From contig WIUZ02000023.1 in the NCBI GenBank assembly GCA_015956445.1, forward strand, positions 62,001 through 126,000: a DNA stretch of 64,000 nt. The letters run 5' to 3'. The number at the start of each line of letters is the position of its first letter. The first letter of the stretch is position 1. Under the pieces are notes generated by a model. It was not told the DNA's origin. It did no database searches and saw only the letters and a program-made list of their open reading frames with translations. The position numbers and the translations under genes were made by a program. Origin of the DNA: Thelephora terrestris (taxonomy: Eukaryota; Basidiomycota; Agaricomycetes; Thelephorales; Thelephoraceae). This document shows positions 1 to 64,000 of the stretch, piece after piece.

Positions 1-118
1 CCGCTTTCGCCTATAGATGAAGGTAAGGCTAGCGGGGTACGCGAAGGAATACCAAGGGCCCGAGTTTGCCCCGAAAATCGAAAGCAGTTGGGTCAAATCA
101 CCCCCGTAATCCTGAAGC

Positions 119-904
119 CTATATTTTATCCGATGCTACTTTGACGGCATATTCCTCACGGGAGGCGTTTCGCTCCCGCATCCAACTACCCAGATACTCG
201 GGCACCAGCGCGACTTTATTCGTCTTGCTCTCGACAGGAGGTCCAACGTGTTCCCACACCGGGAATACACCCGTCCACACCTTAGAAGTGACGTCGTCGT
301 TCTGAAGTTCCTTGCGATCGTCACCCGCCGGGCCGGTGCTTATCTTGGCACTGGCGCTGACAATAGTGATCCGGAGTACAGACGTGGCCTGCAACTCGGG
401 TTTGCTGGGAGGGACGCGGGTGTTGTTCCAACGGTCGGGAACGAGAGCGTCTGTGATGCGGTGCATGGCCCAATTCTTCTCGTCCTCGTCGGTGACCAGA
501 TTGGCGTACCCGTGGAGAACGGCGCTGCGGTAGTTGCAGCTATGGTTGAAAGGCGTCAGGGCGAGCTTAATCCCGTCCACCAGGGTGGCAGCTACGCAGA
601 CGGGTAGCCCCTCAGGATGATCTTCCGTGAGTTTCGATCCTGGAAGCTTCATGAGGCGAGAGCTCGCGTGACCGTGGATGTAAAAGTCGAGAGGTTCTGT
701 CGCTGGATCTGCGGAGGGATTTCCGAAGCTTCCAATCGCACCGAGCATGGGTAATATGGTTGGGAATGGGTCGACGGAAGGGTCTGTCGGGAGAAACGAG
801 ACATGAACGATAGGCGCGGCGCTGAAAATGGCGTGGACGGTTCGGTCACGAAGACGACGGACGGTGCTGCGGTTATGCTTTGGGTAGGTAGAGGATTCTT
901 CCAT
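119..904 (-). CDS. FMN-binding pyridoxamine 5'-phosphate oxidase-like protein
   Basis: A single uninterrupted reading frame of 261 residues with an ATG start. The sequence resembles the fungal flavin-nucleotide-binding branch of the pyridoxamine 5'-phosphate oxidase-like split-barrel fold (Pfam Pyridox_ox_2 type). It has an N-terminal RLRDRTVHAIFSAAPIVHVSF strand region, an FYIHGHASSRLMK segment matching the flavin-phosphate-binding part, then the family-typical HSCNYRSAVLHGYA strand and a D-E-x-E-K-N-W-A-M helix. Members bind FMN or a related cofactor in the cytosol; the substrate is generally unknown. Length is normal for the family and no intron is needed. It is the first of three minus-strand genes. 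The fold assignment is from recalled family patterns; a specific reaction cannot be claimed. Confidence 0.8.
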   Translation of the reverse strand: MEESSTYPKHNRSTVRRLRDRTVHAIFSAAPIVHVSFLPTDPSVDPFPTILPMLGAIGSFGNPSADPATEPLDFYIHGHASSRLMKLPGSKLTEDHPEGLPVCVAATLVDGIKLALTPFNHSCNYRSAVLHGYANLVTDEDEKNWAMHRITDALVPDRWNNTRVPPSKPELQATSVLRITIVSASAKISTGPAGDDRKELQNDDVTSKVWTGVFPVWEHVGPPVESKTNKVALVPEYLGSWMRERNASREEYAVKVASDKI

Positions 905-1653
905 AGCGGTAAAGAACGAAAAGAGAGAGGGAGTGACTCATCACATAGGCTCGGAATGATATCGGTGGATGTATGCGAGTGGGTTGAATTTTTCTGCACT
1001 TATGACGAAACGAAAACATGTGAACAGCGTCACAGCGGCAGCGGGCTCTTGCATTGGCTCAGTAATGTGGCGTGTCAACTCGCCATTCCGCCTTTGAGGT
1101 TGGGCGTGGCGGTGGGAACGAGAGTGATGTGCAGATCACGGCCTTGAGTGGGTTAGTGGGCGCCATCGAACGCCAGATAACAGACCTGGTCGTATAAAGC
1201 TCACACACTTGAGATACATAAGTGCCTACAGTCGACAGCTCTAAACGCCACGGGCAAGAGAGGCCCTTCCTGCAAGCAATCCGACGATGCTCAATGGATC
1301 GTGGTCCTGAAACCGCCCCACGCGTACTTCAAAACAACCATGAGGTCGATTACACGCCCCTAGAGTGCTGGCTCCGTGGGGTGATCTAGGCTGGAATCCA
1401 GCCTCGAATTCAGAGGCGAGGAGGGCGCGATTTAGCAGGGGAAGATACCTAGGGGGACGTAGGGCGATCAACGAGTCGCGGAATTCGTCTGAGATCCAAA
1501 AGCATGAATAAGGAGGGTCAAAGGGTAGCTCTTATATTCTTCCCCATCTAGGCGGGTGGGATATGTGATGAGATTGCTGAAAGCTACGTACGGCATCGTC
1601 AACCAACGTGAGGGCCTACAGACACACAACTTGGGGATCACCTGGCGTCATTG
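905..1653. other. Intergenic stretch without recognised gene
   Basis: About 750 bases between two minus-strand genes. A 76-codon open frame at 1241-1471 (minus) has no recognisable family and no supporting exon structure. I see no repeats or RNA genes here. The part near 905-1150 probably includes the promoter of the flavin-binding gene. Confidence 0.5.
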
Positions 1654-2208
1654 TTACGCGTGAAAGGTGCCACGAGCCATAGGCCTAGGAACAGACAGTG
1701 ATCCGGAAGGAGAAGGCCAGTACATTCCGAGTGCTTCGATAACAGCATCGGACTCTTGCTCGCAAATAACTCCCGCTTCGATGAAGTCCTTGGAGATGAC
1801 GGAAAGCCAGTATCGGCAACCTTCACCGATGGGAGCGAAAGTGTAATGGTCGCGTCTGCGGTCAACGATGATTCCAAGCAAGTCTTCCACCGTTAGGCCG
1901 GACGGAACGTTCGTCGAAGCAACGTGGATGGCATCAGCGGCGAAAGCGGAATTTTCTGATTCGGGGATGATCATGCCCGGTCGACCAGGCTCGTTTGGTA
2001 CGGCGTCGACGTGGACAGAGAGGTTGTCGGAAATGGTGAAGAAGAGGGTCCAATGGTTTGTTGGCCGTTCGCCGGGGTTGTCTCGCTCGTCTAGAACGTT
2101 TTCGTGCGCCACAAAGTGAATGCGAGCGACGGGGGACTTGAGATGATCAAAGGTGAATCGACTTTTCCCCCAGTTTTTGTTGTTGAGGATGTAGGATTTG
2201 AGGGACAT
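1654..2208 (-). CDS. DUF7770-like fungal protein
   Basis: Open frame of 184 residues with an ATG start. The pattern (NHWTLFF strand, SVHVDA, then a G-Y/I-I-P segment, a T-V-E-D-L-L helix, the DHYTFAPIGEGCRYWL block and a C-terminal ALGMYW segment) resembles a fungal family catalogued as DUF7770, from memory. The function of that family is unknown. There is no signal peptide or membrane segment. The GEGCRYWL block looks like the most conserved core. The family name is a moderate-confidence recollection; that this is a real gene is better supported, because the frame is uninterrupted and of normal composition. Confidence 0.55.
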   Translation of the reverse strand: MSLKSYILNNKNWGKSRFTFDHLKSPVARIHFVAHENVLDERDNPGERPTNHWTLFFTISDNLSVHVDAVPNEPGRPGMIIPESENSAFAADAIHVASTNVPSGLTVEDLLGIIVDRRRDHYTFAPIGEGCRYWLSVISKDFIEAGVICEQESDAVIEALGMYWPSPSGSLSVPRPMARGTFHA

Positions 2209-2499
2209 GACTGGGTTGAGGGTGGTGGTTGGAGGGATAGGGATGGCCGGACGTCCTTCCAGGTTTTCACGGTCCGAGAGAGTGCGGGCAAGCGGATCAT
2301 AAATGGTGAGAAAACAAGTTGATAGCAGTACGACGAAACAGGTGCAAGCATCGAAAAGTATCGGAGGGTTAAGGCTGAAATACAGAGAGACGACGAATCT
2401 ACATCAACTCGCGCAGCGAGAACGGGTATTAGGGAGGCAGATTAGGTGTTGATACAAAGGAACGAGCCATTGGCCGTGTAACTGGGGGTATATCGTGGT

Positions 2500-3207
2500 T
2501 TAATGTGAGTTCATCAGTACGGCGCTGGTTAGGTCGGGAGTTCTGTCGAGGTATGTGCGTTTTGCTCGTTCGCCGACTCTCTCTTTCCAGACGAGAAGGA
2601 AAGTGAGGAGGATGAGGTCGGTGTATTCGACCACTTCTTCGGCGATGTCCAGATTCATGTACCGTGGAGTCTTGGTTTTGATGAAGCTCCCGCTGCCAGT
2701 TACCTGGCGGTGGGATTCGACGACGACGGCTTTCGTGTCGGAATTCACGAGCTGAGAGAAGTTTATAAATTACATTTTGGAGAAGTCGACGAGGTTTGAC
2801 GTACGACGAGTTTGGATCCCATTCCCTTGGCTTTCCATTTGTACTGGATATCGTTGATGGCGATTGAACCACTGCAGGAAACAGCGGTGAGCTGGACTGG
2901 ACCGAAGCGGTGCGTAAAAGAGAGATGCTCACTAGGTGGAGCCTCCCTGGGCAACGGGGAGGACATCTCTCGCCTTGCATTTGGTACGAGTGGCGAAATT
3001 CAACACGAGTTTTGTGTTTTCCAGGGATGTACCAGCCCAGAGGATTTTGAACACAGACTGAGGTGAACCATCGCACCGTGAGGCGGTGGTTGTGAGGACT
3101 CTCCCGGAGTGCTTTGGAGTCTCGAGTTGATAAATAGGAGAACCGGAAGTGGATTCAAAGATGATACAGTCGAGAGCGTCGTCGTCGGTGGTGAAGGAGA
3201 GGTTCAT
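2500..3207 (-). CDS. DUF6593 domain protein, three exons
   Basis: Exon 1 starts with ATG at 3207 (MNLSFTTDDDALDCIIFES) and runs through the VFKILWAGTSLENTKLVL and CKARDVLPVAQGGST segments. An intron with a GTGAGC donor and CTGCAG acceptor leads to exon 2 (GSIAINDIQYKWKAKGMGSKLV). A second intron with a GTACGT donor and CTCTCAG acceptor leads to exon 3 (LVNSDTKAVVVESHRQ...), ending in YTDLILLTFLLVWKERVGERAK and a stop near 2500. This order of YxW-K-x-K-G, the K-L-V strand and the terminal D-L-I-L-L-T-F helix is the pattern of the basidiomycete DUF6593 family, whose members are about 170-200 residues and of unknown function. I joined the exons from splice consensus and reading phase; the joins keep the frame. 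Confidence 0.75.
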
Positions 3208-3828
3208 GATTGTGGGGTATAAAAATTAGTCGGGGATGAGGATAGGTTGTATCGGGGTGTGGGGGTGGGGAGGATAAGTACAAGCCATTGTCGGATGCCA
3301 AATTTTTATACGGCCTGTGGGTGATTTGCTCCACCTGGTCTGGTGAATGCAAAGGTCAGTGCCCAGAAGTGAGGGTCAAGGCGAACTGAGTGTGTCGTCA
3401 AGTGAGCAGCGGCGCGTGCGGTAAGACAAAAAGGGAGGTGCGCGCGCAAAGACCCACAGGTGCCCTTCTGCCGAACTTGGAACTCGCGAACCACCCGAGG
3501 TAACAAAAAAGACATGTACATCGTGGAGCGATCCACCGCAGAATAGGAGTAAATACGAAGGGTGGTATTTGGGGTGGTAGAAACCGAGGTCAAGATGTTC
3601 GGTCCCAGAACACGAATTCATCACTCGGCAGCAAGATTCCTCGGATACCATATCAACTTTAATCAACAGTAAGCACTTGTCTCCCATTGCCTTCGCAACA
3701 GCGCACACGCCTACCATGCATGCCATAGCCTCTGTTCTAGCACGCGAAAGACTTAAGCAGCAGATGACCAGAGTCCGATCAATGATCGACAACGGCTTGG
3801 ATCTCTCCGCCACGACGGGTTCTCGACG

Positions 3829-6800
3829 ATGTCCGAGCCAGTGATAGGAAGCATCGTCGATGTTCCCGTAGGCAGAGGTCTCGTACGTTTCTGCGGTCCC
3901 ACCTCATTTGCTCCTGGTAAATGGGTCGGTGTCGAACTCAGCGAACCCATTGGCAAGAACGACGGAACCGTTCAGGATGTCAAGTATTTCACTTGCAAAC
4001 CTAAATATGGCATGTTCCTCCGTCCGAGTCAGGTCAAGGTCGTTTCCGAACCAGCGGTGTGCTATCATACTCTTCTGATTTCTCAGAATGTTGCTCACAA
4101 CGTCGATCCATGCATAGCGGCCTGCATCGACAGCGAGCAAGCCGACTCTTGGGCACAAGAAGGCACCAAGCATCACCCGCACTTCATCTACAAGATCCAT
4201 CGATCCTCCATCACGATCCTCCAGTCCCCATAAAGCTGCCTCCTCCATGGGTCCACCACCGTCACCCGGTCCATCACGTCCAGGAAGCGCCCCACGCCAG
4301 GCGATGATATCTCCCAGCAAACGACAAACTTTGACTTCGCTCTCCAAGTCCTCCCTATCTCGCTCATCGACTCTCCTAGACGGTCCGCTCAGTCCATCCC
4401 CGATCGCCCCTCCCCGGAGGATGCCTCTGCTCCAGTCCAAGCGGCCTTCATCCCCGTTATCTCAGCCGCCAGACTCTTCTCCCCCTTCTGGTTCACCCGT
4501 CACTGAGTCTCCGCAGCTCCAGAGAGGCACAAGACCCCGTCCTTCCTCTTCACTCACCAACGAACTCTTGACCACTTCTTCCCCTTCACCCGAACCCTCC
4601 ACTGCGCCTCCGCCTGCCCCAGCACCTGTGCAAGATGACACCGAGCTTCAAGAACTACGGGCCAAGGTCAGGGTCCTTGAGGCCAAACGTGCAGATGATG
4701 CTCGCCACGTCCGTGAACTCGAGAACCGCCTGAACGAAGCCGAGACTTTTGTGGCTTTACGTCCGAAACTCCAAGCAAAACTTGCATCTCTGCAAGCTGA
4801 CTTGACGGCTACCAAGAGAGAGTTGGCTGACACGAAACAGCTGGGTGCGTTGGGGGATACCAGGACTGTTGATTTGCAGGATCAATTGGAGATGGTTATG
4901 CTGGACAAGGAGATGGCGGAAGAGCGGGCTGAGGTGGCTGAGGGTGAGCTAGAGGAGGTCAAAGAGAAGCTTGCGGTCTTGGAAGTCGAGGTAGGAGTGT
5001 TGAGGGACGGTGGCGGCGGCGGCCCGGAAGCTAGCGAGAAAGACGCGAGCGCGAAATCGTCAATGGCATATATCCAGCTGGAAAAACAAAACGAGAGGCT
5101 GAAAGAGGCCTTGATGAGGTGGATGCAACCCGGACCTTGACAGTCTTGACAGATTTGACACCTATTTTCCAGATTGAGGGACGTTTCACAGGAGACCGAT
5201 CAAGACCAACGGAGGAGGATCGCGGATATGGAAAAGGATGTTGCCAACCTGGAGGAGCTCCAAAGTATGCATATCTCTCACTCTTTCACGGAGGTCCTGA
5301 CTTTGGCATTCTTAGACTCTCACGAGTCTGTTCTCATAATGCTTCAGAACGCCGAACAGCAAGTCGAAGATCTAAAACTGCAACTCGACGATGCACTTGG
5401 CGCCGAGGAGATACTGGTCCAGTTGACTGAGCGGAATCTCATGCTGAGCGAGGTAATAGTTTTTGCCATTGTGAAGCTCGGCCTTTCTTTATTCCGTGAC
5501 AGAAAATCGAGGAAATGCGTGTCACTATTGAGGACCTAGAAGCTCTCAAAGAACTCAACGACGAGCTCGAGGAAAATCACGTCGAGACCGAGCGGTCTCT
5601 GCATGAGGAAATCGGTATATCCAGTCGTCACTGGATGAATGAATTCGTTACTGACTCTAATATCAGAAACGAAGGATACCCATACCCGAGAACTTGACGC
5701 AAAGGTTGATTCTTTAGAAGAGTCCTGTCAAGACTTGGAACAGACCATCGTTCGATTCCGTGAGTTGGTCATGCAACTACAAACGTACGGTGTTTCCCTA
5801 TGTCTTCCCCTACTTCTCCCGCTCACGTATATTACTTGGACCAGAGAACTTGATTCTTTAAGAGCCGAGACACAGACCGCCAACGAGAAATCCGCTTCCG
5901 CGGCTACCCAGACAGCCGCAATGTTATCCCTCAACCTCAGGCTCCAATCCACCGCTTCAAAGAACCACGCGAAACAAATCGAGCTGGAGGTTAAGACAAT
6001 CGAGTCGCGAGAGGTTAAAGAGCTCTTGGCAATCGTTCAGGTAAACATCCCGTGTTCACCCCAAGTTTGCACGCGATTTGTTGAACGCGCTTGTAGCCAT
6101 ATCTCCCCGAAGTGTACACGGAGAACGATGGTGATGCGACGAGCTGCTACATGTTCTTCCAGCGTATGGCGGCGAAGACCGACTTGATCAATACCGTCGT
6201 CGCACAGTCCCACGGTTTACCGGATTCCTTGAATGGTTCAGTCTCGGACATGCTGGTCGGTGTTTGCGAGGTGCGTCCTTTTTTTCATCCCGTTGCGTCC
6301 CAAGCTAAACGTGTCGTCAGATGAGGGGTCGCTTGTCTAGCCTCTCAACCCTCTGCAAACGATTCGCCTCTATCTTGCGTCGATGCGATGTTGACTCGTT
6401 CCTTAATATCGGAAGGTTGTATCAAGAGATCGCACCGATGGAGAAGAGGGTGGACATGCACATCGAGCTCTTGAGGAAAGAAGAGTTCAGGGAGATGGAG
6501 TGTGTGAGCGACGTCGTCAAGTGCGCTCTTCCATCTGTACCAAATCGAAAACACAACTGACTCACAATTTCATAGGATTCACGCACAATTTGATCATATC
6601 AGCGAGACTTATTTCGCCGGGTTCGGTTTTGACTTGGGAGAGAGAGAATTAGGGTATGCGCTGTCGTTCGACCATGACCTCGATATGTTCGCTGCGTCGC
6701 TTGGACTGGTCAAGACTTCCATTGAAGCCTTGATGAAAGAAGATGGTAAGTTAGGAATCACAGAAGCGAAACCCGTTCGTTTTGATGCCCACCGTTCCTG

Positions 6801-8409
6801 TTCAAGACGTGGTTCTGGATATGGGCAATCTCGACCCTGCTGAAACCTTATACGCTCCTTTGAAGAGGGTGCTGGACCAGTGCAGAAGCGGCAAGAACCC
6901 ATCCAAGTGCGTTTCTAGTTTGCACCTGGACGTGGAGGCTCACGCTTTCGTCCCAGAAAATTGATGAAGCGTATTGAAGATCTCTTGCAAGATTCTTCCG
7001 CCCTGAAGAGTCACCTCGTGTCTAACCTCCAAGACCTGAACAACAGCTTCTCAGAGCTTATCAACTTTGGTATCTCGTTGGCGCAGCAGATCATGCCATA
7101 CCTGAGTGATGTCCGAGGGTCTAAGACGCCCTTCCAATTCGAGCACATTTTGTCTCTCGTGAGACGGACCGCCTCCAGCACTGTCAACAAAGGGAGCAAC
7201 TCTGCTTCGCCGTGGCAAGGCGTGTCGGATTATATCGCGAACGTTTTACAACAGGTGCACGCGCTCGTTCCTCTGACCATGGATACCGCAAATACCATTA
7301 AGAGTATGTGGAACCGATTTTTATCCACCGGAGATGAGGCTCACGAAAGTTGGTAGTCACCGGAACACCTCCGTGGGTCGCCCGCGTTTCTGAGGTCAAG
7401 GCGCGGGCGGCGGTCAACGTCGAAGCCGAGCGAAGGGTTGGGCAACTCAACGATGAGGTTCAGGCGCTCGTCAGGAATCTCAAGTCGAAGGATCAGAACA
7501 TCCAAGAGTCATCCGTCAAGATTGAGCTCATGGAGAGGAGGATGGAGACGGTCAAGAAGCAGGCAGATACGATCAACGACCTCGAGGCTGAGTTGGGCAA
7601 GGCCAGGAAGCAAGAGAGGTCATATGAAGAAGCTATCGACCAGCTGCAGCATGACCTAGACGCTCTTGAGCAAGATAACATCAAGCTGAAGGCGTTGGCT
7701 AGTAATCCTGAACGACAAGGTCTGGGAATCCCCCTTTCATCTTTTTGGCAGCAGGGGCTGACCGCGAGATTTGTAGCATCGGCTGCGCAACCCACAGACG
7801 CGGAAACCCTACAAGTGGAAGGGAACGTCGAGACTTCTTACCTGCTTGAACAGGTTAGTAAAGAGTTCTCGAGAAGAAACCGACCATTCATACTCCATTT
7901 TTCAGATCGAGGCGTATCGCGGGACTGTCCGGTTCCTGCGTATGGAGAACTCGTATCTCAGAGGACAGGACTTGCTACACGAAATGAAGGCGCTCCCAGA
8001 ACTTCGGGTTCCTTCTTCGTTATCGCGTATGCCGACGCCACCGTTGGAACCTTCTGGACTCTCAGATACAGACGACGAAGAAGAATCCGACTCCGAGGAC
8101 TCCCCCAAACCGAAGCCGAGACCGCCCCCTACGTTACGTTCGCTCGCCACCGAGACTAAGCTTCTGTACAGGGACGTGATCAAGTTCTCGGCGTCCCCGC
8201 GGGTCGTGGATCTATCCGCCACGAGCGCGAGTAGGAGCAGGAGCAAGAAGTTGGAAGACGGGACGGTTGTTGCTGTTGGGAGGGGGTGGGTGCCGAGGAA
8301 GAAGATGCCTGCGCATCAGGTTTGGGAACGGAAGGTTGAGGCGGAGCGGTTGAGTAGGAGGGTGAAGGGGTTGATGGAGAGAGCTTCGAGCATAAGTAAG
8401 AGTTTATAA
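3829..8409 (+). CDS. NIP100: Dynactin large subunit p150-Glued homologue
   Basis: Dynactin links cytoplasmic dynein to cargo and microtubules. Exon 1 (3829-4056) encodes an N-terminal CAP-Gly microtubule-binding domain: GRGLVRFCGPTSFAPGKWVGVEL, then KYFTCKPKYGMFLRPSQVKVV. A GTGTGC donor at 4057 and a TAG acceptor at 4117 join it to a Ser/Pro-rich basic linker (KPTLGHKKAPSITRTSS), as in fungal homologues. A long coiled coil follows (about 4640-5110), then a splice at ALMR/LRDVSQETDQDQRRRIADMEKDV, the typical p150 coiled-coil signature. Many further short exons cover the dynactin domain (5170-7360) and a C-terminal coiled coil (7350-7860). The last exon ends in SISKSL and a stop at 8409. At least ten introns are implied. 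The long open fragments inside are exons, not separate genes. Confidence 0.9.
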
Positions 8410-9098
8410 GATATTCCCGTGGCTATGTTCGTTGCGATGCGGTAATGGGTGGCAAAGTTTCTTATGGTGTTTTCTGGTTGTTGTGATGATCATTACGAAC
8501 GGAAAAGGGGAAAAAACAGCTCAAAGACGCAATCATTCTTGCCCAACCGCAACCGTCCTAGAACCCAATCCAGCCGCTTGATCGGGTCTTTCCGATTCCA
8601 CCAACCGCAATCGAAACCTCCATCCCATTGAGACCATCGATACAAATTTCGTCCCACTCCGGAAGTACGGCTTGAGAATTCCGAAGTCCCTAAGCCCTCG
8701 GACATGGTCAACAGTGTCTGGAGTAGTCCCCAGCGTCCCGAAGCAACATGGGGGAGAGATGGCTTCTTCTTCAACCGTGCCCAAATTCCAGCAGGGATAT
8801 GCGGTCGTGGGGAGTAGATGGTTGCAATCTGCAACAGTGTGTGTCGACGACACTCCGACTATATTCCCTGGTGCGAAGCGGAGGTTAAGTAATGGTATTC
8901 ACCTCCGCATTGCGCCGGGGACTGCCGAGACCTGACCCAACCCAAATATTACGGAGAACGGCTCGCGTCCCGTGGTTTTCCATGATGGAACACGTCTGGA
9001 CTGAATCCTATACATGAAGATAGATTAGGAAAGGTGAGCGTTCTTTCCCTCAAACTCCCCCGTCTTCGAGCCCTCATGGCACCCAGAGCGAAACCAGC
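8410..9098. other. Intergenic stretch, 3' flank of dynactin gene
   Basis: About 690 bases with no recognised gene. Short open frames on both strands (for example 8533-8853 minus) overlap each other and show no family pattern. The right part is likely the promoter and 5' leader of the kinase-like gene that starts at 9099. Confidence 0.5.
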
Positions 9099-12000
9099 AT
9101 GGCAGATATACAAAAAGTGAGGTTCCGGACTCTGTTCTTATGCTACGTCTGCCACTTTACACCTTCGGTTTCTTTTACAGACAGATGGACTCTCTTTGTT
9201 ATGGCGATGCTCTGTGGTAGAGCTCTTTTCATCGATGGATACCGCGATCTCTGAAATCTACGAATCCAGGGAACCAGCACCTGACAGCAAAGACACCCGT
9301 GTCCAAATCGGAGACGTAGGTTTTATTCGCGAGGGGGGATTCCATTTGTTGTTCTCCGCCGGCTCCCCCTTGGGAGAGAGGATACGAGGAGAGGACGTTC
9401 CCAGTACATTCGAGCCTTTGGCTGTTGGAACTCCAGCATCAAAACAGCCCCGACGGCCTGGCTGCGTTGGCACACACACGGTTCAACAGGTTGGGACCAA
9501 CGATTGTGCCCCTGTAACCACCGAATTGTGCGTCCTATCCCTGAGATCATTTTCTACTATGTTCAAGTCCGTGTCATTCTAGGGCCCTGGAAGCTGATGC
9601 AGAGTTCTCATTTGAGCTCACTGGGTATCGTGGTGCAGCACTGGTCACGAGGCACCAGACATACAAGAAAGATTCTCGACTGGACTCTGCGTTTAGAAAA
9701 TACACTGCACACCATTACAAGTCTTGGGTAAAGTTTGCCCGCGACAAGCAGTACGGAGAAAACTTGCAACCCGTCCTCGTCTACGGATTCGATATGACCA
9801 GGGACTTCGCGATGGCCGCCTATTCCCACGAGGGTATTTCTGATCAATCCGACGCGAATCACTCTATCTCTGTTCCAATGTTCGGTTCCTCCGCGGCTAC
9901 CTTCTGGTTAGCCACGGTGAACAGCCAGGTTGCTCCTCTATGTTGGCGACGAGACTGACTTCAATCAGGTATGCGTAGCGGCACAGGTGGGCCATTTTCA
10001 AGCAGCGCAACTTGGCAACCTGAGCCTTGTGTTGACAACGTGTTCAGGATTGTCAGATGCCATCTTTTAGTGACTCGAGCATCTTGCCTCGAGGTATTAC
10101 GACTAAATCTCAAATACTACTCATGGACCGCAACTATGCAGTCCCCCCTCACGACAGGGTCCTGCTTCCTCGCAGTCTAGAGACACAGAAAGCCTCCCCA
10201 CCGAATTCGATCAATGTGTCTTCATAAGGTATTACACTATGCGTTTCAAAATATTTCCCAGGGTGATTCGGGCCGGTGCGGGGCCACACGACCTTGGTCC
10301 AGGGGAAAGGAGAGAGGACGCCTTCCCCGAGTTGACTGAGTGGCCTGATGCTGAACCTGAAAGCGGTGATGAGGACCTCGGAGGACAGTGGAATCCCACC
10401 ACAGACGGCAACAGCCCTGAGCTAGATATTGTTATTCACAACATGCAATACGTGTGGTTCTTCCTGTGTCCTTTTGTTCCCTCTCTGATTTTTGCCTTTA
10501 GGATGAAGAATACGACAACTGGGATGTCATTGCAGACTATGTATTCCAGGTAATCCCCGTTTCTTGTGTCGCCGCTGGACCGCTCAACTCTCATGATGAA
10601 AGCATTCAATTGCTACGTCTGTCCTGCTGCACCATGGGGACATAGCCAGGATTCGCGAGGTAGGATGATTGACACAGCAATTCTCCAATTCTCACGCGCA
10701 AACAGGTAGGAGGCGAGGGTGACATCTCATCTCTGTTGGACACACACATGCCACGTATCGATGTGGACGAGGGTGGAGGTGAGGTTTTGACAGGTTCATC
10801 GTTTAGTCAGCCGCGCCTCATTTTTCTTAGTTGGGTGGATCAAATTTGGAGGACACAATTTCTGCACCCAATCACCCAGTCTTGCGAAAGCTCCTTGACC
10901 TTGACCAGTCGTTGTCGGAGTTTCCCCACCAATTTAACGATTTGTTATGTGGCGAGGAATACAGGGAATGCGTGATGGACCTCGAAAACGATGATTCGAG
11001 GTGGCTTATTGATTTTCTGGATGATGTACATCACCGTGTCTTCCATCCGCATTTGCCACTTAAACCAGGGTAGGCTCTTCAATGCCTCTCTTTTTTGAAC
11101 GATTCTTCTAGGATGTGTTTAACTGAACTCAGAACCTTATGCGGACTGCTGACTACGCTCCCTACATCATGCACTCTCTTGCCAAACCTCGATATCAGTC
11201 CCCGGGCGATTGATGAGAGAGGCTTTGGCAACGTACACAAAGGGACCCTCGATGGTTCACTGGTTTGCGTCAAGAGCGTGCAGATTTCCTTTCGGCAAGA
11301 TCCAATAGTGGTTACGAAAGTCTGTCTTTGACGCCATTGCTCCTTCTTTTTACCTCGACCAATGTACCCCACAGACCTTCTGCAGAGAGGCTGTGGCATT
11401 GAGGTACTTGACACACCCGAACATAGTGCCCCTACTAGGCATCACGATCACGCCCTTACAGATCATTTCAAGTTGGATGCCTGGTGGTGACCTGGTCGGT
11501 TATATTAAGAACTCAAACGCAGACCGACTTTCACTTGTAAGTGTAGATATTAGCGCACCAATCCCACGCCAATTCCCGTTATCAGCTATCCGACGTTGTT
11601 GAGGGCCTCTGCTACCTGCACTCCTATGATGTGATTCATGGGCGCCTCAAAGGAGTATGTGATTCTAACTCTTGCCTCACTATCTTACTCAAATTAACTA
11701 GAGCAATGTCCTAGTGGACGACGTGGGTCGTGCACGTATCTCGGATTTTGGCCTCTCGAGGGTCACGAACCACTTGAATTACACATGGGATACCCGAAGT
11801 TTCGCCCCGCAATGGTCAGCACCAGAATTGTTGAGCGACGGGACACACAGCAAGAAAGCAGACATCTTTTCCTTCGCTATGGTTATGGTGGAGGCGCGTA
11901 ACGGATGATCCCCTGCGTATCTGTCTTGGTTGACTGTCATTTTACATCGGTTTAGGTATTCACTGGCGCAGTTCCTTTCTATGGGCAGCCAGCTGCAGCG

Positions 12001-14193
12001 GTTGTACTTGACATAATGAAGGGGAAACGCCCGGAACGGCCAAGACATCCCAGCTTCACGGTTCAGTTGGGGGTATTGATGGAGCGTTGCTGGAAGCAGG
12101 ATCCGTCCTCGCGCCCGGAAGCGGTAGATGTGCTGTTCGGTTTGCGTAGCGTGCAAAAGTTCGTGCCTTTCCGAATTCGCACTTTCATTTGGTCCAACTT
12201 TTTCTCATGTGCAGTGATCAACCTACATGGAGACGTCTGATCAGCAATACCCTCGCCAAGCACGAGCGCATCTCCCTGATCGATAAGATTTTCTCAGACC
12301 CGAATCAGGCCAAGACTGTCAGCAACCTCTCTAGAGATGATACTCAGATCTTTGTTGATAAGATCAACGAGGCAAGTTTCCCCCGTTCAAGGTGGAGGCC
12401 GTTCGACCATGGTGAAAACCTCCTCGTTTTGTCAATCAGTGGGGACCGGCAACCCTCTGCCAAAAATTGATTCCGTGCGGACTTTCCCACACACTCAGTT
12501 CGTTGCCCATCTTTCGAAATTAAATTTCTGTGGACTGCCACACACCACACCCACTTTAAAAACATAGAGCATGAGGAGACATAGCAAACTTCAATTTCAT
12601 GGTTGCGCTCCAAGAGAAAAGTACCTTGATTGCCAGAAATTGAGGTTTTTTGTGAATATCAGCGATCGAATCGAGTGAGGCAACTCCACCTAACAGGGGT
12701 GTGCGCCACAGTTCTCCCTTGAACGCAGCGGCCGTAACTCGGATATAAGGGACTATGAGGATAAAGACCGTGTAACTCGAGACTGATGTGAGATACGTTA
12801 ACATCGTCGAGTGCAGTGCGGGGTGTGGCATTCGACCACCCAGACTATGGCAAGATTCGACGCCTATAGCACCCCAACACTTGATTATGGGTAGCCCTTT
12901 GATGACCAACAGTATGATATTTTCACACAGGGTATTGCCTTCATAAAAAATTCAAACCATGAATCGATGCACGGCCACGCCACATAGTATTTCCGTATAT
13001 CTAATCCGACGCACGCAGTTTGGACGGGCTGGAAAATTGACCAGAGGATGTCTCACTGGGGAGCCAATTTCAAATGAGCACGCGTGGCCAAGGCGGGTTG
13101 CCGGTCCCCACAATCAGTTGTTCGATGATCTCGCGCCACGTGTGCACAGGAATTGTCAAATCTATCTATCCGCAATTTGCGGTGATCGGGCCCTGCTTCC
13201 AAGATCACTGGAACTTCCGCCTTTTCACGATCCAATGGAGAACCCTGTTTTTCAGAATGTACTCCCGAACGTGTGGAAGGGTCAATACCAAGGCCGGGAG
13301 GTGGCAGCCCAGGTTTCGAGGGTATCGCCGGGGGATGACACCAAGAAGATCAAGGGAGTGAGTTGTTGGTGATACGATTACCTTGCCATATGCACAACTA
13401 ACTATATGTCCTAGAAGTTTTGTAGGGTAGCTGGAATATGGGGCTTTCTCAAGCATCCGAACCTGCTACCACTCTTGGGCGTGATGATGACCGAGAATCA
13501 GCTCGTAATGGTATCAGATTGGATGTCGAATGGTAACATCATGGAATTCACAAGGGTGAATCCAAACGAGGACCGGTTAGGACTTGTATGTTCCCGTTTC
13601 CCCCTCAGAATCTTGCCGCTCACGTGACAGCTCTAGCTGAAGGGCGTGACTAAGGGGTTGATTCATATGCATGATCGGGGGATGATACATGGCGATCTCA
13701 GAGGGGTATGATCCGAATCTTATGATCGCTGGCCTGCATGCCGCTTACCCACCCCAAGGTGAACATCCTCATCGACAACGACGGAAATGCCCGTTTAGCG
13801 GGCTTCGATATGGCTACGGTGGCCGCGAGGCAGCAAACCCTGCCGTATGCAAATGGTTGGATTCCATGGATGAGCCCAGAGCTTATGGACCCACGGAGCT
13901 TTGGTCTGTTGGACAAACACCCAACGGTAAAATCAGATGTATATGCGCTGGGAATGGTCATATACGAAGTCCTCAGCGGACAGGCGCCATTTTCCGCGTA
14001 CGAGGAACTTTTGGTTTATCTCATGGTCCTAGATGGCAAACGCCCAGAGAGGCCCAGGGGAGTTGCAGGGGAACCATTCACAGATGTAATATGGAAAGTA
14101 TTGGAACATTGTTGGAACCAACAGGCGAGCGACCGCCCCAGTGCCAAACACGTGCTTTTAGGACTTAGAGGGACACCTCCTACAGTCAAATAG
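9099..14193 (+). CDS. Tandem kinase-like (pseudokinase) protein with orphan N-terminal domain
   Basis: I read this as one multi-exon gene. Exon 1 (MADIQK) joins a domain of unknown function seen in mushroom proteins: IGDVGFIREGGFHLLFSAGSPLGER, then LQPVLVYGFDMTRDFAM and CVFIRYYTMRFKIFPRVIRAGAGPHDLG. Phase-keeping splices lead through SLSEFPHQFNDLLCGEEYREC into kinase-like domain 1 (about 11200-12160), with VCVKSV, HGRLKGSNVLVDD, ISDFGLSRV and APELLSDG. A linker (PTWRRLISNTLAKHERISLIDKIFSD, then CGDRALLPRSLELP) precedes kinase-like domain 2 (about 13230-14170), with VWKGQYQGREVAAQV, HGDLRG, LAGFDMATV and WMSPELMD. Domain 1 has Arg where the catalytic HRD-type Asp should be. Domain 2 has Gln for the VAIK Lys, a lost glycine loop, and GFD in place of DFG. 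Both therefore look catalytically dead. Residues 12440-13110 are a transposon inside an intron (separate entry). Some exon joins in 9900-10700 are uncertain. Confidence 0.65.
12372..13117 (+). other. Transposon-expanded intron with GC donor
   Basis: The coding phrase FVDKINE ends at 12371 and is followed by GCAAGT, a GC-AG type donor with otherwise perfect consensus. Coding resumes after CAATCAG at 13117 with LFDDLAPRVHRN in the same phase. Without the 671-bp insertion and one target copy the intron would be 68 nt, normal for this gene. The insertion duplicated CAATCAG, so there are now two acceptor copies, at 12433-12439 and 13111-13117. Confidence 0.6.
12440..13110. mobile_element. Non-autonomous TIR DNA transposon (671 bp, 7-bp TSD)
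   Basis: Perfect 16-bp terminal inverted repeats TGGGGACCGGCAACCC (12440-12455) and its complement (13095-13110). Both sides carry the direct repeat CAATCAG (12433-12439 and 13111-13117), a 7-bp target-site duplication. No transposase-like coding is seen inside; short open frames are unconvincing. Seven-base target duplications do not match one of the most common superfamilies cleanly (hAT makes 8, CACTA 3, PIF/Harbinger 3), so the superfamily is left open. The element lies in the intron between the two kinase-like domains. Confidence 0.85.
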
Positions 14194-15052
14194 TTCTAAT
14201 TGCATAGTATCTTATTGCATAAATCCTAAAATGCATTGGATTTCGGCCAGAACAATGGTGGTACAGGGGGGTGCTTAAGAATAATGCATAAACCCTGGGA
14301 TGTCCTTGAGTCTCCTAGGGTAGCTGCATCAGACTCATGATCCCGTGGACCAGCTGTATGCACCTCCAAGAACATTGAACGAGAACAAGAGCGGACCAAC
14401 AGCATAGGCTTGATCCGGTGGTTTTACTTTTGACTGCTTGGGTGGATACCGAATAGTAAACTGGAGGTCAGGCCTTCGTGGTCAAGTGTGGATGGTCGTT
14501 GTTGAGCAGGATCTCGGCGCGGTGATTATCCATTCTCAAACACTTGGGGTAAAGCGTTTGGCAGCGTCCCACAGGGACAAGCACTATATGTGTGATTGTA
14601 CCTCTGTCTGTTTATTCCCTCTCAATGAAGGCTTACGCGTTCGAATTGACTCCTGAAGCGGCAAGTATTCTGAGATGATAGAAAGTGAAGAGAGGAAACT
14701 TTCCAAGTGCGAAAATTCGACCTTATAAAGATACTTACAACTGAGGCGCTTCAGTTCGTCGACCGTGAATTCAAGGACACAAAGTCACAGTGGTATTTCG
14801 AAAGTGCATGTCAAATACAAGTACAGCGTGTACGATCAAATCAGCGGAGGTAAGAGATGAATATCGCATGAGTAACAAGCTACGTCTCGACCGGCACGAG
14901 CCCAATTGCCGTACGAAGGAACTATCCGGGACCTAGTCTAACTGACGACAACTCCGTGGAACAAGGAGAGTAAAAAGTAAAGAAAAATAGCAAGGCCGTG
15001 GGAGAAGAAACAAGTGGAGGACGGGGAGAAGAAGGATAAAGGGGGGTGGCAC
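14194..15052. other. Spacer including the left flank of the protease duplication
   Basis: No gene recognised. From about 14740 rightward the sequence is homologous to about 23482 onward (the 3' flank of protease copy 2), which marks the left edge of a direct duplication. A short piece around 14540-14600 resembles sequence around 25850-25910 (see findings). Confidence 0.5.
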
Positions 15053-16683
15053 TCAAAGATTGGTGGGCAAGGGGAAGATGTTGGCGTGGATACCGAACGC
15101 GGCCAAGCGCTTAATAAGGAAATTGATAGACGTGACGAAAGTGCAGTCAGATACATCAGTAGCTCCGTCCCCGCCAGTGAGGATGCCACAAACCCTACCA
15201 GTGCCATCGATTACGACGGACCCAGAATCTCCACGCTCGGAGAACGGGCGGGATTTCGAGTTGCGAGGAAGTACCACCACCTCCTTCGACATCTTACCGG
15301 GCTTGCCTACGAAATATTCGCGGACGAAGGCACGGATGGTGTTGAGACGGCCGACGGTGAGGTTAGAGTTATTGCCGTTCTTGAGGACCATAATAACAGG
15401 GTCGTTATCGTGGTCCTTGGTCCTCTGGTCAGGGCTGAACATCTCCTGGTCGGAGACGGTCCCGCGGAATCGAAGAAGACGGTCACCAGGGTATTTGAAC
15501 GAACTCGGATTGGTGTTACGAGGATACATCCAGGTGGTGAGCTTGTCAACATCAACGGAGCCAAGGTCAATGGCATTTCCAATGAAGTTAAGCTTGGTGA
15601 TCATGGAGGGGTGTATCTGGATGACAGCCCAATCGTCGGTGAAGCCGTCGTCGCCCTTGTCGAGACTGATGGGGGGAGACAAGGTGACGTGGCCAAGAAC
15701 ACGCTTCTCTTCGTCCGCCCAATCCCTGGCGACGTCGGCGAGCAACTTTTTGAAGGCTGCGATGGCCTCCTCTGCCTCCTCCATCCCGGGCTTGACCGCC
15801 TTCCGCTCCGCGTTGGCATCCTCCTCGTCCTCCATCTCGTCAGCAACCGTCAAACGCCTCTTGAGCTGCTGGATGATGATCTCCTTAGCATCGATCGCGG
15901 ACTTGATGGCCTTGCAACGAGCGTCAAAGGTAGCCTTGCCCATCAATAAGACCTTCCTACTGGCCTGACCGCTGCCTTCGCGGAACTTGTAGAGCGCATT
16001 CTCTTCCTTGTCGGGGTGGAAAAGGACATGCCTCGCCGTGAGGAGGTAGAGGATGCCGGGTTTGGCGGTGTCGACGAAGAAAAAACCACCAGTGCCCTCG
16101 AAGTTGGGAGTCTTGGCGTTGCAGATAGGGATACCTAGAGTAGTGGAGAATGGCTCGCGGACGATGGCGGCGGGGTTGGCGCTGATGGCAGGCTTATACA
16201 TCGTCGCAGAGCGGGTGAACTTGGATTCACAGATGATGACGTGAATGTCGTCGATGTCGTTCTGGAGAAGGATAGAATGGCAATGAACAGCGACCTCGAT
16301 GCCAAGTTCGGCAGAGAGAGTGCCAGGGTTGACACCGACCAAGATGAAGGCGGGAGGGGAAGGCTTCCCAGCTATGCCGATTCGAAGAGGGTTCAGGATT
16401 GAGCACTGCACCTGCTTCTTGAGCAAGTAACCGTCCATGGCAGGACCGACAGTGTCCTCCCAGACCTCGTTAAGGCGGTGGGTGCCGAGAGGAGTTAACT
16501 CCTTGGGTTCGAGGTACGCCTCAGCACCCGTGGGCTTCATCCAGACGTCGGTGCTGGAGCGAGCGATAAAGCGGGCCTTAGAGGGAAAACCATAGAGGTA
16601 ATGCTTTGCCTCGACCTCAGACGGAATGTATGGGGCATTGGTAGGCGGGTCAGGGACAGCCTGGTTGGTCATGCTTATGAGGT
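14740..16683 (-). repeat. Direct duplication of protease gene and 3' flank, copy 1
   Basis: Homologous in the same orientation to about 23482-25463. Edges are estimated by eye. High identity over coding and part of the 3' flank, with divergence right at the 5' edge, where copy 1 keeps a longer N-terminus. Confidence 0.75.
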
Positions 16684-16912
16684 TATGGTCGGTAGGAAGG
16701 GCTCCCTGGGTCCCGGGCGATTCTACAAGGTTGGGCGGGGATTTGACAACATGTAACTCGGGTTCCGGAATAGATGGCGCGGGAGGATCGGAGACAGCAG
16801 GGTTCTGCGCAGGGGTCTCTTGCGGGCCGGAAACTTGGATCGCTCTGAAGGGTGATGGTACAACGATGTGAGTTTGATAGTTCCCGGCGGCATCCGCCTC
16901 GCGAGCAGGCAA
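15053..16912 (-). CDS. Trypsin-like serine protease fold protein, copy 1
   Basis: Open frame of about 619 residues. A Pro-rich N-terminus leads to a conserved block (PSEVEAKHYLYGFPSKARFIARSS). The protease-like core has LLTARHVLF (catalytic His), DDWAVIQIHP (Asp) and ERGDSGSVV (nucleophile Ser in GDSGS), in the order H, D, S of chymotrypsin-fold proteases. A charged coiled-coil insert (KRRLTVADEMEDEEDANAERKAV) separates His and Asp. It ends with GDSGS followed by CGILTGGDGATDV. There is no signal peptide, so a cytosolic or nuclear role is likely. The listed 5' boundary is a TTG (LPAREAD), so it is not the true start: the same frame is open upstream as GTAIEPETAPHTIVSPVAELPA. The substrate is unknown. 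Copy 2 lies at 23833-25452. Confidence 0.75.
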   Translation of the reverse strand: MPAREADAAGNYQTHIVVPSPFRAIQVSGPQETPAQNPAVSDPPAPSIPEPELHVVKSPPNLVESPGTQGALPTDHNLISMTNQAVPDPPTNAPYIPSEVEAKHYLYGFPSKARFIARSSTDVWMKPTGAEAYLEPKELTPLGTHRLNEVWEDTVGPAMDGYLLKKQVQCSILNPLRIGIAGKPSPPAFILVGVNPGTLSAELGIEVAVHCHSILLQNDIDDIHVIICESKFTRSATMYKPAISANPAAIVREPFSTTLGIPICNAKTPNFEGTGGFFFVDTAKPGILYLLTARHVLFHPDKEENALYKFREGSGQASRKVLLMGKATFDARCKAIKSAIDAKEIIIQQLKRRLTVADEMEDEEDANAERKAVKPGMEEAEEAIAAFKKLLADVARDWADEEKRVLGHVTLSPPISLDKGDDGFTDDWAVIQIHPSMITKLNFIGNAIDLGSVDVDKLTTWMYPRNTNPSSFKYPGDRLLRFRGTVSDQEMFSPDQRTKDHDNDPVIMVLKNGNNSNLTVGRLNTIRAFVREYFVGKPGKMSKEVVVLPRNSKSRPFSERGDSGSVVIDGTGRVCGILTGGDGATDVSDCTFVTSINFLIKRLAAFGIHANIFPLPTNL

Positions 16913-16917
16913 CTCAG

Positions 16918-17166
16918 CTACAGGACTGACGATGGTATGCGGCGCGGTTTCTGGTTCAATGGCAGTACCAAGTTTGGGGGTGCTTCCTTTCGTGCTGCCA
17001 ACTTGGGGTCCAACAAGGATGTCTCGGACTCTGCCTTGTGCTGCGTCCAGAAGGACTCTGACTTGCGCTGCGTCCCAAAGTTTAGTGAAGACCTCCGCCT
17101 GAGGAATCCTGGCAGGCGGGAACGGAAGGACGGCTTGGGGGATGGAGACGGAGAAGGGCTAGCCAT
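16918..17166 (-). CDS. Possible 5' exon of protease copy 1
   Basis: An 82-residue ATG-started frame (MASPSPSPSPKPSFRSRLPGF...) directly upstream of the protease frame but in another phase. It contains a tandem-like pair, GTQRKSESFWTQHKAESE. A join by a normal-length intron is not obvious: candidate GT-AG pairs are only 18-25 nt apart. It is therefore either a first exon spliced in a way I cannot resolve, or a sign that a frameshift has separated the N-terminus. Protease copy 2 lacks this region altogether. Confidence 0.35.
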   Translation of the reverse strand: MASPSPSPSPKPSFRSRLPGFLRRRSSLNFGTQRKSESFWTQHKAESETSLLDPKLAARKEAPPNLVLPLNQKPRRIPSSVL

Positions 17167-17428
17167 CGAGCCCCGTAAGAAGTTTCAGCGACACTCGTCG
17201 GTTTTTTGGCGACCTGAGCAGCGGCACGTGCTCTAAGACAAAAAGGGAGGTGCGGCGAGTCGGACGGCGAGTAGTAAGTAGTACTCATAGTAGTTAGTAA
17301 GTTACAGCCAGTTAGTAGTACAAGGTTCTGAGCCACACGTGCCTGGGAACCCTGGAGAATCCCGATCAGAAGGCTGGCCCTCCTTTCCATCGAGTTCTGG
17401 CTGGATCCTAACTCCATCTTCGCACGCA

Positions 17429-18867
17429 ATGCCGCCTTCCCCTTCTACCAACGGCAACAAGCTATCCCAACAAGATCGCGCAACGTGAGCAGACATGTCA
17501 CCCGAGTCAAATCACGGACTAATCGTCAACATCGTGCTTTGGGGGAACAAATCAGGGAGCACGAGAAGGCGATCATCAAACTCAAACGCGCCCGGAACTC
17601 ATTGTTGAACGTGTCCAAACTTCCGCCAGAAATACTCGGGGAGATCTCCCGTTGGAACGCCACTCTCAAGAAGCATTTTGTCCCGTTGGAGGAGAGATCT
17701 CACAACTTCCTAGCTGTTTGCCATCATCGGATCGAGGTCGCCCCGAGCACTCCAGAGCTTTAGGGTTTCTGGGCGACAACCTGGAGGATTTGGCAGAACG
17801 ACACCTTCGATGTCCAACGGCACCACTCGATCTCGTGCTCGACGAATTCTTCGAACGGGCTACCCTTGACGATAGCCTGCGAAATACTTCAGGATCATGC
17901 CGCGCGGGACAACATACGGTGGATTCACCTCAGTGCCGAAAGTTCGGGGACCCTAAACTCTATAATCTCCTCGCTGACCGCCTGCGACGGAATTCGGTGC
18001 AGTAGCGTCGAGTCGGTCATTATACGGTATCGGGATGAGAGAGAATCACCCGTCGTCTCGGATTTCCTCGCCTATTCCAGTTTCCCGAAGCTGCGACGCC
18101 TCGCACTCCAAAGCTGCACGATCTCATCGTGGGAATTCATCACGTCAAATACTTCTGTACTCACAACCTTGACCCTCGACAGTGGATATCCTACACCCAC
18201 GATAACTTCGCCCCAAATCCTCTCGACACTTCGCTCCGACCCTTCTATTCAGGAAGTCGCACTTGCTGGGAGTGCAATCCCAGAAGACGATGGTGGCAAC
18301 TCTAGAGTTCCACTGACCCAACTGAGAAAAATCGCGTTGACTGGACGCCGATGGGGTGTTTTCACGCTCCTCCATCAACTAGACTACCCCAGGAACATGG
18401 ATAGTTTAGTCTTGACGTATGGCATAACACAGTCGAAGATATATCCGGTACCATCACAAATATCTGGATGGCGCGAGGTGGAGGAAGCCTTCCTCGTTCT
18501 TATCGCACACGTTCCTCGGGAAGAGGTCACCTTTTGCCGAATACGCGATGGCTCCTTGTCCGCGCAAACCGTGTCTGCCCAATCTCCAAACCTGAGGGCG
18601 ATTCACTTCCAGGGGACGGGTCTTGGCAGCACCTTCTTCCCGATCAAGGATCGGGACATAAACTTCCCTCATCTCCAACGCATCCACATTACTTCTGACC
18701 GGGCAGTCGTGTGTCATCGCGATTGGAGTCCATTGACAACCTCCCTCGACCACCTCCCGTCCTCCGGAAACAGACTCGACACGCTGGAGATTGACGGTTC
18801 GTATAGTATGTTTCCATGGGAAGAGGAAAGGATCAGGACGCTCCTGATAGATGGCGTCGTACACTAG
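17429..18867 (+). pseudogene. F-box protein gene F1, broken
   Basis: Starts like its relatives: an ATG exon (MPPSPSTNGNKLSQQDR), a short intron with a GTGAGC donor, then EQIREHEKAIIKLKRARNSLLNVSKLPPEILGEI, the N-terminal helix and F-box. After FLAVCHHRIEVAPSTPEL the frame stops, and homology continues in a second frame (RALGFLGDNLEDLAERHLRCPTAPLDLVLDEF) and then a third (ILQDHAARDNIRWIHLSAESSGTLN...) to about 18867. That makes at least two frame breaks plus a shortened region near GITQSKIYPVP. The nearest relative is F5 (36878-38562), which is intact and on the opposite strand, so F1 and F5 are palindrome partners. F-box proteins act as SCF ubiquitin-ligase adaptors; this copy probably does not. 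Confidence 0.8.
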
Positions 18868-19204
18868 ATCGATGGTATCCCGCCTCTCCCACACGTTGAA
18901 TATCGTATCTGGTGTGAGTACACGTTTTGATTCGCCCTTGCGTACAAAATCAATACCGCGCACTGTATCTCCATACATTGCTACAAGTTCAACCCTAATA
19001 AGAAATTTGGAACCACGGGTGATTCAGGGGGATTTTTCGAGTGCCAATAAATCTGGTGTAGCGCTGAGATTGGTGTCTACACGTTGCGAAAAATAAAAGG
19101 GCTTTGCGAAGGATGATACCCGCGATTATGCCAGTTGTGGTACGTAGAAAGCAGAGCGAGATGGTTTTAATGAGCGCCGTAGAAACTCGTAAACGCTCGA
19201 AGCC

Positions 19205-19850
19205 CAGTCGAGTATAAGAAATGAATGTTCGTCACCATCCGGGATTACACTCGAAATACCAAAAGCCGCGTTCCTGGTATACCCCTTGCTTTTTCACAAA
19301 GTGGTCTGACTCCCACATTCTTTCTGCATCAGTACCGCATGGTCCCAATTGTTTTCATCGCTCAAGAATATCCTCACGTATTCTTCCCGTGCTCGCGGCC
19401 GTTGTGGGCTCGCCCCATCTGTGGGTACCCAGTTCCACCGCCTCATTGGTCGAGTTCCCGAAAACGACGAGGGGTTGCAGGTGAGGCGTGCAAGATAGCC
19501 GTTCGAGTATCACCCGGGCAGAAAATTGGAGATAATCCACGTCATATTCTCGGTAATCGATATCGGTCCATTGGTTTTTTGTTTTGAGCGAGCCCGTTAC
19601 AGCGAATACGTCAGCGGCCAGGTTGTGGTGAGAGAAATGTACGTCCATTAACCGGTTCAGCGGGGAGCTGAGGTTCCGCGGGATCAAAGTAGAATCTTGT
19701 TGGTTTATAGACCGTACGCGTGAGGTGCGGAGGAGTTCGTGAGACGTCCGATGAGTTCGTTGATATAACCGACGCCTTGAACGGCTCCCAAAAGGTGTCC
19801 GTAAATGATGCATAAAGATTTGAGAAGCGGAGGGGTATTACGCGCATCCG
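19205..19850 (-). pseudogene. Phytase remnant p1
   Basis: Read on the minus strand, broken frames match the middle and C-terminal half of the intact phytase at 28072-29931: a segment equivalent to GPLGAVQGVGYINELIGRLTNSP, then the NRxMxVDFSHHNL region and the PFSGRMTVERLSC region. Several frame breaks are present and the RHGAR active-site half is missing. It is the counterpart of the remnant at 35836-36550 in the opposite arm. It cannot encode an enzyme. Confidence 0.7.
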
Positions 19851-20045
19851 GGTCCTGCCGATCTAGGGACCCTTCCCCACCTCTAGCTCATCACCTTCAT
19901 TCTCGTCCGCCAAATCACAAACGTGACATACCTCAGCGGCTCAGCCCGCCGCATATCGATCGATGAGGTCGGCGTAGGATGTGATTGTGGATGCGGACCA
20001 GGCGATTTCTGGTACGAAGCGGTCATCGAAAGCTTGATTGTTTTA
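19851..20045 (-). pseudogene. OHCU decarboxylase remnant (left arm)
   Basis: On the minus strand the piece RFVPEIAWSASTITSYADLIDRYAAG matches the TITSYxxLID segment of fungal 2-oxo-4-hydroxy-4-carboxy-5-ureidoimidazoline decarboxylase, an enzyme of the urate-to-allantoin path. A nearby second frame carries a degraded RYVTFV-type C-terminal strand. The two lie next to each other because the middle of the gene is missing. It mirrors 35630-35835. Confidence 0.5.
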
Positions 20046-20389
20046 CATCACTTCATCGGTGCGACTTTCATCTCCCAACGAGATCCATGACAGCATTTCA
20101 GATGTCGGATGAAGCGTGTATTATCGACCTGTCCTCGGTGTGACATATGCGTCCGGGATGCGAAGTGAGGATGAAGATGCTTTACAAGTTTCGACGAGCT
20201 GGCGATGTAGAGGTGGTCAGAGCGGTGGGGAAACGCGGACGGCGACAGGCAGGGCGGCCGTGAGTGAGTTTCCCACGGATCAACGCCGCTTGCTGCCAGC
20301 GCGTACGAAACAATAGCCGGCTTCACCCAACGCCCGCTTTCTTGTCCGGATACTAGCTCCCCCTCTCCACGAGCTACGATCAAGGAACA

Positions 20390-22013
20390 ATGCCGTCTTC
20401 AGCTTATTCCGACAGCGATAAGCTATCTGAACAAGATTACTCAGTGTAAGCGGACACGTCACCCGAGCCAAATCGCAAACTAATCCAGTCTAAGCAGGGA
20501 GCCGAATATTGAATCCATACGGGCTTTGGAGGAGCAAATTAGAGAGCACGAGGCGACGATCATACAACTCAAACGGGCTCGGAACTCGCTGCTGAACGTG
20601 TCCAAACTTCCGCCAGAAATCCTCGGGGATATTTTCCGCTGGAACACCACTTTAAATACAGATTTCGGTCCGTTGGAAAGGAGATCTCACAACTTCCTGT
20701 TTGTTTGCCATCACTGGTTCGAGGTCGCCTCGCGCACCCCAGAAGTTTGGAGTTTCTGGGGCAACCACCTGGAAGATTGGACAAGACGACACCTTTTACA
20801 CCCAACAGTCCCACTCGATCTCGTGTTTGACGAAGACCTCGAAGACTATGGACTCGACGACAGCCTGCTAGATGCACTCCAGGATCGAGCCGCTCGTGAC
20901 ACCATACGGCGGGTTCATCTCCGTGGCAACAATCCAGAGATTCTGAACTCCATAATCTCTTCGCTGGTCAGCTGCGACGGGATTCGGACAAGTAGTGTGG
21001 AGTCGGTAGTCGTATGGGCCAAGGGTTTGCGAGATCCACTAGACGTCTCAGACTTCCTCGCCTGCTATCGTTTCCCGAAGCTGCAATGCCTCACTCTCCA
21101 AAGCTGCACGGTCTCATCATGGGACCTCATTATATCAAAAACTTCTGCGCTTACAAGCTTGTTCATCGGCACTGAACTTCCTTCACCCTCATTAACCTCA
21201 TCCCAAGTACTCTTGATACTTCTCTCCAACCCTTCTCTCAGGGAAATCACGCTTATCGGGCCCGAAGTTGCAGATGATGATCCTGGGAAGTCCTCTCGAG
21301 TAATACTTGCCCACCTGAAGAAACTCGACTTGACCGGACCCCCGCGGGCCATTTTTACGCTCCTTCATCAGCTCGACCTTCCCAGGAACATGGACTGTTT
21401 GTTCCTCGATCTATTGGACGTTACAGTCGACGATGTTTCCGGGATCATCGGACCATACCTTCGGGACTACCTTCAACGTCGAAGAAGCCCCGAAAGTGGG
21501 CTGGGACTTGAGCTTTCCTACTATAATGGTTACCCCAAAGTCGTCGCCGGAGACCCAGGCCGAGGCGACGTTCCTCCCTCTGCAATGGAATGGATGGACA
21601 ACTTGGTAACGATCTTCATTGAGGACCTGAAGAGTGATTCCCTCCTTGCCCTTGCTACATACGTCCCTCGGGAAGAGATTAACCACCTTCGAGTACGCGG
21701 TGTGCTCATATCCGCGGCAGTCTTCTCCGCCAAATTCCCATACGTGAGGGAGATAAATTTCCTGGGAATACCTCTTGACGTCCTCTTCTCGAACCTTGAT
21801 CAGGACGAGATTTTCCCCCACCTCCAACGCCTCTGCATCACTTTTGACAGGCACACCAAGCGCCCCAGCGATGGGGGTCTATTGAAAACCTTCCTCGATC
21901 ACCTCGAATCCTTTGGGAACAGACTCGACCAACTCGAGCTTCACAAGTCTGATCATATCCACCCAAGGGTGAGGGAGGAGATCAGGGGAATGGTTCGGGA
22001 GTTAATATTGTGA
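20390..22013 (+). CDS. F-box protein F2, apparently intact
   Basis: Exon 1 begins at ATG 20390 (MPSSAYSDSDKLSEQDYS). The 52-nt intron 20446-20497 has a GTAAGC donor and AAGCAG acceptor. Exon 2 continues in phase as EPNIESIRALEEQIREHEATIIQLKRARNSLLNVSKLPPEILGDIF. The helix of about 30 residues is followed by an F-box (LPPEILGDIFRWNTTL...HNFLFVCHHWFEVASRTPEVWSF), then leucine-rich repeat-like segments to VREEIRGMVRELIL and the stop. About 510 residues without breaks. It probably pairs with Skp1 in an SCF ubiquitin ligase, with the repeats choosing a target; that is inferred from the family. The closest relative is F4 (33603-35226), its mirror in the other arm, sharing both exon structure and 3' flank. 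Confidence 0.8.
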
Positions 22014-22329
22014 ACTTGCAATTCTTTTTCTTTTCTTCGACTCTTGTCTGTACTTGTTCGTTCGTCTCGCAGCTTCTATCTAGTTCGAGTCACTTCGTTC
22101 GTCGCTCCTCATCTTTTTTCCTCCCTTTCTTGACGGTTATCAGCGAGCACTTTGCCCAGTTTTTAACAACGTCTTCCTAGGTACTTCTTGTTTCGGGTTA
22201 CGCTAGCGTTACCGACCAAACCTGTACCCTTTACCTCCACACATCCTGCATCAGTTCCAGTGAGAATTTTCGGAACTGTACAGAAAAGCCTGGAGGTGAT
22301 TTTAGGCGCCTAGTAGGGCGTTGGATCAA

Positions 22330-22863
22330 AAAGCGAGACTTGTTGATAGCGGTGCCTGCAAGTCGTGTATAGGGTGATGGGAAAAATGAGATGATACAAC
22401 AAGAGGGTCGGTTCTGCCCATTGTACGATTTAGAGGTGATATGCTTGCGTCAAAAGCAGAACAGCGCCATGAAAACTCGGGAAAAGCTCGATCACCATCC
22501 GGTGTGATTGCACTTTTCGAAATCCCGAACTCCGTCGTTCCTGGCGTATGGTGACTACCGCTGGCTCTTCGCAAACTCGTCTAGCTTGCACATGCCCTCT
22601 TCACCGGCACCGCAGAACTCTAATCCGGCATCGTTCACGAACACCCTCACGTATTCTTCCCCTTGGCTCGCTGTAGTAGTCGGCTACCCCATCCATGTAC
22701 AGTCATCCCACCTCATCGATCGGGGGTCGTGGACAAGTTAGCCTTTCGACGGTCATCCTGCCAGAGAAGGGGACCATCTTGGAGATGATCCACGTTCTAT
22801 CCTCGGTGATCTTCGTGGTATCGAGCGGTCCGTTGGTTTTTTTGAACAAGCCCATGGCCGTGA
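22330..22863 (-). pseudogene. Phytase remnant p2
   Basis: On the minus strand the pieces MGLFKKTNGPLDTTKITEDRTWIISKMVPFSGRMTVERL and then the YxxEY, C-terminal DEFxKSQxYAR and DFxK regions match the last third of the intact phytase at 28072-29931, in broken frames. Homology stops abruptly near 22863, shortly before a MITE-like repeat. Its mirror is 32320-33195. Confidence 0.7.
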
Positions 22864-22885
22864 CCTTGTCGGTATCGATCCACTA

Positions 22886-23233
22886 CAGTTGAAATTGTAA
22901 TAATGCATACCGTCCGTTCCCTAGAAATTTCAATGCAGTTTCGGGTTTATGCACAACCAAGTTTGTGACATATTGTAACGCCGTGTGACAATACGCACAA
23001 AGCGTGACAGTGTTGCTTGTCCCGGCGCAGGCTTGCATCCTTCGGGGGCTGTTTGTTGCGCTACTCTAAACTTGCGGCTGCTGTAAATCCCTTTCCACAA
23101 ACACCACAAGCTGAGTGGTGAAAATTACTTCAAAATAAAACATTAGCCCCATATTTTCCGATGCTGAAAATGCATAAATGGCAGGGGGAGTTCACCCCGG
23201 CGGTTATGCGTTATGCGTTATGCAATTTCAATA
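22886..23233. mobile_element. MITE-like inverted repeat, possible Tc1/mariner type
   Basis: The left end CAGTTGAAATTGTAATAATG and the complement of the right end TATTGAAATTGCATAACGCA form imperfect inverted termini, each ending in the same ACCG motif. Both ends lie next to TA dinucleotides, the target of Tc1/mariner elements. The inner right end has a tandem GTTATGC (three copies near 23206-23223). There is no coding capacity. Boundaries are approximate. Confidence 0.35.
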
Positions 23234-23832
23234 TAAAATCACACCGGACGAGCACCGTTCCCACCAAAACCTTGGAGAGATTGTTTTTGGTTTTCCCAGT
23301 CGGGCGGAGGTAGACTTTCGCCATCACCCTACAGCTCCCGGGCCTAGGACTCCGTTTCGGAAAAACTGACAGCTGGCCTACCCACCGCATATTATCGGCC
23401 TCAGAATCAACATTTCTTTTTGGGGAGATTCGGATGAGCATCAGGACTCTGAGCTAAAAGTCGGGCTTGAGAAATATTTTCTACTGAGATGCTTCGGTTC
23501 ATCGACCGTGAATTAAAGGACACAAGGTAATAATGTGCGCGCCGAGTACAATTGCAGCGGAGACGATCAAATCAGCAGAGGTAAGAGATGAATATCGCAG
23601 TGAGTAAGAAACTACCTATCGACCAGCACGAGCCCAAGTGCCGTACGAAGGAACTATCCGGTGACTAGTCTAACTAACGACAAGTCCGTGGAACAAGGAG
23701 AATAAAAAGTGAAGAAAAGTAGCGAGGTCGTGGAAGGAGAAACAAGTAGTGGGACGGGGAGAAGAAGAATAGATAAATAGGAGGCATAGAGAAGAGATGA
23801 GCGGACGTAGGGAACTGGAGAGGGGATAGCAT
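23234..23832. other. Spacer, 3' flank of protease copy 2
   Basis: No gene recognised. From about 23482 the sequence parallels 14740-15052, the 3' flank of protease copy 1, including the phrase ATCGACCGTGAATT. Confidence 0.5.
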
Positions 23833-25463
23833 TCAAAGATTGGCGGGCAAGGGAAAGATGTTAGCGTGGATACCGAACGCGGCCAAGCGCTTAATAAGGA
23901 AATTGATAGACGTGACAAAAGTGCAGTCAGAGACATCAGTAGCTCCGTCCCCACCAGTGAGGATACCACAAACCCTACCAGTGCCATCGATGACGACGGA
24001 CCCAGAATCTCCACGCTCGGAGAACGGGCCGGATTTCGAGTTGCGAGGAAGCACCACCACCTCCTTCGACATCTTACCGGGCTCGCCTACGAAATATTCG
24101 CGGACGAAGGCACGGATGGTGTTGAGACGGCCGACGGTGAGGTTAGAGGTATTGCCGTTCTTGAGGACCATGATAACAGGGTCGTTATCGTGGTCCTTGG
24201 TCCTCTGGTCAGGCCTGAACATCTGCTGGTCGGAGACGGTCCCGTGGAATCGAAGAAGACGGTCGCCAGGGTATTTGAACGAAGTCGAATTGGTGTGGTA
24301 AGAGCACATCCAGGCGGTGAGCTCGACGACATCAACGGAGCCAAGGTCAATGGCATTTCCAATGAAGTTAAGCTTGGTGATCATGGAGGGGTGTATCTGG
24401 ATGACAGCCCAATCGTTGGTGAAGCCGTCGTCGCCGTCGTCGAGACTGATAGGGGGAGACAAGGTGACATGGCCGAGAACACGCTTCTCTTCGTCCGCCC
24501 AATCCCTGGCGACGTCGGCGAGCAACTTTTTGAAGGCTGCGATGGCCTCCTCCTCCTCATCCATCTTGGTCTTGACCGCCTTCCGCTCTGCGTTGGCATC
24601 TTCCTCGTCCTCCATCTCGTCAGCAACCGTCAAACGCCTCTTGAGCTGCTCGATGATAACCTGCTTAGCACCGATCGCGGACTCGATGGCCTTGCAACGA
24701 GCCTCGAAGGCAGCCTCTCCCATCAACAAGACCTTCCTACTGACCTGACCCCTGCCCTCGCGGAACTCGTAGAGTGTATTCTCTTCCTTGTCGGGGTGGA
24801 AAAGGACATGCCTCGCCGTGAGGAGGTAGAGGATACCGGGTTTGGCGGTATCGACGAAGAAAAAACCACCAGTGCCCTCGAAGTTGGGAGTCTTGGCGTT
24901 GCAGATAGGGATACCTAGAGTAGTGGAAAATGGCTCGCAGGCGATGGCGGCGGGGTTGGCGCTGATGGCAGGCTTATACATCGTCGCAGAGCGGGTGAAC
25001 GTGGATTCACAGATGATGACGTGAATGTCGTCGATGCCGTTCTGGAGAAGGATAGAATGGCAATGAACAGCGACCTCGATGCCAAGTTCGGGGGAGAGAG
25101 TGCCAGGGTTGACACCGACCAAGATGAAGGCGGGAGGGGAAGGCTTCCCAGCTATGCCAATTCGAAGGGGGTTCAGGATCGAGCACTGCACCTGCTTCTC
25201 GAGCAAGTAACGGTCCATGGCAGGACCGACAGTGTCCTCCCAGACCCCGTTAAGGCGGTGGGTGCCGAGTGGAGTCAACTCCTTGGGTTCGAGGTACGCC
25301 TCAGCACCCGTGGGCTTCATCCAGACGTCGGCGCTGGAGCGAGCGATCAAGCGGGGCTTAGAGGGAAAGCCGTAGAGGTAATGCCTTTCCTCGACCTCGG
25401 ACGGAATGTAGGGAGCATTGGTAGGCGGGTCAGGGACAGCGTGGTTGGTCATGTTTATGAGGA
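23482..25463 (-). repeat. Direct duplication of protease gene and 3' flank, copy 2
   Basis: Partner of 14740-16683. It sits immediately beyond the left arm of the F-box/phytase palindrome, whereas copy 1 sits just before it, so the left arm is bracketed by direct protease repeats. Confidence 0.75.
23833..25452 (-). CDS. Trypsin-like serine protease fold protein, copy 2
   Basis: Open frame of 539 residues starting with ATG (MTNHAVPDPPTNAPYIPSEVEERHYLYGF), nearly collinear with copy 1. The triad motifs LLTARHVLF, NDWAVIQIHP and ERGDSGSVV are all kept, as is the charged coiled-coil insert. It lacks the first 80 or so residues of the copy 1 frame; homology between the copies ends close to the ATG at about 25463. 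Either the ATG is the true start of the ancestral protein, or the copy lost its 5' end and promoter when duplicated. The long plus-strand open frames here are antisense shadows. Confidence 0.7.
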   Translation of the reverse strand: MTNHAVPDPPTNAPYIPSEVEERHYLYGFPSKPRLIARSSADVWMKPTGAEAYLEPKELTPLGTHRLNGVWEDTVGPAMDRYLLEKQVQCSILNPLRIGIAGKPSPPAFILVGVNPGTLSPELGIEVAVHCHSILLQNGIDDIHVIICESTFTRSATMYKPAISANPAAIACEPFSTTLGIPICNAKTPNFEGTGGFFFVDTAKPGILYLLTARHVLFHPDKEENTLYEFREGRGQVSRKVLLMGEAAFEARCKAIESAIGAKQVIIEQLKRRLTVADEMEDEEDANAERKAVKTKMDEEEEAIAAFKKLLADVARDWADEEKRVLGHVTLSPPISLDDGDDGFTNDWAVIQIHPSMITKLNFIGNAIDLGSVDVVELTAWMCSYHTNSTSFKYPGDRLLRFHGTVSDQQMFRPDQRTKDHDNDPVIMVLKNGNTSNLTVGRLNTIRAFVREYFVGEPGKMSKEVVVLPRNSKSGPFSERGDSGSVVIDGTGRVCGILTGGDGATDVSDCTFVTSINFLIKRLAAFGIHANIFPLPANL

Positions 25464-28071
25464 TGCTGGAATGGAGGTTCTGGTCGGTAGGAGAGGCGCG
25501 TTTGAAAATACGTCTTGGTGCTAGACACCGGAGGAAGAAAACACGATGGAGACGAGGAGAAACCCCCTCGGTGAGCTTCTACCTATGGCCGATCGGATCG
25601 ATGATCGGTCACACGTCCCGTGTGTGGTAGCTCGGATTTTCCGAATCTGCCTCACTTCCACGTCACTGGAAATCGCCCCTCTGGAGCAGTCCGTCCAGGA
25701 ATAGGATAGAACGCACGGAGCTCACACCCCCAGAGTAAACGCAGCAGGAATACCAACATAGAGAGAGCCAGTCACGGCAAATGAGAAGTAGTCGCCGAGG
25801 AACAGACGCAGAGGGCGGGTGGAATCGGAGAGCGGCGTCGACTCGGAAGTTTGGGGTAAAGCACTCGGCACCGTCCCACAGGGCCAACTACTGTATGGGT
25901 GGCATAACAGTTGGGCTAGGCTATAGGAGCGGTAGCCTCGTGCATGATGCATGACATCCTGGTCATGAGGTTATTGAAAGAACGGGCGATGATTGGCGTG
26001 GGATCCTGGAAACTCTCAAGCCACGATCATCATACCCCTCGGGTCGAACTTCCAATAACACACCCTCAAACCAGGAAGACTGTGCAACTCTCCTCTTTCG
26101 CAATTCGTTTTCTGGCTGGTATATCCCCTGCCACCGTCAATGGCTACTACCAACTCCATGCTGGCGGACTTTGCACTTTACCCTTATATGATTCCAGCTC
26201 CACCAACCCATTTCGAACGACCCAACAGTTCCACCGCCCGGCTTGATGGACAACACCAAGCAGAACATCTACTATTTGCGCACAACCTTGAAAAAAGGTT
26301 CCATCGAATCGGACGCGTACTTTATTCCCTGCCGGCGAACCAACTCATCCCGTCTACAGCTTTGTTCTCTGAGTGCGAGCGTGCTTTGGCCTCATGAGAT
26401 TCAGCCCGTACTTCGTTTGCGACTGGAGTATACAGAAGAGTCACAGTTTTTTTTTGCTTCAACGGCGCGGTATCCCCAGAACGTTGTGAGGCGGGACGCC
26501 GATCAGCACCGGCGGCCCCTTCGTGCACCACACGGTTTGCATCACTTCTTGCGTTCGTTTCAACACATAACTGATGACATTTTCACAGATAGTTCATGGG
26601 GTCTAATTTTTTTTGGCCTTCTTCGTGTTCCCGACCGGTCTTCGTCCATACCCGACGCGAGTGCTTCGATGCGATCTGATAACGAACTTGCGCGTCCCAC
26701 CCTCTGTGAGGGTTTGATAGCCAAATCTTGTTGACAGGACTATTCAAGGTTTCACTTTGCGGCGCCATGGACTATAGGGGACATGCTGTACTCCACCTAC
26801 GCTGATATCGGTAGACACCTTGGTCCATTTCCAGACGCCTTCGAACTTCTGCGATTCTGGGACACTCGGAAAGAAAAATAAATTCAGGGGAAGGTTGAAC
26901 GAGCGGTAGCCATTATGAAAGGAAGGTTCAGGGCTTAACCGCTGCATGATAGCAGAGTCGCGGGGCGCAAACAGTCGGACTTCCTCGCGTTCTCGTTGAT
27001 GGTCACGTCGACGAGGACACAGGGGTTCAAGATCCCGAAAATCTTGGGTCTGACCGTCTTGGGCACGTGCGTCTAGCCGTCAATTCAACTTCTTCCGAGC
27101 AGGCGCAGAAAGTACCGTGAATACAACCACGATCAGTGGCGTCATCGTGTAAGTCCTACTTTGGGCCTCTGCTCTCTCCAGACGACTGACGGCCGCTTTC
27201 AGGCATCTTCCCGTGATGATCGATGATCTCGCGGATAATGCTTCTGTTGAGGAAAGCAGCAGATAAGCGGCAGAGGTGGGGTTGGTCCCTTATGAATCCA
27301 TCCGGGGTCGATTCAGACGCTCTGAGAGTCTGAGGACCATGAAGTTCTTACGGCATCGGAGAGCTCTGAATGAGACCCAAGATGATATTCCCCTTTGCTC
27401 CCGTCCGGGACGAGTGTGATGTACCTTGTGGAAGTACATCATTAAACAGGTTATGCCGCTTTACGGTTTTTGTGCTATCTTACGGTGCGAGTGAGCGGAT
27501 GTATGCGTCTCTTTTTCTGCGAGGCGTTGATTTTGCGGATGCCGCACCATTGCCTGGACTCCGTTCAAGTACCGGGTGAGAGGCGCAGTGGTCCAAGTGG
27601 GGTGATTTTATCTGGTTGTGCGGCGAGCACCCTACTACCACCCCCGATCAGTCGCCGAGAGGGTTTCGATAAGTGATTCTGAGTAAGGGAAAGAACACGA
27701 GGTGGCCAAACTATAAATTTATTGGAAAAGGTCGGTAACCTCAGTACGTCAAAGTACCAAAGATTTTCGCGTACCTGCTAAGTGCGCACAATGGGATACG
27801 ATATATGAAAGCGACCGTTGCTGAAACCACGCATGGCCCGCTACGATCCGCATTACATCAGTTCGTTTGTCCGCTGCCTCGCCGTCTACCTCCAGCCTTC
27901 CTATTTCGGGAAAATCAAACGTGCGTGCTGGAACTTGGAATGGATGGAGTACATAAAACCGGGGCACGCTCCCACTTCTCCTTCTTTGTCCTCCGTCCAT
28001 AGCTCTACCTTCTATACCCACCACGCTGTGTGCGAGGGAAAGCGCAGTGCTGCGATCGGTTGCCTAATTTG
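25464..28071. other. Long spacer at the centre of the palindrome
   Basis: About 2.6 kb with no gene I can recognise. Several overlapping open frames up to 163 codons (for example 26243-26734 plus) show no family pattern or consistent splice structure. A minus-strand stretch near 25663-25887 reads as partly hydrophobic. This may be decayed gene sequence. The right end, with TATAAAT near 27712, probably holds the promoter of the phytase. Confidence 0.45.
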
Positions 28072-29931
28072 ATGGATGCTTCCCGCTATGGCGTCCCTCC
28101 CCTTGACCCGGCGCTAGCCCGCAGCAAAGTCCATCACAGACTACGACTGACCCGCCAAGAAAAGGTCCAGCTCTGCCTCGCTCTTTTCGCCTACATCATT
28201 GCGTGTCTCGGTCTCCTCCTTCTCCTCGTCGCCCTTTTTGCACCAGATAGGTTCCCGGCCTCGCGCGACGAATTCCAGAGCAGCCGCGTGACGCCCGGAT
28301 CCGATAGAGCCTCTTCGACCACCCTAAAGCCGTTGTCGTCCTTATGGGCACCTTATTCGCCGTATCATCCCGCCGGAAAGTACGAAGCACCGATCAGAGA
28401 GGGTTGCGTCCTGTCTCAAGTCAACATCGTGAGTTTTCTTTGCTCGTGACTTGTCGACATCGCTCAGACGTGCTTCCTTGTAGCTTCAACGCCACGGAGC
28501 TCGATACCCAACTTCCGGAGCGGCCAAGTTAATCTTAAAAGCACTCAAAAAACTCCAAGCCGCTACCACCTACCACGACCCCAACCTTCATTTTCTCAAG
28601 AACTACACTTATGATCTTGGGGTGAACGATCTGGTTCAGTTCGGTGCAGACCAGTGCGTCATCCAGATACGTTTTGCTTTGAACCGTTCATCTCACTCGC
28701 TCCGTCAGATCTCATGCTTTGGGAAAGGAAACCTTCAAGCGTTACCGGGAGTTTATCGCTGAGAGCGGTGACGCTCCCTTTGTGAGAGCTGCCGGATCTC
28801 CGCGCGTCGTTTTCTCGGCTCAGAACTGGACCCTTGGTAATTTTCTTTCTTCATCCAACGGGTAGGCCCAGGCGAATTGACTGCGGTCACAGGCTTTACG
28901 AAGGCCAGCAAACAAACTTTCCCTGCCAAAGTCGATCTCGTCATCTCAGAACAGGTCGGTAATAATTCTGCGATTTACGCTTCGAAACAGAAGCTGAATT
29001 CGTAAAAATCTAGAGCAACAACACGCTAGCCAACAAGATGTGTCCCGCTGGGGCCAATCTACGACGCGAGTCTCAGGCGTTCATCGATATCGCCGTCGAA
29101 TCCGTCGCCGCTCGCCTCAATTCCGTCGCTCCAGGGGCGAACCTCGTTCCCCAGGACGTATACGCGATCATGCACCTCTGCCCGTTCGAGACCGTCGCCA
29201 AAGAAGAGCTCAGCCCGTTCTGTTCCGTATTCTCCAGGAGCGATTTCAAGTTGTACGAGTACGCGTGGGACCTCGAGAAATTCTACTACTCTGGGTGCGC
29301 CTCGTATCCCCTTCACCACCACCACCGAAACATCTCTCACCGTTTGTTCGTTAGGTACGGAGGACCTTTGGGAGCCGTTCAAGGCGTCGGTTACATCAAC
29401 GAACTCATCGGACGCCTCACGAACTCCCCCCCACTTCACGGCCTACAAACAAACAAGACCCTGCTCTCATCCCCCAAGACTTTCCCGCTGAACCGGGCGA
29501 TGTACGTCGATTTCTCGCACGACAACTTGATGGTCGCCGTCTTCACGGCCATGGGCCTGTTCAAACAAACCAACGGACCGCTCGATACCACGAAGATCAC
29601 CGAGGATAGAACGTGGATCATCTCCAAGATGGTCCCCTTTTCTGGCCGGATGACAGTCGAAAGGCTATCTTGTCCACGACCCCTCGTCCCCTCGATATCT
29701 CGATCGATGAGGTGGTGGAACTGGATGACCGTGGATGGGGTAGCCGACTACTACAGCGAGCAAATGGAAGACTATGTGAGGGTGTTCGTGAACGACGCCA
29801 GACAACGATTAGAGTTCTGCGGTGCCGGTGAAGACGGCATGTGCAAGCTAGACGAGTTTGTGAAGAGCCAGCGGTACGCCAGGAACGACGGAGTTCGGGA
29901 TTTCGAAAAGTGCAATCACACCGGATGGTGA
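28072..29931 (+). CDS. Histidine acid phosphatase, phytase type, with N-terminal membrane anchor
   Basis: Phytases release phosphate from inositol hexakisphosphate. The chosen ATG gives MDASRYGVPPLDPALARSKV, then a hydrophobic segment (LCLALFAYIIACLGLLLLLVALF, residues about 35-58). Exon 1 ends at LSQVNI. After an intron (GTGAGT to TGTAG) comes LQRHGARYPTSGAAK, with the RHGARxP catalytic motif. Further phase-keeping introns join QSHALGKETFKRY, VRAAGSPRVVFSAQNWTLG, SNNTLANKMCPAGAN, VPQDVYAIMHLCPFETVA, KFYYSGYGGPLGAVQGVGYINEL, and MYVDFSHDNLMVAVFTAMGLF with the catalytic HD. It ends with EDGMCKLDEFVKSQRYARNDGVRDFEKC. About six exons and roughly 480 residues, normal for basidiomycete phytases. 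The membrane anchor, rather than a plain signal peptide, suggests a type II cell-surface or secretory-pathway protein. It is the only full copy; four remnants flank it. Confidence 0.85.
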
Positions 29932-30088
29932 TCGAGCTTTCACCGAGCTGCTTTTGACGCAAGCATACCATCTCTGAATTGTACAATGGACAGAACCGAT
30001 CCTCTTGTTGTATCATCTTGATTTTCCCACAACCTATATAATTCACTCGACGTTTTTAGACACCATCAGCACAATCCGAAAACCTTTG

Positions 30089-31814
30089 CTAGAGTTGATG
30101 CGATGTCTGAAAAACAAGGATTACAGATTTGTCAAAAACGCTCACCGACGATCGTTCATCGGCAGGTGTCATCGTCATCGTCAGCTCCCCAACCATTCCC
30201 CTGATCTTCTCCTCGACACTTGGATCGATATGGTAACGACCGTCAAGCTCCAGTTTGTCGAGTCTGTGCCCAAAGGATTCGAGGTGGTCAAGGAAGGCTG
30301 TAAAGGGGCCCCAATTGCTGCCGTCGGTTCTGAATTGCCAGCTCGCAGTTATGCGGAGGTGTTGGAGGTGAGGGAACATCTCTTCCTGATCGAGGTCCCG
30401 GAAGACGTAGTGAGAACATGTGTCCATGTAATGTATCGCCCTCAGGTATGGGAGTTGGGCGGACAAGGCTGCCGCGAATATGAGCTCGTCATGTATTCGA
30501 ACATGGGTGATCTCTTCCCGAGGGAGGTATGCGATAAGGTCAAAGATGACACCCCTCACTGGGGCACCCTGACCCAGGGGAAAGATCTTGATAGTCAAGT
30601 GTTTGTCCATCCATTCCCGCGCAGCAGAGGGAGGAAAGTCGGCTCGGCCTGGGTCTCCGACAACGACACTGAGATTACCATAGTAGCAAAGGTCTAACTC
30701 AAGTCCCAGCCCACTTCCGGGACTTCTGCGACGTTGAACGTAGTCCCGGACGCTTGGCCCGATGATCTTGGGAATATCGCCAGCTGTAATGTCCGATAAC
30801 CTGACGATCAAATTATCCATGCTCCTGGGGTAGTCTAGTTGATGAAGGAGCGTAAAGACACCCCGCGGGCGTCCATCCAAGTCGAGTTTCCTCAGGTGGG
30901 CGAGTGATACCCGAAAGGAGGTACCGTCATCGTCATCTGGGATCGAACTCCCAGCAAGTGTGACTTCCTGGAGAGAGGGGTTGGAGCGAAGTATGGAGAG
31001 TATTTGGGGCAAAGTTATCGTGGGTGGGGCAAATGAATTGTCGAGGGTTAAGGCTGTGAGTACAGAAATGTTTGACGTAATGGGGTCCCAGGATGAGATC
31101 GTGAGGTTTCGGAGCTCGAGCCGTCGCAGCTTCGGGAAACGATAGCAGGCGAGGAAGTCCGAGACGTCTAGCGGATCTTCCCCAGCCCATAAGAAGACCG
31201 ACTCCACGCTACTGGTCCGAATCCCGTCGCAGCTGGCTAGCAAAGAGAGTATAGAGCCCAGAAACCCTGAACTGGTAGAGAGATGAACCCGCCGTATGGT
31301 GTCTCGCGCGGCTCGATCCTGGAGTGCATTTAGCAGGCTGTCGCCGAGTCCATCATCGGGGTCTCCGTCGAACACGAGATCGAGTGGTGCTGTAGGGTGT
31401 AGACGGTGTCGTCTTGTCCAATCTTCCAGGTCGCTACCCCAGAAACTCCAAACTTCTGGGGTGCGCGAGGCGACCTCGAACCAGTGATGACAAACAAGCA
31501 GGAAGTTGTGAGATCTCTCCTCCAAGGGGCCAAAATCTCTCTCGAGAGTGCAGTTCAAACGGAAAATCTCCCCGAGTATTTCTGGCGGAAGTTTGGATAC
31601 GTTCAACAGTGAGTTCCGGGCGCGTTTGAGTTGTATGATCGCTGCCTCCGAGTCGTGCTCCCTGATTTGCTGCTCTATAGCCCGTATAGATTTGATGTTA
31701 CTTTCCCTGCTTAGACTGGATTAGTTCTCGATTGGACTTGGATGACATGTGCACTCACACTGGACGATCTTGTTGAGATAGCTTATCGCTGTTGGGGTCA
31801 TCTGAAGGCGGCAT
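30089..31814 (-). CDS. F-box protein F3, apparently intact
   Basis: Exon 1 starts at ATG 31814 (MPPSDDPNSDKLSQQDRP) and is spliced at GTGAGTGC to exon 2, ESNIKSIRAIEQQIREHDSEAAIIQLKRARNSLLNVSKLPPEILGEIF. The F-box (HNFLLVCHHWFEVASRTPEVWSFWGSDLEDW) is followed by leucine-rich segments. The C-terminus VEEKIRGMVGELTMTMTPADERSSV is extended relative to F2 and F4 and stops at 30089. It is convergent with the intact phytase, whose stop is about 160 bases away. It differs from F2 and F4 by an insertion in the first helix (DSEAA) and has no mirror copy in the left arm. Confidence 0.8.
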
Positions 31815-32319
31815 TGTGCGCTGATCGTAGCTCATGGAGAGAGGGAACTGCAATTGAGAAAAAAGGCGCGGGTCAGGCGGAGCTGACTATAGTGTCGCAG
31901 GTGCAGTGATGAAGAGTGGTGGGTAGGTGGGAGCGCACGTTGAGATCTGTCCCTGGGAGACTCACCCTACCTTCTGAACGGGGTTTTCCGGGCGCCAGCC
32001 CGTGCAATTCCGTCTGGACTCTGAGATGCCTTGTTGTCGTCTGCGTTTCCCCCACCGCTCTGACCATCTCTACGTGACATTGGCACCCGGTCGAAACCTG
32101 TGGGGAAGCTTCATCTTCTATCTCACCCTGGACGCATACATCACACATCAGCAAAATGGGCGTGAACTTATTTTCCCACCAGCCAAATGGTTGTGGGTCC
32201 CCCACTGTAAATGGCGTGCCAACTTATATAAAATTCTGACCTACATTATATAATGAGGTTATTTTGTCATTATTTACCGGATAAGCGCAAATAATCACGA
32301 AATAACTTGCCTGCCACCT
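31815..32319. other. Upstream region of F3
   Basis: No gene recognised. The region is partly homologous to the upstream sequences of F2 and F4 (phrases around CGAAACCTGT and the GGTCAGAGCGGTGGGG type block), so it is probably a duplicated promoter region. Confidence 0.45.
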
Positions 32320-33195
32320 TTTCTGATGCAATGAAAGCGGTATTGATTTGGGGGACAAGAATGAAGGTTGTGAGCTGGAGGTGGGGATGGGGAGTGCGTC
32401 CGTTCGAGACCGTCTCCGACGAAGCGATTAGCACATTCTGCTTCGTATTCTCCGGGGAAGGTCCCCAGATCAGCGGGACCTTTAGATTTCCTACCACACT
32501 GGGTGGGCGTAACATCCCTGCACTTCTCAAATATTTCACAGTATTCATGCATCAGCTACGGACATCTTTTGAAAGCCGTTCAAGGCGTCGGTATATCAAC
32601 GAACTCATCGGGCGCCTCACGAACTCCCCCCGCGTCACGGCCTACGAACCGATAAGATCTTGTTCTCATCCCCCGACACTTTCCCGCTGAACCGGGCGAT
32701 TACGTCGATTTCTATCACCACAACCTCACTGCCTTCGTATTCACTATCACGGGCTTACTAAAAACAAACCAGCGGACCGCTCGATACCGCGAAGGTCACC
32801 GAGGATAAATCTCCAAGATGGCCCCTTTTTCTGGCCGGATGACCGTCGAAAGGCTATCTTGTCCACAACCCCTCATTGCTTCGATGTTTCGATCGATGAG
32901 GTGGTGGAATTGGATGACCTGCTACTGCGAGCCAAGGGAAGAATGCGTGAGGGTATTCGTCAACGATGCCAGAAAACGGTTAGAGTTCTGCGATGCCGGT
33001 GAAGACGGCATGTGCAAGCTAGACGAGTTTTTGAAAAGCCAGCGGTATGCCAGGAACAACGGACTTCGAATTTCGAAAGGTTCAATCACACCGGATGGTG
33101 AACAAGCTCCTACTCCCGACTGGGTTCTGGGCCTTTACGAGTTTCCATGGCGCTCATGGTCATCAGCCTGTTCTGCTTTCGACGCCGGCATATAA
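32320..33195 (+). pseudogene. OHCU-phytase chimeric remnant p4
   Basis: Begins with an OHCU decarboxylase-like tail (LIWGTRMKVVSWRWGWGV) that runs directly into phytase sequence (RPFETVSDEAISTFCFVFS). After several frame breaks it continues through ERSRRRYINELIGRLTNSP, a VDFYHHNLTAFVFT segment in place of the HD-containing region, PFSGRMTVERLSCPQPLIA, and DGMCKLDEFLKSQRYARNNGLR. The RHGAR half is absent. It mirrors p2. Confidence 0.7.
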
Positions 33196-33602
33196 TCTCT
33201 GAATTTGTTCTTTAATGTACAATGGACAGAACCGACCCTCTTGTTGTATCATCTTGTTTTTCCCACCACCCTACACGACTCGTGGACACCGCTATCAACA
33301 AGTCTCGCTTTCTGATCTCACGCCCTAGGTGCTCAGGATCACCTACAGGTTTTTCTGTACAGTTTCAAAAATTCTCATTGGAGTTGATGCAAGAGGTGTG
33401 GAGGTAAAGTGTACAGGTTTTTTCAGTAACGCTAGCGTAACCTGAGACAAGATATCCCTAGCAAAGTGCTTGAGAATAACCGTCAAGAAAGGGGGGGGGA
33501 AGAGATGAGGAGCAACGAACGAAGTGACTCGAACTAAATAGAAGCTGCGAGATGAACGAGCAAGCACGGATAAAGTCGAAGAAACGAAAAAGTATCGCAA
33601 GT
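33196..33602. other. Shared 3' flank of F4, mirror of 22014-22330
   Basis: The reverse complement of about 33420-33600 aligns by eye with 22020-22160 (phrases TTTCTTCGACT, AGTTCGAGTCACTTCGTTCG, CTTTCTTGACGGTTAT). This shows that the palindrome includes the noncoding flanks, not only the genes. No gene inside. Confidence 0.6.
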
Positions 33603-35226
33603 TCACAATATCAACTCCCGAACCATCCCCCTGATCTCCTCCTTCACCCTTGGGTCGATATGGTCAGACTCGAGAAGCTCAAGTCGGTCGAGTCTGTTCC
33701 CAGAGGATTCGAGGTGGTCGAGGAAGGTTTTCAATAGACCCCCATCGCTGGGGCATTTGTTGTACCTGTCAAAGGCGATGCAGAGGCGTTGGAGGTGAGG
33801 GAACATTTTGTCCTGATCAAGGTTCGAGAAGAGGACGTCAAGAGGTATTTTCAGGAAGTTTATCTCCCTCACGTATGGGAATTTGGCGGACAAGACTGCC
33901 GTGGATATGGACACATTGTGTACTCGAAGGTGGGTAATCGCTTCCGGAGGGACGTATGTGGCAAGGTCGAGGAGGGAATCACTCTTCAGATCCCCAAAGA
34001 AGATCGTTACCGAGTTGTCCGTCCATTCCGTTGCAGAGGGAGGAACGCCGCCTCGGCCTGGGTCTCCAACAACGAATTTGGGGTAACCATGGCAGTAGGA
34101 AAGCTCAAGTCCCAGCCCACTTTCGGGGCTTCTTCGACGTTGAACGTAGTCCCGAAGATATGGTCCGATGATCCCGGAAACATCGTCGACTGTAACGTCC
34201 GATAGCTCGAGGAGCAAATCATCCATGTTCCTGGGAAGGTCGATTTGATGAAGGAGCGTAAAAATGGGCCGCAGGGGTCCGGTCAAGTCGAGTTTCCTCA
34301 GGTTGGCAAGTATTACTCGAGAGGACTTCCAGAGATCATCATCTGCAACTTCGGGCCCGGTAAGCGTGATTTCCCTGAGAGAAGGGCTGGAGCAAATTAT
34401 CGAGAGTGCTTGGGATGAGGTCAATGGGGGTGAAGGAAGTTCAGTGCTGATGACCAAACTTGTAAGCGCAGAAGTTTTTGACATAATGAGGTCCCACGAT
34501 GAGACCGTGCAGCGTCGGAGCGTGAGGCATCGCAGCTTTGGGAAACGATGGCAGGCGAGGAAGTCTGAGACGTCTAGTGGATCTCGCAACAGCTCGGCCC
34601 ATACGATGACCGATTCCACACTACTTGTCCGAATCCCGTCGCAGCTGACCAGCGAAGAGATTATGGAGTCAAGAGCATCTTGATAGCTGGAACGGAGATG
34701 AACCCGCCGTATGGTGTCCCGCGCGGCTCGATCCTGGAGTGCATTTAGCAGGCTGTCGTCGAGTCCATGGCCTTCGAGGACTCCGTTGAACACGAGATCG
34801 AGTGGGGCCGTTGGATGTAGAAGGTGTCGTTTCGACCAGTCGTCCAGGTTGTTACCCCAGAAGCTCCAAACTTCTGGGGTGCGCGAGGCGACCTCGAACC
34901 AATGATGGCAAACAAACAGGAAGTTGTGAGATCTACTTTCCGACGGGCCGAAATCTGTCTTGAAAGTGGTGTTCCGACGGAAAATATCCCCGAGTATTTC
35001 TGGCGGAAGTTTGGAGACGTTCAGCAGTGAGTTCCGGGCGCGTTTGAGTTGTATGATCGTCGCCTCGTGCTCCCTAATTTGCTCGTCCAAAGCCCGTATG
35101 GACCCAATATTCGGCTGCCTGCTTAGACCGGATTAGTTTGCGATTTGGCTCGGGTGACGTGTCCGCTTACACTGAGTAATCATGTTGAGATAGCTTATCA
35201 CTGTCGGAATAAGCTGAAGACGGCAT
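33603..35226 (-). CDS. F-box protein F4, apparently intact
   Basis: Mirror partner of F2. Exon 1 begins at ATG 35226 (MPSSAYSDSDKLSQHDYS) and is spliced by a short intron with the GTGTAAGC donor context to the exon reading PNIGSIRALDEQIREHEATIIQLKRARNSLLNVSKLPPEILGDIF. The F-box and leucine-rich segments follow without a break to KEEIRGMVRELIL at 33603. Amino-acid identity to F2 looks high (long runs shared) but the two are clearly diverged, with scattered changes such as RWNTTLNTDFGPLERRSH versus RRNTTFKTDFGPSESRSH. So the inversion is not recent, and both copies seem to be kept as coding genes. Confidence 0.8.
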
Positions 35227-35629
35227 TGTTCCTTGATCGTAGCTCGTGGAGAGGGGGGGCTGGTATCTGAAGAAGAAAGTGGGCGTTGGGAAGCCGACTA
35301 TCGTTTCGCAGGCGCTCGCAGAAGACGTTGATACGCGGGAAACTCCCTCACGGCCGCCAGCGGCCGCCCTGCCTGTGAGAGGGTCTTCCGAGCGGCCCGT
35401 GCAATCCGGCCCAGGATGCCGCAGCGCGGAACCCTGTCGCTGTCCGCGTTTCCCCACCGCTCTGACCATCTCTACATTGGCAGCTCGTCGAAACTTGTAG
35501 AGCAACTTCATCCTTACTTAGCATCCCGGACGCATGTCACACCGAAAGCTTGATTCTTTACATCACTTCATTGGTGCGACATTCCTCTCCCGACGAGATC
35601 ATTCCAGATGACGGATGGAGCGTGTATTA

Positions 35630-35835
35630 TCGACCTGTCCTCGACGACCGCTTCGTACCAGAACTCGCCTCATCCGCATGCACAATCACATCCTACGCCG
35701 ACCTCATCGATCGATACGCGGCGGGCTGAGCCGCTGAGGTATGTCACGTTTGTGATTTGGCGGACGAAAATGAAGGTGATGAGCCAGAGGTGGGGATGGG
35801 GAGTGCATCCGTTAGAGACCGCCCCTCAATGAAGC
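35630..35835 (+). pseudogene. OHCU decarboxylase remnant (right arm)
   Basis: Contains RFVPELASSACTITSYADLIDRYAAG followed, in a shifted frame, by AEPLRYVTFVIWRTKMKVMSQRWGWGV, the degraded C-terminal strand of OHCU decarboxylase. The middle of the gene, with the catalytic His region, is absent. It runs directly into phytase remnant p5. Confidence 0.5.
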
Positions 35836-36550
35836 GATTAGCCCGTTCTGCTCCGTATTCTCTGAGGAAGGGTCCCTGAATCGACAGGACCGGGTGCGCA
35901 TAATACCCCTCCGCTTCGCAAATCTTTATGCATCATCTACGGACGCCTTTTGGGAGCCGTTCAAGGCGTCGTTTATATCAACGAACTCATTGGACGCCTC
36001 AAGGACTCCTTCGCACCTCACGCTCATGGCCTGCAAACCAACAAGACCCTACTTTAATCCCGCGGTACCTCCCGCTGAACCGGTTGATGCACTGCGTAGA
36101 TTTCTCTCACCGCACCCTGACCGCTGACGTATTCACTGTAACGGGCTTGCTCAAAACATACCGATATCGATTACCGAGAGTATGACGTGGATTTTCTGGC
36201 CGGGTGACCAATCAAACGGTTATCTTGCACACCTCGCCTGCAACCCCTCGTCGTTTTCGGGATCTCGACCAATGAGTCGGAGGTGGAACTGGGTACCCAC
36301 AGATGGGGCGAGCCGACTACGGCCGCGAGCACAGGAAGAATACGTGAGGATATTCTTGAGCGATAACAACAATTGGGATCATGCGGTGCTGGTGTGGCCA
36401 GGATGTGGGAGTCAGACGACTTTGTTAAAAAGCAAGGGGTATACCAGGAACGCGGCTTTTGGTATTTCGAGCGTAATTCCGGATGGTGACGAACATTCAT
36501 TTCTTATACTCGACTGGGCTTCGAGCGTTTACGAGTTTCTACGGCGCTCA
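35836..36550 (+). pseudogene. Phytase remnant p5
   Basis: Broken frames match the intact phytase from the SPFCSVFS region onward: the GAVQGVxYINELIGRL segment, the NRLM-VDFSHRTLTADVFTVTGLL segment, and a C-terminus that diverges (WDHAVLVWPGCGSQTTLLKSKGYTRNAAFGI). The RHGAR half is absent. It mirrors p1, sharing the diverged C-terminus (…LLKSKGYTRN), so this version arose before the inversion. Confidence 0.7.
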
Positions 36551-36877
36551 TGAAAAACCATCTCGCTCTGCTTTCTACGCACCACAATTGGCATAATTGC
36601 GGGCATCATCTTTCATCCTTCGCAAAGCCTTTTATGTGCGAGGATAAACGACTCTCCTTGTTTTTGCAACCTGTAGACACCAATCTCAGCAAAAGATCCC
36701 GGTCCACGCCAGGAGATCTATCAGCACTTGAAAAATCCCCCTGAATCACCAGTGATTCCAAACTTCTTACTAGGGTTGGAGCAATGTATGGAGATACAGT
36801 GCGCGGTATTGATTTTGTACGCAAGGGCGAATCAAGACAAGAAGTTCATAGGAGTGTACTCACACCGGATACGATAT

Positions 36878-38562
36878 TCAAAGTATGGGAGAAGCGCGGA
36901 ACCATTGATCATCGCCGCCTATCAACCTCAACTCTCGAACCAACGTCCTGATCCTCTCCTCTTCCCATGGAGACATACTATAAGAACCATCAATCTCCAG
37001 TGTATCGAGTCTGTTTCCGGAGGATGCGAGGTGGTCGAGGAGGGTTGTCAATGGACTCCAATCGCAATGACACCCGACTCCCCGGTCAAAGGTAATGTGG
37101 ATGCGTTGGAGATGAGGGAAGTTTATGTCCCGATCCTTGATCGGGAAGGCGCTGCCAAGAGGCGTCCCCTCGAAGTGAATCGCCCTCAGGTTTGGCAATT
37201 GGGCAGACACGGCTTGCGCGGACAAGGAGCCATCGCGTATTCGACAAACGGTGACCTCTTCCCGAGGAACGTGTGCGATAAGAACAAGGAAGGCTTCCTC
37301 TACCTCGGGCAATCCATACATTTGTGTCAAGATGATCACGACTGATGGGTCCATCCGCACCACTTCAGGGGCAGAGGTGTTTGTTCTGCCAGCGTCTTCG
37401 ACACAAAATCGAATGGAATCGTCGGAGGAAAGATGGATTTCTAGCCCACTTTGAGACCTTCCTCCTCGGCCAAGGTAGTCCCGAAGGTATGGTCCGATGG
37501 TTCCGGAAATATCTTCGATTGCGCCATACGTTATGTCGAGAAGCAAACTATCCATGTTCCTGGGGTAGTCTAGTTGATGGAGGAGCGTGAAGACACCCCA
37601 CCGGCGTCCATCCAACACGAGTTTCTTCAGTTGAGTGAGTGAAACTCTAGAGTTACCACCATCGTCCTCTGGGATTGCACTCCCAGAAAGTCCTACTTCC
37701 TGAAGAGAAGGGTTGGAGCGGAGTATCGAGAGGATTTGGGGCGAAGTTATCGTGGGTGTGGGATATTCACTGTCGAGGGTCAAGGTTGTGAGTACAGAAG
37801 TGCTTGACGCGATGAGGTCCCACGATGAGATCGTGCAGCTTTGTAGTCTGAGGCGTCGCAGCTTCGGGAAACGGGAGTAGGCGAGGAAATTCGAGACGAT
37901 AGTTGATTCTCCCTCATCCCAACAACATATGATGACCGACTCGACACCGCTGGTCCGAATTCCGTCACAGGCAGTCAGGGAGGAGATTATAGAGTTCAAG
38001 GTCCCCGAATTGCCGGCACTGAGGTGAATCCACCGTATGTTGTCCTGCGCGGCACGATCCTGGAGTGTACTTTGCAGGCTATCATCAAGAGTGTCCCGTT
38101 CGGAGAATTCGTCGAGCACGAGATCGAGTGGGGCCGTAGGATGTCGAAGGTGTCGTACCGCCCAATCCTCCAGCTTGTTGCCCCAGAAACCCCAAAGCTC
38201 TGGGGTGTTCGAAGCGACCTCGAACCAATAATGGCAAACAGTTAGGAAGTTGTGGGATCTCTCCTCCAACGGGCCAAAACCCCTCTTGTGAGTGGCGTTC
38301 CAACGGAAGATCTCCCCGAGTATTTCTGGCGGAAGTTTGGACACGTTCAACAATGAGTTCCGGGCGCGCTTGAGTTTGATAATCGCAGCCTCGTGTTCCC
38401 TGATTTGTCCCTCCAAAGCCCGTATGGAATCCATGTTAATGTCCCTGCTTAGCGGATTAGTCTGTGATTTCACTTGGATGAGATGTCCGCTCACATTGAG
38501 CAATCTTGTTGGGATAGCTTGTTGCCATTGGTAGAAGGGGAAGGGGAAGGGGAAGGCGGCAT
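36878..38562 (-). CDS. F-box protein F5, apparently intact
   Basis: ATG at 38562 gives MPPSPSPSPSTNGNKLSQQDCS with a short Pro-Ser repeat. A GTGAGC donor and a CTAAGCAG acceptor lead to DINMDSIRALEGQIREHEAAIIKLKRARNSLLNVSKLPPEILGEIFRWN. The F-box (HNFLTVCHYWFEVASNTPELWGF) is followed by leucine-rich segments (LRRLRLQSCTISSWDLI, VLTTLTLDSEYPTP, IHLSSDDSIRFCVEDAG) and the C-terminus WEEERIRTLVRELRLIGGDDQWFRASPIL. There is no break, although its mirror partner F1 is a pseudogene. Predicted SCF ubiquitin-ligase adaptor by family; target unknown. Confidence 0.8.
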
Positions 38563-38923
38563 TGCGTCTGAACGTAGGTCGTGCAAAAAAGAAATTATAA
38601 TTCAGCCACAACTTGATGGAGAGGAGGGCCTGATTTTATGTGGCGTGCCACAGAGTGTTACGCAGCGGGGCAGCGCAGAGGTTGGGACGCGGGAACCCGT
38701 GAAGTCGCCCGCGCCCAGCCATCTGATCGGGGGTTTCCGAGGCACGTGCGGGTGAGAACTTCGCACTGCGCAGTTGTGAGTTGAGTCTTCCAGTCCGAGT
38801 TTCCCGCCGTCTCTGTTGTAACGTAGGTACCAGCTCGTCAGAACTCATCGCACTTATAGAACAGCTTCATTCTCTGCCTTGCCCCCGAGCGCATATATCG
38901 TACCCAAAGCTTATTCCGCTTCC

Positions 38924-39113
38924 ATGGCCTCTTCATCCCCAGTGCAACTTCCATCTCTCGACGAAATCCAGACCGGTACTCCAGATAACCGACAGGACGC
39001 GCTAAACAGAGTCGTGTCCACCCTATTCGAGCCCTCGCCCGTCCTTAACGAACTCCTCGTCCTCGTCCACAATCACATCCTATATCGACCTCGTCGACCG
39101 ATCTGCGGCGATA
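38924..39113 (+). pseudogene. OHCU decarboxylase 5' remnant
   Basis: ATG at 38924 starts MASSSPVQLPSLDEIQTGTPDNRQDALNRVVSTLFEPSPVLNELL, which matches the N-terminus of fungal OHCU decarboxylases. After a small deletion the next frame gives STITSYIDLVDRSAAI and a stop. The rest of the enzyme (catalytic His and C-terminus) is missing. This is the best-preserved piece and identifies the related fragments inside the palindrome. It is divergent from F5, with about 360 bases between the two start codons. Confidence 0.6.
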
Positions 39114-39879
39114 TAGCCGTTTGCATATAAAAATAATTATTAGCGCCGGCAAGCGGCATGGCCCACGACCGGCTTCTGTAATCCTCACGCCCTGCGAATA
39201 GATTGCTGCAACAATCCTCCTTCGACCCCTAGTTTTCCAGTTTCTCACGAACTGATAGACCGACCCCTATTAATTACTTTTGTACCGCTGCCCAGTCGTA
39301 TACTGACCACTAAAAATTTTCCATTCAAGTAAGCACGCGCAGGATAAACCATGTTCCTGGCACTAGCAGGCAATCGTTGAACCGAATGGTCTGTTCAATT
39401 TTGCCTCCCAGATGGCACTTCATCTAACCCTTAGTGGAGAGGCACGATGCTCACCGATTGCCTGTGGGGAAAAGGTAGGACCGGTCACCATGAATCCCAT
39501 CAAGCTAGCCTGGTACCGCCAGAAATAGTTACGGGCGACAAGTCAATCTGGCCTCAAATCATGGGATTGTCACTGGGGGAAGACGCCTCCATGGTCGATG
39601 ACGCAAGGAACACTTTGGATCTTTCGGACTACATCCATCCCCCTCAATACACTCGCCAAATCCGAAGTCACGTTTATCAGATAATACACAGGGATTGGTG
39701 GTGATAGAAAACTAGTGAAGAAGAGGGTGGGTGAGCGATGAATTAAACGTACAGTCACGGCGTAGCACATAGTTGTGAAGAATTAGTATCAGGACCCCTA
39801 TAGAGCCCCATGGAGAGCCCTCCGTAATAACTCCCTCCTCATGTTAATCGTTTCCTCGCTGATTCTTCCTCCCTCCACC
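39114..39879. other. AT-richer spacer without recognised gene
   Basis: About 770 bases. An 85-codon frame at 39447-39704 (plus) has no family pattern. ACC at 39877-39879 is the left target duplication of the following MITE. Confidence 0.5.
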
Positions 39880-40719
39880 CACTGGGGACAAGGGGTCACT
39901 TACCCAACAATTACATTGTGATTACATTGTGACTTTTTAGGCAATGTGTTCAGCCTATGGCCAGGAGGTACATGCTGAGTTCTTTTACAAAGTACCCATC
40001 AATGTGACCACAATGTGGCCAGTGGGTCCATCTTGATCACTTTTACAAAGTACCCATCAATTCAATCACAATGTGCCCTGTGGGTCCATGCAGGATACAT
40101 TGTAAAAGTATCCATCAAAGTGGCCACTGGGCACTTTGTGAAAGAAATCAGGGTTTTCTTTCACAATATTGTTTACAATTTATCCTACTGGGTGCCTGAG
40201 CCACTCATTGAGAGTTCTTTCAAAAAGTAATCAGCAATGTAACCACAATGTCCCCAGGAGGTTCTTCTTAATGTTTTCACAATAAACTCTCAATGTGGTT
40301 GGATCTCACAACAAACTCTCAAAGAAACCATTGAGTATCTGGTTGAATACTTTGTGGACACATTGCTGGATACTTTATGAAAGAACTCTCAATGAGTGGC
40401 TCAGGTATATGCTGGACACATTGTAAGCAAAATTGTGAAAGAACCCAGGGGTTTCTTTCACAAAGTGCCCAGTGGCCACTTTGATGGATACTTTTACAAT
40501 GTATCCTGCATGGACCCACAGGGCACATTGTGATTGAATTGATGGGTACTTTGTAAAAGTGATCAAGATGGACCCACTGGCCACATTGTGGTCACATTGA
40601 TGGGTACTTTGTAAAAGAACTCAGCATGTACCTCCTGGCCATAGGCTGAACACATTGCCTAAAAAGTCACAATGTAATCACAATGTAATTGCTGGGTAAG
40701 TGACCCCTTGCCCCCAGTG
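39880..40719. mobile_element. CACTA-type fold-back MITE, 840 bp, 3-bp TSD
   Basis: Starts CACTGGGGACAAGGGGTCAC and ends with the complement of CACTGGGGGCAAGGGGTCAC. It is flanked on both sides by ACC (39877-39879 and 40720-40722). CACTG termini plus a 3-bp target duplication are the hallmark of the CACTA (CMC/EnSpm) superfamily. The two arms, about 360 bp each, are near-perfect reverse complements around a roughly 120-bp centre, so the same short open frame (MASGSILITFTKYP...) appears on both strands. Many copies of CACAATGTG-like and TTTACAAAGTA-like words are the subterminal repeats expected of this superfamily. No transposase. Confidence 0.85.
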
Positions 40720-42173
40720 ACCTTCCGCAAAGCTTTTCGTTTTCCTCTCCTGCTTTCCCACCTCGAGTGAAGAATCTGTTTTCCAGTCTTGGTCGGAGGA
40801 ATGCAGATCCATGACCGAGGGACTTCTGCGTCTCACAATGGCTTTGTCAAACGCCTTGATGATCTCCGTCCCGACCTCTTCACGGTCCATACCTGTCGCT
40901 ACCAGTTCCGCAGCGTCATTAAACTCCCTGCGGAGGATTGCGCGAACCGCCGCGCGTCGGAGTTGCAGGTCGAGCAAAGTGAGCTTGGGACCGCCTGGTT
41001 TCAATGCAAACGGGGTTAGGTCTTCATAGAAGAGTGTGGTGGAGGTCGTAAGGTTCGGAGCACCAACGCTAGGCTTGATAGGAGTGAGGATAGGGACTGT
41101 TCCCGATGCGGGGGTCTTCTGTGCGGCTTTCGCCGTCTGCGTCGTCGACGTTCTGCTCGCGGATGTGGATAGGTCCCGCAGGTCAAGCTGACGACCGTCA
41201 GCGTTCTCCGCCCTCGTTGGAAAGCTCACCATTTCCCTCACTACACTTGGACCACTGTCTTTGATGTCAACCTTAATTTTCTCGTTTTTCTTCTTTACCT
41301 CAGGAAAGACTCGAATCCCAAAGTGCATGGGGCGGAAGCTGCATCCTTGTCTGCGGTTGCGGCAAGGCTCGCACATCACGATGGTACCCTCCTTGCCTTT
41401 GCACCATATAGGGATGCAAGTCGTTTGGGGCGATTTTTTAGCGGAGCACGCGCCGCACACCTAGGGGACGATGAACTTCACCATATCCACCTCTGGCGTA
41501 TGCCACCCACCAATCCCTCTGCCTGAGGAACTACCTTCGTGTCCAGCCTATCCCCCTCTGTCATTTTCATCGAGCTCAAGTTCATTCCCATTGGACAAAA
41601 AGACCTCGTGTCTGTGTGTGGCTTGCTCACGTCCTTCGTCGATGCTTGGGGCGGTTGCGGAGTCGCACTTCCTTCAGCACTCGCAGTGTTGGCTGTCTCG
41701 GGTGTTCCTTTGGGGCTATCAACCTGGAAAGCCATATCCTCGGGCAGGTGGCGTCGTTTAACGCAAGTGTTCGCATATTCTGCAATGATCTTGAATGGCG
41801 TTAGATGAAATGCCAGGCAAAGCTCTCTGTGCCTCGTCTGCGCCCTTGCGCGGTGAGTCTTCCGTACGCTGGAGCTCTTGAGTACGTTACTTACCAGCCA
41901 AGCCGATAGGTGCTGAGCCCATGGCTCTGCAAGCGCCGTCTCTTCTTTCAGACGCTCTTCCATGCTCTTGAGCCGCCAGATTGCCAGGACAGACTTCCAC
42001 ACGACGTCCTCGCATCCAGGAGAGCCTACGAGAAGACCCCGCAGGTCCACTTTTGCCCATCTGGACTCGTGATCGGGGGTTTCCTCGTCCCTCTCCACCT
42101 CTTGGAACGCCTCAAACGGTGTGAGTCCGTTGGGGCCCTGCATGGGTGTCCACTCCAGTGAAAAGAAGTCCAT
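40678..42173 (-). CDS. Six-cysteine-cluster protein, copy A, tail inside MITE
   Basis: ATG at 42173 gives MDFFSLEWTPMQGPNGLTPFEAF and exon 1 ends at QHLSAWL. An intron with GTAAGT and GCGCAG joins TRHRELCLAFHLTPFKIIAEYANTCVKRRHL, then a variable region, then CGACSAKKSPQTTCIPIWC...VMCEPCRNRRQGCSF. Cysteine spacing C-x2-C-x9-C...C-x2-C-x6-C resembles a stretched Zn2Cys6 binuclear cluster, so nucleic-acid binding is possible (inference). A conserved C-terminal helical block follows: TLFYEDLTPFALKPGGPKLTLLDLQLRRAAVRAILRREFNDAAEL. The last residues, HWGQGVTYPAITL, are encoded by the end of the CACTA MITE (40719 leftward), so the native C-terminus is lost. The family name is unknown to me; two more copies lie nearby. 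Confidence 0.6.
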
Positions 42174-42535
42174 AGAGAATAGGTAAACAGTTGAGGGTGA
42201 CAAAGGGAGATGTGGCGGCGGAAGCTTTTCGTTCTGTCTCGCGCAATTACCGAATTGAGTTGCCTCACCTCAGCCGCATGTTAACTTTGTGTTCTCGTGC
42301 AGCCATGGCCGGTATGTCGAAGCGCTTGTATTTCGCGTGACTTATGTACGCCCAACATGGGTTCAAACCTCGTTAGATACTGTTCGTATTTGAGGTACAT
42401 TCATAACAGAAGTGTATGAGAAGGGAACGCGCGGTTGATACACGACCAAAATGAGGCCGCCAAATGGGGTAGGTGCGCGAGGCAGCAAAACCTTCCACAG
42501 GCACGTCATCACTCTTCGCTTTAAGTTCTCTCCCA

Positions 42536-43717
42536 ATGGACCTATCACTTGACTGGACTCCAACGAAAGGCCCGAACGGCCTGGCGCCATTTGAGGCGTT
42601 CCGATTGGTCGAGAACGATGATGAAACTCCAAGTCGCGGAAGCGGATGGTTGAAAACGGACGTGCGAGAGCTTGTCGCCCACTCTCCCGCTTCCGAAGAT
42701 TTGATCTGGAAATCGGTGCTGGCAATTTGGCGGCTGAAAAGTATGGAGGGTCGCCTGAAGGAAGAGGAAAAAGAGCTCGCGGAGCCGTGGGCTGAGCACA
42801 TGTCTGCTTGGCTGGTGAGTAATCTGCGTACCGTTAAACAGACACGGGATTGACTGCGTGAGGGAGTATAGACAAGGCATGAGGATCTTTGCCACGCTTT
42901 TCATCTTGAGCCGCTACAAATAATCACAGAGTGCGCGAAGGATTGCGTTGCAGCAGGACATATCCCCAACCGCATGGTTGCGCATTCCCGAGACCCGGAA
43001 ATCATTCCTTTCCCGTGTGCGACCAAAAGCGATGAGAATGGTTGGAGTCCGCGATCGTCATGGCACGAAAGAAAGGTGGAGAAGACCAATGAGGAACAGA
43101 CGCCATTCCCGCCACAGGTGGACGAGGGGAACAGCACTGGACTTGCGCTAAACCGACCAGGCTCGTCAAAGAGGAAGAAGGGGCTGCGCAAGGGGCAAAG
43201 CACCAAGCGATTGGAGGGGACGTACGCCGATTCAAAACTGCAGATCTTTGCAGGAGCGGAAAGGATGGAGGAGGAAAAAGGAGAGCTTGGGAGGATGGGG
43301 GAGAGTCTTTTAACGAGGGTGGGGAAGGTCAAAGGTCCTCTGCCTACGCGTTGGGAGAGGGAAGAAGAGAGTTTGGCAAGTGGAACGCCTCTCGCTTCCA
43401 CTTCCAGTGCTCCCAACGTTGGTTCTGTGAGCACCATGGCGTCTGCAACCCTCTTCTACAGCGACCTTGCTCGTTTCGGGGCTGGGCCATCGCCTCGAGA
43501 GATGTCTCTTCCGGACCTTGAGCTCTGATATAGAGACATTGCCAACGCTCTGCAAAGAGAGCGGGAGGACGCTGAAGAGCTTTTCACAATGGCAGTGGAT
43601 CGCCGGCGGACGGCAACAAAAATCCTTGCAGCGCTGAATGAAGCCATAGTGCAACATGGGGGTCGCGCGATCCATCTCACGTGGGCGTTTGACGAAGAGA
43701 CGGATGATGCGCAGTAG
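42536..43717 (+). pseudogene. Six-cysteine-cluster family, copy B, cluster missing and nonsense codon
   Basis: Starts MDLSLDWTPTKGPNGLAPFEAF, close to copy A, and exon 1 ends SAWLVS with a GTGAGT donor. After the intron, HLEPLQIITECAKDC matches the LTPFKIIAEYAN block, but the six-cysteine region present in copies A and C is absent. The C-terminal block SATLFYSDLARFGAGPSPREMSLPDLEL is followed by TGA at 43526-43528, after which homology continues in the same frame (YRDIANALQREREDAEELF...ILAALNEAIVQHGG) to a TAG at 43715. The stop replaces a conserved Arg (copies A and C have R), consistent with a CGA-to-TGA change. It is head-to-head with copy A. Confidence 0.65.
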
Positions 43718-44133
43718 TTACCGGTGTGGTGAGTGCAAAGGAACTCGTTTCAGGGGAGGGTTGTATCCAGGCAGATGGTTCTTGCAGATCCTGCGCGACT
43801 CCGGTGCAGCGATAGAACCTATTGGGGCTGTGCGGAAGAGGTAGGAGGCGTGGCGCGAGTTGGACGTGAGTGTGAGCTTGACGATCCGGGTAGGATGTAC
43901 TGGAATGTAGTGTATAACAGTACAATCTTTTTTGACAGTAATTGTTATGGTGCGCGTTCATTGTTTACAGAATCCTTCCCTCTGTTTCCGAAACATAAGC
44001 CAAGTGTAATTGTCCACAGCGTCCTCGCAAAAGGTTACATAGAATGACAAAGCATGTTTACGCATATCGATGTTTCTCACAGGCGACAAGAGATATCCTG
44101 GGTGTTACACATGGCTAAAGACCCCTTTCTCCC

Positions 44134-45841
44134 TCACCCGTCCACCGAACCTTTCCCAGGGCTGTAGTCCGAATCACTCGTGTCACTGTCTTCATCGTAA
44201 CTTTCTCCCGACAGATTATCTGCTTTGCATACAAGCTCCCAAGGTTCGTACAATGCACTGCCCCCCTCATCCACAATTGCCTCGTTTAGCACAGCGAGGA
44301 TGTCTGCCCCAATCAGCCGACGATCCGTAGAGGTTTCCACAGCCTCTGAAACGGCGTTCCACTCCCTGAGCAACACTGCGCGAACTTCGTTCCGTAGTAG
44401 TTGGAGTTCGAAAATGGAATGGTCCTCGTCCGCCGCCGCTGCCGCAAATGGAAGGAGGTCGGCATAGAAGATGGTTACCGAAGATGAACCGGCTGGATCA
44501 GCCCCAGCAGCCTGACTGGTAGCTGCAGCAGGAACCGCGGTTGAATCCAACGGCTCATGCAATCCTCCGGTGGCTTTCGTGTGCGACCTCGTAGATAGCA
44601 ATGAACCCGTGTTTTGGAGTGGGTGCAGCATGTTGGTTGCCCTCCTTGTCCTTGTTTGGCATACATTCCCCCTTCTTCCGATCGCCGAATCTGTTGTCCC
44701 TCTCTCCTTGCGTTTGGATTGCGCACCTTTCTTTCCTTTCTCCTTCTCAACCTGCAACAGTGTCACCTGTGGCCACACCCCCACCCCAAAATCTTCTCCC
44801 TCGAAGGTGCATTTCTTGTTGCTGCGGTGGCAAGCTACACACTTTATCTTTGCACGGTCCTCACCCGCGTACCAGGTGGGAATACACCTCTCCCGAAGTT
44901 TCCGTCGTTCTGAACATCGTTCACACTTCTGTTGACTTCTTCAGCTTCTCTTCTACAAGATGGCGAGCTAAATACTCACCGCTCCCACCACTTGCGGAAC
45001 AATTTGTGCATCCACTGCGTCTCCTTCCGCCATTGTTAAACCCCCCAGCTTGATCCCCGCAGCGAACAACCCCCTCTCCCTCTCTATCCCAACAGTCGGA
45101 TTGATTCCCATGTGCGAAACAGTGGTTGTAGCCGTCCGTAGTCTCTTGGTGGAGGTGGATGGTCCATCCGGTTTGCTTGGTGAGCTGGAAAGCCCTCGCT
45201 TCGCCTTTTTGCTCGTCTTCGCAGGTATGGTTCTGTTTTGCGGTGGCTCGGGCCTCGGCGTCTGCACTACACCCGGGATCAAGATGGCTTTCTCCTTACC
45301 CTTGTGAGAGCTCTCTGCGAGCATCGTCGCATCACCTTCCGCCATCTCTACATCTTTGTCGTATTCTGTGGTTTGCGGCGTCGAAAGTCTAGAGGACATA
45401 CTCTTGGCCGCTGGCGTGAGCATGTTGTCCATGTCGCTCAGCTGTGGAGGGTTCTCTAAACATGCATTTCCCTCGTCGGAGCTTTTCGCAGCGGGGTCCG
45501 CGCCTTCGTCGACGGTTTGAACATTATCCCTACCATCTGGGACTTGAGTAGGCAAAGTCTTGGACGACTTTGCATTCAAATGGAGGGCTCCGGTATCCTC
45601 CACTTCCCCAAAGTCGGGAACCATGTGCGCCTGCAAAAGCTTCTGTTTCACAAACGCATGCGCCAGTTCGGTAATGAAATCGAATGGCATGAAGTTGAAC
45701 AGGCGGCACAGATCCCTGTGCCTAGTCTACTTGCTCGTGCCGTGAGATCTTCTTGCGTTTGCCTCCAGTCATCTCACTCACCAACCAAGCAGACATGTGC
45801 TCAGCCCACGGCTTTCTCAGCTCCACTTCTACACGCAAACT
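44134..45841 (-). pseudogene. Six-cysteine-cluster family, copy C, 5'-truncated
   Basis: Reading leftward from 45841: LRVEVELRKPWAEHMSAWLV, an intron (GTGAGTGAG to ACTAG), HRDLCRLFNFMPFDFITELAHAFVKQKLL, and a long Ser/Pro/Lys-rich region with a basic stretch (KTSKKAKRG). An intron is likely before the cluster KCERCSERRKLRERCIPTWY...KCVACHRSNKKCTF (C-x2-C-x9-C-x14-C-x2-C-x6-C). The C-terminal block is VTIFYADLLPFAA...FELQLLRNEVRAVLLREWNAVSEAVE, ending at 44134. The first exon (WTPxxGPNGLxPFEAF through WRLKSMEGRL) is missing, replaced abruptly by unrelated repeat-like DNA at 45842. Apart from that loss the frames look good, so it is a recent truncation. Confidence 0.6.
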
Positions 45842-47150
45842 GTCAGGGCCACTCTACCCCAACAACTACCAGTGCACTGAGCCGACTCCGCAGAGTACTC
45901 ACTAGTCCGACTAGTTTGTGAGAGAACGATCACGTCTCTATTCTTCCGGTAGGTTGTCCGAGGTCACTACAAGTCAGGTCGAGATCCTAAAGAGAAACCC
46001 AACCTAAACCGTACTTCGTTCGGTTTAACAAGCAAGGGTTTATCTCTACAACAGGATTGATGACTCCACCAGTTGATCGACTGGACGCTCGAGGTGTTCT
46101 AATGTGACTGCTGGGAGTCTATAGTTACGAGGCGCAGTTGACGCGCAGAGCGGGAGGGAGAGCAGATGGGGGGGGATGTCTTGGATCAAACAAGAAACTC
46201 TGACTTGGCCTTAACTGCAACTGGGCTGAGAAGGGCAGAGGATTTCCTGAGGTAACAAAACTAAGGTACTACGATACAGCCACAGTTGCTACTTATACTA
46301 AAGGAGTGGCCATGACGTCAATACCCTAATATACCCTTATCAAGTCCAGAACAAAGGGAGATAAGGAGTGTGAGAACGCTAAGTAAGGGAAGCGAGCAAG
46401 GTGACGCGTGGGAGAATAAAAGACAAAGGGCCTTACTAGCGTGTGAAGGATTGCATAAAAGATAAGAAATGTCCGCATGAAACATAGGGGTAAAGATAAC
46501 ACTAGTCCAAAAGAAAGAGGGCATGGGGTCATGAAAGTTCGTACCTGGTGATCACACCCAAGGGTCAGGTAGCAATCTCCCTTTACATAGCTATGCCAGC
46601 GGATTCGGGAGTAGAGCCATGCAAACATCCCTTGTTGTCTGTAGGCGGTAACAGCATCACGGACAAGTGGTAACCTCAACGTACGTCCGAACATGAGGAG
46701 GTCAGGCCTAGACTCATGGGACATGAGGGATTACAGATTCGCCGGCGTTTCACGCTAACGGCTACTCCACATGCGCTGGGCTAACCAGAAGGATCCTAAG
46801 GCGATGCTTCCGAATAGCGGCGAGTCCTTCCTCCGGTTAGGAGACTGTGATGTGACTGTCCACGTGTGTGATCAGGGTCCAGGGTTGATCGTAATCGTAA
46901 AGTCATGAGGGGTCGTAAAAGGGGTTCGTGATGTCATAAAGGGGTCATCAGGGTCTTGAGACCTATTTTTAGTGCGCGCGCGTTCTAGGCGTTCCGGAAC
47001 GAAGTTCTTCCAAGGCCGTCCCGCGGGCCGAGGTGTCAGCTTGATGTAGTAAGCCAACGATGATGGTACAGGGGCGGAAGTTGATGTGACCCGGACCAAT
47101 GAGGTTCGTCGAGGTAGGTCACGTGAAGGATCACCGATCTAGGCTATAAG
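45842..47150. other. Repeat-like noncoding stretch, possible LTR-derived remnant
   Basis: No protein family recognised. The stretch begins TGTCAGGGCCACTC exactly where gene copy C is cut off, and TG starts of this style are common in fungal LTRs. However, I could not define a matching end or a target duplication, so this is only a candidate old LTR-related fragment. The final 200 bases are likely the promoter of the next gene. Confidence 0.3.
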
Positions 47151-47217
47151 AAGGACGTCTTCTTGGAGCCATCCTTGATCAGCAACACCAGCAACTTCCC
47201 CATCATCTTACCAAAAC

Positions 47218-48473
47218 ATGTCCTTCCCCAACAACCATACCTACAAAGTCGCCAATGGTATCTCCACCATTTCTCGCATCGACCGTCGTGCCGCCGCTCG
47301 CAAGACCTATGCCTGTGCGGCTGGGACTCCCTATACCACGGATGACCAGGTATGGGGGAGACTTAGAGCTTTGTGTGTTCGCACTAACGCCTTCCTCTAG
47401 GTAGAGGTTACGTTCTTTTGGGCGTTGATGTCCAGCTAACAGCTTCTAGATCTTGGAGGTCGTCACGGAAGTGGATGCCGAACGTCTCCGGGAGACAATG
47501 CCTCACTTGATGGGGTTGACCTGGGACGATGAGCTCTGGGTCCGTACGATCATTGCAGAGAAGGTCGCCTTCCGGATGAGGGGTAGGTTCGGAGAGTTGG
47601 AGCATCCAATCAAGAAGGAGCTCTGGTACACCCTTCAGAGGGGAATCTACGACCAGGACCTATTAGAGCACGGGGCAACCGTTCCTCGGGCCGTCCGTCA
47701 TGCCACCGCCGCCACGTCGTTGTTGTGGTCGCTCGTTCGGGAGGGGGAGAGCAAAGTAGGTCCTCCGTTTGAATATTCGAGTATGACTCTCGACTAATCA
47801 AACTGCCTAGGTTGAACGTTTGGAGCACGAGGTGAAGGAGGCGAAGGCAGACGTCCTTCGTTTATCGGCAGAGGGTCTTCAGATGAAGGAGACCCTGGCG
47901 GCCTTCCAGCAGGGAACGAACGAGGCGTTGGAGGCAATGGTCGCCAACCATCAGGAGTTGATCGCAGGGTTGAAGGTTCGGGATAACAACATTAAGGGAG
48001 CGTTGGCCAGGAGGGATGAAAAGGTAATGCTGCTTTCATCATTGCTTAAAATGATGAAAGCTGACATTTCCTAGACCGAAGAACTCGAGAACGTGGTGGC
48101 TGTGTTGACAGCACAGGTCGAGTCTTTGCAGGACAAGACCTGCAACTGCAAGGAGGGTCCCAAATTGGTTGGTCAGGGGACTGCCGATGTTCCGTTCGAG
48201 TTGGAGTACGCCGATGAGGTGGTACTCCCATCGCCTAACCCGTCGTCCTATGCGACGCCTCCAATCGAGAACGCGGTTCCCGTTCCGACACCAGGTCCGG
48301 CTTCCACCTTGGCCGCTTCCGACAAGGAGAACTGTGGGCGCTGCGTCTTGCAGCCGATCCATCAGTTGGTGAAGATCGAGGATGAGGTCATGGAGGTTGA
48401 CCGAGCCGAAGATGCTCCGAGGGTCGCCGAGGTACGTCCGGTGACTAAGGGGCAACGTTGCAAACGCTCTTGA
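47218..48473 (+). CDS. Coiled-coil protein of unknown function, four exons
   Basis: ATG 47218 gives MSFPNNHTYKVANGISTISRIDRRAAARKTYACAAGTPYTTDDQ. After a short intron: ILEVVTEVDAERLRETMPHLMGLTWDDELWVRTIIAEKVAFRMRGRF...ATSLLWSLVREGESK. Then intron 2 and a heptad-rich exon, VERLEHEVKEAKADVLRLSAEGLQMKETLAAFQQ. Then intron 3 and EELENVVAVLTAQVESLQDKTCNCKEG, leading to an acidic, Pro-rich tail that ends GQRCKRS at 48473. Splice sites are GT-AG and phases agree. I do not recognise the family. The coiled coil suggests self-association. It lies between repeat DNA and a retroelement, so it may be part of a mobile or repeatedly copied segment. Confidence 0.55.
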
Positions 48474-48483
48474 CGCCGTCCTG

Positions 48484-48957
48484 CTCATCGCATGGCTCCA
48501 TCGGCTAATCCTTATCCTCGACCAGTTGAGTCGGATGGTGACCAGTCTGGTCGAGGTGGAGGACGAGAGTTCCGCTATCGGGTCCACCGTCCCTACCGAC
48601 AGGTCGAGTCGGAGATCCAGCTTCGCCGCCAGCTACGACTCGCAAGACAGGATCCCACCCAGGGGTCCGATGAGGGAGACGGAGGGTCGCTTGCCGACTA
48701 CGTCGATAGTGCTGTCGAGCAGTCACCCGGTGATGGCGATGTGGGACCAGGTGTTCCAGAGTTCAGTGACATCTGGGAGGTTGATCGGTCCGCTCGAAGG
48801 TCTCTCTTCCTATCGGCTTGAACTAGTCGTTCAGCTGAGTGCCGAAGATGGTGACGCCATGTTCGGGGAGGTCCTAGCGAGGAGGGGCCAGCACTACGAT
48901 CTCCGAGATGGACGTTTGGTGACCTTCAGGCCTGCCGTAGATAGAGTCGACTTTTGA
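48484..48957 (+). other. Downstream coding-like region in two frames
   Basis: Directly after the coiled-coil gene, one frame (to 48821) reads ANPYPRPVESDGDQSGRGGGREFRYRVHRPYRQVESEIQLRRQ, and an overlapping frame (to 48957) reads SSVTSGRLIGPLEGLSSYRLELVVQ...GQHYDLRDGRLVTFRPAVDRVDF. The change of apparent coding frame suggests either a second gene with an unseen intron or a broken 3' part. No family recognised. Confidence 0.35.
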
Positions 48958-49135
48958 TGGGATTGGGATAGCACTTGTATAGCTCGTTGTGGATTCGCTG
49001 GGAATAGTACGCGCGTGTGTGTGTTTCGAATGATTGGTGTGAAGGATAAGGAGAGTGAATCATTCAAACATAAGAATTGGTAAGAAGAGTTCGACGAAAG
49101 AGCGTGTTATAAAAAGTTTAAAAATACCATGTTCC
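48958..49135. other. Short flank before LTR element
   Basis: Noncoding, AT-richer sequence leading up to the left LTR. It bears no visible relation to the Helitron sequence on the other side of the LTR element. Confidence 0.4.
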
Positions 49136-49690
49136 TGACAAAGAGACCTTATGACGAGTCTATGACATAGGGAAGGCGGGGGATCGAAGGGAATGATGAA
49201 GGAAAGGAATGTGGTTGAGAAACGAACCAGAGGGAGGTCTGGAGTCGCAAGCAGGGCGATCGATCGAGACGTGATTGGGACGCAGAGAATGGGGATAGGG
49301 AGATGAGAACTAAAGATATAAAACGTACTGAAAAGTCGGGACACAATTGGGACTGATCAGGACGTGATCGGGAGGGAATGTGAAGGAAACAAAGTCCTAG
49401 GGATACTAAATGCTAAGAAACGCAGGTCGCAGGTCGCGGGTCGAGGGGGCGCAGGTCGCAGGTCGCAGGTCTAAGTCGCAGGTCGCAGGTCGAAAGGGGA
49501 AAACGTCGGGACGTCGTGATGTCGCGAAGGGGGATAAGGAGAGAGGGAAGTGTAGCGAAGCAAAGGGACAGCGAATCCTCATCGGGACAGTTGAGAATGC
49601 TGAGGGAAGTCATCTAGACCTCGCGCAGCGGTTGTCGATAGTCGAGGGAAGGTCGCGATTCCGGATAGTGTCCGAAATACGGTCACGACA
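49136..49690 (-). repeat. LTR (3' end of the element, left in window)
   Basis: Near-identical to 57378-57931. It contains a short tandem array built on CAGGTCG at about 49422-49492, also present in the other LTR. Confidence 0.9.
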
Positions 49691-50082
49691 TCTCCTTGGG
49701 ACTTCAGAGAGCAACCGTCCTCGGTTGTCTTGAGGCGCAAGAGGAGTCTCCTTGGGACTTCTGATAGAAACACGGGAGGCCGAGAGAAAGGGATAGTGAG
49801 AAAGGGGGAAAAGTCGGGATAGAGAAAGTGTGGAACAAGAGGAAATCTAACTAGAAGAGGTGCTTTGTGGATATAGAAAGTGTCCGATAGTAAAGTCCAA
49901 ATGAAAGAGTAAAGTCGTGTAGATAGGAAGAGTGAACGAATAAATGGAGCAAGAATCAATGAGGGATAGTCCGTGGTCAGGAACAATATGGGCGGGACGT
50001 AGAAGTGGATGATATAAAGGCATAGCAGTGAGTCGGGAGGGATGGAAGGGGAATAGCGTAACATAGGGATGGGATGTGCTAA

Positions 50083-53000
50083 TCAAAGGGGAGGAGGGGA
50101 TAGGGAAACATAGGAATGGTCGTCGGGAAGGGAAGAAAGGTAGCGGACATCCTCGGGATCATCCCAAGTGAAGTCCTCGTCATCGTCCAGATCAGAGATC
50201 AGCGGGATATCGGTAGCCGTGCGCGGGAAGTAGGGAATGAGTCGGAAGCCTGCGACGCGAAGCTGAGACTGTGCTCCATCGAGTTCGGCCACAATATATG
50301 ATGTCCCCTTTGTCTTGCGCACAACGACCATTGGACCGAGGTAGCGAGGCTTGGTCTTCCTATTCAAGGACTCCTCAACGCGAGTGTTGCGCACCAGAAC
50401 CAAAGCTCCGGACTCGAAGTCAAAATCAACGATGCGGGAACCATGGCGCAGTTCGAACTGCTCCAGATTCTTCCGACGAGACTTCGCAACCCTCTGACGC
50501 ATGTCTTCGAGATCTTCGGGACGTTTCGCGAGCTGCTGGGCACGAAGTGCGACTAACTCCTCAGTAGTGATGCCAAAGTCTTGGGTAGGGGCTAGGTAGG
50601 TGGCTTCGGTGATGTCAAATGGTAGGAGGGGGTGGACACCGTGAGCCAGGAAGTAGGGGGAGTAGCCAGTCGCCTTGCGGATAGTAACGCGCTCGGCCCA
50701 GAAAACCTGCGGGAGAACCTCGCGCCACTTGGCCTCGTTGCCCTGACAAGTCTTCATGATAGCCTCGCGAACGTCGAAATGCTTCGACTCAACGATCCCA
50801 TTAGCCTGAGAGTTGTAGCCCGAGATCCTAATGTGTCGGATCCCATACTGTTCTCCAAGCATATCAACGGCAGCGATGTAGGGAGCAGCATTGTCGGTGA
50901 CAATCTCGTCGAGACCGCCCCAACGGCAGAGGATGTCCTGGAAGATGAACGTCGAGATGACCTTGGCAGAATCCGCAGTTGTAGCACGTCCCTCAGGCCA
51001 AGAACTCATCGCACAGCGGGCGTGGACCACGTAGCGATAGTTCCCGATGCGAGGCATGAGGAAGGTATCCATGTGAGCCTTGCGGAAGAGCGAGGGGACA
51101 GGCGGGACGATAGGCGGGATGTGAAAGTACTTGGTCTGTCGCACCTGACACTCGTGGCAAGTCCTAGTATACCAGCGGACGTCCTTGGCAAGCTCGGGCC
51201 ACCAGAATCGGACTGAGAGAGACTGAGTCGTCGCGAAGATACCCTTGTGTCCTAGAACATCGTGAGCATAGCGAACAAGCTCGAGGCGTTCACTAGGCTT
51301 CGGGACAAGCTGAGGGGATCCCGACTGACGCTTCCGAAAGAGGCTACCTTCATGGAGAAAGTAGTCAGTGGCTTGTCGGATGAAAAGCCTGTACTGCTCG
51401 TCAGAAAGATCGGGAGGTCGCGAAAGATCGGTCAAAAACTGGCGAATAAGGGAAACTCTGTCATCGCGACGAAGGGCCTTCACCGAGCGAGGGATCTCGA
51501 GAGGGGGAGAAGATAGAGGGGAAGGAGAGCGAATAGAAGGGGAGGGAACATGTGAAGCGGAATAAGAAGAAACAGGCGTAGTGGGAGAACAAGAGGGAAG
51601 CAGGAAAGCGGGAACTACAGACGAAGGAATAGTGGGTGAGTCCGAAATATAGGAATGCACTATGGAAAGAAGAGGGTCATGAAAAGAGGGAGTGTGAAGG
51701 TCAATATAGAAACCAGTGTTCGAGTCAATCCAGTCCTCGAGCTCGTCACCATCGTCGCGAGGAGGATCCTCAGGAGCGCGAGGACGTCGGGACAGTCCAT
51801 CAGCTCCTGTGTGCCTCTCTGCGGGAACGTGGACAAGCTCGAAGTCAAACAAGAGGATCGCCGAGATCCAGCGGTTCACAGCGTCGTTAGGATGCAAGGT
51901 GGGGGAGTTGATCATGCCCTTGACGAACTTCGCGTCCATCTCTACAACCAGCTTCTGCACACCGATGGTAAAGATCTGAGTGTGCTTGAGGGCACGGAAG
52001 AGGCCATAGAGCTCGAGCTTAGCCTGGGAGTAGCGAGACTCGCGATCGTTGAAGGTGATAGAACCGAACCTGCTGGGATAGCGCTTCCCATTCTCTCCAA
52101 TCTGGAAGAGAATGTACCCTACACCGTTCGCGCAGGAGTCGACAGCAAGGACAACTGGTCTGTCGGACTCATACTCGATGGGGCGCAAGGCAGGAGAGGA
52201 GAGGATGGTAGCCTTGAGTTTCGCCATAGACTCTAGCTGCTGGGGGCCAATCTCGAAGGTGATACCCTTCCGAGTGAGATGAATCAGAGGCCTCGCGACG
52301 AGCGTGTAGCCCTTGATGAAGATCCTGAGAACTCCACAAGTGCCCAAAAATGCGCGAACCTCTGAGACACTATTCGGGATGGGCCAGTCCTGGATAGCCT
52401 GCACACGCGAAGGATCTGCAACTCGGCCTTCGTAAGTACAAACATGTCCGAGGATATCAGCACGAGGGACACCAATAAAGGCCTTCTTCCCGCTGAACAT
52501 AGCTCCGTAGGACTCTACTCGCTGGATGATACGATGGACAGCCTCGAGATGCTCCCAGACAAATCGCCGAATATCGGGATTGTTGGGAACGGTCTCGTAG
52601 GAACCGTCGGGAAGCTCGTAGCGAGACTTAGGACCTTTGATAGGGACATCATCAGCGAAGGGTTGAGTCCAGTGAGGAATCTCAGGTCGTAGGATGTGAG
52701 TGACGTCACCCTGAAGAACAGCGGGAGAGTTCGTCCAGCCCATCGGGAGAACAGTGAGCCTGAAGGAACCCAGAGGAGTGTTGAAGGTAGTCATGTCGCG
52801 AGACCTCTCGTGAAGCTGGCGTTGATCGAAGGAAACATAGAGGTCGAGAGTGGTGTAGATAGATCGTGCAGCAAAGTCCTCTGCAACGATCTCGGTGTAG
52901 GGAGGCATCGCGGCATTGCGAACAGTGACTGCGTTCAACGGCTCCAGAGAGTGGACTAAGCGGAGGGACTTGCCATCCTTCTTGAAGACACAAAACCATC

Positions 53001-54507
53001 GGGAATTGTAGGACGAAGAGGAGGGTTCATAGACACCTGACCGCCACTTGTCCTCGATGATCCTGATGACCTCCTGAAGGATGCCACGAGGAATAGGACC
53101 TTGCTTCAGAACCCACGGAACATGCGAGATATGAGGGATCTCGATGGGCGCGAAGTACTGGGGATCAAAGGCACCTCGTTCCTCGTCAGTCCAGGCGAAA
53201 GCTGCGTGATGCTGGGCAACAATCCACTCAGCTAGTTTGATCTCTTCAGGCCAGAGAAGATCCTTCCCGATGTCCATCTTGTCACGGCGCTCGCGAGTGA
53301 ATCTCCCCGTCGGGATGAAGTCGGGAGGATGAGAAGGGAGAGGGAGGAGATTCGCGAGGGGATCGGGATGCTCGTGACGGACAATCCGGAAGTTCTCTGG
53401 CAGGGTCGTCGCTACCGGCCTAGTCTTGTTTGCCACCTTCTTGTAGAGAAGGGATTCGAAGTCGCCATCAGAACCTAGATCCAGGAAGGGGCTCTGAGTG
53501 AAGTGCTCAGTAAGCCAGACGCTAGCAAGCTGGAGAGGTGTGTAGGGATTCGTAGGGGATGGCGGGATGGCGTTACGGAGGGCGGCAAAAGACAGGAAGG
53601 CGTCGCGACGATCCATGGAGGGGAAGGAGGTGAAGAAGGAGGTGAGAGAACTATAGAAATCTACTGAAGTGGAAGATGTGGAGGAAACAATAGGACCAGT
53701 ACTATGAAGAGAAGATGGAGAAGGGAATCTAGATCTAAAATCAGGAACCTGTCGAGAAGGAAGGGGAATAGTGCGGGAGGGTGAAGGTACAATAGGGAAT
53801 GAGCCAATGGGAGTAGAAATAATGTCGGGAGAAGAGGGAGGGGAGATATCGAAAGAAGGCTGTTCGTAGAATGAAAAGCAAGAAGAAGTGGAGTAGAAGT
53901 TGGGAGAAACAAACTGGCTTGTGGAGAACGAAGAGGGAGAACTTAAGTCATGCACAGAATAAGAGGAAAACGATTGATTGTCAGAATCTAAAGTAAGTGC
54001 CAAGTCCGAAGAAGTACAAGAGTCCAAAGAAATATTAGTACAGTCAAAAGGGTCGGGAACAAGTCGCGAAAAGGAACGGGAGGTAGGAGAAGGACCGGGA
54101 GGCGAAGGCAAGACATCTGAAGAAAACGAAGGAACAGGGTCGGGAAAGAAAGGGAGACAAGAGCCAGAAAACAATGCCGATGGTGGTGCATATGAGGAGA
54201 GAGGCAACGTGGGAGACATGCATGAAAACTGATTATATGATCGCTGAGAGGAGGGAGGAGTTCTGCTATCGAGAGCCTGCAGGAAGCCGAAAGATCGCGA
54301 CGATTCTAGGAGGGGACCAGACGCTTCGCTATGACTGAAACGTGGTCGGGAGGAGCTCGTAGAATCGCCTACAAACGAAAATTTACGGCAGGTCCTCACG
54401 AAGGCTTGGGTGGACGAGGGCTCGTCGAGAAGACGTAAGGAGTTCCAGTCTTGGGATCTCTGACATGAATCTTGTGAATACCGCCAGCGTGGCTGATATC
54501 CATGCAA
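50083..54507 (-). CDS. Ty3/Gypsy pol polyprotein frame (RT, RNase H, integrase)
   Basis: A 1474-residue frame of the LTR element. After a Ser/Pro-rich N-terminal region come a reverse transcriptase domain (around [23 protein letters not shown] and [15 protein letters not shown]), an RNase H region ([18 protein letters not shown]), an integrase zinc-binding region (HDVLGHKG...CHECQ) and an integrase core ([23 protein letters not shown]-type segment [13 protein letters not shown]). It overlaps the gag-protease frame by 112 bases in another phase, which fits the frameshift-type expression known for this group. Element gene, not a host gene. Confidence 0.85.
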
Positions 54508-56690
54508 GATAGGACGTCAAAGAAGGGTCTACCAAGAAGAACCTCAAAAGGAGCGTCCTCAACGACCTGGATCTGCAAGAAAACAGTGATCTGTCCTAGA
54601 GTGACAGGTTGCTGCTCGACCATCCCGAGGGTCAGAGTAGTACCACTGTTCGCAGACTCCATAGCCATCGCCTTGTTGGCAGTGATAGGAGACCGAAGTT
54701 TCTCCCAGATATCCTTCCGCATCACGACGATTTGCGCTCCACTGTCCAGAATGCACTCAGGTTCGACTCCTGGCGCGAAGGTAGGATAGATAACTCGTAG
54801 CGGGAGGGAGGGAGCAGCAGAGGAAGTCGTCGGATCATATTTGTGGACGTCGAGATAAACTGCGGGAGAATCGGGCTCCAAGAAGGAGGTAAGGTAGGAA
54901 TCCGTAGAATCCTTCGCGATAAGGTTTGCCGCAACCTTTCGCGTCGAGACCAAGTCCTTGACATGCTTGCGCGCATCTGTCGAGACAGCCAGGATCTCGC
55001 GAGCTGAGATCTGGACTTTAGCATCTAGAGCCCTGTCAATGACATCGTTGACGTTGACAGAGGACTCAATCGCAGAGTGGTAGCGATGCTTCGAGTCATC
55101 AGCAGAAGGCTTGGGGGGCATGTCGAGAGGCTTCATAGGACCTTGGGGACGAGCGGGAGGATCTACAGGTGCTCCAGGCTTCCCAGCGAGGTGAGGAGGG
55201 GTATCCCGATGAGGGAATGGCTTTAGGGGAACTCGCTGGCTGTGGATATTCGGCTGAGGGGGAGCGGGAGCAGCAGAGGAAGCGGGAGGAGGAGCTGGGG
55301 CCTTCTGGCGGGAAGGGAACCCAGTCTTGCGAGGAGGGACCTCAACGCCATCGAACTGTTCGCGACGAGCCTTCTGAGCTTCGAGAAGAGAGTTTATCTT
55401 TGCGTGCATAACCTGGATCTCGTCGTCGATCTCATTGGGCTCAAAGGAAGAGACCTCAACCTCAAAGGCGTACTCGTCGTTGCTCTCAAAGAAGTTGGTC
55501 GCGGCGGGCTCGTACTGGTTCCTCTGAGGGTTGCGACGTTTCCAGTTGGCGTAGTTGTCGAGACGTTCGCGCATGCAACTGCCAGGAACCGTTCGAGGGA
55601 GGAATCGACCATCGGGAAGAGTGATCTTGTTATCACTGTTCCTAATGATCTTTCCCTGCTGGAGGTACTGCCCGACGATGGGACAGACACGGAGGAAGTG
55701 GTCGGGAGCGTTGCAGAACATGCAGTAGCTCTGAGGACGAGGCTGGGGCTCCCACTGGGGGGGGTTTTGTGCTACTCCTCCCGGAGTAGGGTAACCATCC
55801 ATCCTGGGATACTGCTGCGTCGCGACGGGAGGGGCTGAGTTGCGCTGATTCTGAGCAAGAAGGGTGCCCATCATCTTCAGCAGTTCCTCCATCTGTCCAT
55901 TCTTCTCGACCTTGATCTCCGGTTCGACCTTTATCTCGCTGTCGGGATCTCGGGAATCCACAGCAAAGATAGCGGCCTCGTGGAGGTCCTCCAAGCTATA
56001 GCCGTCAGCGGGACGAACGTCGGGCTTCTTTATCGCGAGCCTCTGCTTCATCAAGGTGCGAATAAACTGCGGGAAACCCTTTAGGTAGAAGGTGTTCCGC
56101 TCGCGAGTGGAGAGACGATCCTGCGCAATGAGATAGTCCGAAATCGTGGTAAACTTCCGATAATATGCGCCGACTTCGTCCTGAGACATTGTGCGGAAGC
56201 ACTGGGTCGCCTCCATGTGTCTGTGGAGGTCCATGATGCTGTAGCGACGATCGCTGAGTAGGTGGGGGTAGCGCAGACGTACTTCCTCCCTAAATTCGTC
56301 GAGGGTAGGAGGGGGAACACGTCCAGGAGCCATGCAAGCGACATTCTCCCAGTTTTCGCTCTCGTCGCCACCATAGGAGATCGCCCACTCAATAGCATCA
56401 GCGTCTGTGAGTCCCGCACGTTTCGCGAGCTCCGAGACGTTCTTGAAGAAGGCCTTGAAGCCTCGCTCATCCTCTCGGAACTTGGGAGCGTCGCGAGTGT
56501 GCGAGAGAGGCATGTAGAAGGGAGGTGCTGCCATGGTCTGCTGTGTGGGTGGAGGGCTGGGAGAAAGTGAAGCTATGGACGAAAGAGAAGAGACCGTGGA
56601 AGAGGGAATATGAAACGGGGATCGTGATGAATCTATCAGGGAAGTAAGGGAACTGGAATCTAAAAGATCAAAATTGTCGGGAACGTCCAA
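54396..56690 (-). CDS. Ty3/Gypsy gag-protease frame
   Basis: A 764-residue frame. A gag-like helical region ([36 protein letters not shown]) is followed by a zinc-knuckle-like segment ([16 protein letters not shown]), a Pro-rich linker and an aspartic protease domain ([22 protein letters not shown]). Long and uninterrupted. Element gene. Confidence 0.85.
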
Positions 56691-57229
56691 AGAATTATCG
56701 GGAACAGCGGGATAAGGGGGAGAGAAACCTTCAACGAAAGGATCACTAAAAGTGGGTGGGAAGGGTGGGACTGTCTCAGACAGATAATCCCGAAGGTCAG
56801 AGAGACGCTTCTCTGCGCGAGTAGAGGGAATGATGGAAGACTTAATGAGTCAAAGGAGCGGAAAAACCGGTCCCGGCGTGGGTTCCAGATGAACTTGCCA
56901 CAAAGCCTTCGGAGTCCGAGAGGGCAGAGATGGCAGTTAGAAGGTCGGGTCCTCGGTTTAGAGGCGCGAGCCTCTAGGGAATCTGCGGGAAGCGAATGAA
57001 CAGTGAGAGGGAAAGTCGGGATACGAACAGGAGAACGAGACAGAAGACGACAGGAAAGCCAGGGCACGAAACTACCAATAGTCAACTAAGGGAAACGTCG
57101 GGAAACGTCGGGACGAGATAGTCAGAAATCGGGACACCAGCGGGACACGAGAGACCAGAGGGACGACGAGAACGAGGGCAAGACGACGAGGGAACCGAAG
57201 GGAGGACCGTAGCAACGCTGCTAGGCCTC

Positions 57230-57232
<3 letters not shown>

Positions 57233-57272
<40 letters not shown>
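57233..57272. repeat. AG dinucleotide microsatellite
   Basis: About twenty AG units in a row in the 5' leader of the LTR element. Confidence 0.95.
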
Positions 57273-57275
<3 letters not shown>

Positions 57276-57377
57276 ACGCTGCTGAATGATTTTGTGGTCT
57301 ATCGAATACAGGGGCCTTTATATACAATGCTAAGGGCTCTGAGAACGAAGGGAACCAAAGGGAACGAACCAAAATGA

Positions 57378-57931
57378 TGTCAAGAGACCTTATGACGAGT
57401 CTATGACATAGGGAAGGCGGGGGATCGAAGGGAATGATGAAGGAAAGGAATGTGGTTGAGAAACGAACCAGAGGGAGGTCTGGAGTCGCAAGCAGGGCGA
57501 TCGATCGAGACGTGATTGGGACGCAGAGAATGGGGATAGGGAGATGAGAACTAAAGATATAAAACGTACTGAAAAGTCGGGACACAATTGGGACTGATCA
57601 GGACGTGATTGGGAGGGAATGTGAAGGAAACAAAGTCCTAGGGATACTAAATGCTAAGAAACGCAGGTCGCAGGTCGCGGGTCGAGGGGGCGCAGGTCGC
57701 AGGTCGCAGGTCTAAGTCGCAGGTCGCAGGTCGAAAGGGGAAAACGTCGGGACGTCGTGATGTCGCGAAGGGGGATAAGGAGAGAGGGAAGTGTAGCGAA
57801 GCAAAGGGACAGCGAATCCTCATCGGGACAGTCGAGAATGCTGAGGGAAGTCATCTAGACCTCGCGCAGCGGTTGTCGATAGTCGAGGGAAGGTCGCGAT
57901 TCCGGATAGTGTCCGAAATACGGTCACGACA
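57378..57931 (-). repeat. LTR (5' end of the element, right in window)
   Basis: Near-identical to 49136-49690 and abuts Helitron helicase sequence at 57932. Confidence 0.9.
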
Positions 57932-58229
57932 GCGGAGCCAGTCCCGGCATAGCAACATCATCGGAGCCCGAGATCTCCACCACGCACGACTTCAAGATGC
58001 GCAGCCCCTGATCGTTCATGTAGTATCTTATTCTCTTTAAAATGCCATGGCTGCCATTAACCACCCCTGCAGCAACGTCGAAATTCTGGTTAACCGCCAC
58101 AGGCATTCCAATTGCAAGAGGGATTCGTCGAAGTCTGTGCTTTGTCTGACCGGAGTTCTGTTCTTCCAGTCTTTGGATTAACAATTCATCCACGATAACC
58201 TTCTTCTGATGAGTGTCAACCGCATGGTA

Positions 58230-59576
58230 CTAATGTAGGTCAGCGCCGTGTTGTTCCGCAAACGCTTGCGCACACCGCCGGTTTATTACGTCCCTGGATG
58301 CGTTGTTGGTCACGATGATAGGCGCAAACCTCCAATACGCGGGGTCGGTGGGTTGTCCCTGCAGCTTTATACTATGCGCTGTGAGCAAATCATAATCCGC
58401 GATCGTGCATACCCCATTTCTAAGCCGTCCCAAAAGTTCAACAAACTGTGCATTGTCCATGCCACTCTGACGCATTGTCTCTTCAAGTATCACAACCGTC
58501 TCAAATGACAGCCATAATAGCTTCCCCAAAGTCTTGGCTTGTGCGCGATTTGTAGCCACAGACGCGGGTGATGTGATGTTTACGTTCGCGTAGAGTCGAG
58601 CGTCACCAATGGGGGGCAGTTGAGCAAAATCACCTGCCAATATAACATTCACGCCTCCGAAAGGTTTTGTGTTGCCTTTCGCCTCTGTCAAAGCGTAACT
58701 GATATTGTGCAGCATCTCACAGCCAATCATGGAGACCTCATCCACAAAAAGGTAATCCACACCGTCCCACATCGCCCCCAAGTCCCTGATCCCCTTCACG
58801 CTTTTTTCACGGCCGGATTCGTTCATCTGCAACAGCGCATGCAGTGTGGCACCCCCAATATTCCTTGCTGCGACACCTGTGAAAGCTGCAAGCCGGAATC
58901 GGCGAGTCTGCTTCTGTAGGCCAAAGAAGTCGCGCAAAGCGTTTACCACTCTGGACTTTCCCGTTCCCCCGGCGCCGCCAAGATACATAAAAAGCTGCTC
59001 CGGCCTTTCCACAACAGTGTGCTTCGCCACTATATCAAACGCGCGTCGTTGCTCTTTATTCAGCGTCCACATATCACCTACGCGGCACAGGAGGGTTTCA
59101 GGGGTGACGGAATCCTCAGCCAGGCCCACGGCAGTCATCTCGCCGACAACAGGCAGAGCGACTGACAGCTGTTCAATCATTGCGGCATCTGTTATGGACG
59201 TACTCTCTGCAACGACCGGCTCTTCGCATTGGCTTGCCTGGTGCTTCCACTCTGCTTTTCTTCGGTCATATGCATCCCTCCATAGGTCTTCGACCAGATC
59301 GTCGTTCTCTTCGGCTGTTGGCATGTCCTGTTGTTCAGACCCTGCCAACCCATCGTTTTGGATCGTAGCGAAAAACCCCGCGTTTGTCAGCTCATCGACA
59401 CACTGTTGCGCATCTCGTGCACTCTCCAAGAGCTTACAGGAATACATGCGATCCATCTCGTCCAGATGATCTATAAAATCACCCATAGTAACGTCTTCTA
59501 TCCCGTTGTCGCCAACGTCCTTTGTAGTACGAGAATCAACGTCCCCTCTGGATCGCTGTCGAGACACTGGGGGCAA
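58230..59576 (-). CDS. Helitron PIF1-like helicase part
   Basis: SF1 DNA helicase domain. The Walker A motif is in LFMYLGGAGGTGKSRVVNALRDFF, Walker B in GVDYLFVDEVSMIG, and LAGDFAQLPPIGD is PIF1 motif III. The frame stops with TAG at 58230 after EQHGADLH. Relatives usually have an aromatic residue there followed by DAVDTHQ, and here YHAVDTHQKKVIVDELLIQRLEEQNSG continues in the same frame, then PLAIGMPVAVNQNFDVAAGVVNGSHGIL up to the LTR junction. So there is one nonsense codon plus a truncation. The first residues of the listed frame come from the MITE; transposon-derived sequence starts at SRQRSRGDVD. Confidence 0.8.
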   Translation of the reverse strand: MPPVSRQRSRGDVDSRTTKDVGDNGIEDVTMGDFIDHLDEMDRMYSCKLLESARDAQQCVDELTNAGFFATIQNDGLAGSEQQDMPTAEENDDLVEDLWRDAYDRRKAEWKHQASQCEEPVVAESTSITDAAMIEQLSVALPVVGEMTAVGLAEDSVTPETLLCRVGDMWTLNKEQRRAFDIVAKHTVVERPEQLFMYLGGAGGTGKSRVVNALRDFFGLQKQTRRFRLAAFTGVAARNIGGATLHALLQMNESGREKSVKGIRDLGAMWDGVDYLFVDEVSMIGCEMLHNISYALTEAKGNTKPFGGVNVILAGDFAQLPPIGDARLYANVNITSPASVATNRAQAKTLGKLLWLSFETVVILEETMRQSGMDNAQFVELLGRLRNGVCTIADYDLLTAHSIKLQGQPTDPAYWRFAPIIVTNNASRDVINRRCAQAFAEQHGADLH

Positions 59577-60091
59577 GGGCCCAAATACCCACCAGGTACA
59601 TTGTGATTACATTGTGGTTACAGTCAACAAGTGATCCCAATGTGCCCGGTGGGTAAAAATCAGGTACATTCAAAATGTGCCCAAAAATGTGAATTTAATA
59701 TTACCGCTGGGCAAATACTGATCGCATTTACAATGTACCCAGTCATGTGACCATAATGCACCAAAACGCATGTCCTAGGCATATTTTGAATACATTCGAT
59801 TCACATTGTAAAATCGACGACATTCAAAATGTGTTCACAATGTACCCCACCAATTCCTCCACATGTTGAATACATTGTGAATGTGATCGTCGATCGCATT
59901 CGAAAAACTTTTTAGGGCAAGTTTTGAATGTGATCTACATGTTTGGTGATGGCAAAATTTGATTCACATGATGGAGTACATTCAAAATGTGTTCACAATG
60001 TACCCACTGGGCACATTGGAGTCACTTTTTGACTGTGACCACAATGTAATCACAATGTGCCCGGTGGGTATTCGGGCCCTTGCCCCCAGTG
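59565..60091. mobile_element. CACTA-type MITE inside Helitron, 527 bp, 3-bp TSD
   Basis: Termini CACTGGGGGCAAGGGCCC and its exact complement, flanked by AGA at 59562-59564 and 60092-60094. It shares the first 15 terminal bases (one variable position) with the MITE at 39880-40719, but the interior differs. Subterminal regions are packed with ACATTGTGA/TCACAATGT words in both orientations. No coding capacity. It interrupts the Helitron frame between QTRS and RQRSRGD. The 3-bp duplication encodes the shared S codon, so the frame on both sides is unchanged. Confidence 0.9.
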
Positions 60092-63000
60092 AGACCTGGT
60101 TTGCATGTGATCATTATGGCTGTCTCGGCACTCATTCAGGACATGCATATTCTCGAGAACGGCTCGATGATGACCGTCCATCGCGTCAACGAGGGTGTTG
60201 AAGGTTGTCTCCCACGAGGACCCTTTGCTTCGTAGCCCAGCAATTGTACGCCAAGGCTTGAAAAGTATGACAATTAAACGACAGTAACACACATACGAAT
60301 CGGGCACATCTCGACGTGGCATAGCAGGTCCAATAGGTACGGGTACAACTTGTTTGCTGCGCAGGCGAATGTGTTTTGTTTCGCTTTCACTGTGTCCTGG
60401 CAAGAACTCGTATTTAGAGATTTTCCTTCGCCCACGTTTTGGAGGACCCATGTCTTGAACGTCGACATTGACAGCCTCTTCGGATCCATCCGCGTCATGC
60501 TCAGCGGGTTCATCGTCGTCTGCCGCGTCAATTTCATCGTCTTCCGAAGTACTTGCCTTTTTGGCTCTTTGATACGCCTTTTCAGTCTTGGCCACAAAAT
60601 CCCACAGGCACATTGTGTCCTGCTCTATTGGACGGAGATGATAGTCAGCGACCTGGTCCGACAACTGAGAAACATTCCCAGCTTCATCAACACGGATACC
60701 CACCTCCTCCTCGCCGTCCTCTGCTTCTGGAGCCGCAGAATGGTCGACGTCATCCGTTGGCAGCGCAGCGAGATTCACAGGCTCCCCGTCGGCATCTCCA
60801 TCTTCCTCTCCAGGTTGGGAGTCCATCGCTTCAACCGAGGGCCTACGGAAAAGTTTCTCGTGATCGTTTCGCTCAACAAAACGTTCAAATGACACCCAGT
60901 ACAAGTACCCAAAGTTGTGAGAGGTGAAATGATCCTCGTATCCCATCAAGTAAGATGCCACCTGTTGCGCAGACATCTCCTGATGAGATATCAAAGCATA
61001 GGCGCATTTCTGCAACAGCCGTTTAGACTTGATGGCGAAGTCATCGTCCTCGGATACAACATCCTCACACTTCTTCACAGCCAACTGCAACGCAGCGTAC
61101 GCAACGTGAGTCTTCAACTGCGACTTGGTGATGTAGTCTGTGATGTAGTATATCATTGCTTTCGCAGACTCGCCGGACCCAATGAATTGAATATCCATAT
61201 TGCATCTGACAGCCTCTAGAATTGTCATGTTGAAGTTGTTCACGAGCCCATCGAGACAGCGCAAACATATGAGGCCAGTGTCGGGATCAATACAACTGTT
61301 TTCGCGAAAGTTTTCTTCTTTAAGGTCAAATCGACAACTTCTTGTCTCTCCGGGACGGTAGTGCTTGTAGCAAGTGAAATTATGCCGGTGGCGCTGTACA
61401 CGAGCAGCCAATCGATGAACATCTTTCATCCTCAATGCAAGCCGTTCCGCAACGTCGGTATTTCTGAGGTCAGTACCCCGCAGCGTACACGGATCGATTT
61501 CATCCCAAGGCGTGGATTGTTGTGGCAGAGGGTCTTCGGGAACAACATTTGTTATCGTATCATCAAGGTATTTCAACAGCTGTTTCCCCCAGTTCGGGTC
61601 GCTCAGCACCTTGTCTCTGATCTCATTTGGGTTTAGCGCACCCTCAACCCAGACCAGCATGTGGCAATGAAGACTGCCGCGACCCTGCGCCTCCACACAG
61701 CCATAATGGGCTTTTACCATACCCAGTATGCCACCGTTGTTATCCATGGTGTTCTTATCGTAGCCCAGTACAGTACCTATGAAAGCCCTCAAGTAAAGGT
61801 TAAAGAACTTTGCGCCTATGGCGGGATTTGACGAGATCAGTAGAGACTGTTCCCAATAGTTCGGAATGTCATGTTGCATCATGTTGTCGAGGTCGATCTC
61901 TGCTCCTGCCAAAAACTTTACGATTGGGTTGTGGGTGTCCGCCGGATTTATGGTGAGGTAGAAACTGGGCATACCGTGCGTTATTGTGAGCGCCCTTATC
62001 TCGTTGCGCATAGCAACACGTGAAGCCGAAGACCCGGGAACCTTGGCAGCCACGAGATTGACCTCTTTCATCAACCTCAGCACTTTACGCTCTTCATTGG
62101 TGTGCGCAACCGCTCCTTCTCCCTTCTCGATCCTTTCTAACACCGTGCTCACAGCCGCGGATGATACGCTGGAAAATGTCCGCGCAAACTGAGTGAATGA
62201 TGCCCTTTTCACTTTCAGCGCGCTGCCCAACAACAGAGCTCGTCGCTGCAAGATATTGAACACTATGAACAGAAACGAATAGTGCGTTTGAAACCTCTTA
62301 TCACCCAAGGAGAAAAAATACTTAGCTTGTTCTTTCATCGATATAGCCTTACTCCGGGTTCGATCGTCAAAACCGCCGCATCCGTATGGGAAGAGCGTGG
62401 GGTACAATGTGGGGAACAGGTCCACGTTGTTGAACTCGTTCACAGGTGAAGGCCCATGCGCTACCTGTACAAAAGGTTTACCATTGGTCTTGGCGTGATG
62501 AACGGCAGCCGCCTGTAGCTGTCTCGCCGGTGTGTGAACATCGACATCTGCAACGACCACTGTCTCAAAATGCGTGGAGGAGGGGGTAGAGACACCCTCG
62601 GACGTGTTGTCGTACCCTGACGTCAAAGACTCCTGCGCATCATCACTCGGTACACATTCGACATGATACGGCAGGACGTCGTGAACAGGCAATGAGTTCA
62701 CGTTAGCGTCGGATATCTCCACATTTTGGTATAGCGGGTTGTTATCCTTTAGCCATCGCAAGGCGTTCCTCACCTTCTCACGACGAACAATTAGCGGCTT
62801 GGCTTTTTCTCGTAACCATTCACCCGTCAGTTGAGAGCTCCCTACAAAAATGATGCAAATGAAGGTCAGGGTTTCGCCGACTGGGGGCGGGAGCAATGTG
62901 GCAAGCTTGTCAGGCTGTTGAGGATAAATAATTGTATGCCCTTTCAATCCCCTCTGGGACGTAGGAGAAGCCACCTCCGCATTGTTCTCTTGCAATTTAA

Positions 63001-64000
63001 CGATCCACGATTTTGCGCGCGCACGGGCAATCATGGATTCCTCCACCATGGTCAGATCGTCCAACTCACGCGGAACTGGACCAACATACAACTTGTTAGC
63101 GAGCGCATGTTTTGGTAAACTGTTTTTTCTCAAGCATTGCGAACAAGAGTTGCACAGATCCAAAGAGGTCGCCTCTCCAGCACCTGTGACACCTCGCTCG
63201 TCTACAAGTACGTTTTTCAGCGGACCTGCTGAGAAGGGAGTAGGGGGAGGCGGAAAGGACGCATCGTTCCAGTGGGATGAGGGCCCCTCCAACAACTTCA
63301 AGTTCACCTCTTCGAGCAATTTTCGGATACGTTCTTGGATGGGTTGCTGGCATCCGCAGCAGGCGCATACGAAAGTCGCCAATGCCTCCAACGATGTCAC
63401 AGCGCGAAACTCTCTCACCACCTTCTCCTTCATTTCCATAGGAACTAGTTTAGGCCAAGATTTCCGAATACCGTCGAGCCGGCGCAACCTCTCCATAACG
63501 GCATCTTCAGCTTTCGCTTCTTTCACTTTACCTCGCTCAATGGTGGATATGTACCTCTTCAGTTTGCCGCGCAGTTTCTTGACAGTTTCCGCAGAGTCAT
63601 AAGCAATCTCGTGCAAATCCAGAACAACCTGCAGCTGCTTCCTCGAAGCGACTTCCAAGACGTGTTGAAGCACCGCCACTTGTAGATAAACCGCACGCTG
63701 CGCGTTTATAGTAGGGTCACCTTGCACATTAACACAGCCCGGGCGTTCTCGACCAGAATTCACGCATCTGCCCTCCGTAATGTGAGCTAAGATTTTCGCT
63801 GTATTATCCTCCTTCGAAGCCTCCTCCGAAACTTCGATGCCATGTGCATCACAAATAGCTCTGAGCGGTTTAGCAGCAGATTGACAGCCCAATTTTGCGA
63901 AAAGGTCTACCACCTGTAGGGCGGCGGCGTCTGACATATCAAGGAGTTTTCGCCGACGTTCCACAAGCTTGGATGAGAGAGACCTGAGCCTCTGTTTAGC
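60050..64000 (-). CDS. Helitron Rep (HUH) part, open at window edge
   Basis: Over 1300 residues, open to the window end; the first internal ATG gives MSDAAALQVVDLFAKLGCQS. Order: an N-terminal region with a cysteine-rich segment (CACCGCQQ, then LCNSCSQCLRK and a DUF6570-like block LYVGPVPRELDDLTMVEESMIARAR). Then the Helitron-like N domain (NNVDLFPTLYPTLFPYGCGGFDD, GMPSFYLTINPADTHNPIV), the HUH motif in GRGSLHCHMLVWVEG, and the tyrosine motif in AKAMIYYITDYITKSQL, the residues that nick and join DNA. A C-terminal acidic linker leads towards the helicase. The last residues (HWGQGPEYPPGTL) are read into the MITE, whose end supplies a stop codon at about 60050. Confidence 0.85.
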   Translation of the reverse strand, partial: AKQRLRSLSSKLVERRRKLLDMSDAAALQVVDLFAKLGCQSAAKPLRAICDAHGIEVSEEASKEDNTAKILAHITEGRCVNSGRERPGCVNVQGDPTINAQRAVYLQVAVLQHVLEVASRKQLQVVLDLHEIAYDSAETVKKLRGKLKRYISTIERGKVKEAKAEDAVMERLRRLDGIRKSWPKLVPMEMKEKVVREFRAVTSLEALATFVCACCGCQQPIQERIRKLLEEVNLKLLEGPSSHWNDASFPPPPTPFSAGPLKNVLVDERGVTGAGEATSLDLCNSCSQCLRKNSLPKHALANKLYVGPVPRELDDLTMVEESMIARARAKSWIVKLQENNAEVASPTSQRGLKGHTIIYPQQPDKLATLLPPPVGETLTFICIIFVGSSQLTGEWLREKAKPLIVRREKVRNALRWLKDNNPLYQNVEISDANVNSLPVHDVLPYHVECVPSDDAQESLTSGYDNTSEGVSTPSSTHFETVVVADVDVHTPARQLQAAAVHHAKTNGKPFVQVAHGPSPVNEFNNVDLFPTLYPTLFPYGCGGFDDRTRSKAISMKEQAKYFFSLGDKRFQTHYSFLFIVFNILQRRALLLGSALKVKRASFTQFARTFSSVSSAAVSTVLERIEKGEGAVAHTNEERKVLRLMKEVNLVAAKVPGSSASRVAMRNEIRALTITHGMPSFYLTINPADTHNPIVKFLAGAEIDLDNMMQHDIPNYWEQSLLISSNPAIGAKFFNLYLRAFIGTVLGYDKNTMDNNGGILGMVKAHYGCVEAQGRGSLHCHMLVWVEGALNPNEIRDKVLSDPNWGKQLLKYLDDTITNVVPEDPLPQQSTPWDEIDPCTLRGTDLRNTDVAERLALRMKDVHRLAARVQRHRHNFTCYKHYRPGETRSCRFDLKEENFRENSCIDPDTGLICLRCLDGLVNNFNMTILEAVRCNMDIQFIGSGESAKAMIYYITDYITKSQLKTHVAYAALQLAVKKCEDVVSEDDDFAIKSKRLLQKCAYALISHQEMSAQQVASYLMGYEDHFTSHNFGYLYWVSFERFVERNDHEKLFRRPSVEAMDSQPGEEDGDADGEPVNLAALPTDDVDHSAAPEAEDGEEEVGIRVDEAGNVSQLSDQVADYHLRPIEQDTMCLWDFVAKTEKAYQRAKKASTSEDDEIDAADDDEPAEHDADGSEEAVNVDVQDMGPPKRGRRKISKYEFLPGHSESETKHIRLRSKQVVPVPIGPAMPRRDVPDSYVCYCRLIVILFKPWRTIAGLRSKGSSWETTFNTLVDAMDGHHRAVLENMHVLNECRDSHNDHMQTRSHWGQGPEYPPGTL

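Follow-up and report, generated by a model that had tools for sequence, protein, structure and literature searches.

In the Ds and dSpm alleles of maize, an element inserted into a gene is partly spliced from the pre-mRNA, and the alleles are leaky, with the splice sites lying in or near the ends of the element. Duplication of an acceptor by an inserted element is also already known, for example from canine merle, where, in the portion of the source available, a SINE is described at an intron/exon boundary of PMEL17 with a 15-bp target duplication that involves the original acceptor (PMC7349775). In that same portion, the length of the poly(A) tract tunes splicing, a cryptic acceptor is brought along by the SINE, and the choice of acceptor leads to normal or abnormal protein (PMC7349775). 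A third comparison is provided by the introners derived from DNA transposons, which, in the excerpt of the source, combine terminal inverted repeats (TIRs) with a target duplication, and for which the duplicated target can supply splice sites, with removal of the element from the mRNA (PMC9860276). A fungal case of exactly the kind described below was not present among the literature matches listed.

The locus analysed here lies in a 64,000-nucleotide stretch of the Thelephora terrestris genome (the window), where a transposon sits on the acceptor of an intron in a kinase-like gene; the shortness of the introns and the number of kinase-like genes point to a filamentous, probably basidiomycete, fungus. 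It resembles merle, as far as the available text on merle extends, in the boundary insertion and in a target duplication that involves the original acceptor, but the splicing outcomes are described for merle and are predicted here from DNA sequence. With the introners, in the part of their description that was available, it shares the TIRs, the target duplication and a splice site within the duplicated target. Introners, however, make new introns in many genes, whereas here an old intron gained an insert at its end: paralogs of the host gene have the intron, and the two copies of the element that could be placed in relation to introns lie at an acceptor (the window copy) and inside an intron (L021, discussed below). 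The likeness to the maize alleles is that of a transposon within a gene that is potentially removable by splicing, and the difference is that in this case the host supplies the donor as well as both AGs.

The reading preferred here, to which a probability of roughly 60% is assigned, is that of a young insertion at an old GC-AG acceptor that is spliced mostly at the AG proximal to the donor. A non-autonomous DNA transposon inserted recently at a 7-bp CAATCAG, the 3' end of an old GC-AG intron in a tandem kinase-like gene, and the 7-bp duplication made by the insertion left an AG within the same heptamer on each side. Most spliced transcripts probably take the proximal AG, keep the element and stop after a 27-codon extension, so that the second kinase unit would be lost, and a minority may take the distal AG, removing element and intron together and regaining the exact frame. 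The likely effect would be a strong loss of function in one gene of a large family, leaky for normal mRNA.

The element occupies positions 12440-13110 of the window on the forward strand (as do all features placed in the window below) and its TIRs, TGGGGACCGGCAACCC / GGGTTGCCGGTCCCCA, at 12440-12455 and 13095-13110, match at 16/16 positions, so that the 671-bp length and perfect 16-bp inverted termini read from the sequence in an earlier note are borne out. CAATCAG directly flanks it on both sides (12433-12439 and 13111-13117, placed by end comparison and by reference to other copies), and the insertion has, as that note had it, one AG on either side, the proximal at 12438-12439 and the distal at 13116-13117. 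The last G of the left heptamer and the first C of the right one supply a 17th pair to the arms (G12439-C13111), and element plus duplication amount to 678 bp, a multiple of three. The longest stop-to-stop frame wholly within the element is 131 aa and it has no transposase of its own; the genome search, the alignment of copies and the ends together point to a non-autonomous, MITE-like DNA transposon.

A DNA search of the organism's own genome (40.6 Mb, 60 contigs) returned at least 44 matches, including fragments and the ends of longer elements; 30 loci were cut out, and both ends were located for 24 distinct copies. Exact 7-bp target duplications, varying in sequence between copies, flank 18 of the 24, two of which (L008 and L009) have common flanks. 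The other six (L006, L010, L011, L013, L021 and L025) have no direct exact duplication; by eye, four of them (L006, L013, L021 and L025) seem to have 2-4 extra bases between the inverted end and an otherwise similar duplication of 6-7 bp, which may have been left by an imprecise insertion or excision. The flanking bases shown for L008 (contig C58) and L009 (contig C36, 36.9 kb) are identical and the duplication is the same, so C36 probably repeats part of C58, by duplication or as a second haplotype.

Five near-identical copies (L002-L006) occur elsewhere in the genome. In the copy alignment just 1 of 671 positions separates the window copy from L002, by a change private to the window copy, and 4-7 positions separate it from L003-L006; the remaining 18 aligned copies are 66.8-85.5% identical to it. 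By hand count, 10 of the 14 distinct sites that differ among the window copy and L002-L006 are CpG sites with a C-to-T or G-to-A change when the window copy is taken as the reference; the private difference is not a transition of this type. Judged by this near-identity to L002, by the dominance of CpG transitions among the differences and by the different nature of its private change, the window copy is very young. The CpG transitions among the young copies also suggest cytosine methylation of the older copies.

Six elements of 4.8-6.2 kb carry the same TIRs, with one TIR mismatch (in L067), and an exact 7-bp duplication is present in five of the six. They measure 4869 bp (L061 545-5413 and L062 512-5380), 4811 bp (L063 518-5328), 4870 bp (L064 551-5420), 5810 bp (L065 562-6371) and 6165 bp (L067 653-6817), their end regions are 69.6-88.9% identical to the 671-bp element by BLAST, and they are its probable autonomous partners. 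A central stop-to-stop frame of 707-726 aa in L061, L062 and L064 is a putative transposase; a genome search with this ~700-aa ORF gave 24 match rows, including several from a second family at about 36-40% identity. Pfam searches with nine ORFs of three long elements assigned no family to the ~700-aa ORF, and with 12 aligned members gave none below E 0.035, the four weak matches including no hAT, though the protein may still be a very divergent hAT. A PDB sequence search with the ORF, as a single sequence and as a profile, gave no placement, and neither of two AlphaFold models of the putative transposase (mean pLDDT 58.4 and 65.3) had a Foldseek match against the PDB at E ≤ 0.001. The stretches SGDGT, SDHA-DQ and NDLNEG look like a DDE-type core, although this is a reading only. 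The hAT superfamily makes 8-bp target duplications, or 5-7 bp in some lineages, and those of the present family are 7 bp. This length is shared with the hAT7 transposons of rust fungi, for which 7-bp target duplications are given in the part of the source available (PMC12730594), but none of the 12 aligned members of the putative transposase here matches a hAT family in Pfam. A coiled-coil-like ORF and a ~300-aa ORF were also observed in L061, L064 and L065, and the ~299-aa ORF is faintly similar to ubiquitin-type peptidases in two of the three, below the Pfam cut-offs, the similarity being absent for the L064 copy.

The host is a tandem kinase-like gene of two units. Pfam searches with seven pieces of the gene found kinase matches in four, two on either side of the insertion, and none in the two exons that directly flank it. 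The upstream exon, which ends in ...DKINE, runs from 12215 to 12371, its start predicted from a GTGCAG acceptor and with a homologous exon in three paralogs (L068-L070); the intron follows at 12372-12439; and the downstream exon, which begins LFDDLAPRV... and is the first part of the second kinase-like unit, is placed at 13118-13357 from the sequence and the paralogs, with its 3' end predicted from GTGAGT. For the next upstream intron (12150-12214) a GC donor is likewise possible (GT/GCAAAA, set by eye against GC/GTAAGT of L068). Active kinases carry VAxK and DFG motifs; in 13118-14193 the second unit reads VAAQ and GFD in their place, and may therefore be a pseudokinase. When the genome is searched with the protein joined across the element, 137 match rows fall at E ≤ 1 and 70 of these also at E ≤ 0.001, which makes redundancy of the host gene plausible.

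The comparison with an empty site was made through paralogs, 11 of which were fetched out of 136 further locations (nine ranking at the top and two ranking lower), the nearest being 60% identical in protein. An intron of 51-97 nt can be placed at the same codon boundary in 10 of the 11, with L078 left without an acceptor assignment, and by this comparison the intron is older than the insertion. In the closest paralog, L068, the homologous GC-AG intron is 67 nt long, starts with GCAAGT and ends with CAATCAG, and the heptamer occurs once in the 581 bases fetched around it. A target duplication arises by a staggered cut at insertion. Since the paralogs have the intron at the same boundary and the closest of them ends it with a single CAATCAG, the second CAATCAG of the window is, on this alignment, a target duplication; the earlier claim that the insertion duplicated the end of a 68-nt intron, AG included, thus agrees with the single heptamer of L068 and with the 7-bp duplications of 18 of the 24 copies. 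The GC donor at 12372, which had been remarked on as unusual, is present but is an old feature of the intron: GC is found in five of the 11 fetched paralogs (L068-L071 and L075) and GT in six, so the donor is inherited, and its origin as a product of the insertion is ruled out.

Two outcomes of splicing follow from the two AGs. With the proximal AG, the 68-nt intron is spliced out, the element stays in the message and 27 codons are added before a stop; with the distal AG, element and intron are removed together and DKINE is joined to LFDDLAPR in phase, in accordance with the exact restoration of the protein proposed in the earlier note. That note's broader conclusion, of an insertion hidden from the mRNA, is not supported as stated. 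Up to the proximal AG nothing is missing from the intron, its layout is that of the paralog introns, and the first AG after the branch region is the one at 12438. First-AG scanning from the branch point is the default in acceptor choice, and with the intron intact in this way the proximal AG is expected to be the main acceptor. The paralogs broadly agree with such scanning, as the last 30 nt hold no other AG in eight of the 10 assigned introns and one in the other two. A total of 37 other AGs lie between the proximal AG and the distal acceptor, which is the last of the 38 over 12440-13117, and only four of these, the distal one included, leave the message open and in phase. Against use of the proximal site, the probable branch region at 12411-12425 (GGTGAAAACCTCCTC), aligned to TTCAAAC of L068-L070, is weak by consensus and has no YTNAY match, and all four full-length folds put the G of the proximal AG in a base pair, with a probability of 0.99.

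This last observation bears on the alternative that survives best, although it is on balance unlikely: that the insertion is mostly silent, with the 17-bp TIR stem holding the G of the proximal AG and bringing the distal CAATCAG near the branch point, so that splicing would run mainly to the distal AG and the element would leave with the intron. A yeast study reports, in the part of the source available, that stems formed between branch point and acceptor shorten the effective distance and mask cryptic acceptors (PMC12350175). When the transcript is folded, the TIRs close the element in both the minimum-energy and the centroid structure (z = -2.29 against 20 shuffles), the pairs of the stem have probabilities of 0.88-1.00 in four transcript fragments, and the distal AG is paired at 0.12-0.40 where G12439 is at 0.99. 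The stem stays at 1.00 through 12 shuffles of the element body, so the TIRs suffice to form it; 12 shuffles of the right end abolish it, and pairing of the distal AG, at 0.12 with the native end, then averages 0.53 (sd 0.26). However, these right-end shuffles also increase pairing of the proximal AG (mean 0.95 vs 0.65), and its occlusion is thus independent of the stem. The proximal G is already paired at 0.73-0.99 in seven of eight nascent fragments that end before the right TIR, the shortest giving 0.38, and in the empty site the one AG present has a pairing probability near one half (0.45 and 0.51). Moreover, 5 or 6 of the 7 bases of the proximal heptamer fall below 0.5 in two of the four fragments, splicing at the proximal site could be complete before the distal end is transcribed, and energy folding of an 800-nt RNA is weak evidence. 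Because the proximal AG is paired without the stem, in nascent fragments as well, and is half paired in the empty site, the stem would act by exposing the distal site and bringing it closer, and not by hiding the proximal one. It is accordingly a doubtful proposal, resting on the folding models, that the TIRs have a second job in which their stem would loop the element out between branch point and acceptor and make the duplicated CAATCAG a working 3' splice site.

Use of a site within the element is far less probable. A sequence scan identified an acceptor-like CTAAT ... CAG at 13001-13018, in phase with the host exon, and splicing there would place 33 in-frame transposon codons before LFDDLAPR. 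Nothing else matches CTRAY in the 138 nt that precede the distal exon, and the motif stands 14 nt from its CAG and would leave the message open and in phase, but it is rivalled by weaker motifs (TTGAC at 13037 and CTCAC at 13052) and by in-phase AGs at 13062 and 13077, and it would require a 647-nt intron from a GC donor, compared to the 51-97 nt predicted in 10 of 11 paralogs. As a conserved property of the element an internal acceptor is ruled out, its CAG being present in six of the 24 aligned copies, all of the 671-bp subfamily. That the paired ends and the two heptamers reflect coincidence or an assembly artefact, with no target duplication, can be dismissed given the exact 7-bp duplications of varying sequence at 18 of 24 copies and the single CAATCAG in the fetched stretch of the nearest paralog.

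The position of the preferred young insertion does not call for any targeting. From assumed totals of 30,000-70,000 introns, the rough chance expectation is 0.11-0.45 acceptor-duplicating copies, so that one copy on an acceptor is unsurprising. A preference of the family for splice sites is likewise not upheld, as the target duplications show no motif by eye and L021 lies off its predicted acceptor. At L021 1463-2198, the only copy besides that of the window to be placed in an intron lies inside a predicted 58-nt intron of an F-box gene (hand count), stretched to 736 nt; the exon phases fit, and an alternative in-phase AG is found 12 nt upstream. Two further copies (L027 and L028) have splice-like flanks without a fixable gene model, and L016 is a candidate that looks intronic by eye. 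Pfam searches with ten ORFs flanking six copies found only F-box-like (L021, and L027 below the cut-off) and phosphatase (L021) matches.

The locus offers a young natural test of acceptor choice, in which one 7-nt acceptor occurs twice in each transcript, separated only by a transposon with pairable ends. Should the proximal site be used, this would be an ordinary gene disruption, and the finding is neat but modest unless the distal site is in use. If the stem does act as outlined above, a TIR transposon landing on an acceptor would be nearly silent from the start, without a splice signal of its own. Use of the distal site would mean that TIR elements need no adaptation to hide at acceptors, which would bear on the survival of transposons in intron-rich genomes and on the lengthening of introns.
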